This document shows positions 1 to 64,000 of a stretch of DNA of 64,000 nt, in pieces (positions within the stretch are counted from its first letter, which is position 1; each line of letters starts with the position of its first letter). The translations under genes and the position numbers were made by a program. Source of the DNA: Tridacna crocea (Eukaryota > Mollusca > Bivalvia > Cardiida > Cardiidae); contig OX031072.1 of assembly GCA_943736015.1 (NCBI GenBank), positions 10,001 through 74,000 of the forward strand, written 5' to 3'. Under the pieces are notes generated by a model, which did not search any database, had not been told where the DNA came from, and saw only the letters and a program-made list of their open reading frames with translations.

Positions 1-1230
1 ACCCCTTAGATTCGCATCTATTTTTAAACCTACATGGTGTAAAGAAAGAAAGTTTTGACCTTCTTTTTCATAGATAAACTAAATCTATCGTTTCCTATAT
101 CTAACACAATTCATGGATGTAATAACTCCTCTCATTATCAACATTGCATTGAAAACCTGCCTTTCTTATTTATTTCTAATTTTGACCTGGCCAATTCGAA
201 AAAAACTGTTTACAGGTTCCTGACTTGATCCATCGAGTAGACTGGTTACCGCCCCTGATAATACTATGTGTATAGGGACCGGTACAGGCTAATCGATACG
301 GTTCAAATTCTGCCCATATAAGCCGAGGTAACTGTGCAAGAAGTAACTTAGAGTAGCGTCTCTTGATTAGACTTTTTTGTGTATGTATGCTTTTGGTGGG
401 TGTAAAGAGCACGAAAATAATTTTCAATATTACTGTCTTTTAACTGATTGTTTTGTGATAATAATTACTTATGCATGGAATCATTTCAACAAACAATAGC
501 TGAATGTCTAAAATTGCGGACGACATTTCAAACAGCATTTAAATTGAAAATAAGTAACATAAAGGCTAGAAAATAGCAATTTCTCCTTTTCTCACACTTT
601 TTTCCACAGTTATATATTTTCAGTGCGTCAAAATGCGGAATTGTGTGGTAATGGGTTAATAATGGAGAATATGACTGTTATTTTCATTTATCAACAGGAA
701 TGTTCAGATTTCCCTCTCCTTTTTATTTAAAAAAAGAAAGATCATTCTAGATGAAAAAGGTCCTTTTGTCTGAAAGTTATAACTTATGCTCTATGAATAC
801 CTCTATTCTATTATTTATTAATTAACATAATTATCAAAATAAGAATGAAATAAAATCAATTTAGCAGGTACATTATCAGGTTATTCGATATATGTATCCA
901 GCTGTTTCATTGGCCGTATCAATAATCCAATCACAGGGCACGGTACGTTTAGCTTGTGCCTGTTGTAAAACACGGTATACAACGGTGGCCAGTTCATCCA
1001 CCGAGTTGTTACGCACAAGTAAACAGTTTGCTTCGAATTGGCCAGGGTCAAAATTAGACGTAAGTTAGTAAGGTAGGATTTTAATGCAATTTCGATAAGA
1101 AGAGTAGTTATTCCATCCATAAAGTATGTTAGATTAAGGAATAAAGCATTTGGTTTGTATGTGAAACAGGGGGTAAGGACCTTTCTTTCTTTATCCTGTA
1201 GTTTTGTATCAAAAGGCTACCTTAATGTGA
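1..1230. repeat. Inverted repeat, arms ~200-280 bp, left edge outside window
   Basis: The reverse complement of about 905-1200 aligns with about 30-310. Both carry TAAAGAAAGAAAG, then a stretch reading GGATGNAATAACT, a TTGCATTNAAA block and TTTTGACC-TGGCCAATTCGAA followed by ACTGTTTAC. Identity is roughly 75-80% by eye. The centre (310-905) holds a family A remnant. It may be a DNA element with long terminal inverted repeats, or two opposed insertions. The left boundary cannot be placed and no target duplication is visible. The open frames on the minus strand in both arms show no known domain. Confidence 0.6.
575..659 (-). mobile_element. Family A MITE, truncated remnant
   Basis: The half-hairpin (CAATTTCTCCTTTTC), a GTGCGTCAAAA block and the terminus GTGTGGTAATGGGTTAA are present. 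The opposite arm is unrecognisable. Confidence 0.6.
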
Positions 1231-1270
1231 TTTTTACGGGTACACACTTTTTACGCCTGCACCGTTCAAT

Positions 1271-1306
1271 ATGGCGGAAGTCGAACACTGGAAAATTTCG
1301 AGAAAG
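1271..1306 (+). other. Candidate 5' exon or promoter motif, MAEVEHWKISRK
   Basis: The string CAATATGGCGGAAG gives a plausible start codon, with 12 codons ending exactly at AAG|GTAAAT, a good splice donor. The same string also fits the YY1-type motif AANATGGCGG often found at transcription starts, so it could be regulatory. Joining it in frame to the next good acceptor (7299) gives an early stop, so no coding link is supported. Unrecognised. Confidence 0.25.
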
Positions 1307-1640
1307 GTAAATATTTAATTACTGTGCTTGTAGCGTAGCTTTTAATGTTTCGTTTATTCTAGTTAATATGAATATAGGCAAAGCCTATAGGCGAGCAGCG
1401 CTGCAAGTTAATGTGGTACTTTGATAAAGTATACATAAATTTTCCTATCAAGTAGATCTACCTAAAAAAAAGCAAAGCAACTGCCGGTGAACCAACAGAA
1501 AAAAGAAAGACAAACGAAGAGAATATTAATAATCTCCTCTACTTTACACCCTCCCTTGCTAACTTTCTTTCAAGCTATTGATTACTTTTCTAAAATGCAT
1601 CAGAAGTGAGAGGCTAAACGATTAAGTGCTGGAATTATAG

Positions 1641-1722
1641 TATGCCTGAACTGGGTATTGAACCCACAACCACCAGGTCATGAGTTAGGTACATTACAAA
1701 CCACTGAGCTACCTGGCCAAGA
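1641..1722 (-). repeat. tRNA-derived SINE head
   Basis: Read on the minus strand there is a tRNA-like A box (GGTAGCTCAGTGG) and B box (GGTTCAATACC) about 40 bases apart. No acceptor stem closes, so this is a SINE promoter region rather than a working tRNA. No Nin-DC-like body follows. Confidence 0.6.
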
Positions 1723-1979
1723 TGGTTTCATTTCTGAATTAGGTAATTTTAGTGATGAAAACTTTAAATTGATCAGTAATGTGCATTGTGATTGTATTCA
1801 AACTATAGTATGATGATGTCGTATTTGCTGGCAAAGCAGTAAGCAGAGTAACATAATGGAAAATCACATCTATTATTTGAACACAGAATTTGCACCTTTC
1901 CTTGATGTGATTTGATAAGTCTTCTGCAGGCTTGTTCATCTCAATGTAAAAATAGCTGTTAATTCTCATTGTAAACTTA

Positions 1980-3880
1980 AGTCTTAATATGATTTTTTAT
2001 GTTCATCAGGAACAACTGCCATTCACAGTATTTCATTTACCTGTGCGTCCCGCATCAGGGACGCAAAGAAATTACCGAGGACGCGAAACTTTTAGATATG
2101 TGCATTTTCGAGACGCACTGATTTTGATATCAATGCCTTTTGCAAAATTTTGTTTGATCCCAATCAATTAAAGTGTTTAAATTTTCTATCGAAACACCGG
2201 TAGGCCCAACTTTTTTACTCTAGACTGGTATCTTCATTTTCCGGTCTATTTTTAGCGTAAGTAATGTTAGTCTATAAATGGTTTCCGGTTTTCTTTCTAT
2301 TCGGGTGCACAGAAGATCGACATCCAGCATGGACGTTATAGATCCTGTCCGAGGCATAGCCTACTCTTTCTTTCTTAATTGCAGAAAATTGTAGTCAATA
2401 TATCACTGCATTCACGGTATTTATGATTAGATACAGTTTTAGAAATCTTGGTTTCCAGTATTATGAATTGTCCTTTTCCCTGAATAGTTTTAAAGTTGAT
2501 CTTAATTGGCATTTCAAGTCGTCTTTGTACTTAACAGGCCAGTTCATTTCATGACTTGTGTAGTCAAATTTTAACAATTAAGCTACAGCTGTAAATTATT
2601 CAAATTATAACTGCCATTATACTGCCACCTTGTGAAGTCAAAAACTACCAAGTTCATTCAGATGGTGACTTAAGTTTTTATAGATGTCGATAAATAGGTA
2701 GAACTATCACAGTAATTTCATTTTAAATATCACAAATGATTAGCACAAATTAGAAATTTTGTGTATAAATATGATCTGATCAGTGTGAAATTTTCTTGAT
2801 ACCAAAGTTTGTCATAATTTGTTTTTTCAGAAAACTTTTCACCATCCAAATAAATATTCTAGGAAATGTAGGATCAGCCTCCAAAGAGTTTTGAGTTGTC
2901 TTGGATAGCTTAGTGCTGAAAGTGTTGAGTCAATAATCTTAAGTTCCTGTGTTAGATCCTTAGCCAAGATACATGTAATGTTTTACTTGTATGGCAGTTT
3001 CTATGGGTAAGGAAAGCAACATCCCAATCATGGACTGCTTTTAATACAAAGGAAAATAATTTATGAAAAGAGCTGTCGGCTTGATACAACTGAAATGATT
3101 TCGAAATAGGAGCACAACAGCAACTGATCAGTCCAAAAAAGTCCCAGTTTCAAAAAGGATTAGGCCAAAAGAGGCTGGTTGAATATAATGGACCTGATCA
3201 TTATCTGACATTGAATTCATATCCATGTAGTTATTTTTATTTCTCAATTAAAGTTATGAACAACAATGGTACATTCATGGATAAAGGGACAGAGTTCTAA
3301 GAAAGATTAAGAATTTTCAGAGATTTAGATTTGTAGATCTGAAACTTTGTAATTACTTGTTTAAATGGACTTTTATGTTACTTTCCATTGCAATTCAGCA
3401 TAATGTAATGTCATTAACATCTTTACTTGGTAATATTTCAACAAGTGCTGGCCTATGGCTGAGGCATGCCTTGCTCAAGGATACTCCTACATATTAACTG
3501 GCAGGGCAATCAGGGTTTTAAACAGGATTTCAAGAGAACAAACCCTTTGCCTTGACCTAGAAATAAATTTCATTTACCTAGAAAAAACAACCCTGTATAT
3601 ATTTTAGTGCCTTCCAAGTCTTTGCCGTTACCTTGCCATAAAATTACTCATAAGTCTTAACATCAGACAGCTGACGGTTTTGCCTTAATGAAATGAACTG
3701 AAATTTGTTAGAAGCAGATGAATACAGGGCTGAGAAAAGAAAACATCATATCAGATTTTGTTTTGGAAAGTCAAAAATAAGAAAATTGATTTTCTAAATA
3801 CTTGTACATTTCAACATGCCCGATATATAGTCCACCATATTATCATTTTTTTATGAATTGGATGATTAGGAATGGTTCAG
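1980..3880. other. No supported gene
   Basis: This is AT-rich sequence without a convincing exon, RNA or repeat boundary. Short GACGC-containing strings recur at 2046-2120. They resemble strings at 6400-6475, but no unit can be defined. Confidence 0.5.
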
Positions 3881-3884
3881 TCAA

Positions 3885-4113
3885 TTAACCCTTTCCCAAA
3901 CAACAAAATTTTAGACTGGTCCAAAGTAAAAGCACTTACAGACGACAATATTAATGTTATTCAAAAAGCAAAATTTGTTTCCAGCAGAAAAGAAAACATT
4001 GTGGGAAAAGGAGAAAATGGTGGTTACCAGCATTTTCTCCTTTTCCCACAATGTTTTCTAAAGGCTTCTTTCTCAGGGGCGTCAAAAGTAGGGATTGTGT
4101 GTTAATGGGTTAA
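3885..4113 (-). mobile_element. Family A MITE, complete
   Basis: TTAA at both ends. The left terminus CCCTTTCCCAAACAACAAAA is followed by the GACTGGTCC and CAGACGACAA arm, a palindrome at 3992-4059 with one central mismatch, then GGGGCGTCAAAAGTAGGGATTG and GTTAATGGG. The two termini do not match each other as well as in most copies. Confidence 0.9.
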
Positions 4114-4226
4114 GGCAAACTGTAGAAGCAATCATTTGATTGGTAATTAGTTTAAGCCCAGCCCTAGTGCAGACAATGTTAGTGGTGTCTTTTTTCTTAC
4201 CACTTTCCTTTTGTTAAAAGAAAATG

Positions 4227-4740
4227 AAGAAATATTAGATCTACTGCTGCGAGTAGATCTAGACCATTTTTTTTTAAACTGAAAAAGATAACCTTTATAA
4301 GCAGTTGTAATCTAGATCCCGATGAGAAAAGTTCTTTTTTGTTACATTATGTTCAGAATGAAAGACACGCTCGTAAATCCGTCTATGTAACCTTCCTATA
4401 CATAGATTAACACACTTTGCTCGGGAAGTGTTGACTTGGGGACGAGTTAAGTACTAGCCGATTTGTTTCGCTCTCCTTATCGTAAAGGACTTTAAAAAGT
4501 GAGAGAGAATGTCCGAATAAAAGATGAACAAAGTTTTCAAAAGCAAGAGCGCGAAAAAACTTGAAAGCACAGATCTATTGACTCACCCGAAAAGGTTCAG
4601 CTGCTTTATTAATCCCCGTAATGTTTATTTCTGTATTAGGAAATTTCCGTAACTCAGACAGATAACGGAAAAGACCGAGTTCTATCGTATTTGACCAGAT
4701 CTCGCGGGGATCTCGTTTGTAGACTGGGACACTGTTTCAA
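4227..4740. other. CpG-richer upstream segment, no gene
   Basis: CpG is visibly commoner here than in flanking DNA. A small stem (AGATCTACT...AGTAGATCT) lies at 4238-4261. No coding frame is supported. It leads into the promoter-like segment that follows. Confidence 0.35.
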
Positions 4741-4871
4741 ATCACGTGACTGTTAAGGGTGTCAGGAAGTATGGGTTAGAAACGCGCTTAGTGACAGTCT
4801 TTTTACATCACTTCCGTCCGCCATATTTGAATTTGTTTACTTCCGGTCCACCACTCTGTCGAAGGCATAAG
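4740..4871 (+). promoter_or_regulatory. Promoter-like region with non-coding first exon candidate
   Basis: The segment holds TCACGTGAC (E-box, 4742-4750), CACTTCCGTCCGCCATATTTG (4809-4829, ETS-like and YY1-like) and ACTTCCGG (4841-4848). It ends in GGCATAAG|GTATGT, a strong donor at 4871/4872. Clustered ETS, YY1 and E-box sites are typical of broadly expressed TATA-less promoters. The first good acceptor downstream precedes the candidate coding exon at 7300, which suggests a split 5' leader. There is no transcript evidence. Confidence 0.4.
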
Positions 4872-4918
4872 GTATGTACAAATTTGACACCATTTGTACC
4901 AATGAGCTCTCGCTACGC

Positions 4919-4941
4919 GAGGCGTCGCTTCGCGACGCCTC
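4919..4941. repeat. GC-rich short hairpin
   Basis: GAGGCGTCGC, loop TTC, GCGACGCCTC: a perfect 10-bp stem in otherwise AT-rich DNA, within the putative first intron. Function unknown. Confidence 0.7.
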
Positions 4942-5097
4942 TTGTGCGCTGCTCGCTATTAAACATAAAGTGTTTGACCCGCGAATCATGTTTTCAAGAG
5001 TAGGTAAAGTCCACCATATTTATTCCAGAGTTAAATGTAACTCCTGGGACATAATACAGCGGGCTGAGATAAATCGCATTAATCGTTAGATAAATGA

Positions 5098-5305
5098 TTA
5101 ACTCTTTACCGCACGAGAAAATTTTACACTGGCCCAAATTGAAAGCATTTGCAGACGACAAAATACAGGTGACTAAAAAATTGAAATTTGTTCTGGGAAG
5201 GGTAGAAAACAGAGTGGGAAATGCTGCTTACCGGCATTTCTCCTTTTCCCACAGTGTTTTCAAAAAGCTTCTTTCTCAGGGACGTGAAAAGTAGGGATTG
5301 TGTTT
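5098..5305 (-). mobile_element. Family A MITE, right terminus lost
   Basis: TTAACTCTTTACCGCACGAG, the CAGACGACAAAATA arm, an asymmetric hairpin with a shortened left stem, then AAAAGTAGGGATTGTGTTT. The final GGTAANGGGTTAA is missing. Confidence 0.85.
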
Positions 5306-5309
5306 CAAA

Positions 5310-7080
5310 ATACCAATTAAATCAATGGAAATTCACCATTTTCCCCAACGTAAATAATAGTGGTGAAACGGTTTACCGATATACCGATTAACCGCGGTCT
5401 GTTCAAAGAAAAAACCGAAACCGGTACGAATTTTACCGTATCGGTATTTCTTCAATATGTCAATTTCTCGTATTTGCATTAGAAAGTCCGGTTTTCCCCA
5501 AAATTCGGTCAGAAATCGATCTTTTTTCAACAATCTGAAAGATTTACGAAAGCGAAAGTTGTTTATTTTTTCCACAGGCGGTGTCACCGGTGTTAAGGTA
5601 AAATTATGACCGCCTCAAATTCGCCGCGGATACGAACTCCAAATAACCGTCGATCGTATTACTGATTTTGGACCAACAGAGTTTGTTATTCATTTCCTAT
5701 AACTTTGCCCACACTTATTTCGCGTTTTTTCTCCAGGTAGATAAGCGGGAAAGTATTTGTGTTTAACAGAGTAAGTTAGTGCATTGCACGGTCTTCTCTG
5801 TTGAGCTCCCAAAGTTCGGTATAGTAGCCCTGACTGGTTTCTACATAAAGAAGTATGCCCTCTGAGCGAGGGTTCAGTACTGCTGGTGACTTTTTGTAGC
5901 ACCGAGGGCTTCTCTGGGTGCTGACAAGGTTGACATGCTAATATTTTTGAAAAAGAACATGACTGAAATGTCACCGAGTCATTTACTTGTTTCTATGGAT
6001 AATTCTTAATTTCTTTGTCATTTCATTCTAGTCTGTGTTAAAGACTAGTAAATTTTTTTAGCATATGCAACCCTAACAGTGACTACAAGTGGTCAGATAT
6101 GCTAAATGTCAGCATATAGAGCGTATTGCAATACGTATCGCAATACGGGTCAGCCGTATTGCGATATATTGCAATACGCTTTTTACCGTATTGTTTCACC
6201 CCTAGTAAATAAATCCAGTGTACTTTGTAAACAACTAGTACAGAGACTTCCGTTGAAAGGTCATGCGCAATCAGCAGAATTTGAATATTGTACAGTCTGG
6301 TTATCTAACCCTAATAATCATTTCCGCACAAGGTGCCTTTGTCAACAGCAAAATTCGCAACTAAACCGTCATAAAGCAGGGTTTTTCTTGATGCATGATT
6401 TTGTGCGCTTTGATGCACTTTTAAGGAAATTTACCTGCTTTTTTTCATTAATGCGTCATGGTGGACGCACAAATACAATAAGAGGTAATAATGATCGTAT
6501 ATACTTCTGACACTGTTATAGCGTGAGCAGATGAAAATTCAGGCGTACCAAGGGAAAATGGGACACAAAACACTGGACTGTGTATCGATTTTACTAAAAT
6601 ATCGTCTGTCTTTAAACAAGTTTAAACTAAGCCAGTCGACGTCAAATGAAAATAATATGGTTCTGACAAAATCGACGGCATTCTTGCTCTCTGCAAGGAA
6701 GAAGAGCCCTTAAAGATCAGACGATACTGCGGCTGGTAAGAGCACCCACAATAAAATTTCAAGGTCTTGAGGGTTTACTGTAAATTAGCTAGAGATACAC
6801 TTTTTTTTGTTGAAAACAGCGGCATGAACGCGACCCATGTGTCAAAAGACAATAATTGGTCATTTATCTAATTGCTATTTTCGGCTGAAATGGATAATCT
6901 TTATTAAATAGCAGAAATTTCCAGCTCTGGCCGACAAAAAGCTTTCTTCGCCAATGAAATAGGCCATTCCTGTGATAAAAACAAAATAACCCTTAACCAT
7001 AGCGAGAGGCTACACATAAAAAAACACATACTTTCCCAAATAGTAGCTTTTGTTTAAGGGATTTAGCGAATTACCTATTG
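5310..7080. other. No supported gene; one long hairpin inside
   Basis: Several open frames of 60-134 codons occur on both strands. They lack recognisable domains and splice context, and the longest runs through the hairpin at 6120-6180. I see no transposon ends here. Confidence 0.45.
6120..6180. repeat. 61-base hairpin
   Basis: AGCGTATTGCAATACG(TA)TCGCAATACGG pairs with CCGTATTGCGATATATTGCAATACGCT across the 5-base loop GTCAG, giving a ~27-bp stem with small mismatches. Each arm is itself built of TATTGCAATA-like sub-palindromes. The origin is unclear. Confidence 0.8.
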
Positions 7081-7165
7081 CTGTGACCCCCACAAATTCC
7101 AAAATGACCCCCATTATTTTTGACTAGGGGGTCACAATGACCCCCTATTTTTGTGACTAAGGGAA
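7080..7165. repeat. Short TGACCCCC repeats in both orientations
   Basis: TGACCCCC appears four times, with one GGGGGTCA, in under 80 bases, separated by ATTATTTTTG-like spacers. It looks like local slippage with a small inversion. Confidence 0.55.
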
Positions 7166-7299
7166 AACCCTAATGTAGTGGGTCAGAGATACTGAAGTTT
7201 CCTTTCTTGCAGTAAACTTCCGGCAAAATTAAGTACAGCGGTACTATCCAGGACCAACCTTTATCAAAACAACAGCTCACTTATTCTTGTCTTTTCTAG

Positions 7300-7441
7300 G
7301 TTTCTTCTATGCTTGGCTGGGCTCTGTAGTGCCTTGCTAAGGACATGTCAGTCTTACCAGCTGTGACACCAGGACGCAAACCAGGATTTATTTATATACC
7401 AAAAGCCTGGAACAAATATACCCAAGTTAACATAGAAGGAG
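7300..7441 (+). CDS. Candidate first coding exon of an unidentified host gene
   Basis: A polypyrimidine tract and CTTTTCTAG acceptor (AG at 7298-7299) open the exon and GGAG|GTAAGC closes it. An ATG at 7345 starts 32 codons plus one base (MSVLPAVTPGRKPG, then FIYIPKAWNKYTQVNIEG), with no stop in that frame. Proline, lysine and aromatic content look protein-like, but I do not recognise the family. The 45 bases before the ATG would be 5' UTR, possibly joined to the exon ending at 4871. A later candidate exon (9107-9142, acceptor TTTCTAG, donor GTAAGT) gives a stop after 11 codons if joined in phase, so the rest of the gene is unknown. A family A MITE begins about five bases after the donor. Confidence 0.4.
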
Positions 7442-7442
7442 G

Positions 7443-7671
7443 TAAGCCCTTTCCCAAACAATCCCTGGTTTTAACGGGTTAGGAATAGAAGCCATTTTAA
7501 AACATTGTGGGAAAAGGAGAAAATGCTGGTCACCAGCATTTTCTCCTTTTCCCACAATGTTTTCTACCCTATCATAAAAATGAATCATCTTTTTAGCAAC
7601 TGTTAATTTGTCACCTGCAAATTGCTTTCAATTTGGTCTGGTCCAATACTTGCCGTTTGGGAAAGGGTTAA
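7443..7671 (+). mobile_element. Family A MITE, CCCTTTCCC/GGGAAAGGG subfamily
   Basis: CCCTTTCCCAAACAATCCCTGG, a perfect palindrome centred on GGTCACC (7506-7564), TACCCTATCAT, TCACCTGCAAATT, then TTTGGGAAAGGGTTAA. The left target base pairs read TAAG rather than TTAA and overlap the putative splice donor at 7442. Confidence 0.9.
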
Positions 7672-8024
7672 ACATTTGTTCTGACGAAGGTAAAAAATTT
7701 CACGATTCAGGGGAAGGGGCTTGCACCACGACCACAACCACTTGTATCTTTGATCCTCATCAAAGTTGCTGCACAAAAATAAAAAAACGTTCTGACATCT
7801 CTGTTGATTAAATTGTTAAAAGCCAAATATTTTTCTGCAGAGATTAGGAAGAATTTTCTTTTCAGGTATTTGATACTTAAAGGTAGCATTCTCTGCTTAT
7901 TTATGCTTGGCCTTCGATTTAAGTGCTTTTCAGGATGTAACCTACTTACTTGTCTGACAGCTAGAAAATGTAATGGCTCAGACTGTGAGTTTGATATTCA
8001 TGGTTGACAAACTCTAGGGATATG

Positions 8025-8269
8025 CCCACACCAAATCATTCCGTGATTTAATGACAATGATCTGAAGAGTTTTTGGTAACATTACAGAAAAGAAAGAAGA
8101 AAATGCTGGTCTCCAACAAATGCTGGTCATTAGCATTTTCTCCTTGTCAAACAATGTTTCCTATCCTTTTCAGAGAGAAGTCCATCTGTTGAGACTTATG
8201 GAAATTTGTTGTCTGCAGAAACTTCTAATTCAGACAAGTCTTATAATTTGTTGATTAGTAAAAAGTTAA
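8025..8269 (+). mobile_element. Family A MITE, degraded
   Basis: A partly duplicated hairpin centre (AATGCTGGTCTCCAACAAATGCTGGTCATTAGCATT), then TTGTCTGCAGAAAC, a CAGACAAGTC block and AAAAAGTTAA. The left terminus is barely recognisable. Confidence 0.6.
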
Positions 8270-8332
8270 GAATAGAGAAGATGCATTGAGTACAATTAAT
8301 GCAATCAACCTTACACTTCACACACACATTAT

Positions 8333-8400
8333 TTTTACTCTGTACCAAACAATAAAATATTAGACTGGTCCAAATTGAAAGGATTTGTGGACAACAAATT
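8333..8400 (-). mobile_element. Family A MITE, left half cut by SINE
   Basis: CTGTACCAAACAATAAAAT, TTAGACTGGTCCAAATTGAA and TGTGGACAACAAA are recognisable. The element stops where the SINE fragment begins. Confidence 0.6.
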
Positions 8401-8555
8401 GAATAAAGAGGGTTATGTCAGAAAGCAGCTGGTGGCTTGGAAAGAAAACTGCAAAGTATTGGTAAAAGCTACTCCATGAAAGCAAGGATAGGTGCACTGG
8501 CCACAGTGATATAAATGAAATAATGTTGCTAATTAAATTAAACACCATAGGGTAA
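8401..8555 (+). repeat. SINE fragment, Nin-DC-like 3' half
   Basis: GAAAGCAGCTGGTGGCTTGG, GCAAGGATAGGTGCACTGG and a tail near ATAAATGAAATAATGTTG and TTAAACACCA match the 3' half of the fuller SINE at 25535. The tRNA-like head is absent. Confidence 0.7.
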
Positions 8556-8679
8556 TTCAGCATTCAGTTTTTATTTTTTTCCAACCATGTGTTGATTAAA
8601 GAAATTTATTTCCAGATTACTTTTGATTTATCATTGGTTACTAGATTGACAGATTTTCAACACCATTTATAATTTAAAT

Positions 8680-8800
8680 CTTTCCCACAAAATCTCTCCT
8701 TTTCCAAGGAAAAGGAGAAAATGTTGGTAATCAGCATTTCTCCTTTTCACACAATGTTTTCCACCCAGGCAAATCATCTATTTCCCCTGTTTGCCAAATT
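8680..8800 (+). mobile_element. Family A MITE, hairpin remnant
   Basis: AAAAGGAGAAAATGTTGGTA with its complementary arm and CACAATGTTTTCCACCCAGG. Both termini are eroded. Confidence 0.6.
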
Positions 8801-9281
8801 TTACAAGAGCAGAGAAGGGCAATTCTGGCAGTCAGTTGTCCCAAGTACATAGAATAAGCTATATCAGAGTAAACTAAGAATTAGATTCACACAAACATTT
8901 ATTTCACATATAGAGCTGTCATGAGCAGACCTTTCTGTAGAAGGGTCACTTTTTATGTGACATGTCTACTTGATCACTTGGTATTTACCTGTGTTCTGCT
9001 TGATTGACCATTTCCCTCCAATCAGTCACATGACTTTTAAAATTTTCACATTCACACTTCAGTTTCTCAGTTGTACACATGAAAAACCATTGTTGTGTTT
9101 CTAGATTTCAAATTAATGTGGAAAAAGGAAGGAAATTGATGTAAGTTGTACTTATGGATGATTTTCATGTGATTCTCAAGTCCTATGTTTTTCATGAGGA
9201 GTTTGGAAGCCTTTTAATTTTTTTAACAGCTTTCCCTTATCAATTGTTTTCATCCTTCTTTGACCCTGAGTATTTCTTTTA

Positions 9282-10076
9282 CACCCCGGTTACACAGAGC
9301 TATCGCTGATAAATCGGTGGTCTTTTTAACCGAAGTAGGGTGGGAACCGACGAAAACCTACTTGCCTCCGATGTCACATATTGGTCACCTATTCCCAACC
9401 TATCAAAAGCTACCGGGAAAAGATGAATTTCGTCGATGAAAAGTTACCGATTTAGATTTTTAAACATGCTTAAAATTCTCGATCGGTGAAAATATTACAA
9501 AATAACCGATTGACAACTTATCTACCACCGATATCACCTATAGGCCATCGACAAGCCACCGAAGAGCCACCGATGAACTGATACTAATCACCGGTGAAAA
9601 AAGCTAAGATTCAAAATATGGAATCCATGAGACACATTGTTACATGCGCGACAGGCATTTTAATTCAGTTTCCACAAAAATTCACAAGCGCCATATCTGA
9701 TTGATTCTGTAACAATTCTGTGACAAGTTTTGATTTGTCTTAGTATGTCGGTCAAATCGAACTCTCAGAAATCCGTCGACCAAGGCAAAACTGTTATGTT
9801 TGTCTCTAACGAAGTCTTGAAAGTCCAAGAAGACTCCACTGTGAAGGAAAGATGTTGTGGACGTATATATCGTTAATAACCGGTCAGATCCCGATTGGGC
9901 CTCTACCAGCGCAAGACGGAATATTTTTAAGACCGATTGAACCCCAGTTTATCGCCGTTTACACAAACAGCTTGAAATAAGGTCAACTATGACAACAGAT
10001 AAAAAAGCGAAAAAAATTGAAATAATGACACCGATTTGAAATGGATGTAAGCCCGACAGTCTGTGTAACCGGGGTG
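9282..10076. mobile_element. PIF/Harbinger-like non-autonomous element
   Basis: Perfect terminal inverted repeats CACCCCGGTTACACAGA / TCTGTGTAACCGGGGTG are flanked by TTA at 9279-9281 and 10077-10079. A 3-bp TTA/TAA duplication is typical of PIF/Harbinger. The 795-bp interior has no transposase frame. It is rich in ACCGAT and CACCG strings near the left end (roughly 9320-9600), which may be subterminal binding repeats. CpG is higher than around it. It looks fairly intact for a non-autonomous copy. Confidence 0.8.
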
Positions 10077-10107
10077 TTATATAAGGTAATTCTTTTTTTT
10101 TTATTCC

Positions 10108-10323
10108 TTTAACACACAATGCTGCATTTTATTGACCTAAATGAAGAAGCCTTTTGAAAACATTCTGGCAAAAGAAAAAAATGCGAATAACCAGCATTTT
10201 CTCCTTTTCCAAGAATGTTTTATACCTTGTCAAAGATATAATGCATCAATAGAGCTACAATGAAATTGTCCTCTGCAAATACTTTAAATTTTGACCTGTC
10301 TCCAATGTAACATGGTAAAGAGT
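10108..10323 (+). mobile_element. Family A MITE, diverged
   Basis: TTTAACACACAATGCTG, GAAGAAGCCTTTTGAAAACATT, AACCAGCATTTTCTCCTTTTCC, TCCTCTGCAAATACTTT, and GGTAAAGAGT at the right end. Confidence 0.75.
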
Positions 10324-10494
10324 CAGTCAGCTTCTTACCTTTCTCTAGCCTCCACATCCTTTATTGATATTTTCAGATCTAAATAGCAGTCACAGAGGAA
10401 GGGATAGAGAACTTTTTTAAAGCATCATGGAGTGTGAACTAACCTAAATTGGTAAGAACATATTTCTTTTTGTAAAACAGAAATTTGAAGATTT

Positions 10495-10700
10495 AAGTCA
10501 TTACCAAATAACAAAATTTTCGGTTTGTCAAAATCAAAAGCATTTGCAGACGACAAAATAAAAGTGAGTCAAACTTTAAAATTTGTTTTTGTAAAGAGTA
10601 GAAAATGTGGGGGGAAAAGGAGAAAGAGAAAATGCTTCCCACAATGTTTTACAAAAGCTTCTTTCTCAGGGTTGTCAAAAGGATGGATTTTGTGGTAATA
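10495..10700 (-). mobile_element. Family A MITE, hairpin partly deleted
   Basis: CATTACCAAATAACAAAATT, the GCAGACGACAAAATAAAAGT arm, a hairpin lacking most of its centre, CTTCTTTCTCAGGG and TTTGTGGTAAT. Confidence 0.8.
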
Positions 10701-10884
10701 GTTGCCATTTTGGTTAGATTAAGTCTGGCTTTAGATAAGAGGACTTATTTTTTTTACAATTTGCACAATTAAATTCAGTGGCATGTTTTGAGTTGTATTG
10801 CATTGTATTGCTTCATCTATGCACAAAGGATTTATATAAAAAAATTCCATTATAGTATTTTTCAGCGTTTGGAACTTTTTAATG

Positions 10885-10945
10885 AAAGGGTTAAAAAGGT
10901 GTGGGAAAAGGAGAAAATGGTGGTATGTTCTCAACCCTAAAAGGC
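10885..10945 (-). mobile_element. Family A MITE, end and hairpin scraps
   Basis: AAAGGGTTAAAAAGG, then GTGTGGGAAAAGGAGAAAATG, then TTCTCAACCC. It looks like two deleted copies run together just before the next complete one. Confidence 0.5.
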
Positions 10946-10946
10946 C

Positions 10947-11202
10947 TTCAACTCTTTACCAAATGACAAAATTTTATACTTGTCCAAATTGAAAGTGTTT
11001 GCAGACGACAAAATGAATGTGACTAAAGAATTTAAATTTGTTTAAGAAAGGGAAGAACACATTTTGAAAAAAGGAGAAAATGCTGATAACCAGCATTTTC
11101 TCCTTTTTTCAAAATGTGTTCTTCCCTTCCTTGTCACACAATGTTGTCAAAAGGCTTCTTTTACAGGGTGTTAAAAGTCGAGATGGTGTGATAAAGGGTT
11201 GA
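10947..11202 (-). mobile_element. Family A MITE with a longer hairpin
   Basis: CAACTCTTTACCAAATGACA to GATAAAGGGTTGA. The stem extends outward through GGGAAGAACACATTTTGAAA and its complement, so the palindrome (about 11045-11135) is longer than usual. The outer TTAA sites have decayed to TCAA and TTGA. Confidence 0.85.
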
Positions 11203-11517
11203 AATAAACTGCCTTTGCTCATAGGTTTGCAGTTAAAGATGATTCTGGTCATAGTTTGGCATAATGTGTTACTGTGTTAAAAACGCATAGAGGCTGTAGT
11301 TGTAACAGTGTTAAAGTGAAAAAGATGAAACTGACAGCACAAAATGGAAACTTTATAAAATCTAAGGAAGGTTGTATCAAATTTTCACAAAATGACAAGG
11401 GTTGTAGTTTAAGTCAACCCTGTACCATAAATTTTTTTTTAAAATCAGTTTGTATTGGAAGCATTTCTTGCTGACACATCAAATGTGACTCAGATGTTGA
11501 GGCTTGTCTTCAAACAT

Positions 11518-11642
11518 ATTGAAAACATTGTGAGAAAAGAAGAAAATGCTGGTCACCAGCAGTTTCTCCTTTTCCAATAATGTTTACAGAAAGCTTTAAT
11601 TTGCTGTGTCAAAAAAACTTGGGATTGTGTAGTAGTAGGTTA
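11518..11642 (-). mobile_element. Family A MITE, right half
   Basis: A hairpin centred on GGTCACC, then AAAAAACTTGGGATTGTGTA and GTAGGTTAA. Confidence 0.7.
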
Positions 11643-11644
11643 AT

Positions 11645-11840
11645 TTTCTTTGCAAGCCACTGGCTGCTTTTCCACATAATCAGATTTGAAACAAAGGTTA
11701 GCTGTGGAAGAGGAATGAATTCTGACACAAAGATTATCATCAATACTTGGAAAGAGACTGGCTAGGCCAGGAATTGAATTAGTGACCCCAATGTTCTCAA
11801 GTCCTGCATGCAACCAACTGAGCTGGAATAAGGCATCGGT
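11645..11840 (-). repeat. SINE, tRNA head plus partial body
   Basis: Read on the minus strand: CAGTTGGTTGCATGCAGGACTT (A-box region), a B-box-like AATTCAATTCC, CTAGCC, then TTGATGATAATC, AGAATTCATTCCTCTTCC and GTGGAAAAGCAGCCAGTGGC. It is truncated before the 3' tail. Confidence 0.7.
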
Positions 11841-11879
11841 TGTGTGTCAAGGTCACTGTATATTGTAAAATATTAACTT

Positions 11880-12030
11880 TCTTAGCCCGGTTGGCATCAT
11901 GCAGGGCTTGTAATCTAGTGTTCATAAGTTAGATTCGCAACTCATTTCAAAAACTGATGATAGTCATTGCTACTGGTTCATTCTTCTTCAGTATTTTCTC
12001 ACTTATTTGCTGTTTGGTATTGTCAATGAT
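11880..12030 (+). repeat. SINE, strongly degraded
   Basis: A weak B-box-like AAGTTAGATTCGCAACTC is followed by AAACTGATGATAGTCATTGC and a GGTTCATTCTT block in the same order as the better SINE copies. Confidence 0.4.
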
Positions 12031-12068
12031 CAGCACCCTAAAGCTTGCAAGAGCTGGTCAGTATTATT

Positions 12069-12241
12069 TTAACCTTTTAGGTGCTTCACACTGACCTTTT
12101 GAGGATGGAGTAGATTAAGATCAGGATGCAAAGAACTTGCAGTCTGATCTTGGATCTGCATTGTCGGATAGGGAGATTTTTTTGTCCAAAAATTAAGTTT
12201 CAAATAACATTGATCTGGCTATTGAGCGCAATAAGGGTTAA
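12069..12241 (+). mobile_element. Family B TTAA MITE
   Basis: TTAACCTTTTAGGTGC opens and GCAATAAGGGTTAA closes the element. The centre pairs GTAGATTAAGATCAGGATGCA with TGCAGTCTGATCTTGGATCTGCA. The right TTAA (12238-12241) is also the left TTAA of the next family A copy. Confidence 0.75.
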
Positions 12242-12461
12242 CCCTTTAACACATAATCCCGACTTAAAAAACCCTGAGCAGAGAGCCTTTTGAAAACACT
12301 GTGGGAAAAAGGGAAAATGCTGGTAACCAGCACTTTCTCTTTTATCCCACAATGTTTTCTATCCTTTCCAAGACAATTTTTAATTTTCAGTTATATTAAT
12401 TTTGTTGTCTGCAAATACTTTTAATTTAGACTAGTCAAAAATTTTGTCATTTGGTAAAGAG
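12238..12461 (+). mobile_element. Family A MITE, nearly complete
   Basis: TTAACCCTTTAACACATAATCCC, GAGCCTTTTGAAAACACTG, palindrome with GGTAACC centre, TTGTTGTCTGCAAATACTTT, ATTTGGTAAAGAGA. The right TTAA has mutated. Confidence 0.85.
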
Positions 12462-12590
12462 ACAATCCTTTTTCACACAATCCTGAAATTTAACAACTCT
12501 GAGAAAGAGGCCTTTTGTAAATATTACGGGAAAATGAGTAAATTCGGCAATATTTCTATCTATTGTCTTTTACGATTGACCTCAAAATAA
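12462..12590 (+). mobile_element. Family A MITE, left half, joined to previous copy
   Basis: CACACAATCCTGAAATTTAA, CTGAGAAAGAGGCCTTTTGT, then a degraded hairpin. It abuts the preceding copy with no spacer. Confidence 0.6.
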
Positions 12591-12619
12591 TTTTACCACA
12601 CATGCCCTTTTCACCCATT

Positions 12620-12793
12620 ACACCCTTACCAAACGAGATTAGATTTAGACTTTTACCAGCTGTAGATGACATATTGATTGTGGTTCAAATGATGAGGTAA
12701 TATGTTGTTTACTGGCATTTTTTCCTTTTCTTTCAATGTTTTCAAAGATTGCCCAGGGTCGTTTAAACTTGGGATTGTGTTGTAAATGGTTAA
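12620..12793 (-). mobile_element. Family A MITE, degraded
   Basis: CACCCTTACCAAACGAGA, an AGCTGTAGATGACA arm, TTTACTGGCATTTTTTCC, CTTGGGATTGTG and AAATGGTTAA. Confidence 0.65.
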
Positions 12794-13075
12794 CAGAACT
12801 TGATATTTATCATAACCCCTTCCACCCCTGGACACGAAGCTTTGCTAAGTCCTCAAGAAGAAATTATTTGGAATATTTAATCGCATATATAATTTTAATT
12901 TTGACATTCAGTTAAGAGTTGAACTAAAGTCTTTTTCAGCCTTTCCTATACTACCATCCTTGCATATTTACATCAGACAGTGTCAAAGATCAAACATGAA
13001 CTAAAAAAACTTCTGTACATATGAAATACACAACACCTTTTTTTTTTCTTTAATCTGAAATTGTTTCATAAGTAG

Positions 13076-13303
13076 TTAACCCATTACCACACAATCCCTA
13101 CTTTTGACGCCTCTGAGAAAGAAGCCTTTCGAAAACACTGTGGGAAAAGGAGAAAATGCTGGTAACAACATTTTCTCCTTTTCCCACAGTGTTTTCTACC
13201 CTTCCCAGAACAAATTTCCATTTTTCAGTCACCTTTATTTTGTTGTCTGCAAATGCTTTCAATTTGGACCAGTCTAAAATTTTGTCGTGTCGTAATGGGT
13301 TAA
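13076..13303 (+). mobile_element. Family A MITE, CCCATTACC/GGTAATGGG subfamily
   Basis: Both TTAA sites are intact. CCCATTACCACACAATCCCT opens; GGTAATGGG is mirrored as CGTAATGGG. The hairpin uses CACTGTGGG stems and has lost three central bases. CCCTTCCCAGAACAAATTTC and TGTCTGCAAATGCTTTCAAT are clean. Confidence 0.95.
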
Positions 13304-13374
13304 TCCATTTAAATAATCCATCAATAATCCAATCTAAAAGGAAAATGCATCTCTATCTATTTAAATTTATACAG

Positions 13375-13548
13375 TCCACACAATCCCTAAAGAAGCCTTT
13401 AGAAAACATTATAGGAAAAGGAGAAAATGCTGGTAACCAGCATTTTCTCTTTTTTTTTCAAAATGTGTTCTTCCCTTTCTTAAACAAATTTAAATTCTTT
13501 AGTCACATTCATTCAAACCTAAAATTTTGTCGTTTGGTAATGGGTTAA
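13375..13548 (+). mobile_element. Family A MITE, internal deletions
   Basis: CCACACAATCCCTAAAGAAG (arm shortened), perfect core around GGTAACC, then TTTGGTAATGGGTTAA. The right stem continues as CAAAATGTGTTCTTCCC, as in the copy at 10947. Confidence 0.8.
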
Positions 13549-13549
13549 A

Positions 13550-14062
13550 AGCAAACATTTTTATCATTGTGCAATATAATAAATATACGATAATGTTAAA
13601 AAAAATCAGCAGCTGACACTGTTTTGCAAAATTAAGTGAAAAGAATAATATCATCACAATGAAAATAATATAAAATTTGGGTAGAATATTCTCCTGTGTG
13701 GGCCGAATTTTCTTCGATCTGGATCTTCTCAACTTTTTGCTTTGGACCGAATCTTCTTGGGTCCGATTCTTCTTCCACTCGCGGGGGACCAGTGTCGTGA
13801 AATGTAAAGAAAAAGCGTAATTTCCGAATACAAGGCAGGGAACCACAAATGCAAAAATACCGCCATCTTTGCTTTTTTGTGACACAAATACCTGATTTGA
13901 AGCAATAATATTTGGGGCCCGACCTATAGGGACTTTGTAAGTTGTACATCCCGCATGATACCGGCAGATGCCCCTCCACTATACTTCCCCATTGAAACGT
14001 GGTTTTATTTTATAAGGTAAATGAAATTTGGTGCTTTATTCCTTAGAACAATAAGTAGCAAC
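13550..14062. other. No supported gene
   Basis: Two overlapping minus-strand open frames of 115-128 codons cover 13499-13979. The larger begins inside a MITE. Their low-complexity, lysine-rich translation and lack of domains argue against a gene. GATTCTTCTT-like strings near 13710-13775 are locally repetitive. Confidence 0.4.
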
Positions 14063-14080
14063 GGGTCATACTAAAATACG

Positions 14081-14330
14081 CCCTACAGGAAAAATTCGCC
14101 CTACGACGCCCTACGAAACAAATTATCGCCCTACGGGTACATGGACTGTGTCGGATGGAATTAATTACTTATACCTTTTAAAATATACTTAATCGAACAT
14201 GTCTTCAAGTGTCATGACTTTATTTTGTGTAATTTTGGAGATATTTGATCGATAGTTTTCGTTCTGACAATCGCTGACAGGTGCTCTACACGCCCTACCA
14301 CTTCAACTCTCGCCCTACTTCTTTTGGGGT
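14081..14330 (+). repeat. CGCCCTAC block, unit 1
   Basis: Four CGCCCTAC motifs in the first ~70 bases, a middle with CATGACTTTATTTTGT and TTGATCGATAGTTTTCG, then two more at 14290-14320. This is the outermost left unit of the hAT-like element. Confidence 0.85.
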
Positions 14331-14539
14331 GATATTTTCACTAAAAAAGTATTGCTACTCATAGATTAATGTTTCTTCTAACTAGATTTAACTTGTATGT
14401 TGTTCATCTCTTGGTTTTAATTACGTTTCAGACGAAAACATCCACGCGTGTGAGATTCGAAGGGAGATAACTTGATAAACAATATTACCTAAAAATAGAG
14501 TTATCTTTTATAGATATGATCTATATAGTCATGACAACC

Positions 14540-14620
14540 TTGAGAAGGCTGTAGAAAACATTGTTGGAAAGGTAGAAAATTGGTAACCAGCATATTTTTC
14601 TTTTCCTACGGATAGGCAGA
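14540..14620 (+). mobile_element. Family A hairpin remnant
   Basis: CCTTGAGAAGGCTGTAGAAA, ACATTGTTGGAAAGGTAG and GGTAACCAGCATA. It lies between the two CGCCCTAC units, so it was inserted before or during the tandem duplication. Confidence 0.6.
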
Positions 14621-14691
14621 CAAAAAATGAGACAATAACCCTTCTATTTGAACCCCTCTTTGATAGTGGCTCATATGAAAATCTATATATC

Positions 14692-14940
14692 CCTACAGGA
14701 AAAATTCGCCCTACGATGCCCTACATATAATTTATCGCCCTACGTGTTTGTGCACTATTTCAGATCGAATCCATTACTTCTATCTTTTAAAATATGCATT
14801 ATCTAACATAACCTCAATTATCATGACTTTATTTTGTATAATTTTGGAAATACTTGATTGATAGTTTTCGTAACGAGGTTGGGTGACAGGTGCTCTAAAC
14901 GCCCTACCACTTTAACACTCGCCCTACTTGTTTTCGTGCG
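14692..14940 (+). repeat. CGCCCTAC block, unit 2
   Basis: A direct repeat of unit 1, offset by ~611 bases. Homology continues to the GATAAACA box near 15090, as it does in unit 1 near 14480. Confidence 0.85.
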
Positions 14941-15429
14941 ATATTTTACCAATTGGTTTTATCCGTAGTTTGAAATAGTGTTTTCGCTTTCACTCATTGT
15001 TAATTATTCTTAGTTTAGTTCTATGTTTTATTCATTTTCCAGATGAAAACGTCCACCCAAATGGTATTTTCAGAGGAGTTAATTTGATAAACACGTAGAG
15101 ACAGAGTTGCCCTTCAAAGATACGAACCCTAGTCATAACGACCACTTCGACTGACATTTGTTACTCATTCTAACTGCGAACATGAATATTTGATTCTTTT
15201 ACAATCGTCTGAATGATCATCTTTAATTACCAATTTAAATCCCTTAATAAGACATTAATTCGTTGATTAGATACGCTCAAACATAATTTCCAATCATAAC
15301 TGTAATAATTTGTTGTTTGGCGAAAATTACATAATCTCAACAATTTCACAGAAAAACTCTAAACCCAGAACAAAAGAAAGTGGTAATGTAATATTAGTAA
15401 AATAAGTCCGAGTTTAGTGATATGATAGA

Positions 15430-15510
15430 TACCGCTTGGTAATTGAGAAATTGCTCGTTACGAGCAATTTCTCCGTTTTCCGCAATGTTTTCAAGATACA
15501 GCGTCTGTAG
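15430..15510 (+). mobile_element. Family A variant hairpin (AATTGCTCG type)
   Basis: GAGAAATTGCTCG / CGAGCAATTTCTC around a TTA centre, then CCGCAATGTTTTCAAGA. The same alternative core occurs in the copy at 48618. Confidence 0.6.
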
Positions 15511-15662
15511 ACAGGTAAAAAAAATGTGATTTTAAAAGTATAATTGGGATGTATCGAAGAAGTGACCGATCTAGTTAATATCTTGATTTACTGTGTAAAA
15601 GTTGGTATTTTTGTCGTATTAGACAATGTTTTCAACGGCTGTCTTTCTCAAGGTATTTCAAG

Positions 15663-15902
15663 TTAACCCTTTACCACACAGTGCCGACTTTTGACGTTCC
15701 TGGGGAAGAAGCCTTATGAAAACATTGTGGGAAAAGAAGAAAATGCTGCCAGCAGGTAACCATGCAGCATTTTCTACTTTTTTCACAATGTTTTCTACCC
15801 TATCAAAGAAAAATTACACCATTTGAGCCTCACTGAAATTGTCGTGTACAGATGCTTTGAATTTGGACAAGGCTAAAATTTTGTAGTTTGGTAAAGATTT
15901 AA
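15663..15902 (+). mobile_element. Family A MITE, complete, inside hAT-like element
   Basis: TTAACCCTTTACCACACAGT, GGGGAAGAAGCC, a hairpin with a 14-base loop (GCCAGCAGGTAACCATGCAG), AGATGCTTTGAATTTGG, GGTAAAGATTTAA. Confidence 0.85.
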
Positions 15903-16205
15903 TGACTTGAGATTGGTCGATCTGACAAAGGATAACGCAATATGAAGGAAATTGTGATATCTTGGTTTAGAACTTTTAAAAGTGTCGATAACCAGTAATT
16001 TCGTCGTTTCAGACAATATTTTCAACGACCTTCTTTCTGCAGGTGGTTTTACCCTTAAAGTGCTGAATTAATACAAGAGACATTTTTAAATAGGAAAAAA
16101 TCTAAAATGTTGCTGTACCAAAGGGTTTTTGCCAGAATATGTAACAAAGTAATGGACAGAGTAGATCCAAGATCAGACCGTACATTCTGTGTAAAGTGAG
16201 ATGTA

Positions 16206-16436
16206 AAGTGGTAGGGCATATAGAGCATCTGTCAGCCATCGTCAGAACGAAAACTATCGATCAAATATTTCCAAAATTACACAAAATAAATTCATGATAT
16301 TTGAAGACATGTTAGATAAAGTATATTTTAAAAGGTATAAGTAATTAATTCCATCCGACACGGTTCATATACCCGTAGGGCGATAATTTGTTTCGTAGGG
16401 CGTCGTAGGGCGAATTTTTCCTGTAGGGCGAACTTC
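16206..16436 (-). repeat. CGCCCTAC block, unit 3
   Basis: Reverse complement of the left units. GTAGGGCG motifs occur at both its ends and TTGAAGACATGTTAGATAAA in the middle. Confidence 0.85.
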
Positions 16437-16649
16437 AGATTGGTCTATCTGACAAAAGATAACTCTATCTGTAGGAAATTTTGTTTATCAAATTATTTCC
16501 CTTTGAATGTGTACGATTCTGGGCTTTATACCGATTGGAACATCAGAAAAACCTGTAAATAAATGAGAAATAAATAAGAATCAGTCAAATTATACATCAT
16601 TTTAACTAAATATAGTATTAAGTGATGAAACTAACACCTTAAAACAAGT

Positions 16650-16903
16650 TGGGCGAGATGTAAAGTGGTAGGGCGTATAGAGCACCTGTCAGCGATCGTC
16701 AGAACGAAAACTATCGATCAAATATCTCCAAAATTACACAAAATAAAGTCATGATATTTGAAGACATGTTAGATAAAGTATATTTTAAAATGTATAAGTA
16801 ATTAATTCCGTCCGACACAATCTATATACCCGTAGGGCGATAATTTGTTTCGTAGGGCGTCGTAGGGCGAATTTTTCCTGTAGGGCGTATTTTAGTATGA
16901 CCG
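16650..16903 (-). repeat. CGCCCTAC block, unit 4
   Basis: Outermost right unit and the better conserved partner of unit 1. It ends in GCGTATTTTAGTATGACC immediately before the target duplication. Confidence 0.9.
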
Positions 16904-17204
16904 GTAGCAACCACCACCCGTTATCTGAAAGGGATCTAATCTGTAAAAACTATATATTTTCTGAAAGATCTCATCAATAGAAATCAGGAAATATATAGTT
17001 TATATGGCTGTACTATTTCTGTACTCAAAAAATACCTTGACAAAAGGGAAAAACTCATGTTTCTGAAAACGCAAATTTTAATTCTAATTTTTCAGGAAAA
17101 AATGACCACACCCTGTAACTATAAGAGTCTGGTTGATATCCAGTTAATGAAGTGTCCACATGGTTGGCAGAACATCAATGATTAATTATAATACCACAGG
17201 AATC

Positions 17205-17387
17205 AAAACACATCTACCGTGCTCTTAAATATCTTGTCTGCAGATTTATTATGTCCCTACCTGTCATGAATCACTCTTTCAACGTCGATCATCTGATTTC
17301 CCTATGGTGATATTTATCAAGAATCAGCCTCAGCGAATCCTCCATCGTGCACCAACTTCCGGTTATCGGAGTGAATGAAGGTATCCC
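17205..17387 (+). repeat. Left arm of 4.6-kb-spaced inverted repeat
   Basis: Matches the reverse complement of 21625-21800. Shared strings include CACATCTACCGTGCTCTTAA, GATATTTATCAAGAATCAGC and CTTCCGGTTATCGGAGTGAA. Homology stops abruptly at both edges of both arms. Confidence 0.8.
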
Positions 17388-17389
17388 CA

Positions 17390-18590
17390 ACAAATGCGTT
17401 GGATTGTTTCTATATTAAGTCTCTACTCTGTAAACTAGACCATACAGTAAAAAAAAAAATATATATATATATTTGATTTGCATTGATTGTGTTGATATAA
17501 ATATTACATGATTTTTAAGTCGCACGTTTGTCAAAACGTTCGACTTTTTGCGATGAGCTCGAGGAGGTCAGGGTGGGTTGGGGGGTGTCTATAGTGGGTT
17601 GAAGAATCATGCAAAAAATTGGATCAAAAACGTCGTATATACTTCATAAACGAGGTGCAGTTACTCTGCTTTTAACCCAATCGCTGTAGAACTACTTTTT
17701 CTTTGGTATGTCTGGAATTTGTTCTTTATGATGGGACTGGACCCGGTAACTCATATAACTCATATACCTACGCTAGAAAAAGGAGAACGTGACTCAAATT
17801 TTAAATTAAAAAAAATGCGGTTATTTTGTATATCATGTGAAAATTTAACATCTATCTTTGTTTAGATGGATAAAGAAAACACAATTCAGCTAAGATATCC
17901 CCCATCAATGCTTAATGTGAGTTTAAAAGGGATCGCGGATTAATATGGCTTATCGAGAGCACCTTACTGTAAATATTCTTGTATTATCGAGACCGGTAGA
18001 GCTTCGCTTATAAGGGTGGAATTTCGGACTCGAGTGATGTCATTTGAAATCAACTCTTTTAAACCATGCAAACCATGAATTCAGGGTTAAATATCGTAAA
18101 AGTCGCTCTAAATTTGAAAATTTGTTTCGTTTCGCAGCTTTGACCTAGTTTGTAACGCACGTCTCGGATGAAACACCCCAAACCACTCGAATACCCCAAA
18201 ACACCCAAAAACTATTCCATTACACATCAAAAAACTTTTGTAACACATAAAACTGCATGCGAAACGCTTACATACACGATTTTATGGAAATCAGACATGA
18301 ACTTTTGCTATCAATTCTAGTATTTTAGGTCTTTGATTAGCTTAAGTTTGAAGTACAAAATTGTACTTTGATTAAGAAAATGCAAATGGCGGACGGGATA
18401 GAAAACAAACGCACATGTATAACGATTAACACCAGTAAAGTTAAAATGTTGATTACTGCATTTGTTCGGACCCCAAAAGAGTGGCGACAAGGATATTTCA
18501 TCCCCTCCGTATACAGTAAATACAACATGAAATATAAAAACGCAAGGTAAAGTACAGCAATTACGACCGTACATTGACAGTTGCACTGTT
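17390..18590. other. No supported gene
   Basis: An (AT)n run sits at 17458-17472. The open frames near 18317-18586 overlap on both strands and show no domain. I see no transposon ends. Confidence 0.45.
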
Positions 18591-18599
18591 GAGGGGGTT

Positions 18600-18735
18600 T
18601 ACAGTCAAAACGTACTCAAACCAAAACGTACCCAAGTCAAAACGTACCCGAATGGAGTCAAAACTTACCCAAATGAAGTCTAAACCTACCCAAGTGGAGT
18701 CAAAACGTACCCAATGTGTAGTCAAAATGAACACA
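18600..18735. repeat. Minisatellite, AAAACGTACCCAA unit
   Basis: Six or seven imperfect units of about 18-21 bases, each near CAAAACGTACCCAAGTGGAG. The last is CAAAATGAACAC. Unit length drifts at the left edge (CAAAACGTACTCAAAC). Confidence 0.85.
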
Positions 18736-19062
18736 TGATTTTTATAGTATTTCTAACTTCAATTTATGTAAAGATTAATAGAAATTACGTATTCGTCATC
18801 AAGACGATTTATAACTCTTGCTTTATTTTAAATTTGCCTAACATGATTAAAACCAATGATGAAACTTATTTAACAATAAACATAGCGAAGTGAATCAAAT
18901 GCTTAGTGATAAAATCACGTTTTTCTTTCTATTTTTTTTTTTAAGGAAGATAAAGTTACTATTAATGAAAAAAAAAAGCATATTGGATACTTTAAAAATA
19001 TTTATCCATCATTATAAAAATATGTTTTATATATGAAAAAAAAACCATAAGCATCAGCACAT

Positions 19063-19290
19063 TTAACTCTTTACCACACAAGAAAATTTGGACTGGTCTA
19101 AATTGAAAGCATTTGCAGACAACAAAATAAAGGTGACTGAATAACTGAAATTTGTACTGGGAAGGATAGAAAACACTGTGGGAAAAGGAGAAAATTCTGG
19201 TTACCAGCATTTTCTCCTTTTCCCACAGTGTTTTCAAAAGGCTTCTTTCTCAGGGGCGTCAAAAGTAGGGATTGTGTGGTAATGGGTTAA
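19063..19290 (-). mobile_element. Family A MITE, complete
   Basis: TTAACTCTTTACCACACAAG to GTGTGGTAATGGGTTAA. The hairpin has CACTGTGGG stems with one core mismatch. Very close to the copies at 48967 and 63751. Confidence 0.95.
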
Positions 19291-19391
19291 AGAAATGATA
19301 TAACAGAAATGTGATACATTAATTACATTGTTTGGATAGCAAAGATCCAATTTCAGCACTCAAAAAGAGTGTAACAAATTTAATGTGGTGA

Positions 19392-19612
19392 TTAACCCAT
19401 TACCACACAATCCCTAATTTCGACTACCCTGAGAAAGAAGCCTTTAGAACACATTGTGGGAAAAGGGAAAAAAATGCATTTTCTCCTTTTCCCACAATTT
19501 TTTCTAACCTTCACAAAACAAATTTCAAATTTTCTGTCACTTTTATTTTGTCGTATGCAAATGCTTTCAATTTGGACAAGCCTAAAATTGGGCTGGTCTG
19601 GTAATGAGTTAA
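19392..19612 (+). mobile_element. Family A MITE, hairpin centre deleted
   Basis: TTAACCCATTACCACACAAT, GAGAAAGAAGCCTTTAGAAC, GGGAAAAAAATGCATTTTCT (loss of GCTGGTAACCAGC), TATGCAAATGCTTTCAATTT, GGTAATGAGTTAA. Confidence 0.9.
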
Positions 19613-19784
19613 ACTAATTATTCACAATGGTCTTTAACCTGTTGTAGATTGCATAGTTATTAATTACTTTGCAAATATTTTTTATAGTTTGAGAGTCAGT
19701 TTGGTTGAGATGAAAAACCTTAGGACTGTTTTTTCAGCTAACCTGAGCACAACATGCTCAAGGGAAGCTTTTAGGATCACCTGG

Positions 19785-21080
19785 TGTCTGTCATCCGTCA
19801 TGCGTCATCAACAATTCTTTAAACATCAACTCCTCCAAAACTGCTGGGCCAATATGGACCAAACTTGGCTGGAATGTTCCTTGGGAGGTCCTCTTTGAAA
19901 ATTGTTCACAGAATTTGATTACGTCAAAAGTTTTGGTTGCCATGGCAACCAAACAGTTTTCTAAGAAATTCTTTAAAAATCTTCTCTGAAACAGCTGGCC
20001 AGATTTTAAAATAATTTCACAGAGTTGTTCCTTAACGTAGTGGACCCGTAATAGAACACAGCTATTTCCACTATAATATTACCCTAGAAAATCTGCTAAG
20101 ATTAAAATTGAGCACTATTGTACTACTTTCACCGAGCCACTTTTTCTTTTTTATCCTTCCTAGAATTATCATTTATAAATCTATAACTACTATAATTTCA
20201 TTACAAATGGATATGATAATTACCTCCCTTTTCTGGAAACTAACAAAATTATCAACAAATAATTTCAAGACGGACCCCGAAGGAATTTCTGTTCGGTCAA
20301 AAATGTGCAACAGTATCATATCTGTACAAAATATGTCTTATCAACTGTCCAGAAATTTTATGCCATGCTGCACTATGCTTATTACGGGTCCACTACCTTA
20401 AGTGACCCTTTCCAAAACTTTTTCGTGAAATTTTGATCAGTCAAGAAACATGACTCTGGTGAATGGGGGCTATTTGCACTATACAGGAATGAAGAAATTC
20501 TAAAAAATTCTTCTTCTCTGAAACCACTGGTCAGATTTTGAAATAATTTCTCAGGGATGTTCTATGGGTGACCCTTTTCAAAAATTGTTTGCGAAATTTC
20601 AATCCATCAAGAAACATGGCTCTGGTGAATGGGGGCTACTTGTACTTATATGGACATGCAGAAATTCTTGAATATTCTTACTTCTCTGAAACGGCTGATC
20701 AGATATTGAAAAAAGTTCACAGAGATGTTCCTTGGGTGACCCTTTTAAAAACTTGTTCGCGAAATTTTGATTTGCCAAGAAACATGGCTCAGGGGAATTG
20801 GGGCTACAATATGGAAATGAAGAATTTCTTGAAAATTCACCTTCTCTGAAACCCATGATCAGATTTTAAAATAATTTCAAAGCAATCTTCCTTGGATGAC
20901 CATTTTCAAAAATGTTTTCGAAATTCTGATCCATCAAGAAGCATGGCTCTGGTAAATGGGGTCCACTTGCACTATTCGGACATGAAGAAATTCTTGAAAA
21001 TTCTTCTTCACTGAAATGGTTGGTCAGATTTTGAAATGATTTCACAGAGATGTCCCTTATGTGTCCCTTTTCAAAAATTG
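19785..21080 (+). repeat. Tandem array, ~165-bp unit, five copies
   Basis: Units start near CTCTGAAACNNCTGGTCAG at about 19985, 20516, 20685, 20843 and 21008. They share TTCACAGAGATGTTCCTTGG, AAACATGGCTCTGGTGAATG and GAAGAAATTCTTGAAAATTC. A leader with GTCATCCGTCATGCGTCATC, TTCTTTAAACATCAACTCC and GGTTGCCATGGCAACC precedes them. The same leader type opens the array at 41.36 kb. Frames read through by chance; no protein is proposed. Confidence 0.85.
20036..20397. mobile_element. Family D TTAA element inside the tandem array
   Basis: TTAA at 20032-20035 and 20398-20401 flank ends GTAGTGGACCCGTAATA / TATTACGGGTCCACTAC, a 17-bp perfect inverted repeat. Neighbouring units read GTTCCTTGGGTGACCC where this one reads GTTCCTTAA[362 bp]TTAAGTGACCC, so the array gives the empty site. 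TTAA targeting fits piggyBac or Kolobok. The interior has no transposase. Confidence 0.85.
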
Positions 21081-21084
21081 TCAG

Positions 21085-22640
21085 GTGCTAGCATCGGTAT
21101 GCAGTGGCACTGTTTCAGTAAGTTCCAAGTAATAGAGGTGACCAATGACATACATTTAATATTGTTTTGGGTATATTATGTCAGGCTATATGCCAACATG
21201 GATATATTAAAGAAAAAGAAAAATGAAAAGATCTAACTTGGTGGGAAGCTGCCTATTACAAGTAACTGCATTTGCTCAACTAAATTGCAGACTAGTCAAA
21301 ATCGAAGAATTGCTGAAAACTAATCAAATTTGACTTACGGTAAACCATTAAATTTGAGTCTAATTGGAAGAAAACCTTGAGTAAAAAAAAATGAGTTTTT
21401 CTTTCTTTCAGCTCTGTTTTCCAAAGCTGTTTGAATTACGTAAAAGCAAGATTGTCCTGTAAAAGGGTGATGACCACCTATCAGTCCCAAAATATCAAGG
21501 TTTCACCATTAGTGCGACTTTCAGGACCTTCAGTCCTTTGATTCTTAGATTTAGCTTGTACCTACGGAAATAATATGAAAATTTTCTGACATGATTTATT
21601 GGAAAAAGTAAACTGACATTTTCATTCACTCCGATAACCGGAAGTTTGTCTACGATGGAAGCTTCACCGGGAGGCTGATTCTTGATAAATATCGCCCTAG
21701 GGAAATCTGATGAATGACACGGAAAGAGTGATTCACGGCAGGTAGGACATAATAAATCGACAGATTAGATATTTAAGAGCACGGTAGATGTGTGTTTATG
21801 TCGGCTAATATTGATTTGACCCCATTTTCAGCGATGATTTTCGGTGACAGTCGTGTCAAATTTTGATCGGAAATCAATTTCATTCCTTGTATATTTTATA
21901 ATAGAGAGTGACCACTTCGGCTGACATTAGCTATTTTCACCAAATAAACGTCCGATTCCTGTGATAATCCTATAGGTTAGCTGTTAGGTGATATTGTAGT
22001 GTCTTTTTCTGATGTGATATCTGTTGGACTGAAACCCATTTTGATACTTACAAAGAGAAAAAACACAGTTTCTACAATATGTAAGGTTTTTAAGCTTACT
22101 TTAAGTCATCTAGATGATATGATATAGCCAGTTTTGAAAGATTAATGCTTTACATGTTTTGTAAAGGCAATAACGTTATCCCACCCACCCGTTTTACAAT
22201 GGGGAAAATATATCGCTAGGTTAACGAAATTGGAAAAATTGACTCATTTGAAAATGTACGAACCATATTTATGATTTAAAACATGACACTTATTTCTTAT
22301 CTATGTTTTCTCCTTTCTATTTCAGTATACTACAGTGCATCACGGATTATTTAGATCTAAAACCAGTCTTGTTACTTGTTGGAACATTGCCCAGGTACCT
22401 CTCTTCCAGTTTCTGAATTACAGGCTGCGTCACAGAAAAAGGGGGCTTCATGTAAAAAATGGTTTTATGTAATATTTACTAGATGACTGCTCAAAATTTT
22501 ATGAAATTTCAAATTTGATTTATTATTAAAAAATGCCAAAAACCACACACCTGTTGTATTTAATTCAATGATGCAATTTTTGGATCAATTTTTTGGGGGG
22601 GCATGAATAAGTCCTTTTAGGATAAAAGAATTGAATTTAT
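21085..22640. other. No supported gene apart from inverted-repeat arm
   Basis: AT-rich sequence. GACCACTTCGGCTGACATTAG at 21909-21929 resembles GACCACTTCGACTGACATTTG at 15138-15158, hinting at a shared degraded repeat. CACAGAAAAAGGGGGCTTCATG near 22430 is a family C end. Confidence 0.4.
21625..21800 (-). repeat. Right arm of 4.6-kb-spaced inverted repeat
   Basis: Opposed partner of 17205-17387 at about 80% identity by eye. Between the arms lie a minisatellite, two family A copies and the ~165-bp array. Confidence 0.8.
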
Positions 22641-22734
22641 ATCAATTTCAAATATTTTATGACAAGCACTTGTTCGGGGAGCATAACCCGTCTCTGACGG
22701 CTCTTGTTATTAGAAGTCCCCTACCGAAACCGAT

Positions 22735-22842
22735 CCCAATATTTGAAAAGGGGAGGAAACAATGCTGCTTACCAGCATTTTCTCCCTCCTGCAACCTTTT
22801 CAAAGGCTCTTCTCTTTAGGGTTGTCAGAAGACTTGATTGTG
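22735..22842 (-). mobile_element. Family A MITE, right half
   Basis: GAGGAAACAATGCTGCTTACCAGCATTTTCTCC, CAAAGGCTCTTCTCTTTAGG, GACTTGATTGTGTAG. Confidence 0.65.
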
Positions 22843-23182
22843 TAGCCAAGGATCAAATCCAATCTCCTTGACAGAGGATTACAATGTGAAGCATTTGATT
22901 GCATAATATACAGTGGCAAACACCCAGCAGCCATACAGTCATTATGTGCATTGGTTTTTAGTTGAAGGAAAATATTATTGAAATTTTCAGTTTCATTCCA
23001 GTGACAAATACTGAATTTGATATAAACAAAATGAATCTGTAAAACAATTGCAATTTTTTAACACACAATTTTTAGTTTCATGTGTTTTCCCCAATTTATG
23101 GAGGGGCATTTTCTGGTGTTTTGCCCATTTATTCTCATGCATTTGGTCCTCAGATAGGGTGAATATCATTTCTTTGCTTCAG

Positions 23183-23299
23183 GACCTTTTTGAAATGCTT
23201 GTGGAAGATGTAGGGGAGCCCAAAGTTTGGCTGAATGAGCCATAATGATGGGAAAATAGGATAACTCACTGGTCAGCTGACCTCACTAAAAGACATAAG
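23183..23299 (+). other. Exon-like module, copy 1
   Basis: A pyrimidine tract and TTGCTTCAG precede GACCTTTTTGAAATGC. The block continues with GTTTGGCTGAATGAGCCAT and ends at GACATAAG|GTAAAA. Reading from the acceptor gives 20 open codons, then a stop after LNEP. It aligns with the modules at 25193, 27257 and 31437 and is the most diverged of the four. It could be an exon of a non-coding transcript, a decayed coding exon, or a repeat that resembles one. Confidence 0.45.
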
Positions 23300-23323
23300 G
23301 TAAAATAACACCTGATTTTTAAT

Positions 23324-23537
23324 TTAACCTTTCCCAAATAATAGCATTTAAGGCTGGGTCCAAATAGAAATCATTTGATGACGAAATGATAGGTTGTCTG
23401 AATGACTGAATTTCTTCTAGATACTGAGGGTGGTAAAGGAGAAAAAATTGTTTACCAGCATTTTATCCTTTTTCTTTTATGTTTTCAAAAACCTTTTTCC
23501 TCAGGGACATAAAAAGTTGGATTGTTTCGTAAAGGGA
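23324..23537 (-). mobile_element. Family A MITE, degraded
   Basis: TTAACCTTTCCCAAATAATA, GGCTGGGTCCAAATAGAAA, TTTACCAGCATTTTATCC, AAAAAGTTGGATTGTTTCGTAAAGGGA. Confidence 0.75.
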
Positions 23538-23713
23538 AGAAGCTTTCTGAAAACAATGTGGGAAAAGGAGACTTTGTAATCCGTATTTTCTCTTTGTCCA
23601 AAATATTTTATAGTCTTCCAAAGTCAAGTTTCAATTTTTCAGTCATGTTTAGTTGTCTGTAAATAATTTCAGCTTGGACGGTTGTAAACTTTTGTCGTTT
23701 GGTAAAGAGTTAA
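23538..23713 (+). mobile_element. Family A MITE, fused to the previous copy
   Basis: Starts directly at GAAGAAGCTTTCTGAAAACAA, so its left arm is missing. Degraded hairpin, GTTGTCTGTAAATAATTTCA, TTTGGTAAAGAGTTAA. Its right TTAA opens another fragment. Confidence 0.75.
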
Positions 23714-23768
23714 ACCTTTAACATATGATTACAAGTTTTAACGACCCTCATGAGAAGACATTGCAGTG
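23710..23768 (+). mobile_element. Family A MITE, left arm only
   Basis: TTAAACCTTTAACATATGATTACAAGTTTTAACGACCCTCATGAGAAGACAT; it ends before the hairpin. Confidence 0.6.
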
Positions 23769-24115
23769 TTCCCACTCATGAAAATTATTGTGCAAATCGC
23801 ATTATAGAACTGAAACTCACATGACAAATTTTCGTTGCACGTGAGACCTCACTTAAGAAAAAAATGTTTAAAGAAAACCCAATATCTTGCTAACTTGTAA
23901 AACAATCGGATTTGAAGCGACTTGCTACCTATGTTGATAAATTATTGTTAAATCATAAGGAAATATCTATTCATAAATTAACACAAGAAAAAATGCTCCA
24001 TGCAAAAAAAGAAACCCATGACACAAAATGTTCCTTTTGACATTGTCCTATCAGAATCACTTCATACCGTCCTTTCAGGTTTTTAATGATTAAGCAGTAA
24101 ATTTCCACAGACATC

Positions 24116-24344
24116 TTAACCCTTTCCCGAACCATCCCTGTTTTTTACGGGTCTGGAATAGTAGCCTTTTGAAAACATTGTGGGAAAAGAAGAAAATGCT
24201 GGTAATCAGCATTTTCTCCTTTTCCCACAATGTTTTCTACCCTATCATATAAAGAAATAATCTTTTCAGCAAGAGTTTAATTGTCGTCTGCAAATACTTT
24301 CAATTTGATCAAGTCCAAAAAATTCTCGTTTGGGAAAGGGTTAA
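24116..24344 (+). mobile_element. Family A MITE, complete
   Basis: TTAACCCTTTCCCGAACCAT, TTACGGGTCTGGAATAGTAG, palindrome centred on GGTAATC, GTCGTCTGCAAATACTTTCA, TTTGGGAAAGGGTTAA. CCCTTTCCC/GGGAAAGGG subfamily. Confidence 0.95.
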
Positions 24345-24502
24345 TATATATCAGACTTCCGTGCGGCAAATCATTAATATTAATTGCTCTACCACTTGTT
24401 GAGAACTATTATTGTCATACCCTCTAATATGAAATCTTACTCCCAGATTTACAGCATAGGGGTTAAGTATACCCTTGAAATAGAAAGCTAGCGGGAACAC
24501 TT

Positions 24503-24576
24503 CATTAGACAAAGTTGAAAAGGAGAAAATTCTGGTAACCTGCATTGTTCCTATTCCCACAATGCTTTCTTCCCTG
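24503..24576 (+). mobile_element. Family A MITE, hairpin only
   Basis: GTTGAAAAGGAGAAAATTCT, GGTAACCTGCATTGTTCC, CCCACAATGCTTTCTTCCCT. It joins the next copy directly. Confidence 0.65.
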
Positions 24577-24802
24577 TCTAACTCTTTACCACAAAATCCT
24601 GACTGAATGACTCTGAGTAAGATAGCCTTTGAAAACATTGTAGGAAAGGGAAAAAATGCTGGTAAACAGCATTTTCTCCTTTTCCCACTATGTTTTCTCC
24701 CATTTCCAAATCAAATTTCAAACTTTGAGTAACATTTATTTTTTGGTCTGCAAATGCTCTCAGTTTGGACTGTTCCAAAATTTGGGTTTGGTAAAGATTT
24801 AA
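24577..24802 (+). mobile_element. Family A MITE, nearly complete
   Basis: CTAACTCTTTACCACAAAAT, GAGTAAGATAGCCTTTGAAA, hairpin, GGTCTGCAAATGCTCTCAGT, GGTAAAGATTTAA. Confidence 0.9.
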
Positions 24803-24954
24803 GAGAAAAGTCATCATTTAGACTACATTTAGGTTTAGCTTTTCCAGTGCCTACAATTTGGTCAGGTCCAAAATATCAATGTTTTGTAGAGTTCATTCAT
24901 TTTTATAGTACTTTTACTCTCAAACTGATTGGCTGAACCTGATTTCATTTAGTT

Positions 24955-25040
24955 TATCAGACAGTTTAGATCAAGATAAGACTGCAAAACATAGAGTCTG
25001 GTCTTGATTCCACTATTTTGATAAGAAATATCTCAAAAGA
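24955..25040 (+). mobile_element. Family B TTAA MITE, core fragment
   Basis: AGTTTAGATCAAGATAAGACTGCA pairs with AGTCTGGTCTTGATTCCACT. Termini not found. Confidence 0.55.
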
Positions 25041-25192
25041 GCATAAAAATGGGCCATGTTTTGCCAAAGACTCAGGTACACAAGTTCAGGGCCCCTTGTC
25101 TTTGTGATGATGCTTTGACAAACTTATATTTCTTAAGTTAGTTAAAATACATAATTGTGTGGTAAAGGGTTAATTCAGTTTTCTATATTTCG

Positions 25193-25322
25193 GTAGCTTT
25201 TGTAACTGCCTGCGTGATACTGGTACAAAGACACAAAGTGTAACTGAATGAACCATGATGAATGGTAAAATAAAGAATTACGTCGCACAGTGATGGTATC
25301 AGGAAGCAACTTGAGACATGAA
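25193..25322 (+). other. Exon-like module, copy 2
   Basis: TTCTATATTTCGGTAG, then CTTTTGTAACTGCCTGCGTGATACTGG, AACTGAATGAACCATGATGAATGG, CACAGTGATGG and TTGAGACATGAA|GTAAGA. The expected CAG acceptor reads CGG here, with a TAG two bases later. The frame is broken. Downstream sequence (a CTGCAGGGCCATATAGA block at 25928) also recurs after copy 3, so the duplicated unit is longer than the module. A family A right terminus lies just upstream (25150-25174). Confidence 0.5.
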
Positions 25323-25534
25323 GTAAGAAACCACCAAACTTTTTAATCAAATTAGTTAAATCCTTAATGCGCCTAACTTTACTTACATTTTTTTTGCAAA
25401 CAATATAGATCATGATCAGGTTGCTTGGATTGTTGGACCTAGCCTTTGGTCTAACTGTCTGCTACTCAGGGGTTCAGAGTTCTGACAAAAACAACCATGA
25501 AATTTCACTACTTGCATCTTTTGAACTGATTGTG

Positions 25535-25843
25535 CCCGAGCCCAGGTAGCTCATTCGATAGAGTGTAGGACTGAAGAACAAGGGGTCGTGAGTTTAATCC
25601 CAGGCTTGGCCAGTTTATTTTCTACGATTGATGATAGTCATAGCGACAGGATTCATTCCTCACCCACCACTAATCATTGTTCCAGTGATGGTTGTGTGGG
25701 AAAGCAGCCAGTGGCTTGGAAAGAAAATTATGCTGACTGCCGGTAAAAGAGAATCCAGGAAAGCATGGATAGGTGCACTGGCTGCCCACAATATAACTGA
25801 AATAATGTTGTAAACTGCGTTAAACACCACAAAATTAAATGAA
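25535..25843 (+). repeat. Full SINE, tRNA head and Nin-DC-like tail
   Basis: TGAACTGATTGTG at 25522-25534 and at 25844-25856 is a perfect 13-bp target duplication. The head has an A box (AGGTAGCTCATTCGATAGAG) and a B box (GGTCGTGAGTTTAATCC). The body holds GATTGATGATAGTCATAGCG, GGATTCATTCCTCACCCACC, GCAGCCAGTGGCTTGGAAAG and GGATAGGTGCACTGGCTGCC. The 3' tail ATAACTGAAATAATGTTG...GCGTTAAACACCA resembles the Nin-DC-type domain found in many mollusc SINEs. Copies depend on a LINE partner not present here. Confidence 0.9.
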
Positions 25844-26084
25844 TGAACTGATTGTGAATATTTCTTATAAGTCAAACTGCATCCAGGATTTAGATAACAA
25901 ACAAACCTTAACTGTGTCTCAATTCCTGCAGGGCCATATAGAAAAGAAATAGTCATTTTTTTATCCACATGTTCCCTGTCATGGCAAATAACAACTAAAA
26001 TGATTTTAAACTTGGATTAGCCAGAATGTCTCAGAACAGCCAACTTAGATCCAAGATCAGATGACAAATTAATTTCATTTCAGG

Positions 26085-26323
26085 TTAACCCTTCACCAAA
26101 CGATCTTGAGTTTGAATGACACCCCAGTAACCCTTCACCAAACAATCTGTGGTTTTTACCACCCTGATATAGAAGCCTTTTGAAACCATTGTCGGAAAAG
26201 GAGAAAATGCTACTAACCAGCATTTTGTCCTTTCCGACAATGTTTTCTACTCTCCAGGAAACAAATTTCAATTTTTGAGTTACATTTTGTTGTCAGCATG
26301 TGCTTTCAGTTTGAACCTGTCTA
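26085..26323 (+). mobile_element. Family A MITE, first part, split by a SINE
   Basis: TTAACCCTTCACCAAACGAT, a second left-end copy at 26129 (GTAACCCTTCACCAAACAAT), hairpin with CTACTAACCAGCA centre, GTTGTCAGCATGTGCTTTCA, then TTTGAACCTGTCTA where the SINE enters. The remainder resumes at 26643. Confidence 0.9.
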
Positions 26324-26642
26324 GCAGAGGCTCAGTAGCTCAGTCTTTAGAGTGCAGGACTTGACAACATGGGGCCCAGGGTTCCATGCTTGACTATGAA
26401 GCCTGGTTTGGCCAATTTCTTCCCGAGGACTGATGATAGTCACTGCAATAGCCGACAGGATTCATTCCTCTCCCACCGCTGACCACCGACAATGGTTATG
26501 TGGGAAAGCATCCAGGGGCTTGGAAAGAAAATCATGTGAAGTACTGGTAAAAGAGACTTCAGGAACGCATTGATAGGGCACTGGCTGTTATATAACTGAA
26601 ATAATGTTGAAAACGGTGTTATAACACCATACAATTAATTGG
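26324..26642 (+). repeat. SINE inserted in a family A MITE
   Basis: ACCTGTCTA occurs at 26315-26323 and 26643-26651, the target duplication. The SINE has an A box (AGTAGCTCAGTCTTTAGAGT), a B-box-like CCCAGGGTTCCATGC and the shared body. The tail is ATAACTGAAATAATGTTG, then GGTGTTATAACACCATAC. Confidence 0.9.
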
Positions 26643-26675
26643 ACCTGTCTAAAATTATTTGGCAAAGAGGTTTAT
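26643..26675 (+). mobile_element. Family A MITE, remainder after SINE
   Basis: GACCTGTCTAAAATTATTTGGCAAAGAGG continues the arm broken at 26323. Confidence 0.85.
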
Positions 26676-26938
26676 GAGGCCTTTTTGAAATGGGGAAAAT
26701 ACTTAAAAACTTTGTGGTAAAAAGGGAAAAAGCTAGCTAAAAGCTTTTTCTTTGCTGCATATTTAGAAATTTTTGTGACATGGAAAAGCAATAATTCGCA
26801 GTTTTTTTGACTCGCTGATACTTATACAGTATTTCCCACAATATTTTCAATCCTTCCTGACACAAAGTTCAATTTTGATTTCTGCAGTTTTTTTCAAGTG
26901 GGAAAAGTCTCAAATTTTGTCCTCTGGTAAAGAGTTAA
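26676..26938 (+). mobile_element. Family A MITE, degraded with insert
   Basis: GAGGCCTTTTTGAAATGG, AAAGCTAGCTAAAAGCTTTT as an altered hairpin, ~60 unrelated bases, TTCCCACAATATTTTCAATCC, TTCTGCAGTTTTTTTCAAGT, GGTAAAGAGTTAA. Confidence 0.6.
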
Positions 26939-26944
26939 GAGAGA

Positions 26945-27240
26945 ATTTTTATGCAATTATTATTTAGTATATACTGAAAGGGTCATATTATATAATGGTC
27001 CAGGTCGTCCATTCATTTGCAATGTCTTGTGTGCGCAACTCCTCCTACTTTCCATTGAAATAAGTTCAAACTTACCACAATATACCTCTGTGATGTGTAG
27101 TTGTGCATGTGACTAAAAATTTGGATCTCTTTAGTCATGGTTGGTTGGTTTTATCCCATTTTACAAACAAGCCCCTTCTGGTGTATATGAACCCCTCTGC
27201 AAAGCTCTTGTTTAGTTTTTAGTCTTTATTAGTTAGACCT
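26945..27240. other. No supported feature
   Basis: Mixed sequence with no repeat boundary or exon that I can defend. Confidence 0.4.
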
Positions 27241-27256
27241 AATTTCTATTTTTCAG

Positions 27257-27387
27257 TACCTTTTGTAAGTTCTGCCCGGATGAAATGGTACACAGACACC
27301 AAGTTAAGCTGAAAGAGCCAAGATCAAAGGTTAGATAAGAAATGAACTACTTCAGAGGTGACCTCGGACAACAATTTTTGACATGAA
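27257..27387 (+). other. Exon-like module, copy 3
   Basis: TTCTATTTTTCAG|TACCTTTTGTAAGTTCTGCC opens and TTTTTGACATGAA|GTAAGA closes it: the best-preserved splice signals of the four. One frame gives 26 codons starting TFCKFCPDEMVHRHQVKLK before a stop. The C-x2-C spacing is suggestive but not enough for a zinc-binding call. Downstream CCTACAGGGCCATATAGATG matches the block after copy 2. Confidence 0.5.
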
Positions 27388-27782
27388 GTAAGATAGCATC
27401 TGACTTTAATATAATTCATGTTAAAAACTGTTTAACTTCAAATTTGCTGAAACCCACATAAGTTGTTTTGCAGACCATACGAATTATGATCAAACAGCTC
27501 GAACTCTCTCAAATCCTACAGGGCCATATAGATGAACAACAAGCACATTTTTTGCCTGTGTGCCCTACCTTTGCAAATATAAATTCCAGTACATACCTTT
27601 TCCAAATGGTGTAGACAGAAAGGCTAGATTATTTAGATATCGAAGTTAAAATCCAAAAAATCATTAGAACAGTTACAGAAAATAACCCTTTCCTTATAAT
27701 ATTGTTTAAAGTTAGTTAATGAATTAATGAAATAGGTCCGCTCACAATGTTCTAATACTTGGAAAGTTTACTTTGATACATT

Positions 27783-27830
27783 TAAAGGGCAAATCAACAA
27801 GTTTCTGATATGATTAATTTTCAAATCTAC
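27783..27830 (+). mobile_element. Kolobok-like terminus, single end
   Basis: TTTAAAGGGCAAATCAACAAG matches the first 15 bases of the ends at 29941 and 31326. I cannot find its partner. AATAAGTTTCTGATGATGAGG at 28107 faintly echoes the next bases. Confidence 0.4.
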
Positions 27831-27899
27831 ATCTATCAAATGGCAACCTGGTAATGTTGTAATTTGAAAAAAAAATTAGTAAAAGTACTTTCTTTCAAT

Positions 27900-28550
27900 A
27901 CATATTTTTGCTTATTAGTTTTTCTTGCATTGCTCACCTCCCTTACTTATTGTAGCGCACCTTGATCTGTGACGCCTTAGGAGTGTTTGTTTCAATATGG
28001 ACCTTGTTTAAGATAGTGAAATGAGCGATATTTAAGACGAAAAAATACACGATTCTAGGCTGGTAAGGTGGTACATGTACCACCAAATTTTTATTGAAAC
28101 TTAATAAGTTTCTGATGATGAGGATAAAAGTAAAATTTCGCCCACTAATGGCGAAAATAACGGTGTTATTCTGGACTTTTGAACAGCGTGTTGAGTATCA
28201 CGCCTACATGTATTAGGCTACGGGCTAACGTCGCTTACGGAAATATTCTATATATGATGAAATTAAGTGTACGGCATAAGCTTTGTTTCACCTGAAGTAT
28301 TTTCAGTAGATTAACGGGCGGAATTAATAATAATAATAAAAAAGACGGTTTCAAGATAGTTCCACGACTAGACAGTCCCCCGACACTTTTAAAGATATTT
28401 CTCTGACACTTTAGTTTCATGTCAAATAACCTTTTTCTTGACTTTTACGATTGGTAATCCTGAGAGTGTAGTTCTAACTATTTGTTGATGGATCCTATTT
28501 TGTACCTTGTAAAGAATTCTGTAAATATTGACAGGTACAAAATTTGTTCT
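27900..28550. other. No supported gene
   Basis: A (TAA)n stretch lies at 28325-28340. The 61-codon minus frame here has no domain. The rest is unassigned. Confidence 0.4.
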
Positions 28551-28734
28551 CTCATGGGTGAAGGGTTACACAGTAAATCGCGATTTTCATGAGAATAAGA
28601 ATAGTTTGAAATGCTGTTAACAAGCGTGAAATTTGATAAAAGAATATGTTCCCAGATCATTAAGACAATTCTCAAAATTATTTTATATTCTGGGTAACTA
28701 TCAATTGATCCTTTATCCACAATATTTTCTATTT

Positions 28735-28982
28735 TTAACTCTTTACCATACGACAAAGTATTAAACAGGTCCAAACTGAAATCTCTTGCAGACAACAAAA
28801 TAAAGTTATATATTTCAAAAATTGAATTTTTTTTTTCCAGCAGAGTAAAACACTATTAAAAGGAGAATATGCTGGTTACTAGGTAACTTTCTACTAGGTG
28901 GCTGGTTACTTTCTTACAATGTTTTTAAAAGTCTTCCATCTTCGGGGTTGTAAAAATTAGGGATTGATTGGTAAAGGGTTAA
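28735..28982 (-). mobile_element. Family A MITE, hairpin rearranged
   Basis: TTAACTCTTTACCATACGAC, TTGCAGACAACAAAATAAAG, then a hairpin in which GCTGGTTACTAGGTAACTTTCTACTAGGTGGCTGGTTAC replaces the simple core. TTGGTAAAGGGTTAA closes. A CCACAATATTTTCTA scrap of another copy precedes it. Confidence 0.8.
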
Positions 28983-29095
28983 ATATAAATCCCAAACATT
29001 GGGCACGAGTTCTGGTTAAGTTCACAGGGAGCAGTATCCAAAGAGATAAGTAGGAGTTGTATGGACTTCTTCTCAAGAGATGTAAAATACATTTT

Positions 29096-29324
29096 TTCAC
29101 CCTTTCCTAAACAATCCCTGGTTTTTACGGGAAAGGAATGGAAGCCTTTTGGAAACATTGTGGGAAAAGGAGAAAATGCTGGTAACCAGCATATTCGCCT
29201 CTTCCCACAATGCTTTCTACCCTATCATATAGAATAATCATCTTTTAAGCAACTGTTAATTTGTCATCGGCTAAATGCTTTGAATTTGGTCTGGTCCAAA
29301 ATTTGCCATCTGGGAAAGGGTTAA
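29096..29324 (+). mobile_element. Family A MITE, complete
   Basis: TTCACCCTTTCCTAAACAATCCC, TTACGGGAAAGGAATGGAAG, hairpin, ATCATATAGAATAATCATCT, GGGAAAGGGTTAA. It differs from the copy at 57121 by only about 15 substitutions and small changes by eye. Confidence 0.95.
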
Positions 29325-29536
29325 ATTGTTACCAAACATCAAATTTATTGACTCAACCGAATTGAAAGCAATTAGAGTCAAGAAATCAAATTTAACTTGC
29401 ATGTTTGGACTTGTTTCTGATGGGGTAAAAAACTTTGTAGAAAAAGGAGAAAATGCTGGTCAGCAGCATTTCTCTTTTACCTACAATGTTTTCGAAAGTT
29501 TTTTTCTATCATCACAAGGGTCCGTAAAAACAAAAG
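29321..29536 (-). mobile_element. Family A MITE, shares TTAA with previous copy
   Basis: TTAAATTGTTACCAAACATC, ATTGACTCAACCGAATTGAA, hairpin centred on GGTCAGC, then GGGTCCGTAAAAACAAAAGA. Right terminus lost. Confidence 0.8.
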
Positions 29537-29539
29537 ATT

Positions 29540-29850
29540 TTTCTCAGTAGCCTGTCTAGAAGACATAATATGGAGAGGAACAGAGAAATATCCACAAATC
29601 AGAAGTGTAAAGATACAATTCAAAATATGTTCAAAATGACTGTAAGTTGTCAAATCATTTTTAAGAGTGAAATGTCGAAGAGAAGAAGTGTATGGGATAA
29701 AAGCTGTAACATGGGTTTACTGTCACAAACAAACATTACAGTGTAAAGGGGTGAGATATGCAAATGTTATGTAACCATTTCCTGTATTATTTCAACTGGC
29801 CGGTGATGGATTAACATTTATGACCATGACTAGGGGTAGCCAGATACTGA
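29540..29850. other. No supported feature
   Basis: Unassigned AT-rich DNA. No ends, exons or RNA structures noticed. Confidence 0.4.
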
Positions 29851-29851
29851 C

Positions 29852-30083
29852 TTCACCCTTTACCATACAAACCTAGTTTCCAATACCCAAAGAAAGAGTG
29901 TTTGAAAAACAGTGTGGGAAGAAAAAGATGTTTACCTGTTTAAAGGGCAAATCCTAAAATATTTTGACCATACTGTTTTTTGCTCCAATCAGCTGCAAAT
30001 GTTTTTGGTTCACAATTCTTTTGTTGTCTACAAATGCTTTTAATTTGAACCAGTCTAAAATTTTTGTGTTTGGTAAATGGTCA
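29852..30083 (+). mobile_element. Family A MITE interrupted by a Kolobok-like end
   Basis: CACCCTTTACCATACAAACC, AGAGTGTTTGAAAAACAGTG and a broken hairpin run to 29938. A 66-base foreign segment follows; then TTGTTGTCTACAAATGCTTT, AACCAGTCTAAAATT and TTTGGTAAATGGT complete the right arm. Confidence 0.75.
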
Positions 30084-30165
30084 GTTGACCATCTGTTTTT
30101 TACAACCCTGAGATAGAAGCCTTTTGAAAACATTGTGGAAAAGGAAGAAAAAGCTGAAACACTTG
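30083..30165 (+). mobile_element. Family A MITE, left half
   Basis: GACCATCTGTTTTTTACAACCCTGAGATAGAAGCCTTTTGAAAACATTGTGGAAAAGG, then lost. Confidence 0.7.
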
Positions 30166-30245
30166 AAAGTTAACATCATTTGAACAATCCAGACTTTGGT
30201 TCTTGCAAAATCTATGTTATGAATTTGAATGAACACGACATGTTG

Positions 30246-30377
30246 TTGCCTTTGAAAACATTGTGAGGAAAAGAGAAAATGTTAAGATTTTCTCCTTTTC
30301 CCATAATGTTTTCCATCCTTTCCAAATCAAATTTCATTTCAATTTTTTGATTACCATTTTTTTGTCATGTGAAAATT
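30246..30377 (+). mobile_element. Family A MITE, hairpin and part of right arm
   Basis: GCCTTTGAAAACATTGTGAGG, short hairpin with AATGTTAAGATTTTC centre, CCATCCTTTCCAAATCAAAT. It ends at the TTAA that opens the next copy. Confidence 0.7.
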
Positions 30378-30604
30378 AACCCTTTACCAAACAATCCCTG
30401 GTTTTTACAACCCTGAGATGGAAGCCTTTTTAAAACATTGTGGGAAAAGGAAAATATGCTGGAAACCAACATTTTCTTCTTATCCTACAATGTTTTCTAT
30501 CCTGGTGGAAACAAATTTCAATTTTTCAGTTAGGTTTACTTTGTTCCCTGCAAGTGCTTTTAAATTGGACCAGTCTAAAATTTTGTCTCTTGGTAAAGGG
30601 TTAA
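30376..30604 (+). mobile_element. Family A MITE, complete
   Basis: TTAACCCTTTACCAAACAATCCCTGG, CAACCCTGAGATGGAAGCC, hairpin centred on GGAAACC, TTCCCTGCAAGTGCTTTTAA, CTTGGTAAAGGGTTAA. CCCTTTACC/GGTAAAGGG subfamily. Confidence 0.95.
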
Positions 30605-30672
30605 ATGTTGAAAACATTTGGGGAAAAAAAGGAGAAAACGGCACCAATTTCTCCTTTGTCCAGAATGTAGAT
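30605..30672 (+). mobile_element. Family A MITE, hairpin scrap
   Basis: GTTGAAAACATTTGGGGAAA, AAGGAGAAAACGGCACCAAT, TCTCCTTTGTCCAGAATGT. Confidence 0.55.
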
Positions 30673-30712
30673 CTAGAAAAGGATAAAATATTACAAAAAA
30701 CAATTAAAGGAA

Positions 30713-31015
30713 TTATGACCTTATGTTTGTTTTTCTTTTTGGAGATTGCACAGCATCAGGTTTTAACCGCAGCCTAATATTCTTATAACCAACTTCTTTT
30801 ACGAGTTTTGGACTTATTAAGAGCCGACTGTCCTCGAAGTGTTTCAGACACAATTTGGAATGAACTGATGGCACAAAATCCGCTGTTACTGTCCGGCCCC
30901 GGTTTAAACGTTGAATCCATAGTTTCCTCCTTTTTAATTCCTTCAGAAATTTGAACATACGAATTCTATGTGTTCCTGATTAGACGTTGAAGCCATAGGC
31001 TGCACAATTTACCAT
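30713..31015 (-). pseudogene. Broken THAP-domain gene, N-terminal part
   Basis: From ATG at 31015 the frame reads MVNCAAYGFNV, then a stop codon, then SGTHRIRMFKFLKELKRRKL, WIQRLNR, and later SKLCLKHFEDSRL and LRLKPDAVQSPKRK, ending at 30713. This follows the THAP zinc-binding DNA-binding domain (C-x2-4-C, the F-P/R-W core, C-x2-H, LK-x-AVPT) closely. The first cysteine and the C-x2-H pair are kept. The second cysteine position is phenylalanine, the AVPT(I)F box has become AVQSP, and the stop after 11 codons splits the domain. It is therefore non-functional as written. Its place just inside a Kolobok-like end suggests transposase origin. A host THAP gene exon is the alternative. Confidence 0.8.
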
Positions 31016-31436
31016 TTTTTCGGCTGAATTCTTTGTTAATACTCTGATATCTGCGTATAATCATCAGCGTTCCTACTAATTTCCACTGACTGTAAACACA
31101 GGCTTACGCTCCTATGATGTCACACAGGTAGGGAAGATAAGCGAATCAGGGGAAGTAAGCAATGTACCATTTTTGGGGCCGTATATCAGCGTGACAATTC
31201 GAGCGTGATTTATGGCATGTTACAGGGTGGTGAAAACTGATGGACATGTGTTTACTGACATCATTTGCAGCTGATTGGAGCAAAAAAACAGTATGATCAA
31301 AATATCTTAGGATTTGCCCTTTAAATAGTTTGATGTGAATTAAACAGTATTATAACACCTATTATGACACCTTAGATTTTCTTTGGCTTTTACTGGGCCT
31401 TTAATTAAAATAGTTCACCTAACTTCTATATTTCAG

Positions 31437-31541
31437 TACCTTTTGAACTGCCTGCCTGATATGATACACAGAGGCCATGTTCAATAAGCCAGGATGAATG
31501 GTACCACAGTGATGACTTCAGATAGTAGCTTTTGACATGAA
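31437..31541 (+). other. Exon-like module, copy 4
   Basis: CTTCTATATTTCAG|TACCTTTTGAACTGCCTGCC opens and CTTTTGACATGAA|GTAAGATAGCATCTG closes. It is 26 bases shorter than copy 3, but the flanks on both sides match it (GTAAGATAGCATCTGNC). All frames contain early stops. Confidence 0.5.
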
Positions 31542-31582
31542 GTAAGATAGCATCTGTCTTTTAAATCAAAATTATGGTTACA

Positions 31583-31692
31583 TTTTGTACCAAACAATCT
31601 AAGTTTTAACAACCTTGATAGAGTATGCTTTTGAAAAGATTTTGAGAAAAGAAGAAAATGGAAGTAATATTTAATACCCTCTCAAAGACAGA
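31583..31692 (+). mobile_element. Family A MITE, left part
   Basis: TTTTGTACCAAACAATCTAA, CAACCTTGATAGAGTATGCT, TTGAGAAAAGAAGAAAATGG, ATACCCTCTCAAAGACAG. Confidence 0.55.
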
Positions 31693-31699
31693 AATTATT

Positions 31700-32730
31700 G
31701 GATTATGCAACATTAGACATGTGTAACCCGAGATAGAGATAGGAGTTGAAGTCGGACTTCAGACTTTTTTCAGGGGTTGTCTCAAAATTGACATATACCT
31801 TCATTATCCATTTTAGAATGCGACCAAATGCCTTTCATTATTACATAGAAGAAACTAATTATTCAGTTTCTTTTTCAAGAATAACAGAGGAATCTTTGAA
31901 ATAAAGGGCTCGGCGATTGCTGTTTAAGGCCCAATGAATAAGAATGAAAAATATTAGGTTTTGACTGTGTGGCTGCAGATGTGGCGACATTATTTTATTT
32001 GCCTCGTCACTATTCAGCCGATTCCATAACATCATTATCAGGCTAACTGCATCTGTATCAAGGGAGTTTGCAGTTAAAACATACTGCCAGTTTCATTATT
32101 TCAAACATTGCGGCGCCCATACAAATTTATTAGCAACAGCAACAACAGCCACCTCGATAAGCAAGCAACCTAGTACCGAAAAAATGCCAATGAAATTGTT
32201 GGACCGAGTAAGAAAATAAATGAACCACCTGAAATGCATTTAGACGGTTACCACAAAAAATTGTGACTAGCGTTTTTTTTTTTCTTTTAAAGAGAGTGTT
32301 ACAGTTTTAAGAACAGTAAGATAGTGTATTTTCAGCGAAGACATGTACCATGCGTACGTGTAGGTACATATCAAGCTACGCGATACAGACTTGAGACTTG
32401 ATGAGAGGATCACTGTAGGTGTGCAGCGTGTGAAAATAAAGGAATAATTGTTTGAAAATAGGAGATATATGATTTAATTCATCGATGAAACACAAATGAA
32501 AATAACTACGATTGGACGAAATTCACCGTCTCCACTGATGTCACACTAAGAGCCGTTTTATCTTAATTTCATCAGGGCTGTAAAGTTTATCAGCCTTTCA
32601 TTTCGCAACAACCTTGATGCATCAATGTTTTCTTGCTTCAGCAGACTGGCCTCAAAAAATAAAGTGACAGTTGAAACTGCAATAATCTGTTATACAGTTA
32701 ATGACTTTTCCGTCAAAGTATAGAGAGGAA
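31700..32730. other. No supported gene
   Basis: No repeat ends or convincing exons. The segment is less MITE-dense than its neighbours and may be unique DNA upstream of the exon candidate at 32790. Confidence 0.4.
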
Positions 32731-32789
32731 GCTCTTTCTTGTTCGGTCAGTTTATTGCTTGTGTGGTTCACCAGTATCTTCCTTCAAAG

Positions 32790-32972
32790 ATGGCTGAAGA
32801 AGGCCTCAAGTCTGGTGCTCCTCTATCTGCCGCAATTCAATTGATTAAGCTGGTTATCCGACAAACGGTTGAACTGCAGGGCCACCCGCCGGCCGATCTG
32901 ATGGTTGAGCCACCGTGTTTGCTTAAGGCTACTTCTGTTTTGAATCTCTGGAGAGAATCAGAGGGTAAATGA
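32790..32972 (+). CDS. Candidate first coding exon, unidentified protein
   Basis: TTCAAAGATGGCTGAAGAAG is a good start context. The frame gives 60 codons (MAEEGLKSGAPLSAAIQLIK, LVIRQTVELQGHPPADLMVE, PPCLLKATSVLNLWRESEGK) before TGA. An in-frame ATG lies 51 bases upstream (32739), but the second start has the better context. GAGG|GTAAAT at 32964/32965 is a plausible donor, so the stop may lie in an intron and the protein may continue. Codon use is less AT-biased than the surroundings, and a helix-like AAIQLIKLVIRQTVE stretch is visible. I cannot name the family and cannot see a matching acceptor. Confidence 0.4.
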   Translation: MAEEGLKSGAPLSAAIQLIKLVIRQTVELQGHPPADLMVEPPCLLKATSVLNLWRESEGK

Positions 32973-33487
32973 ACCATACCTGCTGTTTATGCAAAAATCA
33001 TTCGCAACTCGTGACAGTCATGATTTTCATTGACTTTTCTTTAAGCCGTGGCAGAACTTGATTGAATGAGGGTCTGAAGGGAATGTAAGAAAAACGTGAT
33101 AGCAGATCGCCGTAATCGTAGGACAACTTTAGAGACAGTAACGAAAAACCTGGCAGATGTTCATAAGAATTGCTAAAGTTTTGAATGAAATCGCTAAGTA
33201 GGTAAATAAACATACCAAAACTGCACGAAAGCACTGAAAATCGTTGTAATGCAAAAACAATTCAATAAATCATGGAGGTCGTGGATATCATGTCTGACCA
33301 TAAACACAGCGTAAGCAGTACGAAATCTGACAATTGTTGTGGTTGCAGGGGCGAATCTATTTTGTATTGAATGAAAGACGTTTAAACCGCATTCAACATA
33401 ATTTTAGGTCATGTCACGGCGACAGCTCACATATCCATGTATTTCCTTCACCAGAACTAAGCTCGGGCTCAAAGGTGTCTCATGCAA

Positions 33488-33592
33488 GGACATTCCCACG
33501 AAAAACCAGTGGATCCAGCGAGGATCAAACTCGGGGCCTCCAGGTTACGCAACCAACACTTTACGACTGAGCCAGGAAGGACCCCAGTGAAG
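33488..33592 (-). repeat. tRNA-derived SINE head, second type
   Basis: On the minus strand: TCCTGGCTCAGTCGTAAAGT (A box) and GGCCCCGAGTTTGATCCTCG (B box). The flanking body does not match the SINEs at 25.5, 26.3 and 38.7 kb. Confidence 0.6.
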
Positions 33593-33892
33593 TCTGTAAA
33601 CATTCGCCAATCTGTCAGTTATGAATAACCAACCTTTTAATGTTTATTCTTACTCATTAGCGGTTGTAGCCCATAATTTAAATCGTTCCCATAGGATAGA
33701 GATATGGAGAGTTCTCTTTAAAATGTTGTCTTTTCGAATTGTTTTCTTGTAAGTGTTCATGAAAGGTATTTGACTACATTAAATAATGGATAATGATGGT
33801 ATATGTGAATTTTGAGACAACCACTAATAAAGTTACAAAGTCCGATTGCAAACTCCAATACTCCAATCTCCACATTGGGTTAGATTAATTGT

Positions 33893-34115
33893 CTACAGAC
33901 TGTCAGTTTAGTTCAGTCCAAGATTTCATACTTTGGTAAAGAGATCCAATGCTGAAAGTTTGGAGTTGTCCAAATTTGAAAGAATTTGCAATATGTGGCT
34001 GAAATTATGGTTTTGTCCATGAAACATTGAGGGAAAAGGAGAGTGTTTGTCAGCAACATGTTTACCTTTTTTCCCACAATTTTTTTCGACAGCTTTCTTT
34101 ATCGGGGTCAAAAAA
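33893..34115 (-). mobile_element. Family A fragments, two copies joined
   Basis: A plus-orientation right terminus (TCAGTCCAAGATTTCATACTTTGGTAAAGAGA, to 33944) meets a minus copy (GTTGTCCAAATTTGAAAGAA, GGGAAAAGGAGAGTGTTTGTC, TTTTTTCCCACAATTTTTTTC). Confidence 0.6.
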
Positions 34116-34122
34116 TGTTATA

Positions 34123-35265
34123 CAGTAAAACCTCAATAATTCAAGGTCCCAAGGGGACGAGCAAAATGCTCGAGTTTTCACGGTGCTCGAATTATCCAAA
34201 ATGTCCTTGGAAAAATGTGCACTGCTTTGGAGATCGGCGATCAGAGTCTTCTCGAGCAGTAAAACCTTGTATCTCTGCCTATCTGATTAATTGTCTGTGA
34301 ATTTCTGCGGGTTTGATCATATGAGCATGGATTCTAAATGATCTGGCCTTTTTTTTCAATAGTTTTTGGAAGAGTAGTGTTTTGTAACTTTAACAAAATC
34401 GTAAAATCTGCCCTTTAAAATGTCGGGAAAGACGACAAAACACTGAATTGCTAATGGTACCGTGTGAATACAGTGCTGTTGAAATGGTTATAGATAGAAG
34501 TGTAAATTACGGAAGTTATAGAGCTGAGCTAATGAGAGATAAAAACAAAGCATTACGACTTTTCTCATTACCAATGTCTTCACCAAGAAAACAGATCAGA
34601 ATATTTACACAACCTGTGAAAATCACATTTACGTGTCAAAGGTAAATTTCTACATTAAAAGGTACCAGTGATATTCACAAAGAATCAGAAATATGATTCT
34701 GATATTCACACAAAACCGAAGTACGACGTCAGCGTAACAAGACAGATAAAATTTATGTTATCAAACGGGTCCTGATCTGTGGTGATGCGACTGCGAAAAA
34801 CCTGATGCTATAAATAGAATGACATGAAAACTGATAAAAATTGGACGTCGTCTGATCACAAATGCTGTTACTATACTTGTCTTGTCACGATTAGCCTCTC
34901 ATCATTAATTAACATCAACACCTTCCCAAATCATATTGTGGTATGAATACCCCATAGTAATTGTCATAGTTTGTAAAACTTAAGCCACACCATAGACAGG
35001 CTGGCGAGATGAAATCCTTTCTTAGGAAAGATGTAAAAATAATAAATAATTGTTGGAGAGGTGCGAAAATATTGTATTCGAATAAACAATCAATTTAAAG
35101 AAGGAAAATGATTACAGGGACCAGCATCGGTGTTTGAATTATCAACTTATTGAGACTCGAAATTACCGAGCTACTTTTGGTGCAATAATGTAGAGTTTTT
35201 ACCGAATTCCTCGAAATATGCCGGGTTCTTGAATGTCCGAGACTTGAAATAACAAGGTTTTACTG
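34123..35265. mobile_element. pogo/Tigger-like non-autonomous element
   Basis: TA at 34121-34122 and 35266-35267 flanks ends CAGTAAAACCTCAATAATTC and their complement GAAATAACAAGGTTTTACTG. CAGTNAAACCTCG-type ends with TA duplication are characteristic of pogo/Tigger. The 1.14-kb interior has a 65-codon frame without DDE motifs. TCTGCCCTTTAAAATG at 34411 looks like a Kolobok-like end captured inside. Confidence 0.75.
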
Positions 35266-35268
35266 TAA

Positions 35269-35497
35269 TTAATTCTTTACCAAACAACAAAATATTAGAT
35301 TATGCCAAATTGAAAGCACCAGCAGACAACAAAGTAAACGTGGCTAAAAAAGTAAAACATGTTATGAGAGCGGTAAAAAACATTGTGAGAAAAGAAGGAA
35401 ATGCAGGTTATCAGCATTTTCTCCTTTTCCCATAATGTTTTCAAAAGGCGCCTTTCTCTGGGTCATTAAAACTCGGGATTGTGTGGTAAAGGGTTAA
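35269..35497 (-). mobile_element. Family A MITE, complete, two bases after the pogo-like TA
   Basis: TTAATTCTTTACCAAACAAC, AGCAGACAACAAAGTAAACG, hairpin centred on GGTTATC, TCGGGATTGTGTGGTAAAGGGTTAA. Confidence 0.9.
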
Positions 35498-35520
35498 TCA
35501 AATTTATATTTACAATGCTT

Positions 35521-35795
35521 GACTTTTTATCAAATGACAAGCTTCTAGACCTGACAAAATTTGGAAATATTTGCAGTTCACAATTGACCCCTGGCCAGGT
35601 CTTTGTCCTGGACCCACCAGGGTCCCTAGCAGCCCCTAGCATTAAGTTCAGGATTTTCAGGATTTTCAAGTTTCAACCATAGAAAAGGAGGAAATGCGGC
35701 TACCAGTGTTTACTCCTTTTCTCTCAGTCTTTTTAAAATACCTATTTCCATCAAGGTGTAAAGAGTTGGGATTGTATGGTAAAGAGTATACAATC
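35521..35795 (-). mobile_element. Family A MITE with ~90-base insert
   Basis: TTATCAAATGACAAGCTTCT, ATATTTGCAG, then an unrelated stretch with CCTGGACCCACCAGGGTCCC (a short palindrome), then GAAAAGGAGGAAATGCGGCT, TTTACTCCTTTTCTCTCAGT, GTTGGGATTGTATGGTAAAGAG. Confidence 0.65.
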
Positions 35796-36015
35796 TTTGT
35801 ATACGCCGCTCTGCGAAGGTCTTGGTTTAGTGAGACAAAATATTCAAAATTATTTGTAGAAGATTGTACTGGTTCTTTTAGGCCCAAGGCCCAAGGTTAC
35901 CATAGCAAACATGGCTCTTCTTAAAAGTTGTTGATGGACCAATTTTTGCTTACAGAAATAGCCAATAATTACAATATGATTCCTTATAACTTAAAGTTAT
36001 ATTTTATATTTACAG

Positions 36016-36330
36016 CCTAGACAAACAAAACAAGGTAGATGGTTGGCTATCATACAGAGACAGAACTGTTAGAGAGAAGATGAGATACCTCATGACATCC
36101 CCCTTAACCCTATATCCCCACCTCCCTACCCCCACCCCCCACCACTCTCTACCCAGTCCTGAATACCCATATCTTTCTATTATGTTACAGGCAATACTAG
36201 ATCGACAGAATTATGGACTACATACAGAGACAGAACATATGCTGAGGAGAAGAGACTTCCCTGCCTCCCCCCTTTTACAACTTAGCAACAATTTCCATTT
36301 GTCCTGTTGTAAATACCAAGGATGAGCTGT
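36016..36330 (+). other. Duplicated exon-like block
   Basis: Two acceptors (TATTTACAG at 36007-36015, TATGTTACAG at 36181-36190) each precede related ~60-base blocks sharing CATACAGAGACAGAAC and a GAGANGAAGA...GAGA end. Both can be read with a YRDRT motif (GWLSYRDRTVREK; LWTTYRDRTYAEEKR). No clear donor follows either. A poly-pyrimidine stretch (CCCACCTCCCTACCCCCACC) lies between. It may be a duplicated coding exon of an unknown gene. Confidence 0.4.
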
Positions 36331-36409
36331 GCTCTGGCAAAAGGAGGTTAGATGTATCTCCTTGATGTTTTATACCAAGCAAGTCATCACATAATCATGG
36401 ATCCATTTA

Positions 36410-36586
36410 ATCTACTTCGTCTTATTACTGACTGAACCATTAGGTAGACTGTTCCTTTGACATACAGTAAATTGACCAATGGCAAAAAGTTTTGACCCAG
36501 GTGATTAGGTGCGGACTGTACAGGCTGACCTGGGTTAACACCATAGGCAGATATATTTAACGCCCTTTTCACAGAGCTTGGCTCAC
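36410..36586 (+). mobile_element. Family C repeat with empty TTAA
   Basis: GTAGACTGTTCCTTTGACATACAG, AAAGTTTTGACCCAGGTGAT, GTGCGGACTGTACAGGCTGA, TTTAACGCCCTTTTCACAGAGC. Same parts, same order, as the copies at 48298 and 48593. Confidence 0.75.
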
Positions 36587-36732
36587 ATCTCTTGACCATT
36601 TGGTACTTGTTGAGTTATTACTGTTTGACAGATCTCAGTTAATGATTGAGTTACAACTGATTTGGTAGATCTTGATTACAATAAATTTTAGACCTAACCT
36701 ACAAACTATTGAAAACGGCAAAATATCAGTTC

Positions 36733-36953
36733 TTAACTCTTTACCACACAATCCGGACTTATAACGACCCTGAGAAAAAAAGCCTTTGAAAACATTGTGG
36801 GAAAAGAAGAAAATGCTGGAGACCAGCATTTTTCCTCTTCCCACCACGTTTTCTACCCTTTCCAAATGCACTTTTATTTTTTGATTCACAGTTATTTTGT
36901 CATCTGCAATTGTTTTTCAATTTGGACTTGTCCAAAATTTTGTCATTGGTTAA
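36733..36953 (+). mobile_element. Family A MITE, complete
   Basis: TTAACTCTTTACCACACAATCCGG, CCTGAGAAAAAAAGCCTTTG, hairpin centred on GGAGACC, GTCATCTGCAATTGTTTTTC, CATTGGTTAA. The right terminus is shortened. Confidence 0.9.
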
Positions 36954-37163
36954 ATTATTAACTAAGGTGTACAGTAAGGCTCCTTTTTCCTGAATCTTGG
37001 GTGATGTAAAGTGAAATACCTTTCAATTAAAAGCAGCCATCAGTCTCTTAAAGACCATATAGTATTGGTTCAAAAAAGTTATCTGTATACAGCCCTGTCC
37101 CACTATATACAGTACTGGTTGAGGTGTTTGTGTATAGCACTGGGACTATATATACCAACCATT

Positions 37164-37345
37164 CTCAACTCCTTACCACACAATCATGAGTTTTAACAAC
37201 TTTTAGAAAAAGGCTTTTAAAAGATAGTGGGAAAAAGAGCATGTGCTGTTAACCAGCATTTTCTCCGTTTCTTACATTCCTTTCTTCTCTTTTTCTTCAC
37301 AGTGTTTTCTATATTGAGGAAGAAATTTCAGTTTTCAAGATAATA
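37164..37345 (+). mobile_element. Family A MITE, right arm lost
   Basis: CAACTCCTTACCACACAATC, AGAAAAAGGCTTTTAAAAGA, GTTAACCAGCATTTTCTCCG, a duplicated TTTCTTC patch, CACAGTGTTTTCTATATTG. Confidence 0.75.
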
Positions 37346-37546
37346 AAGCTTGAATAAGACCAAGACTGCATTATAGAATAGTTGGTGAATATTATTCTAA
37401 GTTTAGCATACAGGTATTAGCTGTTATCCAACATAATCTATAGCAATCAAATATGAAAAACTGTTTGATTTTCTAGTAGTTCAAAATTTACATGATAGTT
37501 TTTTTTTCTGTCTGTTAAAAAACTGAATATGAAATATGTCTTGTGA

Positions 37547-37672
37547 AGGAAAGAAAACATTTTGGAAAAAGGAGAAAATGCTGGTTATCAGCCTATTCAT
37601 TTTTCCAACAGTGTTTTCATTACCCTTCTTTCTCAGAGTTTTTAGAAGTCAGGATTGTGAGGTATAGGGTAA
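37547..37672 (-). mobile_element. Family A MITE, right half
   Basis: GAAAGAAAACATTTTGGAAA, GGTTATCAGCCTATTC, CCCTTCTTTCTCAGAGTTTT, AGGATTGTGAGGTATAGGGTAAAA. Confidence 0.7.
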
Positions 37673-37694
37673 AATGCTAGAAAACATAGTAAAA

Positions 37695-37790
37695 GACATT
37701 GAATGAAAAGATTGAAATGCTGGTTATCAGCATTTTCTTCTTTTCTCATGAACTTTCAATCGCCTTTTCAGGGAAAGATCAAAAATGGTC
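37695..37790 (-). mobile_element. Family A MITE, hairpin and short right arm
   Basis: GAAATGCTGGTTATCAGCATTTTC, TCGCCTTTTCAGGGAAAGATC. A 30-base direct repeat with TTCTTCATTTCTCACAGTAT follows at 37820-37865. Confidence 0.6.
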
Positions 37791-37888
37791 ATTGTTGGGG
37801 AAAAAATTACCAGTATTTTCTTCATTTCTCACAGTATTTATTTTCTTCATTTCTCACAGTATTTTTTTCCTATCATTAGAAATGATTT

Positions 37889-38150
37889 AAATCATTACAA
37901 CTCGCCCCCGACTTTTAATGACCCTGAGAAAGAAGCCTTTTGAACCAGCATTTTCTCCTTTTCCGGCAGTGTTTTCTACCCTTCCCAAACAAATTTTCAA
38001 TTTTTCAGTCACATTTATGTTGTCTGCAAATGCTTTCAATATGGACCGGTCTACAATATTTTTGTTTGTTAAAGAATAAAGCTACATTTATCATCTGCAA
38101 AAGCACTTAAGTTAGATCAGTCTAAAATATTGTGATGTGGTAAAGTGTTG
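37889..38150 (+). mobile_element. Family A MITE plus extra right terminus
   Basis: CATTACAACTCGCCCCCGACTTTTAATGACCC, then a left stem cut short (GAAGCCTTTTGAACCAGCAT), TGTTGTCTGCAAATGCTTTC, GTTAAAGAAT. A second right arm (ATCTGCAAAAGCACTTAAGT, GATGTGGTAAAGTG) ends at 38150. Confidence 0.75.
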
Positions 38151-38173
38151 AGCTTTTTTTTCATTCTAGAAAA

Positions 38174-38252
38174 TGGTTAACTTTTAGATTTAACACTGTT
38201 TTTGTAAATGGTGGTTAACTTTTAGATTTAACACTGTTTTTGTAAATGGTGG
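38174..38252. repeat. Perfect 39-bp tandem duplication
   Basis: Two adjacent identical units of GGTTAACTTTTAGATTTAAC plus ACTGTTTTTGTAAATGGT. Identity implies a recent slippage event. Confidence 0.9.
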
Positions 38253-38695
38253 ATGCTTATTTTTCTATCACCTTTTTATGAAACAAAATTCTAGGATATT
38301 GTTGTCAACGTTAAGATGTTTTTGCACTTTTCCATGCAAGTTTAGCTAAGTGTAGACAGACAAAGTGATACAGTACTCTCAATGAAAGCTGCTAGTAAAA
38401 TTGTTGACTCTACAAGCTGTCTGTGGTTATGGGCTTGAACTTTGATCAAAGAAATCCGAGATTGATCTGTACTGATTTTATAGATGGACTGTCCCTGGGC
38501 AAGGCAACAAAGAGACCCAACCTTTGACTGTCAAACCTTGAGACATACATTAACAAATGAGCTGTTCCTGTCATGTTACTAATGTTTTGTTGACATAAAA
38601 TACTATTTAAAGCATAAATTTGTAAATGTAGTATTCAGTGTTTTCAACAATTTGGCTTCAGTCCTACACAAAACTATGATATCACAGAAATGTCT
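38253..38695. other. No supported feature
   Basis: Unassigned sequence without repeat ends or exons. Confidence 0.4.
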
Positions 38696-39170
38696 AAATA
38701 GAAAGCCTTTACAGATGATTTTTGTCTTTGAAAGGCCAAGCTGTGGAAGCTCAGTCGATAGCAGGCAGGACTTGAGAACACCGGGTCCAGGGTTCGATCC
38801 CTGGCTACGGCCCCTTGCTTGGCCAATTTGTTTCCCAGGATTGATGACAGTTTCTGTGACAGGACTCATTTCTCACCCACGGCTAACCCTTGTTTAGACA
38901 ATGACTGTATGGGAAAGCAGCCGATGGCTTGGAAAGAAAATTGTGCAAAGCACTGGTTAAAGAAACTTCAGGAATGTATGGATAGGTGCAATGGCCATCA
39001 CAATATAACTGAAATAATGTTGAAAAGATGAAATAATTTCAAACATCATACAATCAATCAATCAATTGTCTTAGAAAGGATAGAAAACATTGTAGGATAA
39101 GAAGAAAATGCTGGTTACCAGCATTTTCTCCTTTTCAGATAATGTTTTCAAAGGCTATTTTCCTCTGGGA
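38696..39170 (-). mobile_element. Family A MITE split by a SINE
   Basis: AATAGAAAGCCTTTACAGATGATTTTTG (left arm, to 38735) and GGATAGAAAACATTGTAGGA, GGTTACCAGCATTTTCTCCT, CAAAGGCTATTTTCCTCTGG (39078 onward) are two parts of one minus copy around the SINE. Outer termini are eroded. Confidence 0.7.
38736..39065 (+). repeat. Full SINE, best-preserved tRNA head
   Basis: TTGTCTTTGAAAGG (38722-38735) and TTGTCTTAGAAAGG (39066-39079) form a 14-bp target duplication with one mismatch. A box TGGAAGCTCAGTCGATAGCA; B box GGGTTCGATCCC is a perfect match to the tRNA consensus. Body and ATAACTGAAATAATGTTG tail as in the 25.5-kb copy. It ends in (AATC)n. Confidence 0.9.
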
Positions 39171-39179
39171 ATGTTTGGA

Positions 39180-39720
39180 AAAATTCAAATTTAAAAGTCT
39201 GGAAATAGGGGCACTGGCTATGTACGTATAGCATTTTGTATGTATGAACAAACATACATTTAAGATTTTTAAATTTTCAAAGGAAGCATCCACCATATGT
39301 ATTTTTGCAATGGTTTATGTTGTAGTTAAGAACTGGAATCAAAGAAGACTGCTTTTTCTTTTTGCTTTTCATTGAATCATAACAGTTTGTAAACAATTAC
39401 CAGTAGAGTTGACAGCTCTTCAAAATCTGTATTGGAAAGTGACATGATCACTCATAATATGTGCGTCTCCTCCCCTTTCTAATTATTAAGTTTCATAAAC
39501 AGATTTTAAACTTTCTGTTTTAACCTACATCCAGTCTTCTTGGTAATTACAAAGGGATACTGACATTTTGAACATGTTGCGGTCATTTAAACCAACATAT
39601 TTCTTGACTGGGGTTTTCATCCAATTCATTCCAAATGATATGAAAGCTTGATAATAGATCGAAAAGTGTTCCGGCGTGTTTTCTTTTTTTTTGCCATTAG
39701 TTGGATATATATCTTAAAAC
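39180..39720. other. No supported feature
   Basis: No repeat end, exon or RNA gene that I can support. Confidence 0.4.
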
Positions 39721-39723
39721 TTG

Positions 39724-39845
39724 GAAAATTTCTTTCCAAGGATTGATGATAGATCTAGGTCTAGGCATTGCTACAGAATTCATTCCTGTCTCTGCACTGA
39801 TCACTGTTTCAACGATGGATATGTAGGAAAGCAGATTGGATGAAA
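39724..39845 (+). repeat. SINE fragment, middle part
   Basis: TTTCTTTCCAAGGATTGATGATAG, AGAATTCATTCCTGTCTCTG, ATGGATATGTAGGAAAGCAG. Cut 23 bases before the next element begins. Confidence 0.65.
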
Positions 39846-39869
39846 AAGGAAAGCCACATAGTGTGTGTA

Positions 39870-41222
39870 CAGTCGAAAACTGTCTTAAGCAGCCAACCAA
39901 GGGACAAGCCAAAAGTGGCTGCATACGACAGTTGGCTGCTTAACACAGATCAGATTAGCAAAACTATTTTCCATTCTTTCACAACAAATTTAAAATTTTC
40001 AATCACATTTATGATTTACATTGAACATTGTCTGCAGAAGCTTTCAATTTGGACAAGTCCAATTTTTTTTTAATTCCACTGCCGATGATAACTGTTGAAA
40101 ACATTGTGGAATGAAAATAGAAATCATTCCTCATGAGCACTTTCAACTCACCCAGTCTTTCTCTGCTATACATTTTTACTGTAATCAGTAGATTTCCTTT
40201 GTTATCCAAGACCCATAACGTGTATAACGTGTGTACATCCGAAGTTGACATCTAGAGTTGACACGCATGCGTGTATTTTAGGTCAATCGAGTTCATTGTT
40301 TATAAATAGAAATAAAGGTACACAGTTTTACCCAAGGTCAATCGATCGATTTGAAAACGGTCCGAGCAGGTAGGCTACTTGTCAGAGTGGAATTAACGTT
40401 GTTCACCTCACCTAGATGTAAAGCAGGTAAATAACATGTATGTTGTGAATTTTATCTACAAACGCAAAATAACATATTCATCGCGATCCAATGATGCAGA
40501 CAATAATGAGCGAAAAGTTAATAATCAACGAAAACGATGAGAAAAAGTGAAGTTTTAAACTCTTGTGCTCAAACTGATCGATGGAATTCCAATCAATCTA
40601 AAATAGACAACCTGCAAACCTGACATCACTTACGTTCAATGTCGGCAATATTCGACGGGTTAGCCAGTGACTCTCAGTATGACAGATTGCCTTGTTTGAT
40701 CATATATTTTCTTGTAGACCACAGTATTGGGAAACGAAAAAGAATAATTATTTTTTACTGTCCCAAAATTTACGCAAATTACGGTAATCGACGCCATTCT
40801 GGAAATTGGTAACCTCGTTTTCAATAGTAATGTAAAGCATTGCGGGGAAGCAGCGTCTATCTGCCGATCAGCAAAGAATAGCCCGCTATAACATCGTTTA
40901 TGCAAAGTGTACACTTACACTATGAAGTTCAACTGTTTATCACGCATGTTGATTGGTATAGCGTCGCGGTGTATGCACACGGAGCCAGACGTGTTAATTA
41001 ATTTTTCACACCACCTGCTAGCAATTAGTCGGGTCGCGTGACCACTTTATGGGATATGCTTTAAGTGCAATTAAGATCTTCAAATGTGACCGCTGACCAC
41101 ATATCACAGTTTACCGTTAATTAAAGGACTTTAAAGAGTTAATTTGCATGGGTGGGCCTGAACTGACCGTTAATCACAGATTGGCCGCTACGCATGTATG
41201 ACCGCTAACTCAGATTCGACTG
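39870..41222. mobile_element. pogo/Tigger-like element, second type
   Basis: TA at 39868-39869 and 41223-41224 borders CAGTCGAA ends. Both subterminal regions carry AAGCAGCC/TGGCCGCT and 'GACCGCTAACTCAGATTCGACTG'-like motifs of the CAGTCGAACCT class. Right-end GACCGTTAATCACAG-type repeats occur three times (41085-41205). A partial family A copy (39960-40120) lies inside. No transposase frame remains. A CpG-richer block (40250-40650) is unexplained. Confidence 0.65.
39960..40120 (+). mobile_element. Family A MITE, right arm and rearranged core
   Basis: CTATTTTCCATTCTTTCACAAC, TTGTCTGCAGAAGCTTTCAA, TTGGACAAGTCC, then TTGAAAACATTGTGGAATG out of the normal order. Confidence 0.6.
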
Positions 41223-41355
41223 TATATGTATAATCTGATTTTAGCAATCTAAGCACTCGGATTTAAAGAAACTCCAGGTAATATGTAGATAGACGGGAGT
41301 ACTAACGAAGAAATGAAAGATTTTGTTTTTAACTCACCTTGGCACGAAGTGCTAA

Positions 41356-42795
41356 AGGTGAGCTGTGGTTATTGCCCTATGTCCGGAGCATGTTGTCCGT
41401 CGTCTGTCAACAATTCCTTTAAACATCTTCTTTTCCTAAACCACTGGGCCAATCTGCATGAAACTTGGCAGGAATATTCCTTGGGTGAAGCTCTACCAAA
41501 ATTGTTCAAAAAATTTAATTCCATCCATAACTCTGGTTGCCATGGCAAAAAAAAAAAAAAAAACCCATAATCTTTGAAAATCTTCTTCTCTAAAACTAGA
41601 AGGCGAAGAGTTTTGATATTTGGTATGTGGCATCTCCTAATGGACCTCTACCAAGTTTGTTCAAATTATGCCCCTAGAGCCAAAACTGGCCCCACCTCGG
41701 GGTATAATAAGTTTGAGCATAGGAACAAAGAAGGAAAACATTAAACTTCTACTCTGAAATTTGAAGGTGTACAGCTTTGATATTTGGTATGTGGCATCTC
41801 CTAGTGGACCTCTACCAAATTTGTTCAAATTATACCCCTGGGGTCAAAAGTGGCCCCACACGGGGGTCACAATTTTGAGCATAGGAACAAAGAAAGAAAA
41901 CTTTAAAATTGTTTTCCTCAGAAACTAGAAAGCGTAGAGCTTTGATAATTGGTCTGTTTCATCTCCTAGTGGACCTCTACCTATTTTCTTCAAATGATGC
42001 CCCTGGGGTCAAAACTGCTCCCCCCCACCACCACGAGTCACTAGTTTGAGCATAGGAACAAAGAAGGAAAACTTTAAAATTCTTTTCCTCTGAAACTAGA
42101 TGGCGTAGAGCAAATTCTTCTTCTCTAAAATTAGAAGACATAGAACTATGATATTTTGTATGTAGCAATTCCTGGTGGACCGCTACCAAGTTTGTGCGTA
42201 TTATGCCCTTGGGGTCGAAACTGGCCCTGTCCTGGGGGGTCACAGGTTCAAACATAGCAACAAAGAAGGAAAACTTTAAAATCTTCTCCTCTGGAACTTG
42301 AAGGTGCAGAGCTTTGATATTTGGTATGCAGAATATTCTACTGGACCTCTACCAAGTTTGGTCATATGATGTCCCTGGTGTCGAAACTGGCCCTGCGTAG
42401 GAGGAACATAGGAACAAGGAAAATTTTAAATTTCTTTTTCTCTGAAACAGGAAGGTGTAGAGCTTTGATATTTGGTATGTAGCATCTTTGAGCGGACCTC
42501 TACCAAGTTTGTTCCAAGGATGCTGCTGTGGTCAAAACTGGCCCAGCCCCGGGGACCACAAATTCGAACATACGACAAAGAAGGAAGATTTAAAATTCTT
42601 CTTTGAAACTGGATGGTGTAGAGCTTTGATATTTGATTGCCCAATGTCCGGCGTCTGTTGTCCATCGTCCGTCAATAATTTCTTTAAACATCTAACCCAC
42701 TGGGCCAATCTTGATGAAACTTGGCAGGGATGTTCCTTTGGTGAAGCTTTACTGAAGTTGTTCAAAGAATTGAATTTCAATCGTAAGCTATAGTC
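41356..42795 (+). repeat. Tandem array, ~165-bp unit, about eight copies
   Basis: Unit starts (CTCTGAAACTAGAAGGCGTAG-like) lie near 41588, 41752, 41918, 42089 (short), 42123, 42289, 42440 and 42601. Shared blocks: AGAGCTTTGATATTTGGTAT, GTGGACCTCTACCAAGTTTG, GCATAGGAACAAAGAAGGAA. The array is bracketed by two leaders (41362-41530, 42636-42790) containing CACTGGGCCAAT and GAAACTTGGCAGGAATGTTCC. The first leader also matches the one at 19.79 kb, so the two arrays belong to one superfamily. Poly-A at 41548-41565. Confidence 0.9.
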
Positions 42796-42941
42796 TAAGG
42801 TGAGTGTTCCAAGGCCAATGACCCTCTTTTTTTCCCCCTTTTGTGTGTAGAGTGGGATTGGGTATTTCCAAACTATTGGCAATTACTAAACAAGATTTTA
42901 GAAATAACCCCAACTCTCCTGGAGACAATAATAATACCATA

Positions 42942-43113
42942 TGACGTCATAAGCTGTTTGACATATTTCTTTTCCTTACTATCTTTCAAAGTTTTGAATG
43001 ATATGTTCTAACATGACACGCGACTTTGGCTCTATAAACACAGTGCAAGGAAAACGTGGTAAAATATGCGACAATCCATGTAGAGTGACGTCATCCTATA
43101 TCGAGTGACGTCA
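42942..43113. promoter_or_regulatory. Three CRE-type TGACGTCA octamers
   Basis: Perfect palindromic TGACGTCA at 42942-42949, 43086-43093 and 43106-43113. The last two are in GAGTGACGTCAT contexts 20 bases apart. This is the CREB/ATF core. Three in 172 bases of AT-rich DNA is striking, but no gene start is seen next to them. They may belong to a repeat that includes the hairpin just downstream. Confidence 0.5.
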
Positions 43114-43214
43114 TTCAGTGAGTGAGTTATTCAATGGAACATAAGCTTCATCCGCGTGTTTACTCTTAGTTTGAACTTGTTTTCCTTTTATTAAGAATTT
43201 GCCATGTTAGAATC

Positions 43215-43385
43215 GAAATAATCTTCTTTCTATCGTGGTATATCATTCAATAAACCACGTTGTGAGTTATGAGGCGCAATGAATAACCCACTCGGGCTAT
43301 CGCCCTCGTGGATTATTTATTGTGCCTCATAACTCACAACTGTGGTTTATTGAACGATATACCACGATAGAAAGAAGATTATTTC
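43215..43385. repeat. 171-bp foldback hairpin
   Basis: Arms of ~82 bases (GAAATAATCTTCTTTCTATC, GTGGTATATCATTCAATAAA, GTGAGTTATGAGGCGCAAT and complements) meet at about 43300 around GGGCTATCGCCC. About 90% arm identity by eye. It resembles a foldback or snap-back MITE. No clear target duplication. Confidence 0.9.
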
Positions 43386-43587
43386 TTAAATAATCATCTT
43401 AAGAGAAATCAATAGCCTTTGACAGCTCGAAGGTCAGGGAATTACCACTTGATTTTTTGAGATATATTGCTAAGAGTGTAAACTGCTCCTATGTCTCCCT
43501 TGAATCAATAGTTGAGAGTATTTATAGTTGCCACATGCATAAACACATTACAGTGTGTAAAATATCCTTATCATGTGTTAAAAGCAT

Positions 43588-43816
43588 TTAACCCTTTACC
43601 ACACAACACCAACTTTTAATGACCCTGAGAAAGAAGCCTCTTGAAAACATAGTTGGAAAAGGAGAAAATGCTGGTAACCAGCATTTTCTCCTTTTCCCAC
43701 AATGTTTTCTTCTCTTTCAAAGAAAAATAATTTCATATGAACCACACTGAAACTGCCATCAGCAAATGCTTTCAATTCAGACAGGTCTAAAATCTTGACA
43801 TGTGGTAAAGGGTTAA
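43588..43816 (+). mobile_element. Family A MITE, complete
   Basis: TTAACCCTTTACCACACAAC, CCTGAGAAAGAAGCCTCTTG, perfect core around GGTAACC, CATCAGCAAATGCTTTCAAT, TGTGGTAAAGGGTTAA. Confidence 0.95.
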
Positions 43817-44483
43817 GAGGCTTGTTTGGAAAAGCCCTCACCTATATTTATATGCGAGGGTATTTACGTACTGAAACAGTTTGAATAAGAATTAACCTTG
43901 TTTTTATCCTAGTAAGCAATCACAAGAATAAAATGTATGTGATTTGGAGCTTGATATATGTAAGTTTAACTTTTCAAATGTTTATTACATTGGAGACAAA
44001 TTGGATCAAACTTGACCAATTTCAGTTTGCTTATATTGAGCTTACTGATTGTTGATTTGCATCATGTGTCATGTTCTGAAAATGAAGAGTTAAAATTTTC
44101 CTGTAAACTAGACATTATCAACTGATTTTGTAGTCCTATATACTTATAGTTCTAGCCAACATACATTTCAGCAACGAGAGCATTGGAATCTTGCAGTTTT
44201 CAATTCTTTTAAAAAGAAAATCCGAAACTTTTGGAAATACCCAACATCTGTGTTCGGGAGTGTCAACTAGTTTGGTAATGACCTCTATATGTTACAAATT
44301 TTACATGGTTTTACCAGGTAATCGCCGCAGTTTATAGATCGATAATGTTCGGAAAAGAAAGAGGACATTTAGATCTACAAAATGGTCTGTCCAAAGTACC
44401 TATATCTGTGTTTATTACAGAGCAAGACCAGTTATTGCGTAACTGTCTTGGTATATCCAGTCCTGGTCTCTAGACTATTAATT

Positions 44484-44560
44484 GCAGTGACAAGTGCACC
44501 CACCATACATTCCTGAAGTTCCTTTTACCAATACTCTGCTCAAGTATTCTTCCTAACCTA
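44484..44560 (-). repeat. SINE fragment
   Basis: CAAGTGCACCCACCATACATTCCTGAAGTTCCTTTTACC reverses the GGTAAAAGAGACTTCAGGAA...GTGCACTGG block of the SINEs. Confidence 0.6.
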
Positions 44561-44793
44561 ATGAGCAATTCCTTATAAAAGTCAAAGTCTCTCTTATATA
44601 GATCTAGATCTACATGCTGTGAGAAAATCTTACCGTAAAATGGTCTTTACAAGTATGTGAACCAATAATCATTCCAAGATATTTTTCTGGATATAAATTA
44701 ACGAAATTTTCAGGAACTGTGTTTATTTTGTTCAGGAAATCAGGGATGGTTGGCTCTATTTCACATGTATAAATCTACAAAAGAAAAATACTT

Positions 44794-44814
44794 TCCTAAC
44801 CCTAACCCTAACCC
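44794..44814. repeat. Short interstitial telomere-like repeat
   Basis: Three CCCTAA units plus a partial one: CCTAACCCTAACCCTAACCC. The animal telomere repeat is TTAGGG. Three units could arise by chance or by break repair. Confidence 0.8.
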
Positions 44815-46549
44815 TTTGATTTTAAGATCTAGAATTTAATTGGTTGTTCGAATTAATAGATATTTGTTCCACAAACCATTTACATCGCTCGTATTGAGGC
44901 TTTGCCTTTTTCATATCAGTTCTTCACTTGGATGATTATGATCTTGGATGTAATTGAAATAATAATTTTACAAAAGGTCTCTATAATTGAGTTGCTTGTA
45001 TTTAAGAATAAGAGATCCGTCTGTGAAAACATTTATAGCTTAAGTTTTTTTGGCATGAAATAATTATGTACCTTTACTTATAAGCCAACTACATACAAAT
45101 AAGTAATAAAATGAAAATTGTTTTCAGAGACAAATACAGTATCAAATACATAAATGAATACAGATATATTCCAGCAAAAGTGTTGCCAATGACGGATCAA
45201 GGCATACCAGAAAGGTTGTCGGTCTATTCAGGGACATTACTTTTCTCCAGGAGATACCTTATACGAAATTGTGATACTGGTTTTAAACCATTTGTTCATA
45301 TTTGGACAATTTTATCCTTATCACTGTATATCTATTTATAATATGAAAAAGGAAAAGCCTTGACACAAGCAACATAAATAATTTGTGGAACAAATAGAGC
45401 TATGTAATAATTTGAATGAAGACCTAGATTCCAGATCATGAAAGCAAAGGATTTTTGTTCGTGAATTCAGGCTTTGCTAAAACTAATTTTGAGTATTGTC
45501 AAAAGTAGAAAGCATGCTTCTTTTGTAGATTGTATACATGTGAAATAGAGTGAATGGTTCTAGATTCTCTTAAATTAAGCCATTTTCTCAGCAATTTTGT
45601 TTATAAATTTATAAAAAGGAATAACTTGGGAGTGAATATTGTTTCACATACTTTCAAAGAACAATTTATTGGGACATTTCCTCATTGTATGTGGGTCTAG
45701 GATCTATAAGAAAGAGAGAAAAAAAAGGGAAGAAATTCATGGTCACATTTTCACATAGCATGTTAAAAGGCTACGAGAATAAGAAAAATCTCTTTTTTAT
45801 AGATCTATATACAGTGTGTAGATGTAGATCTAATTTCATGGAATGCTACTGTCTCTTTGCAATGATTGCCAATGAATCATGTCTGACCACTGCATTTTGA
45901 AGGTTTTAGTTGGAGTTTAAGGTTGGCTGAATTGTTTCCACCGCCATTTGGGCAGTATGCTGCAGTTACATCTGATCATTCTCAGACCTGATTCACATCT
46001 TGATTCATCCATCTTTGCACAATTAGCTTCCCCCCTGCTATGATATTTAACACTTTTACACCGACATTTCGCTTGAAGATCAGTCAGTGGCGGCAAGAGC
46101 ACCCATCCATGTTTTATCTGGAGTTTCTGCAAAATGAGTGTGCGTAGATCACCAAAATCAGATTATTTGTTGAGCTCTGTCCTTTTTCATTATATCTACT
46201 TCCCTACACGTACATTGTTGAAACAGTGGTCAGTGTAGAGAGAGAAATGAATTGTCTCAAAGACTAAACCTATCATTAATCCCTAGATAGAAATTTGTTG
46301 AGTTATTGGGTAGATATTTAACTAATTGTTAATAAACCCAAACTTACAGATCAATCAATAAGCTTCTATAAAATTTGAATAAATATTATAAATACATGTA
46401 TATTTGAGCAATGTTGCTGTAAAAGATGGGTTTAATATAATTATATAGATCAAAATTCATATAGTTTCAGATCCATTTTGTAAGACAAGTACTGCCTTAA
46501 TCACGTAGCATGATTCTAACATGCAAAAAATTTGTCGACAGATCTAGCA

Positions 46550-46620
46550 TAGAGTTTTAATCCAGGTAAGTTTCTGCAAAGTGCCCAGACAGACCTGGAT
46601 TGATAGTTTTTGCAGATCCA
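46550..46620 (+). mobile_element. Family C repeat, part before the A insertion
   Basis: CCAGGTAAGTTTCTGCAAAG, CAGACAGACCTGGATTGATAG, GTTTTTGCAGATCCATTAA. It resumes at 46876 as TTAATCCCCTTTTCACAGATCAT. Confidence 0.75.
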
Positions 46621-46879
46621 TTAACCCATTACCAAACAACAATATTTGAGACTAGTCCATATTGAAAGCATTTGCAGACGACAAAAAGAAAAGTGACTGA
46701 AAATTCGAAATTTGTTTTGTGAAGGGTAGAAAACATTGTGGGAAAAGGAGAAAATGCTGGTTATTTTCTCCTTTTCCCACAATGTTTTCTAACCAGCATT
46801 TTCTCCTTTTCCCACAATGTTTTCTAAAGGCTTCTTTCTCATGGGTGTCAAAAGTAGGGATTGTGTGGTAATGGGTTAA
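46621..46879 (-). mobile_element. Family A MITE with duplicated hairpin arm, inside family C
   Basis: TTAACCCATTACCAAACAAC to GTGTGGTAATGGGTTAA. The right hairpin arm (ATTTTCTCCTTTTCCCACAA) is present twice in tandem (46764-46790 and 46797-46826), giving one left stem with two possible partners. Family C sequence on both sides shows the insertion site was its TTAA. Confidence 0.95.
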
Positions 46880-46884
46880 TCCCC

Positions 46885-47680
46885 TTTTCACAGATCATAA
46901 ATGCAAATTTCTCTAGAAATGATAATTTTGAAACAGTCAAGAGACTAATTAAGTCATGATTTCTTCAACACATTATTTTCTGGGAAAAAACGGCTCATGC
47001 ATGATGTAAATACCGTAAAACGCCGTGTATACCACGCAGGCATGCACAAGAAACATAACTCTAGCTTCTCTAATTTTTTTCCAGTTATTTCCCTTTGATT
47101 ATTTTCCTCATTAGGCACAATTTTTGTGTCTGCTCTGTATCTCAAAATAAGAGAAAAAGGACCATATTTTTTTTTAGTTACAAATTTTCTAGGTCAGATA
47201 TTAATCCTTTTTACACCAAAAAGGGGGGAAGACATCTTTTTTTTGTAGAAAAATAAGTTCTAGTTCATAATTTTTTCCCCTTTTGTTGCTGTAGTCTATT
47301 TGTAGAGACATGTATTTGAGGTAAAAGGGTTTAGTGTTATATCTGTACTGTGTATGGCATGCAACACATGAAAAGGGGCATTTAGACATTTGTTTAGTTT
47401 TGTGCTACAGTAGACTTGTGCAAAACAGAAAATTATATTAGAATGTAAAAGTTTTGTTTCCAATTAGCCTGTGCGGACTGCTGAGGCTGCTTGGAGACAA
47501 CACTTTACACAGATGTCCGACTGTTCCTTTTCACATGTAGCAAGCCATATATATCATTTGTTGATTGGGTTGTATGCTACTTTTGACATAATTTCAGTTA
47601 TTTTCCTTGCTTATTTTATGTCATCAGTTTTGTATGAAACATGAATTGTTCAGAGAAAGTCCCTACAGAAAATTGCTATA
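46885..47680. other. No supported gene; family C scrap
   Basis: GCCTGTGCGGACTGCTGAGGCTGC at 47468-47491 and ACACTTTACACAGATG at 47501-47516 match a family C palindrome. The rest is unassigned. Confidence 0.5.
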
Positions 47681-47894
47681 TTAACCCTTAGGCTGCCAAG
47701 GTCGACTTACTGACCTTTTTGCCGACAGTGTAGATCAAGATCAGACTGCACAGAATATGCACATGCAGTCTGATCTTTTGGTCTACACTGTCCAAAAAGG
47801 AAACATTTTTCCCCAAAGCATAACTTTGAAGCAGCAATATTTGGGTTTTCACGACCGAAATTTCATTTTAGTTATTTAGCAGAATAAGGGTTAA
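47681..47894 (+). mobile_element. Family B TTAA MITE, complete
   Basis: TTAACCCTTAGGCTGCCAAG and AGCAGAATAAGGGTTAA form the ends. The centre pairs ACAGTGTAGATCAAGATCAG with CTGATCTTTTGGTCTACACTGT around TGCACAGAATATGCACATGCA. TTAA duplication intact. Confidence 0.85.
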
Positions 47895-48008
47895 GTTCTG
47901 ATACGGCAGAATTCATACATACACAGAAATACCAGCTACAATTTAGTAAGTAATTTTTACTTTTCTCACAGAAATTAAATGCTAAATTGTAGCTGATAGT
48001 GTTACATG

Positions 48009-48252
48009 TTAACCCTTTCCCAAACAATCCCTGGTTTTTATGGGTCTGGAATAGTAGCCTTTTGAAAATATTGTGGGAAAAGGAGAAAATACTGGTAACA
48101 AAATACTGGTAACCCAGCATTTTCTCCTTTTCCCACAATGTTTTCTACCCTATCATAGACAGAAATCATCTTTTCACCAAGTGTTGAATTCTTGTCTGCA
48201 AATGCTTTGAATTTGGTCTACTCCAAAAGTTTATTGTTTGGTAAAGGGTTAA
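48009..48252 (+). mobile_element. Family A MITE, complete, core slipped
   Basis: TTAACCCTTTCCCAAACAATCCCTGG, GGTCTGGAATAGTAGCC, then AAATACTGGTAACAAAATACTGGTAACCCAGC (duplicated core), TTGTCTGCAAATGCTTTGAA, GGTAAAGGGTTAA. Left CCCTTTCCC but right GGTAAAGGG, a mixed pair of ends. Confidence 0.95.
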
Positions 48253-48297
48253 AAAGGCAAGGGACAATGTTGGTCATTTGAAATAAAATGTATGTAA

Positions 48298-48475
48298 CAT
48301 GGGGCTTTAACTGTATGAGCTCTGCATTGTTAAAAGGGGGCTTAATGCATCTGCAAAAAAAAGTATCCACAAATGTCAGCGTGTGCCGTCCACACAGAAT
48401 GACTTGGGTCAAAAGTTTTTATACTTTTGGTCAATTCTCTGTATGTCAAAAGACTATTCTACCTCCATATCCAGT
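48298..48475 (-). mobile_element. Family C repeat with empty TTAA
   Basis: AAAAGGGGGCTTAATGCATCTGC, GCGTGTGCCGTCCACACAGA, CTTGGGTCAAAAGTTTTTAT, GGTCAATTCTCTGTATGTC, CTATTCTACCTCC. Confidence 0.8.
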
Positions 48476-48592
48476 CAACTTCTGGATGAAATAAATTTAA
48501 TGTATCTGTAATTATATGATAATTAATTTGGTGTAATGCTTTGTTAGAAATGTATAAAGCCCCCTTTTCAAAGAGCATGGCTCAATTATGTA

Positions 48593-48965
48593 CAAGTCAT
48601 GCTCTGAAAAAGGGGGCTTAACCCTTTACCTGATATGCCAAGTTTAGGGTCTTCCATTTCAGCAGCTAGTAAAGATATGATGTCAAAAATATGGACAAAT
48701 GAGGATACAAATATCTGATTGAATGGAAAACTTGGTGGGTAAAGGAGAAATTGCTTGTGACGAGCAATTTCTCCTTTTCCCACAATGTTTTCAAAAGCTG
48801 CGAGTTGTTGATACCTCACAATGAGTATCTATGGAGTAAAGGGTTAATGCATCTGCAAAAAGTATTGACCCTGGTGAGCCTGTACAGTTCATGCAGGCTA
48901 ACCTGGGCTGAAACTTTCTGCTATTTGTCAGTTTTCTGTATGTACAAGGATCATTCTACCTCATG
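48593..48965 (-). mobile_element. Family C repeat, split by a family A copy
   Basis: CTCTGAAAAAGGGGGCTTAA to 48621, then TTAATGCATCTGCAAAAAGT (from 48844), GAGCCTGTACAGTTCATGCAGGCTAA, GCTATTTGTCAGTTTTCTGT, ATTCTACCTC. Only one TTAA is present at this position in the copy at 48298. Confidence 0.85.
48618..48847 (-). mobile_element. Family A-related MITE, variant core, inside family C
   Basis: TTAACCCTTTACCTGATATG and GGAGTAAAGGGTTAA termini, arms unlike the main family, and a core GGAGAAATTGCTTGTGACGAGCAATTTCTCC followed by the normal TTTTCCCACAATGTTTTC. Either a sister subfamily or a recombinant sharing only ends and stem. Confidence 0.85.
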
Positions 48966-48966
48966 A

Positions 48967-49195
48967 TTAACTCATTACCACACGAGAAAATTTTGGACTG
49001 GTCCACACTGAAAGCTTTTGCAGATGATAAAATAAAGGTGACTGAAAAATTGAAATTTGTTCTGGGAAGGGTAGAAAACACTGTGGGAAAAGGAGAAAAT
49101 GCTGGTTACCAGCATTTTCTCCTTTTCCCATAGTATTTTCAAAAGGCTTCTTTCTCAGGGGCGTCAAAAGTAGGGATTGTGTGGTAATGGGTTAA
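48967..49195 (-). mobile_element. Family A MITE, complete
   Basis: TTAACTCATTACCACACGAG to GTGTGGTAATGGGTTAA with CACTGTGGG stem. One right-stem base differs (CATAGTATTTTC). Starts one base after family C homology ends. Confidence 0.95.
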
Positions 49196-50740
49196 GCCAG
49201 TTGTCAAAACCAAAGTGGTCATTAGGGATCTATTGTATGATGCATCATGGGAATGCATTAAGTCCCCTTTCCACAGAGCATGGTTCATATGAGTTTTACA
49301 TGTTGCTTTAATTCTATATCTGTGTATTTAGTTATATTTGTTTATTGTTTAATGTTTCTTGATTTATTGTCATGTATTGAGATATGTACATCTATGTATT
49401 TTCATGTGGTTGACCAAGTTTGCTGATCTTTAGGGTCCCTTTTCACCAATCATAATTGTCTATCTTCTGTTGGGTTTGAGAGTAAATACAAACAAAAAGG
49501 TAACAGTTTGGCCAAGAAACAAAAGACTACATAGAATACCAGCTAAAGGTCAGAAGACTTTAGTAACTAGCCTCCATTCAGACCAGTATTTTTTTCTACC
49601 TTAGATAGATACTTTCCTGTAAGACAATCTGGTTCCTCTGTACATTTAATGTATGCTTTCTTTATTCTCAAAATTCTTACTCAAAAGTTTTGTTATGGTT
49701 TGGAAAACCCAGAACAATGTAACAAGTAACACTTGACCTCTGTGACTTTTTACGGCCAAATGATAGAAATATGCATTTTCTACTACAAAAGAAAATATTA
49801 TTTATGTTCAAGTCTATTTTTGTCAGTACATCCTTAAATATTGGACAGATGGATCAAAGATCATGCCTCAAGTTCTTTGTTGGATGATCTTGGATCTGCA
49901 CTGTTTACAAAAATGTTGGCTTGAAGTCTGATTTCTGTAAATAGAAAATATTGGTTTGACTATGTTGTTGCTGGTTACTCTGGGCAGGTCACTGGGTAGT
50001 CCCCTGTCTAGTACTGGTTAAACCCGGGAAAGACGGGAAACAGCTGGCTGGTCACTGTAATATTGTTTAACAATAAAGTACAAGACTAGTTTAAATACAA
50101 AATTAATCAAGAATGACCAAAAATGAGAGGTGAAAAGCGGCCCTGATTTTAGAAGTTGGAGATAATGGAACATGTCATATGCACTTGGAAATGATTCTTA
50201 TGAATATTACAAAACTGAAAACATAGTGACAAATAGCAAAATTGCTCTGTATGAGAGAACACTGTAAGCAAAATTTTGAAACAACCAATTACTGTACAAG
50301 AATGATGTTTCATGCTCCTACAGTTGACAACCTTCAACATGAAGTAAACAGTTGCTCATTTACACACAATGTTGTCTTCATTATCACAGAAAGACATTTT
50401 CTTGTCATACAACTCTGTGTGTTACTTGCACTATTTTGTTATTCTAAATTTAAGGTGTACAGTAGTAGTATTGACAGAACAATCTTTAGGAAAAAGAGAA
50501 AATGTAAGATACTAGCATTTTGTTGTTTTATCTATGACATTTTATAAAGCTTTCTTCCACAAGGTTTTTAAAGCATTATTTGGAAAAGTGTCAAAATCTA
50601 TTGAATTTAGAGAAGTCAGTTTTTTGCTCATTTGAAAGCAAGTAAGAAAGTAACTCGGACATGTTCTATTGCTCCAACTTCTAGATGTATTGATATTCCA
50701 CATTCAGTCCCAATTATGAACTTCTTAAAGGTTTTTGCTG
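49196..50740. other. No supported gene; repeat scraps
   Basis: GGAATGCATTAAGTCCCCTTTCCACAGAGC at 49252-49281 is a family C end with empty TTAA. GATGGATCAAAGATCATG / GATGATCTTGGATCTGCA at 49850-49905 is a family B core. A weak family A right half may lie at 50480-50575. Nothing else assigned. Confidence 0.5.
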
Positions 50741-51138
50741 CTAACCCTTTACTTGATGACAGTTTTTTTTAACCCTTAGAGCGGTAAAATAACTGCCTGA
50801 ACTTGCTTATTTTGTGAAAAAGGTCAAAATAATTCATTAATTGTTTTGGCAAGAGTGTAATTTGAAGAAGGGTACTTGATAGGTCTAAGATCATACTGCA
50901 TGTTTTGTGCAGTCTGATCTTGACATACACTACATAAGTTATACTCAGAGCTCCAAGAGTTAAAGCATTTGCAGATGACCAATTTGGCTGATATGACAGC
51001 ATGTGTTTATAAACTGGTAGAAGATGTGGGAAAAGAAGAAAATAATGAGAACCAGTATTTTCTCCATTTCTCTCATTGTTTTACCGTAGCTGTCTTCCCC
51101 TGTATGGTGAACTACTGACTTGTTTGGTTAAGGGTTAA
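50741..51138 (-). mobile_element. Family A MITE split by a family B MITE
   Basis: CTAACCCTTTACTTGATGAC to 50768. After the insert: AAGCATTTGCAGATGACC, a hairpin (GTGGGAAAAGAAGAAAATAATGAGAACC), CTGTCTTCCCCTGTATGGTG, GTTTGGTTAAGGGTTAA. Confidence 0.8.
50769..50963 (+). mobile_element. Family B TTAA MITE inside family A
   Basis: TTAACCCTTAGAGCGGTAAA and CAGAGCTCCAAGAGTTAA ends, GATAGGTCTAAGATCATACTGCA / TGCAGTCTGATCTTGACATACAC core. Confidence 0.8.
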
Positions 51139-51217
51139 ATGAAATTGCAACTTCAGTAATAGGATATGGCCCATATAAAATTATTGTGTTTCATGTGTTT
51201 TTTGACAAGAAGAAAAC

Positions 51218-51300
51218 CAAAAGTTTACAGTGTAGACCAAGATCAGACTGCATGTTATGAACAATCTGATCTGATCTATACTGTCCAATAAAGCACCTCT
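51218..51300 (+). mobile_element. Family B core fragment
   Basis: ACAGTGTAGACCAAGATCAGACTGCA and CAATCTGATCTGATCTATACTGTCC pair. A second, weaker one follows at 51358-51410. Confidence 0.6.
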
Positions 51301-51857
51301 TGAAGCCCTTAACATGCAAAGACTGAAATGTTTGCAAACTGAGGTAAACCTTGTGTTTTGTGCAGATTAAGATTAGACCGCAAAAATGTGTATTCTGATC
51401 ACCATTCTCCAATATTTTGTGCAGTATTTAGGCCAAAGTGACCCTGACATTGCTATGGTTTGGGCTCCTTCCTATGAACTTTATGTTGTTGGTTTCATTT
51501 ATACAGCAGTCAAAATGATAACTCATGACCCTGTAACAATATGGCGGCGACTATAAAAACATTCTGATAAAATATAGATAGCTTACATGTGTAAAGGTTT
51601 TCATACCAGGAATACATGTGAAAATATAGTGGCAGAAGAAGAAACTGTTTATTATCAGCAATTTCTCCTTTCACTACATTGTATTTCAGAATTGGTCTGC
51701 AGTAATTTATGCCATTTGTTAGCAGATGTCAATGTGTTACAATGTTGTAAGAAGTTCAATAATTGGAAAAATAGCCAAGTTAAATTCTTTCTGATCTTTA
51801 TGTCCAAGTTGACAAGATTGTTACAATACACTGTATGAAAAAAATTGTGATTCATGC

Positions 51858-52116
51858 TTAACCATGTACCACACATTCTTAGTTTTATAAATCCTGACAG
51901 ATAATGCTTCTGAAAACATCGTGGGAAAAGGAGAAAATGATGATAACCAACATTTTCTCCTTTTTCCCACAATGTTTTGTATTTTTTCGAAGAGAAATCC
52001 CATCATGTAAACAACATATTGTCATCTGCAAATGCTTTCAATTTTAACAAGTGGCTTTAAACCCCAACACAACAAATTCAATTTTAACAAGTCTACAGTT
52101 TTATCATGTGGTTGAG
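51858..52116 (+). mobile_element. Family A MITE, right arm partly duplicated
   Basis: TTAACCATGTACCACACATT, hairpin with GATAACCAACATT, ATTGTCATCTGCAAATGCTTTCA, then CAATTTTAACAAGTGGC and again TTCAATTTTAACAAGTCTAC, ATCATGTGGTTGAG. Confidence 0.85.
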
Positions 52117-52346
52117 CAATGAAGTCTTAGCAACTTATACTTTTTCCAGTGTTTTATTGACTGTACTATGTGAAAAGATTGTATTACTCGTGTCTTTGCA
52201 CGAGAGATATCTTCTTTATACACAGTATTTGGTGGTCTTGTCAACTTGGATGTAAAGTAAGAAAGAACTATGTTACCTTCTGTAGACTTATTCTTTCTTG
52301 CAGCGGACAACAGTTGAAAACATTGCAGTGAAAGGAGAAATTGTTC

Positions 52347-52490
52347 TTAACTCTTTACCAAACAACGAAATTGAGACTTTTCCAAGTTGAATGCATTTTG
52401 AAAAACGGAGAAAATGCTTGTCGGCATTTCTTCTTTTTCCACAATGCTTTTAAAGTCTTTAAAACATTGGGCTGTCTGGTGAAGAGTTGG
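52347..52490 (-). mobile_element. Family A MITE, shortened
   Basis: TTAACTCTTTACCAAACAAC, TTTTCCAAGTTGAATGCATT, AACGGAGAAAATGCTTGTCGGCATTTC, GGTGAAGAGTTGGG. Its CTGTCTGGTGAAGAG end is followed by a TTTCTCCTTTTGCTACAATG scrap. Confidence 0.75.
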
Positions 52491-52641
52491 GAGCATTTCT
52501 CCTTTTGCTACAATGTTTTTTTTACTTGTATTCATTCAGAGTTTTGATGAATTTGTTGTCTGCTGCAAGTTTGTCTCAGGAGGTAACATGTTAACTTGGT
52601 TATTTCTGAATGTGGATATCGATCAGCAAACTTGGTCAACT

Positions 52642-52659
52642 GGGAGGGGAGGGGAGGGG
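52642..52659 (+). other. G-quadruplex-type run
   Basis: GGGAGGGGAGGGGAGGGG: four G-runs with single-base loops, which meets the usual G4 pattern. Likely a simple repeat. It lies ~110 bases from the edge of the inverted duplication. Confidence 0.8.
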
Positions 52660-52767
52660 AGAGTTGGGTAAAGGGGAATTAAAAAATAAAATGCTACAGG
52701 AGATCACTCTTGAGTTCTTGATTTTATTCAAAAAACATTTTTTTGATATAATAAAATACAAAGATAC

Positions 52768-53150
52768 CAAAAGAGCCCCATGACCACTTGCCAGTGCCAA
52801 GGGAGGTAACTCAGTCCAGACAAGACTTGGTGAATTATTCCCCTTGAATGACTCTTCAACCAAGTTTGTTTATGAGCAGCTGATACCCACTGGAATTGTA
52901 ACGATGTGTTCTTACTGCACAATACAACATGTATTTCAAGTGAACTCTTGTAAAGTTTCAAGTCCTTTAGTGATAATGATGGAACACCAATGTTTCTAGA
53001 GAGAATGTATGTCTATGGGTTTGAAAGTTATGAAACCCTCTAACCAAGAAACAACCACACACAGTGTTCTGAATTCAGATTCAAAATGCAATTATTTTCC
53101 CTAAAAACCAACATTTACTTGTGCTACCATGCAAATACAAGTCTATTCGC
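52768..53150 (-). repeat. Inverted duplication, left member
   Basis: Its reverse complement aligns for about 400 bases with 57831-58263. Shared: TAGCACAAGTAAATGTTG, GAATTCAGAACACTG, CATCATTATCACTAAAGGAC, TTGTGCAGTAAGAACACATC, AAGAGTCATTCAAGGGGAAT, CAGTTACCTCCCTTG-like end. Identity is over 90% in the 58.1-kb half and lower in the other. One frame stays open in both members across LCSKNTSLQ...HSRGIIHQ, but most changes there alter the amino acid. Confidence 0.85.
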
Positions 53151-53239
53151 AGTCAAGGATATCTTGAACAGTGCTATATGACCTTTTACTTCAATGCCAG
53201 CGCACCATAAGTTTTACAACAATTTTTTTTGTAAACTTT

Positions 53240-53464
53240 TACCCCGATAAAATTTTTTGTTGGACAAGTCTAAAGACATTAGCAAAAATAAAAGCTGCCA
53301 AAACATGAAAACAAATGGAGAAAATAATTTTATAAATTTCTCCATTTGTCACAATGTTTCCCTAAACCATCACTTGCTGAAGTCAAGTCTCATCTCTGAC
53401 AATGTTTTTTAAAGTCGTCTTTCACAATGAAGACTAAAGGGATTTGTGTTTAGGTAAGGGTAAA
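53240..53464 (-). mobile_element. Family A MITE, degraded
   Basis: ATAAAATTTTTTGTTGGACAAGTC, ACATTAGCAAAAATAAAAGC, an AATGGAGAAAATAATTTTATAAATTTCTCC hairpin, TTTAGGTAAGGGT. Confidence 0.5.
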
Positions 53465-53798
53465 CATCACTACAATAATGAAAGTAAAGAACAAAATACC
53501 CATGAGTTTTTGTCAACACACTGTCCTATATACATGTTTATATAACCTGTAGCAAACCTTATACCTACATGTATTGTATTTACAGTATTAAGTTTGAGAT
53601 TTTTAACTTGAGAAAAATATTGGCAGTAATTTTTGGAAATGCACTTAGATATGAGCCTTATTGATTCATAAACCTAAAGTTTGACTGCTTAAGGCTACAA
53701 ACGGCTTCAAAGTATTTTGCCTACAGGTATTTTATTTCGAATTTTGACATAATGTTGCAATAATTGTTGAAATTGAACATGAGCATGATTCCACCTAT

Positions 53799-54027
53799 TT
53801 AACCCATTACCAAACGACAAAATTTTAGGTTTGTCCAAATTGAAAACATTTGCAGACGACAAAATAAAAGTGAATGAAAATTTGAAATTTGTTTTGTGAA
53901 GGGTAGAAAACATTGTGGGAAAAGAAGAAAATGCTGGTTACCAGCATATTCCCCTTTTCCCACAATGTTTTCTAAAGGCTTCTTTTTCAGGGGTGTCAAA
54001 AGTAGGGATTGTGTGGTAATGGGTTAA
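53799..54027 (-). mobile_element. Family A MITE, complete
   Basis: TTAACCCATTACCAAACGAC to GTGTGGTAATGGGTTAA, hairpin centred on GGTTACC. A young-looking insertion in the tandem array. Confidence 0.95.
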
Positions 54028-54329
54028 TAAACCAGAAGTCTAAATATCGGCGCAATCTGTAAAAGATGTCACACTATAAAAAGTTATAAGCAAATAAACC
54101 TTTTGCCTACATGCATATTGTATTTGGTTAAGTGTTTATGTGATATTGCAATAATTGTTGAAACTACACTAAAATATGATTCCTGGTATTTCATAAACCA
54201 GTAGTCTTTCTAACAGTCCAATCTATAAATTGCACAAAAATACAGGGCAATCAAACCTTTTGCCTACAAGTATTTTATCTATGAAATTTGGTTTTCTGTT
54301 TGATATTGCATTAATTGTTGAAACTGCAT

Positions 54330-54555
54330 TTAAATCTTTACCATACAAAAAACAGGCAGACATGTCCTCGTTGAACGCTTTTGCGGACAAATACAATTTA
54401 TACTTGGCTCAAATTATGCAATTAGTATTTGAATATGGTATGAAATATTGTGGGAAAAGGAGAAAATGCTAGGTTCTAGCATTTTCTCCTTTTACCACAA
54501 TGTTTTCAAGGGGCTTCCATCTCAGGGTCATTAAAAGTCAGTGTGGTAAAGGGTC
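54330..54555 (-). mobile_element. Family A MITE
   Basis: TTAAATCTTTACCATACAAA, a GCTTTTGCGGACAAATACAA arm, AATGCTAGGTTCTAGCATT core, GTGTGGTAAAGGGTCGA. Confidence 0.9.
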
Positions 54556-54635
54556 GAGCATAATTTCGAGGGTTTCATAAACCTGTAGTCTAATCAGAAG
54601 TCCAACCTATAAAAGGCATTAAGTTATATATGTAA

Positions 54636-54868
54636 TTGACCCTTTACCAAACAATCCCGGATTTTTACGACCCTGAGATAGAAGCCTTTTGAAAACATTG
54701 TGAGAAAATGCTGGTAACCAACATTTTCTCCTTTTCCCACAATGTTTTCTACCTTGCTGGAAACAAATTTCAATTTTTAAGTAACATTTATTTTGTCGTC
54801 TGTAAATGCTTTCAATTTGAACCAGTCTAAAATTTCGTTGTTTAGTAAAGGGTTTGGCAAAGGTTTAA
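54636..54868 (+). mobile_element. Family A MITE, left stem deleted
   Basis: TTGACCCTTTACCAAACAATCCCGG, CCTGAGATAGAAGCC, ATTGTGAGAAAATGCTGGTAACC (GGGAAAAGG lost), TCGTCTGTAAATGCTTTCAA, TAGTAAAGGGTTTGGCAAAGGTTTAA (right terminus doubled). Confidence 0.9.
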
Positions 54869-55599
54869 CATTTTACTTAAGTGTATTTTATCTACAGAGT
54901 TGATATTGCAATAATTGTGGAAACTATCATTAAGTATGATTCTTGAGGTAATATACCAGTAGGCTAAACAACAGTGGATTCTTTTCAAGGTACAAAATAA
55001 ACTGGTAATTTAACCCTTTGCCTACATGTATGTTATTCAATGAAATAAGTCCTATTTGATATTACATACTAGGTTTCCTTGTGATTCATAAACCACTCAT
55101 CAAAACAACAGATCGATTTATAAAATATACAAGCAACTTAACCTTTTACCTACATGTATTTTATTTATAAAGGTATCTTTTTCTTGATTTTGTAATAATT
55201 GCACCAAGTAGGATTCCTGATGTTTCGTATACCAGTAGTCCAAACAACAGTCATACCTATAAAAGGCATAATATGAACTGCCAATTTAACCTTTCACCTT
55301 GATGTACTTTACTCCCTGAGTTGTTATTTGATATAGCAGAAATTGTTGAAATGTACTTAATATGTATGTTTGCTAAACATCAGTCCTATCTTTAGAAGGA
55401 AGAAACTGTATCCTTTTACCTCAACATTCTATTTTTTTTTTTCTTTTTAAAGTCTTTGTTCTATTTAATGTGAAAAAAAAATGTTTTGAGTATCCCTAAG
55501 TATATTTTCATATCTTTAAACTATTATTTATCCTTTTGCTGCAATGATTTGGTATAGGACTTAAGAAGGAATGCAATGCAGACACAATGTAAATTACAT

Positions 55600-55801
55600 T
55601 TAACCCGTTCCCAAACAACAAATTTTGGACTCGTCCGAACTGACAGCATCGGCAGACAACCAATTCAGAGTCGGTACAAATTGGCTCCAGGTCTCTGATA
55701 CCGTAAAAAACACTGTGGGAAAAGGAGAAAATGCTGGTTATTTTCCAAAAGGCTTCTCCATCAGGGTTTTGAAAACAAGGGATTGTTTAGTAAAGGGTTA
55801 A
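55600..55801 (-). mobile_element. Family A MITE, right stem deleted
   Basis: TTAACCCGTTCCCAAACAAC, CATCGGCAGACAACCAATTC, CACTGTGGGAAAAGGAGAAAATGCTGGTTATTTTCC (no return arm), GATTGTTTAGTAAAGGGTTAA. Confidence 0.9.
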
Positions 55802-57120
55802 ATCAAATCATTTTTCTCCCTAACTTGCACACAAAAGTTTTGTACCAAACAGTTTTGATATTCAGTTGTCCCAAAAAATACTTCAAAGTTTAAATTCAAA
55901 ATTTTTCATCATGTAAAACTAATTTTTTCCTCGGAGGATTTGTGTAAACATCCTTGTAAAATACTGTATATAACCAACATGAATCCAGGTTAAATAAATA
56001 CAGATTTAACTTGCCTGAAGATAGTTGCTGAAGAAGAAATAGCTTATTACAATATTTCCTTTTCCTACAATATTTTTGAAAGTAGTCTAGAACAAGATGT
56101 AAGAAATTATCTGTAGGAGATAAGGGGCTAAACCCTGAACTCAAATATAAGTTTTTTAAAATATACAGAGGCAGGCATAGAATTTAAGATCAAACTGCAG
56201 TCTGTGCAGTCTGATCCTGATGTACTTTGAAAAATAATACAAATTTTGAGCTCAACACTGTATGCCTTTGTTCAAATGGAGAAAGCCGGAGACAACTACC
56301 GGTATGTACACTGAGAAGTTAAAATGGGAGAGACAGAGTTTCCATAGAAAAGGAAAATTGTACAGAAGATCAGAAACAGTGTGACAAAAGCAAAGATGGG
56401 CACATAGCCATCATTATTGACCAATATACACACATCCATATTGTTCTTTAGAAAATCAAATGCATGTCAATTCTGCTATAAAATGTTCCAGTCTATATAA
56501 ATAACAATATAAAAACATTGTGACAAAAGTAAAGGTGGATGTATAACCACCACATTTGTAAAACAGACAATCTATACTGGTGTGACAATTCAGTCCATGT
56601 CCATCCAGGAATAAATGCCCAAATTTTTCAGTGGTACACAAGAAACATTGTGACAAAGGCAAAGACAGGCACATAACCACTATTTTTGCACAATCTACAC
56701 TGTATTTATAGCACATTACTTTCTCTAAACCAAGATGATAACCACTCCAGCCCACCAACAGTATACAAACACAATCATACGAAACATTGTGACAAAAGCC
56801 TCTCAATAAATCTATCAGAAACAGTGTTTACTCGCTATAACTACCAAACATGCCCAATGTCTACACTGTAATGACATACCTCACATAGCCAAGAGAGAAA
56901 ATAAATATGAAAAACTGTGAAAAAAAAACCAACTAACACGAGACCACCTTTGGCCAACAAATTTTACCAGGGAGGCTTTTTGTTGAAACTTGCATCAGAT
57001 AAAAAATGATGAAAACCAGGCTAAGATGGTGTCTGAAAGTTTTCCCTGCCTTCAAAGATCAACAAATTTAACTAAAACTTTCTGTACTCAGTATTTTTAA
57101 AATTAAAACCTCCACAAAGA
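55802..57120. other. No supported gene; family B scrap and local repeats
   Basis: A family B core at 56185-56235 (TTTAAGATCAAACTGCAG / CTGTGCAGTCTGATCCTGAT). Between 56380 and 56800 the string AACATTGTGACAAAAG(C/T)AAAGNNGG with ACATAACCACNATTTTTG recurs four times about 120 bases apart, a faint tandem repeat. A 116-codon minus frame over it is not convincing. Confidence 0.5.
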
Positions 57121-57349
57121 TTAACCCTTTCCCAAACAATCCCTGGTTTTTACGGGAAAGGAATAGAAGCCTTTTGGACACATTGTGGGAAAAGGAGAAA
57201 ATGCTGGTAACCAGCATTTTCTCCTTTTCCCACAATGTTTTCTACTCTATCATATAGAAAAATCATCTTTTAAGCAACTGTTAATTTGTCATCGGCAAAA
57301 TGCTTTGAATTTGGTCTGGTCCAAAATTTGCCGTTTGGGAAAGGGTTAA
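57121..57349 (+). mobile_element. Family A MITE, best reference copy
   Basis: TTAA; CCCTTTCCCAAACAATCCC; TGGTTTTTACGGGAAAGGAA; GAAGCCTTTTGGACAC; a perfect palindrome 57182-57235 (stem GTGGGAAAAGGAGAAAATGC, centre TGGTAACCA, no unpaired loop); TTCTACTCTATCATATAG; GTCATCGGCAAAATGCTTTG; TTTGGTCTGGTCC; GGGAAAGGG; TTAA. The ends are mirror images for 15 bases. There is no coding capacity. Mobilisation would need a piggyBac-type transposase in trans. Hairpin RNA from this copy would resemble a miRNA precursor in length. Confidence 0.95.
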
Positions 57350-57830
57350 GTTTAGTCCAAATTGTCACAAAAAGCACTACAGCAACATTTCTGCAGCATT
57401 GCATTCCTTCACATTGCCTAGTTTTCTTTTTTCGAGATTAGAGAGGACACTTTTTCAATTTTCAGTTATTCATTGATGCAATATTACACTGGTACTATTT
57501 TTTTTGTTAACATATTCTGTACTGCAGAATTCTGATCACTTAATGTAAGTTTTATCTTATTCATTTATCCAATTTAAAGTCATTCTGTAACATTTATTTA
57601 CAGGAAAATGTAGAGTATGTTCCATATTTAGAATTTATCCTATTACATAAAAAGTCTTCCTTACCTTCTTTACGGTTTGCATCAGGTTTTAAACTTGCTG
57701 CATAGGCCAGTGTGTTTGAGTTAACAGAAGTAATTATTGTAAAAGATACATGTATAAATAGCATTAAAATGTGGTCATAAGCACTGTTTGCAAATACACA
57801 TACACTGATCTACATTCAAACAGGGATATA

Positions 57831-58263
57831 GCACAAGCAAATGTTGATTCCTAAAGCAAATAATTACACCTTGAACCCAAATTCAGAACACTGGGTGCAG
57901 ATGTCTCAAGACCAGATTGAATCAAAGTCATTTCCAGTCAACACCATAGAGATACATAAACTCCACAGTACTACAACAAGTACAGAGGTTTTCCTCGTGA
58001 ACTTCCCCGTTTTATACTGCTGGTCCACATTGGCTCATACATCATTATCACCAAAGGACTCTACTTCCTCACAAGAGCTCACTATAAAATACACATTGTT
58101 ATTGTGCAGTAAGAACACATCATTACAATCCCAGTGGGAATCAGCTACCCATACACAAACTTGGTTAAAGAGTCATTCAAGGGGAATAATTCACCAAAAG
58201 TCTTGTCTGGACTGAGTTACCTCCCTTGACACTGGCAAGTGGTCATGGGGCCCTCTTGGTTCC
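57831..58263 (+). repeat. Inverted duplication, right member
   Basis: Partner of 52768-53150, 4.7 kb away and opposite. A 124-codon frame runs 57841-58215 but has no known domain, and its counterpart is interrupted. It ends in GAGTTACCTCCCTTGACACTGGCAAGTGGTC. The two copies could be parts of a larger transposon or of paralogous transcripts. Confidence 0.85.
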
Positions 58264-58494
58264 TAGAATTTTGACACCAACCAACAATACCCAAATACTA
58301 CACATAGTTATTAAGAGATGGCAACAGGTAACCAGCACATACATTTCCAACATTTTTTTCCCATAAAAGTTAATTACAAAGTGTCCAAACTATAAATTTG
58401 ATTTACAGAATACTTTGCACTTGAGTATTTCAATCCAAAACAAGGACACACAGATTTGAGATAATCTTCACTGGCAGTTAAATATTTGACAAAT

Positions 58495-58690
58495 TAAGTC
58501 TTTACTGTACAACAAAATTTTGGATCCTTCCGAACTTGGAGGAAACATTGCAGATGATCAAAGTGGCTCAAATGAAGGAAACACTTTTTGAAAGGGTAGA
58601 AAACTTTGACGACAAAATGCTGGTATTCACATTTCCTCCTTTTTACACAGAGTTGTCCAGATTTTTCTACATCTATCTCAGAGCCAATAC
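58495..58690 (-). mobile_element. Family A MITE, degraded
   Basis: TTAAGTCTTTACTGTACAAC, TTGGATCCTTCCGAACTTGG, GCAGATGATCAAAGTGGC, AATGCTGGTATTCACATTTCC. Confidence 0.65.
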
Positions 58691-58876
58691 AACATGGAAC
58701 TGTTTGATAAAGAAGAACTCTACAAAGAAGCTTTCTCCTAATTGATCTTAAACATTAAATATTTTTGTTCATCAAACTGCTATAGAGGTAAATTGTAGCT
58801 CTTTTTTATCTATCATTAAAGTGCTGGTTAACACATTGCCATCTCTGTTACATATAGAACATATTTATATACAAGT

Positions 58877-59094
58877 TTAACTCTTTACCTAACAACAAAT
58901 ATTTGGACTGGACCAAATTCAAAGCATCTGCAGATAACAAATCAAATCCCATTAATGACTTAGAAAGCATTGAAAGTATTGTGGGAAAAGGGGAAAATGC
59001 TGGTCACCAGCATTTTCTCCTTCTACCACAATGTTTTCCACAGGCTTTTTTTCTCAGGGTTGTTAAAAGTTGGGCTCGTGTGGTAAAGAGTTAA
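58877..59094 (-). mobile_element. Family A MITE, complete
   Basis: TTAACTCTTTACCTAACAAC, ATCTGCAGATAACAAATCAA, core around GGTCACC, GTGTGGTAAAGAGTTAA. Both ends have CTCTTT/AAAGAG. Confidence 0.9.
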
Positions 59095-59099
59095 CCTGT

Positions 59100-59690
59100 T
59101 ACCTTCTGTAGACAATTTGTTGCCTTGTGCAACAGGCTACTAAAGAAGACATTATGACAAAATGATAAATTGCTTGTAGCCATTAGTTATCTTTGTCATA
59201 ATGTTTTCCCTCAAACAATATTTTTTGACAATAATCCTTACTTTATAAGGATGTTTCTGTAATTGTCAATTGAAAATTGATTTCTTCAGAAGATAACAAG
59301 TTTATGGCTTTCCCCCCTGAAGCTTCTGGTCAACATGGCATACATGTACTTTTTTTTTTTTGTTAGATTATTGAGAGTTTATAGAGATTCAATAATTTCT
59401 TTAAATGTCTATCTAAAAAGTTTCTGTTCATACCTCTATTACTTTTTTGTAAAGGGAGGTAACAATAATCTCCCTTTGAATGAGGATATAGTGATTTTAG
59501 AATAGAAAATGATCATTCTATGAAGGCAGAAACCTCTAAAAGAAGGATGCTGCAATATGCATATTTTCCAGAGTAAAATTACAGTAGAAATAGATGTTCC
59601 ACTTCAGGGTAGGAATAACTTTAAACAAATCTTTAACAACCATTTATGTACAGCTGTTATGGTGAACCTCTTTTCCATACACAGAGCAAA
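59100..59690. other. No supported gene
   Basis: A loose hairpin (ACATTATGACAAAATGATAA...TTATCTTTGTCATAATGTTT, 59150-59210) resembles a decayed TTAA-MITE core. Otherwise unassigned. Confidence 0.4.
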
Positions 59691-59694
59691 GAGT

Positions 59695-59917
59695 TTAACC
59701 CTTTACCACATAGCAAAATTTTAGATTTGTCCAGACAGAGGGAATTAAAACAAGACAGTTTAAATGATTTGTAACTGACCATATTTCCTCTTACATGAAT
59801 AGAAAACAGTGTGGAAAAAGAATAAAGCACTTCCAGCATTTTCTCCTTTTCCCAAAATGTTTTCTAAAAACTCTCTGCAGTTCGATAAAGATGGGATTGT
59901 TTAGAGAAAGGTTTACC
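59695..59917 (-). mobile_element. Family A MITE, degraded centre
   Basis: TTAACCCTTTACCACATAGC, TTAGATTTGTCCAGACAGAG, then GAAAACAGTGTGGAAAAAGA, CCAGCATTTTCTCCTTTTCC, GGGATTGTTTAGAGAAAGGTTTA. Confidence 0.8.
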
Positions 59918-59944
59918 CTTTTTTTGCAAAATACCATTATTTTG

Positions 59945-60020
59945 GTGAACAGACAAGATCTAGATCAGATTAATATCACATGCTGTCTGATCTTAGATCT
60001 ACACTATCCGACATTGAGAC
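59945..60020 (+). mobile_element. Family B core fragment
   Basis: ACAAGATCTAGATCAGATTA / TGTCTGATCTTAGATCTACACTATCCG. Confidence 0.55.
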
Positions 60021-60277
60021 CAGACCAGCATTTCACTGCAATGTATCAATCTCTCCTCACTCTATCAATACAAATCAAAATGTCATTCACTGACCCTCAT
60101 CAAAAAATGTTGACAATGCATAACATGCATCTGTAGCTTTTTTCAAAATTTTTTGTTGTTTCAATATATGGCTATTACCAAACTTTGAACGCTGTACATA
60201 CATGGTTTGACATCACTCAACCTTGTAACAGAAATCTATAAAACTCAAACAAAGGTCAAATACACATGACATGACAA

Positions 60278-60704
60278 GCTTTTTACCAAACAACAAAATT
60301 TTAGACTTATCAAAATTTAAAGCATTTGTAGACAGCAAAATAAACATGACTTAACCCTTTACTCCAAAGATACCCATTTCTACACATTGCTTGTAGGAGC
60401 CTTTGAAAAACATTGTGGCAAAAGGTGAAATCACCTTTTAACACAGTTTTCTATGCTATCAAAAGATGTCATATACACATTAGAAACTGCTTCATCCTTG
60501 CTGTTATTTAGGGTCAATTAGAGATAACATAGAAATGCCTTATTGGGTAAAGGGTTAATAATTGTGACTTGATTTTAAAAGAAAAAACCTTGTGGGGAAA
60601 GGAGAAAATGCTAGTTATCATCATTTTCTCCTTTTCCCAAAATTATTTCAAAAGGCTTCTATCACAGAGTCATGAAAACCAGGGATTGTTTGGTAAAGAG
60701 TTAA
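60278..60704 (-). mobile_element. Family A MITE (outer) with another copy inside
   Basis: TTTTTACCAAACAACAAAAT and GCATTTGTAGACAGCAAAAT run to 60350. After the inner element: AAACCTTGTGGGGAAAGGAG, GTTATCATCATTTTCTCC, CCAGGGATTGTTTGGTAAAGAGTTAA. The two parts make one copy of normal length. Confidence 0.9.
60351..60558 (+). mobile_element. Family A-related MITE (inner)
   Basis: TTAACCCTTTACTCCAAAGA, AGGAGCCTTTGAAAAACATT, a short AAAGGTGAAATCACCTTTT hairpin, TTATTGGGTAAAGGGTTAA. Flanked by TTAA on both sides within the older copy. Confidence 0.9.
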
Positions 60705-60919
60705 ATCTTTACAGCAAGATAAAGTTTCCGACTTGTCCAAAGTAGAAGTGTTTGTAGAGAGCAAAATTAATGTGATTCAAAATTGACATTAAACTTTTCA
60801 AGGCTAGATATCATTATTGGGAAAAAAACAAAACTGACGGTTACCAGCATTTTGTCTTATTCCCACAATGTTTTTATCACCTTATGTGTTATTCAAACTC
60901 AGGATTGTTTGATAAAGAG
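60701..60919 (-). mobile_element. Family A MITE sharing TTAA with the previous one
   Basis: TTAAATCTTTACAGCAAGAT, CGACTTGTCCAAAGTAGAAG, GGTTACCAGCATTTTGTCTT, TCAGGATTGTTTGATAAAGAGA. Confidence 0.8.
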
Positions 60920-61252
60920 AGAGCCCATTACTATACACGTAATTTCTAAACGAACAGAAAACTTTTAAGATTTGAGAAAAGTTGAAAAATGATGCTTTTC
61001 AACAGTATGGAAAAACAGAATTTGCCTCTGACAAACAATTGCTTCTTTTCCCACAGTAATTTCAAACCTTGTCAAGTTCAAGAATAGAACAAGTCGTACA
61101 GTATCAGCATGGACCCATTTCAGTGATGGATGACCTTATCAAACCATCCAGTAAAATAGATAAATCATTCGAATTCTAGTCATATGATTTCGAAAACAAT
61201 GATGCAGATTGAGATATTGTTCACAATTCACAATTTCTCAACTTGCCATCTA

Positions 61253-61492
61253 TTAACCCATCCCCAAATGACAAATTTCAGACTCTTCTTAACAGAAAGA
61301 GTATGCAGATGAAAATTTTCAAAAATCAAATTTATATTTGATAAAAATGACAGAAATTTCTCCAATACAGGAGAAAACACTGAGAAAGGGAGAAATAACT
61401 CTTTATGAAAAATATTTCTTTTTCCCAAAGTGTTTTCAACAGACTTTTACCACAGACATGTAAAAACATGGGTTTGATTGGGAATGGGTTAA
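61253..61492 (-). mobile_element. Family A MITE, old
   Basis: TTAACCCATCCCCAAATGAC, TATGCAGATGAAAATTTTC, weak hairpin around AACTCTTTATGAAAAATATT, GATTGGGAATGGGTTAA. CCCATCCCC mirrors GGGAATGGG imperfectly. Confidence 0.8.
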
Positions 61493-61737
61493 CGGTCTAT
61501 ACAGTATATTCGACTTTTATAATGTATCTATGAAAAAAAAACAGTTACATCATTAGCATAATTCAACACCTATTATAATATTACATCATTAGCACAGTTT
61601 TACATCCATTATAATGTATTCAACAAATATTGTGTCAAATGGAGAACTTCCTTATAAGGTTAAGCAGTTTCTCCACCTATCACAGTGTTTGCTTGTCTGT
61701 TTGTAAAGGTAAAATTTATGAAACCATTAATATCTAG

Positions 61738-61957
61738 ATATTTCTAGGGAGAAGTTGTATTGAAAATATTGCTAGATTACTCCATTTACTACGGTGTTTT
61801 GCTCTTATTTCAGTCATTCACCTGCATTTGCGGCTTTGTTCATATCTGGGTATTTCTAGGAGATATTGTATTGAAAATATTGCAAGATTACTCCATTTAC
61901 CATGGCACTTTGGTTCCTTTTTCAGTTTTTCACCTGCATTTGCTGCTTTGTTCTGAG
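61738..61957 (+). repeat. Two tandem units of ~110 bp
   Basis: TATTTCTAGGNAGANNTTGTATTGAAAATATTGC, AGATTACTCCATTTAC and CACCTGCATTTGC occur at 61738-61843 and 61849-61957. About 88% identical by eye. Confidence 0.85.
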
Positions 61958-61990
61958 TCTGAGGACTAACAAATGCTAATGATGTAGTAA

Positions 61991-62487
61991 TTAACTTTAT
62001 ACCAGACAACAAAATTATTCTAGCCTTGTTCATGCTGAAATCAACTGTAAACAACTTAAACCCTTTACCAAACAATCCCTGGTTTTTACAACACAGAGAC
62101 AGAAAGTTTTTGATAAACATTGTGGGAAAAGGAGAAAATGCTGGTCACCAGCATTTTCTCCTTTTCCCACAATGTTTTTTACCCTGCTGGAAACAAATTT
62201 TAATTTTTGAGTTGCATTAATTTCGTCATCTGCTAGCGCTTTCAATTTGGACCAGTCTAAAAATTTGTTGTTTGATTAAAGAGTGAATACGGCTCCAATA
62301 ACTGAAACATGACACAAATGAGGAACATATATTTTGAGAGGAAATGGTATAAAGCATTGTGAGAAGAGGAGAAAATGTTGATAACTAGCAAAGTATTCCA
62401 AATTTTCTCCTTTAATCACAAGTATTTCAAAAAGCCTTCTTGCTGAGGGTTGTAAAATAACAGAATTGTCTGGTAAAAAGTTAAATG
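61991..62487 (-). mobile_element. Family A MITE (outer), split by a plus copy
   Basis: TTAACTTTATACCAGACAAC and TTGTTCATGCTGAAATCAAC stop at 62055. From 62283 come AGAAGAGGAGAAAATGTTGA, TTTCTCCTTTAATCACAAGT, GCTGAGGGTTGTAAAATAAC, GTCTGGTAAAAAGTTAA. Confidence 0.8.
62056..62282 (+). mobile_element. Family A MITE (inner)
   Basis: TTAAACCCTTTACCAAACAATCCC, CAACACAGAGACAGAAAG, perfect core around GGTCACC, TCATCTGCTAGCGCTTTCAA, TGATTAAAGAGTGA. Better preserved than its host. Confidence 0.9.
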
Positions 62488-62650
62488 ACAAAAAATAAAT
62501 GCACATGATACAAACAGATCATTGAGATAAAAGTAACCCAATACCTAATTTAGCAAATATTTTTGACTTCTCTAGTCTAATATCCAGAGAAGAGGAAAAA
62601 TTCACATGAACAGAATTTACACTTATGCAACAAAGCAGGAAAGCATGACA

Positions 62651-62789
62651 TTAACCTATTCCCACATAATCAACAGTTTCAACAACCCAGAAGAAATAGC
62701 AATTTGAAAACAGTGTGGAAATAGGAGAAAATACTGGTAACCAGCATTTTCTCCTTTTCCCACCATGTTTTCTACCCCCCCCCCCCCCC

Positions 62790-62820
<31 letters not shown>

Positions 62821-62898
62821 ATTTTTGAACATTTATTTTGTTATATGCAAATGCTATAAATTTGGATGTTTTAAATTTTGTCATTTGGTGAAGAGTTA
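62651..62898 (+). mobile_element. Family A MITE with C15-A29 run
   Basis: TTAACCTATTCCCACATAATC, CCCAGAAGAAATAGC, hairpin centred on GGTAACC, TTTTCTA then 15 C (62775-62789) and 29 A (62790-62818), TATATGCAAATGCTATAAAT, TTTGGTGAAGAGTTAA. The run replaces part of the CCCTTCCCAGAACAAA arm. Confidence 0.9.
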
Positions 62899-62899
62899 A

Positions 62900-63286
62900 T
62901 GGAAACATTTGAAGAAGACTGATTCTTAAGTTCTGTCTTCTATGATAAAAGTTTGTCCCAAAACATCAGGTGAAATAGTAGAATCACAAAAATTATTCCT
63001 ACTAATGGGTTACTTATACCTAATCAGGTAGAAAAAAAAATACAGTGATGTAAACATAGGCTGATAAGGGAACAGAAAGCCATGAAAAATGATGTCAAAA
63101 CAGTGACAAATATGAATAGCAGAGTGACAAGTACTTCAAATCAGGAACAAATTTGTTCCAAGCTTTTATTTTTTAATGGAATATTTGCTTTCATTTTTTT
63201 TTCCACTTTTGGCAATACATGTATTACTTTAGATTAAAAGATGTTATTTTTTACACTGAAACACTTACAGATGTTCTCAAAAATCC
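62900..63286. other. No supported feature
   Basis: AT-rich, unassigned. Confidence 0.4.
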
Positions 63287-63485
63287 TTCACCCTTTCCCA
63301 AATGACAAACTTTTGGACTAGACCAAATTGAAAGCATCTGCAGACGACAATACAACTCTTGCTGAAAAGACGATTTCTATCTATGATATCTATGGTATCC
63401 AGCATTTTCTCCTTTTCCCACAATGTTTTCAAAAGGCCACTGTTCCAGACCCGTAAAAACCAGGGATTGTTTGGGAAAGGGTTAA
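63287..63485 (-). mobile_element. Family A MITE, left stem lost
   Basis: TTCACCCTTTCCCAAATGAC, GACTAGACCAAATTGAAAGC, ATCTGCAGACGACAATAC, ATCCAGCATTTTCTCCTTTTCC, GTTCCAGACCCGTAAAAACC, TTTGGGAAAGGGTTAA. CCCTTTCCC/GGGAAAGGG subfamily, minus. Confidence 0.9.
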
Positions 63486-63626
63486 CTGTCTTTAGCAAGG
63501 CATCAGTTGTTTCAGATGTTTTTAAAAAGTTCTCTACACAAAATTTTGGCATTAGATTTAAATTTTTGCAAACTTCATAATATTTGCGCAGTACCAGTCT
63601 TCCATCCCCTTATTTACATAAAACAT

Positions 63627-63750
63627 TTAACATTTATCAAAACAGCACATGTTCTAACAACCCGGAGGATGAAGTCTTTTGAAAACATAGTGAAAATAGG
63701 AGAAAATGCTGGTAACAAGCAAACTCTCCCACAATTTTTTTTAAAAATCT
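63627..63750 (+). mobile_element. Family A MITE, left half
   Basis: CAACCCGGAGGATGAAGTCTTTTGAAAACATAG, GGAGAAAATGCTGGTAACAAGC, CTCCCACAATTTTTTT. Confidence 0.65.
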
Positions 63751-63979
63751 TTAACTCATTACCACACGAGAACATTTTAGACTGGTCCAAATTGAAAGCA
63801 TTTGCAGACAACAAAATAAATGTGACTCAAAATTAAAAATTTGTTCTGGTAAGGGTAGAAAACACTGTGGGAAAAGGAGAAAATGCTGGTTACCAGCATT
63901 TTCTCCTTTTCCCACAGTGTTTTCAAAAGGCTTCTTTCTCAGGGGCGTCAAAAGTAGGGGTTGTGTGGAAATGGGTTAA
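63751..63979 (-). mobile_element. Family A MITE, complete, very clean
   Basis: TTAACTCATTACCACACGAG to GTGTGGAAATGGGTTAA; perfect palindrome with CACTGTGGG stems and GGTTACC centre (63855-63925). GGGGCGTCAAAAGTAGGGGTTG arm. Near-identical to 48967-49195. Confidence 0.95.
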
Positions 63980-64000
63980 GACAAAAACTGCAAGTCAAGC

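Follow-up and report, generated by a model that had tools for sequence, protein, structure and literature searches.

Why would a short, gene-less transposable element carry a long and almost perfect palindrome in its middle rather than at its ends? The question is raised by positions 57121-57349 of a 64,000-nucleotide stretch of the Tridacna crocea genome (the window; C17:10001-74000 of an assembly of 1.049 Gb in 31 contigs, of which C1 to C18 each measure at least 40 Mb). The element is short, contains no gene and occurs in very high copy number, as do MITEs of the Tourist and Stowaway type. In those elements, however, palindromy stems from the terminal repeats, whereas here it resides in the core, between unrelated arms. 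It is an open question what drives MITEs to such numbers, and their internal sequences are usually treated as filler. In the reading developed here, to which we assign a probability of about 0.5, a piggyBac-type MITE superfamily dominates the genome and its central 67-bp palindrome would be a DNA-level cis-acting module for transposition.

Structure of the element

The copy under study consists of the following parts.

57121..57349, + strand: entire MITE copy with its two flanking TTAA, 229 bp (sequence)
57121..57124: left TTAA target-site copy (sequence; a single-TTAA empty site is known for another family copy, L053 845-1069)
57125..57137, + strand: left terminal inverted repeat CCCTTTCCCAAAC, 13 bp (sequence)
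57138..57175, + strand: left arm, about 38 bp, unrelated to the right arm (sequence, alignment)
57176..57208, + strand: left half of the central palindrome, 33 bases, the inner 29 perfectly paired (palindrome scan, alignment)
57209..57209: centre base of the palindrome, unpaired and variable (palindrome scan, alignment)
57210..57242, + strand: right half of the central palindrome (palindrome scan, alignment)
57243..57332, + strand: right arm, about 90 bp (sequence, alignment)
57333..57345, + strand: right terminal inverted repeat GTTTGGGAAAGGG, 13 bp (sequence)
57346..57349: right TTAA target-site copy (sequence; L053 empty site)

An earlier, sequence-only reading of this locus had described a near-perfect palindrome between two unrelated arms, and both points are borne out. 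The family form of the palindrome measures 67 bp, with two 33-base arms round one variable base; in this copy it occupies 57176-57242 with 31 of 33 pairs (by reading) and contains perfect 29-base arms (57180-57208 and 57210-57238, around 57209). Its centre is GGT-N-ACC, where N is A in 143, T in 27, G in 9, C in 5 and a gap in 7 of 191 aligned copies. The two arms of the element are unrelated except for the terminal repeats, as can be seen directly. Folding of the element as single-stranded DNA scores 10 SD better than 200 shuffled versions (z -10.2). A motif in the stem that resembles the terminal repeat (CCTTTTCCCACAAT against CCTTTACCACACAAT) was matched by 37 of 2000 shuffles and hence given no weight.

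Copy number and distribution

A profile was built on the copies in the window, and non-overlapping matches at E <= 1e-4 were counted. The window holds 82 matches, 39 of them near full length, which cover 23.0% of its bases; the 60-70 copies proposed earlier for these 64 kb captured the abundance and slightly undercounted it. A random sample totalling 80 kb, taken at one place on each of 14 contigs (four pieces of 10 kb and ten of 4 kb, a subset of 80 random draws), gave 90 matches, 41 near full length, and a coverage of 19.9% of bases (bootstrap 12.6-26.7%), while one dinucleotide-shuffled version of a 360-kb sample gave none at the same cut-off. The exact inner 35-bp palindrome, AAGGAGAAAATGCTGGT-N-ACCAGCATTTTCTCCTT, is present at 173,858 places genome-wide (total count) and its reversed control at none; its 13 occurrences in the 80-kb random sample are consistent with the genome total. 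The family thus seems to make up about one fifth of the 1.05-Gb genome. Extrapolation from 1.1 matches per kb in this small sample would give about a million related copies. The 57121-57349 copy itself has 39 further scored copies elsewhere in the genome at 98-99% identity, among the matches scored. The sequence examined outside the window amounts to about 300 kb of 1049 Mb, in which the loci near MITEs and the piggyBac loci are not random samples. An inner stretch of the core (38 places) was not found in viral contigs.

Representative copies in the window are the following.

3885..4113, - strand: full-length copy with a CCCATT-type left end (window matches, profile)
7447..7671, + strand: copy with palindrome arms perfect over 32 bases (palindrome scan, profile)
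13076..13303, + strand: full-length copy with a compensated ACACTGT/ACAGTGT variant (palindrome scan, profile)
19063..19290, - strand: full-length copy with a compensated ACACTGT/ACAGTGT variant (palindrome scan, profile)
24116..24344, + strand: full-length copy of a sister subfamily with the GGGTCTGG left arm (window matches, profile)
28735..30604: section of a larger dispersed unit with at least 4 of these MITEs inside (flanks common to L009, L010, L014, L015, L023, L024, L025 and L030, various)
43588..43816, + strand: full-length copy with a well-kept core, named in the sequence-only reading (window matches, palindrome scan)
46621..46879, - strand: copy with an internal duplication within the palindrome (window matches, profile)
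48009..48252, + strand: copy whose palindrome centre contains a 14-bp tandem duplication (repeat scan, profile)
48967..49195, - strand: full-length copy (window matches, palindrome scan)
53799..54027, - strand: full-length copy, also named earlier (window matches, palindrome scan)
63751..63979, - strand: full-length copy with perfect 33-base arms and a compensated variant, also named earlier (window matches, palindrome scan)

The section of the dispersed unit can also be delimited as 28736-30668. The MITEs inside it are located at 28736-28981, 29098-29323, 29854-30081 and 30377-30603; three have imperfect palindromes, and copies of the unit with the same flanks are found on several chromosomes. 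One scan of the window detected 29 near-perfect palindromes, 27 of which were assigned by eye to this core or its variants. Outside MITE matches, 18 long palindromes were found in 144 kb scanned (for example, in the window region around 43297 and at L061 9189, L063 2692, 8139 and 9607, and L071 2390), which suggests further palindromic repeat families in the genome. The window also contains two tandem arrays, at 20402-21081 (168-bp units) and 41572-42111 (164-bp units). None of the six reading frames tested against Pfam, from 20 listed in the window, gave a match. On C1, the first exact inner core appears only at 272,651 (none in 1-272650), and copies are densely packed in the window, which begins just 10 kb into C17; the distribution of the family near chromosome ends may be uneven.

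Relationship to piggyBac elements

The element is a piggyBac-superfamily MITE. At 229 bp the unit is too short to encode a transposase. One copy (L053, 845-1069) interrupts a piggyBac element, and eight sister copies of this piggyBac element have a single TTAA at the same place; a ninth sister (L045) differs at the empty site. A second filled site, at L055, is less clean, as its sisters read TTTA, one base off TTAA. The ends have the form CCC...GGG: terminal repeats start with CCCT in the window copy and in five of eight subfamily consensuses, with CCCATT in two and with CTCTTT in one. Ends of the CCCTTT type are common to resident transposase-bearing piggyBac elements (CCCTTTATATAC, CCCTTTCAGCGC, CCCATTTATGCC and others), and the CCCATT start also occurs in the resident element L033 and in coral AmiPB4. 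Kolobok elements, as described in PMC9587614, likewise have a TTAA target-site duplication, but their termini are given there as 5'-RR...YY-3', a pattern that CCC...GGG does not follow. The assignment to piggyBac is therefore based on the clean TTAA empty site together with ends that are like those of resident piggyBac elements and unlike those of Kolobok.

A matching autonomous partner would be marked by ends reading CCCTTT[A/C]CC or CCCATTACC. Among 30 loci read with 1.5-kb flanks, out of 118 transposase matches, no element was found that combines the ends of this family with a transposase; paired ends were obtained at 13 of these loci and none at the other 17. The sole pairing with family-like ends (L039, 246-3713) was rejected, as it joins two separate MITE copies and is not an autonomous element.

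Conservation of core and arms

The sequence-only reading had held that the core is better kept than the arms in many old copies. From 192 near full-length copies (L001 was dropped as a duplicate of the window), 191 were aligned, one of over 300 bases being left out. Because many copies sit within larger duplicated units, not all are separate insertions. The 191 copies were reduced to 149 flank groups by dropping 42 shared-flank duplicates, and some duplicates may remain, as a further 99 copy pairs with only one common flank were kept separate. In these 149 insertions, mean column identity is 0.918 in the core, 0.854 in the ends, 0.769 in the left arm and 0.766 in the right arm; the core differs significantly from the arms (p 2e-16) and not from the ends (p 0.09).

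The pairwise divergence of the copies locates this difference. Among the closest pairs (204 pairs of 36 copies, most of which probably belong to the young query subfamily) the core/arm divergence is 1.23 (95% 0.63-2.39). In three more distant pair classes it is 0.46, 0.43 and 0.44, with all upper limits at or below 0.60. The earlier claim is thus right about the level of identity (0.918 against 0.77), but the core is conserved chiefly between lineages, about twice as much as the arms, and no clear protection in place is seen. Within subfamilies, singleton changes are rarer in the core than in the arms (ratios 0.62, 0.63 and 0.74; p 0.002, 0.00003 and 0.002), which may reflect source evolution in unsampled copies, weak protection or low mutability. 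When singletons are set against shared changes in an MK-like test, the loosest of the three clusterings gives a significant difference (p 0.001) and the other two do not (p 0.40 and 0.17). Parsimony counts were also made on trees that kept the duplicates (191 copies), and were set aside because sparse sampling mixes source evolution with decay on terminal branches; their core/arm ratios for terminal and internal branches were 0.69 and 0.40 with the arm tree, 0.62 and 0.44 with the full tree and 0.30 and 0.48 with the core-only tree.

Paired changes in the stem

Across the 33 stem pairs of the 149 copies, 508 changes are single; of the double changes, 87 are compensated and 31 are not. The compensated doubles are spread over 19 of the 33 pairs, and only 20.1 would be expected from column frequencies. 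Cells with both bases changed amount to 3.08 times the expectation for true partners, to 1.44-1.93 times when the partners are shifted by one to four places, and to no more than 2.21 times in any of 200 random pairings of opposite arms. A genome-wide test covered two of the 33 pairs (12 and 13), with the product of single counts over 173,858 as expectation. Pair 13 showed 2376 and 2336 singles and 193 doubles against 31.9 expected (6.0-fold); pair 12 showed 3686 and 3748 singles and 432 doubles of any letters against 79.5 expected (5.4-fold). In the non-partner control (position 13 with 12), 157 doubles compared with 100.7 expected (1.6-fold), so that the partner excess over the control is 3.5-3.9-fold at the two pairs tested. 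Pair 12 had no compensated changes in the 149 copies. Some double changes recur and mark entire subfamilies, such as C-G at pair 26 in 23 copies and T-A at pair 13 and C-G at pair 20 in five copies each.

Compensated changes can also arise without selection, by template switching (PMC8794818). If template switching at the hairpin copied one arm onto the other, the palindrome could stay perfect without any function, and the low core divergence would result from this process together with exchange between copies. According to PMC8794818, template switching both creates and maintains hairpin stems. The genome-wide doubles at pair 13 include G-C, T-A and C-G types; letters were obtained for 38 of the 193 places, and 30 of these 38 are complementary. 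The core duplications in the copies at 46621-46879 and 48009-48252 resemble template-switch scars. Doubles of any kind, however, make up only a few percent of singles: 4-6% at the two pairs followed genome-wide (193 against 4712 and 432 against 7434) and one compensated double against 55 single changes within the tightest subfamilies. Looser clusterings gave 15 against 119 and 22 against 205, and in the loosest a single pair-26 split provides most of the doubles (18 of 24, counted before shared-flank duplicates were removed). Upkeep by gene conversion, as suggested earlier, is not borne out by these proportions, since arm-to-arm conversion would be occasional at most. Copying between arms would moreover keep symmetry and not letters, and predicts neither the halved divergence between lineages nor the same core letters next to a different right arm (see below). 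We therefore consider it rather unlikely that such copying on its own explains the palindrome, and favor a cis-acting module for transposition, for which template switching may have been the mutational source of the double changes.

Subfamilies and retention of the core

Eight subfamilies comprise at least three separate insertions each (84 of the 149 copies), and all eight consensus palindromes are paired at 32-33 of 33 positions. The other 65 copies fall outside any subfamily of three or more, and lineages with a broken palindrome may be missed among them. Four groups with broken palindromes (20/33, 13/33, 21/33 and 28/33 pairs) were examined as possible spreading lineages and rejected. Because their members share flanks, that is, were copied inside larger units, they represent passive duplicates; in the 28/33 group the sharing is limited to the members with the broken form, and the other groups share flanks in whole.

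Subfamily 68 has kept the TTAA, the CCCTTTAC ends and the core. Its core shows an identity of 0.85 to the main consensus and carries compensated differences, while its right arm resembles that of the main family only at shuffle level (0.51 against 0.50) and its left arm is barely above it (0.60 against a shuffle maximum of 0.59). A genome search yielded 3234 first-look candidates, of which the best-scoring 40 (query included) are full length at 94-100% identity. Forty matching reverse-strand rows over the core, at 93-99%, indicate that the palindrome is present in these 40 best-scoring copies, a choice that favors intact palindromes.

Related sequence also accompanies a transposase. Locus L060 contains a 473-aa piggyBac transposase frame (PF13843, E 1.3e-71), and inverted repeats flank the transposase gene (836-1014 with 3093-3267, 82%; 1097-1146 with 3015-3061, 86%). 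One repeat includes a diverged but full core palindrome at 985-1049 (core profile 27.6 bits, E 7.1e-7; best shuffled score 15.0 bits), and the other only half of it. The L060 repeat gave 143 first-look candidates; 40 of them were scored, and no fewer than 18 of these map to the initial 50 kb of C1, C2, C3 or C8. The repeat may be part of that piggyBac family, or may have been inserted there twice.

These data also bear on the possibility that the first element merely happened to hold a palindrome that all copies inherited, an inert founder accident. The closest copies, which show no core/arm difference, would agree with it. It predicts, however, equal divergence of stem and arms between lineages, where a ratio of about 0.44 is observed, and an uncompensated drift of founders, in place of which all eight sampled subfamilies have a paired consensus. 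Such an accident is improbable, and retention of the palindrome by the spreading lineages is better accommodated by a role in transposition.

DNA or RNA level

The sequence-only reading had also considered that the hairpin is read as RNA. Selection on a transcript of one strand would predict G.T mismatches in excess of A.C, yet in the stems of the 149 copies the two are at the same level (145 and 147), and there is no strand-specific wobble tolerance; a bias would be hidden by transcripts from both strands. Shared changes at the three clusterings are likewise balanced (G.T against A.C: 1 and 3, 5 and 6, 12 and 12), and Rfam gave no match in the window at gathering scores. The mismatch counts and the Rfam result are the reason for placing the palindrome at the DNA level. 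MITEs have been reported as small-RNA precursors, and the stem is long and very stable, as seen from the folding of the DNA. That a transcript hairpin feeds small-RNA pathways or is edited, with selection keeping the RNA stem, is nevertheless highly improbable given the balanced mismatches and the lack of Rfam matches in the window, and selection through silencing would be expected to work against the MITE and not for it.

A putative cis-acting module for transposition

The sequence-only reading had offered a need for the core in movement as one explanation, and the compensated changes and the retention of the core with different arms fit this suggestion. We infer that a transposase makes use of the palindrome. 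Most likely, paired transposase domains (or a host factor) would use it as a symmetric docking site. By analogy, the nearest published mechanism is the binding of short palindromes by piggyBac transposases through the paired CRDs (cysteine-rich domains) of the dimer (PMC11707139). The piggyBac and piggyBat elements described there share TTAA targeting and palindromes with the present element. Their palindromes, however, are short and close to the ends, in elements that bear genes, whereas here a single long one is found in the middle of a gene-less element. The known CRD palindromes measure 12-19 bp (PMC11707139), far below 67 bp, which weakens this explanation. As the changes affect a large part of the stem and come in coupled pairs, pairing appears to matter beyond a short binding site, which led to the idea of a hinge: extrusion of a hairpin or cruciform could possibly help to bring the ends of the 229-bp element together. 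Spreading lineages would keep the palindrome, and an inserted copy would then decay largely unprotected.

A more far-reaching version is conceivable, though doubtful. The palindrome could be a portable cis-acting cassette, common to subfamilies with different arms and to a transposase-bearing piggyBac element, that acts through pairing, in that a cruciform hinge lets the ends synapse; selection among spreading copies would be fed by template-switch doubles, and the cassette could rank among the commonest long palindromes of any animal genome.

Comparison with known elements

The coral CMITE (Wang et al., 2010; PMC2872659) is the nearest known element; it has TTAA sites and CCCTTT-type ends that are tied to piggyBac, as here. 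Its internal region is described as more conserved between families than its ends, which resembles, by description, the core studied here, and the authors also propose a role of the internal region in transposition. A core common to families with different flanks is likewise found in Tridacna crocea, in subfamily 68. The CMITE is about 100 bp long with a 75-base internal region and an estimated 1600 copies or so in A. millepora (PMC2872659), in contrast to 229 bp, a 67-bp palindrome, paired changes and over 170,000 exact inner cores here, and neither "palindrome" nor "hairpin" is used as a word in the main text of that paper. Internal sequence can affect the mobility of Stowaway elements as well (cited in PMC11707139 and PMC2872659). 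In the open-access literature covered by the search, no MITE with a central palindrome was found.

A non-coding module kept by eight of eight sampled subfamilies, in a family that seems to occupy about one fifth of a genome, allows a direct test of whether internal structure, beyond the ends, sets the success of transposition. The more than 170,000 exact inner cores provide material for separating selection from mutation, and constitute a very large natural sample for the study of template-switch mutation in palindromes, a class of sequence whose instability is often assumed to prevent its persistence.

As a separate observation on the assembly, contig C31 looks mitochondrial: it carries COI at 26516-27850 with three in-frame TGA codons, a feature of animal mitochondria, and from the position of COI exceeds 27.8 kb, which is large for an animal.
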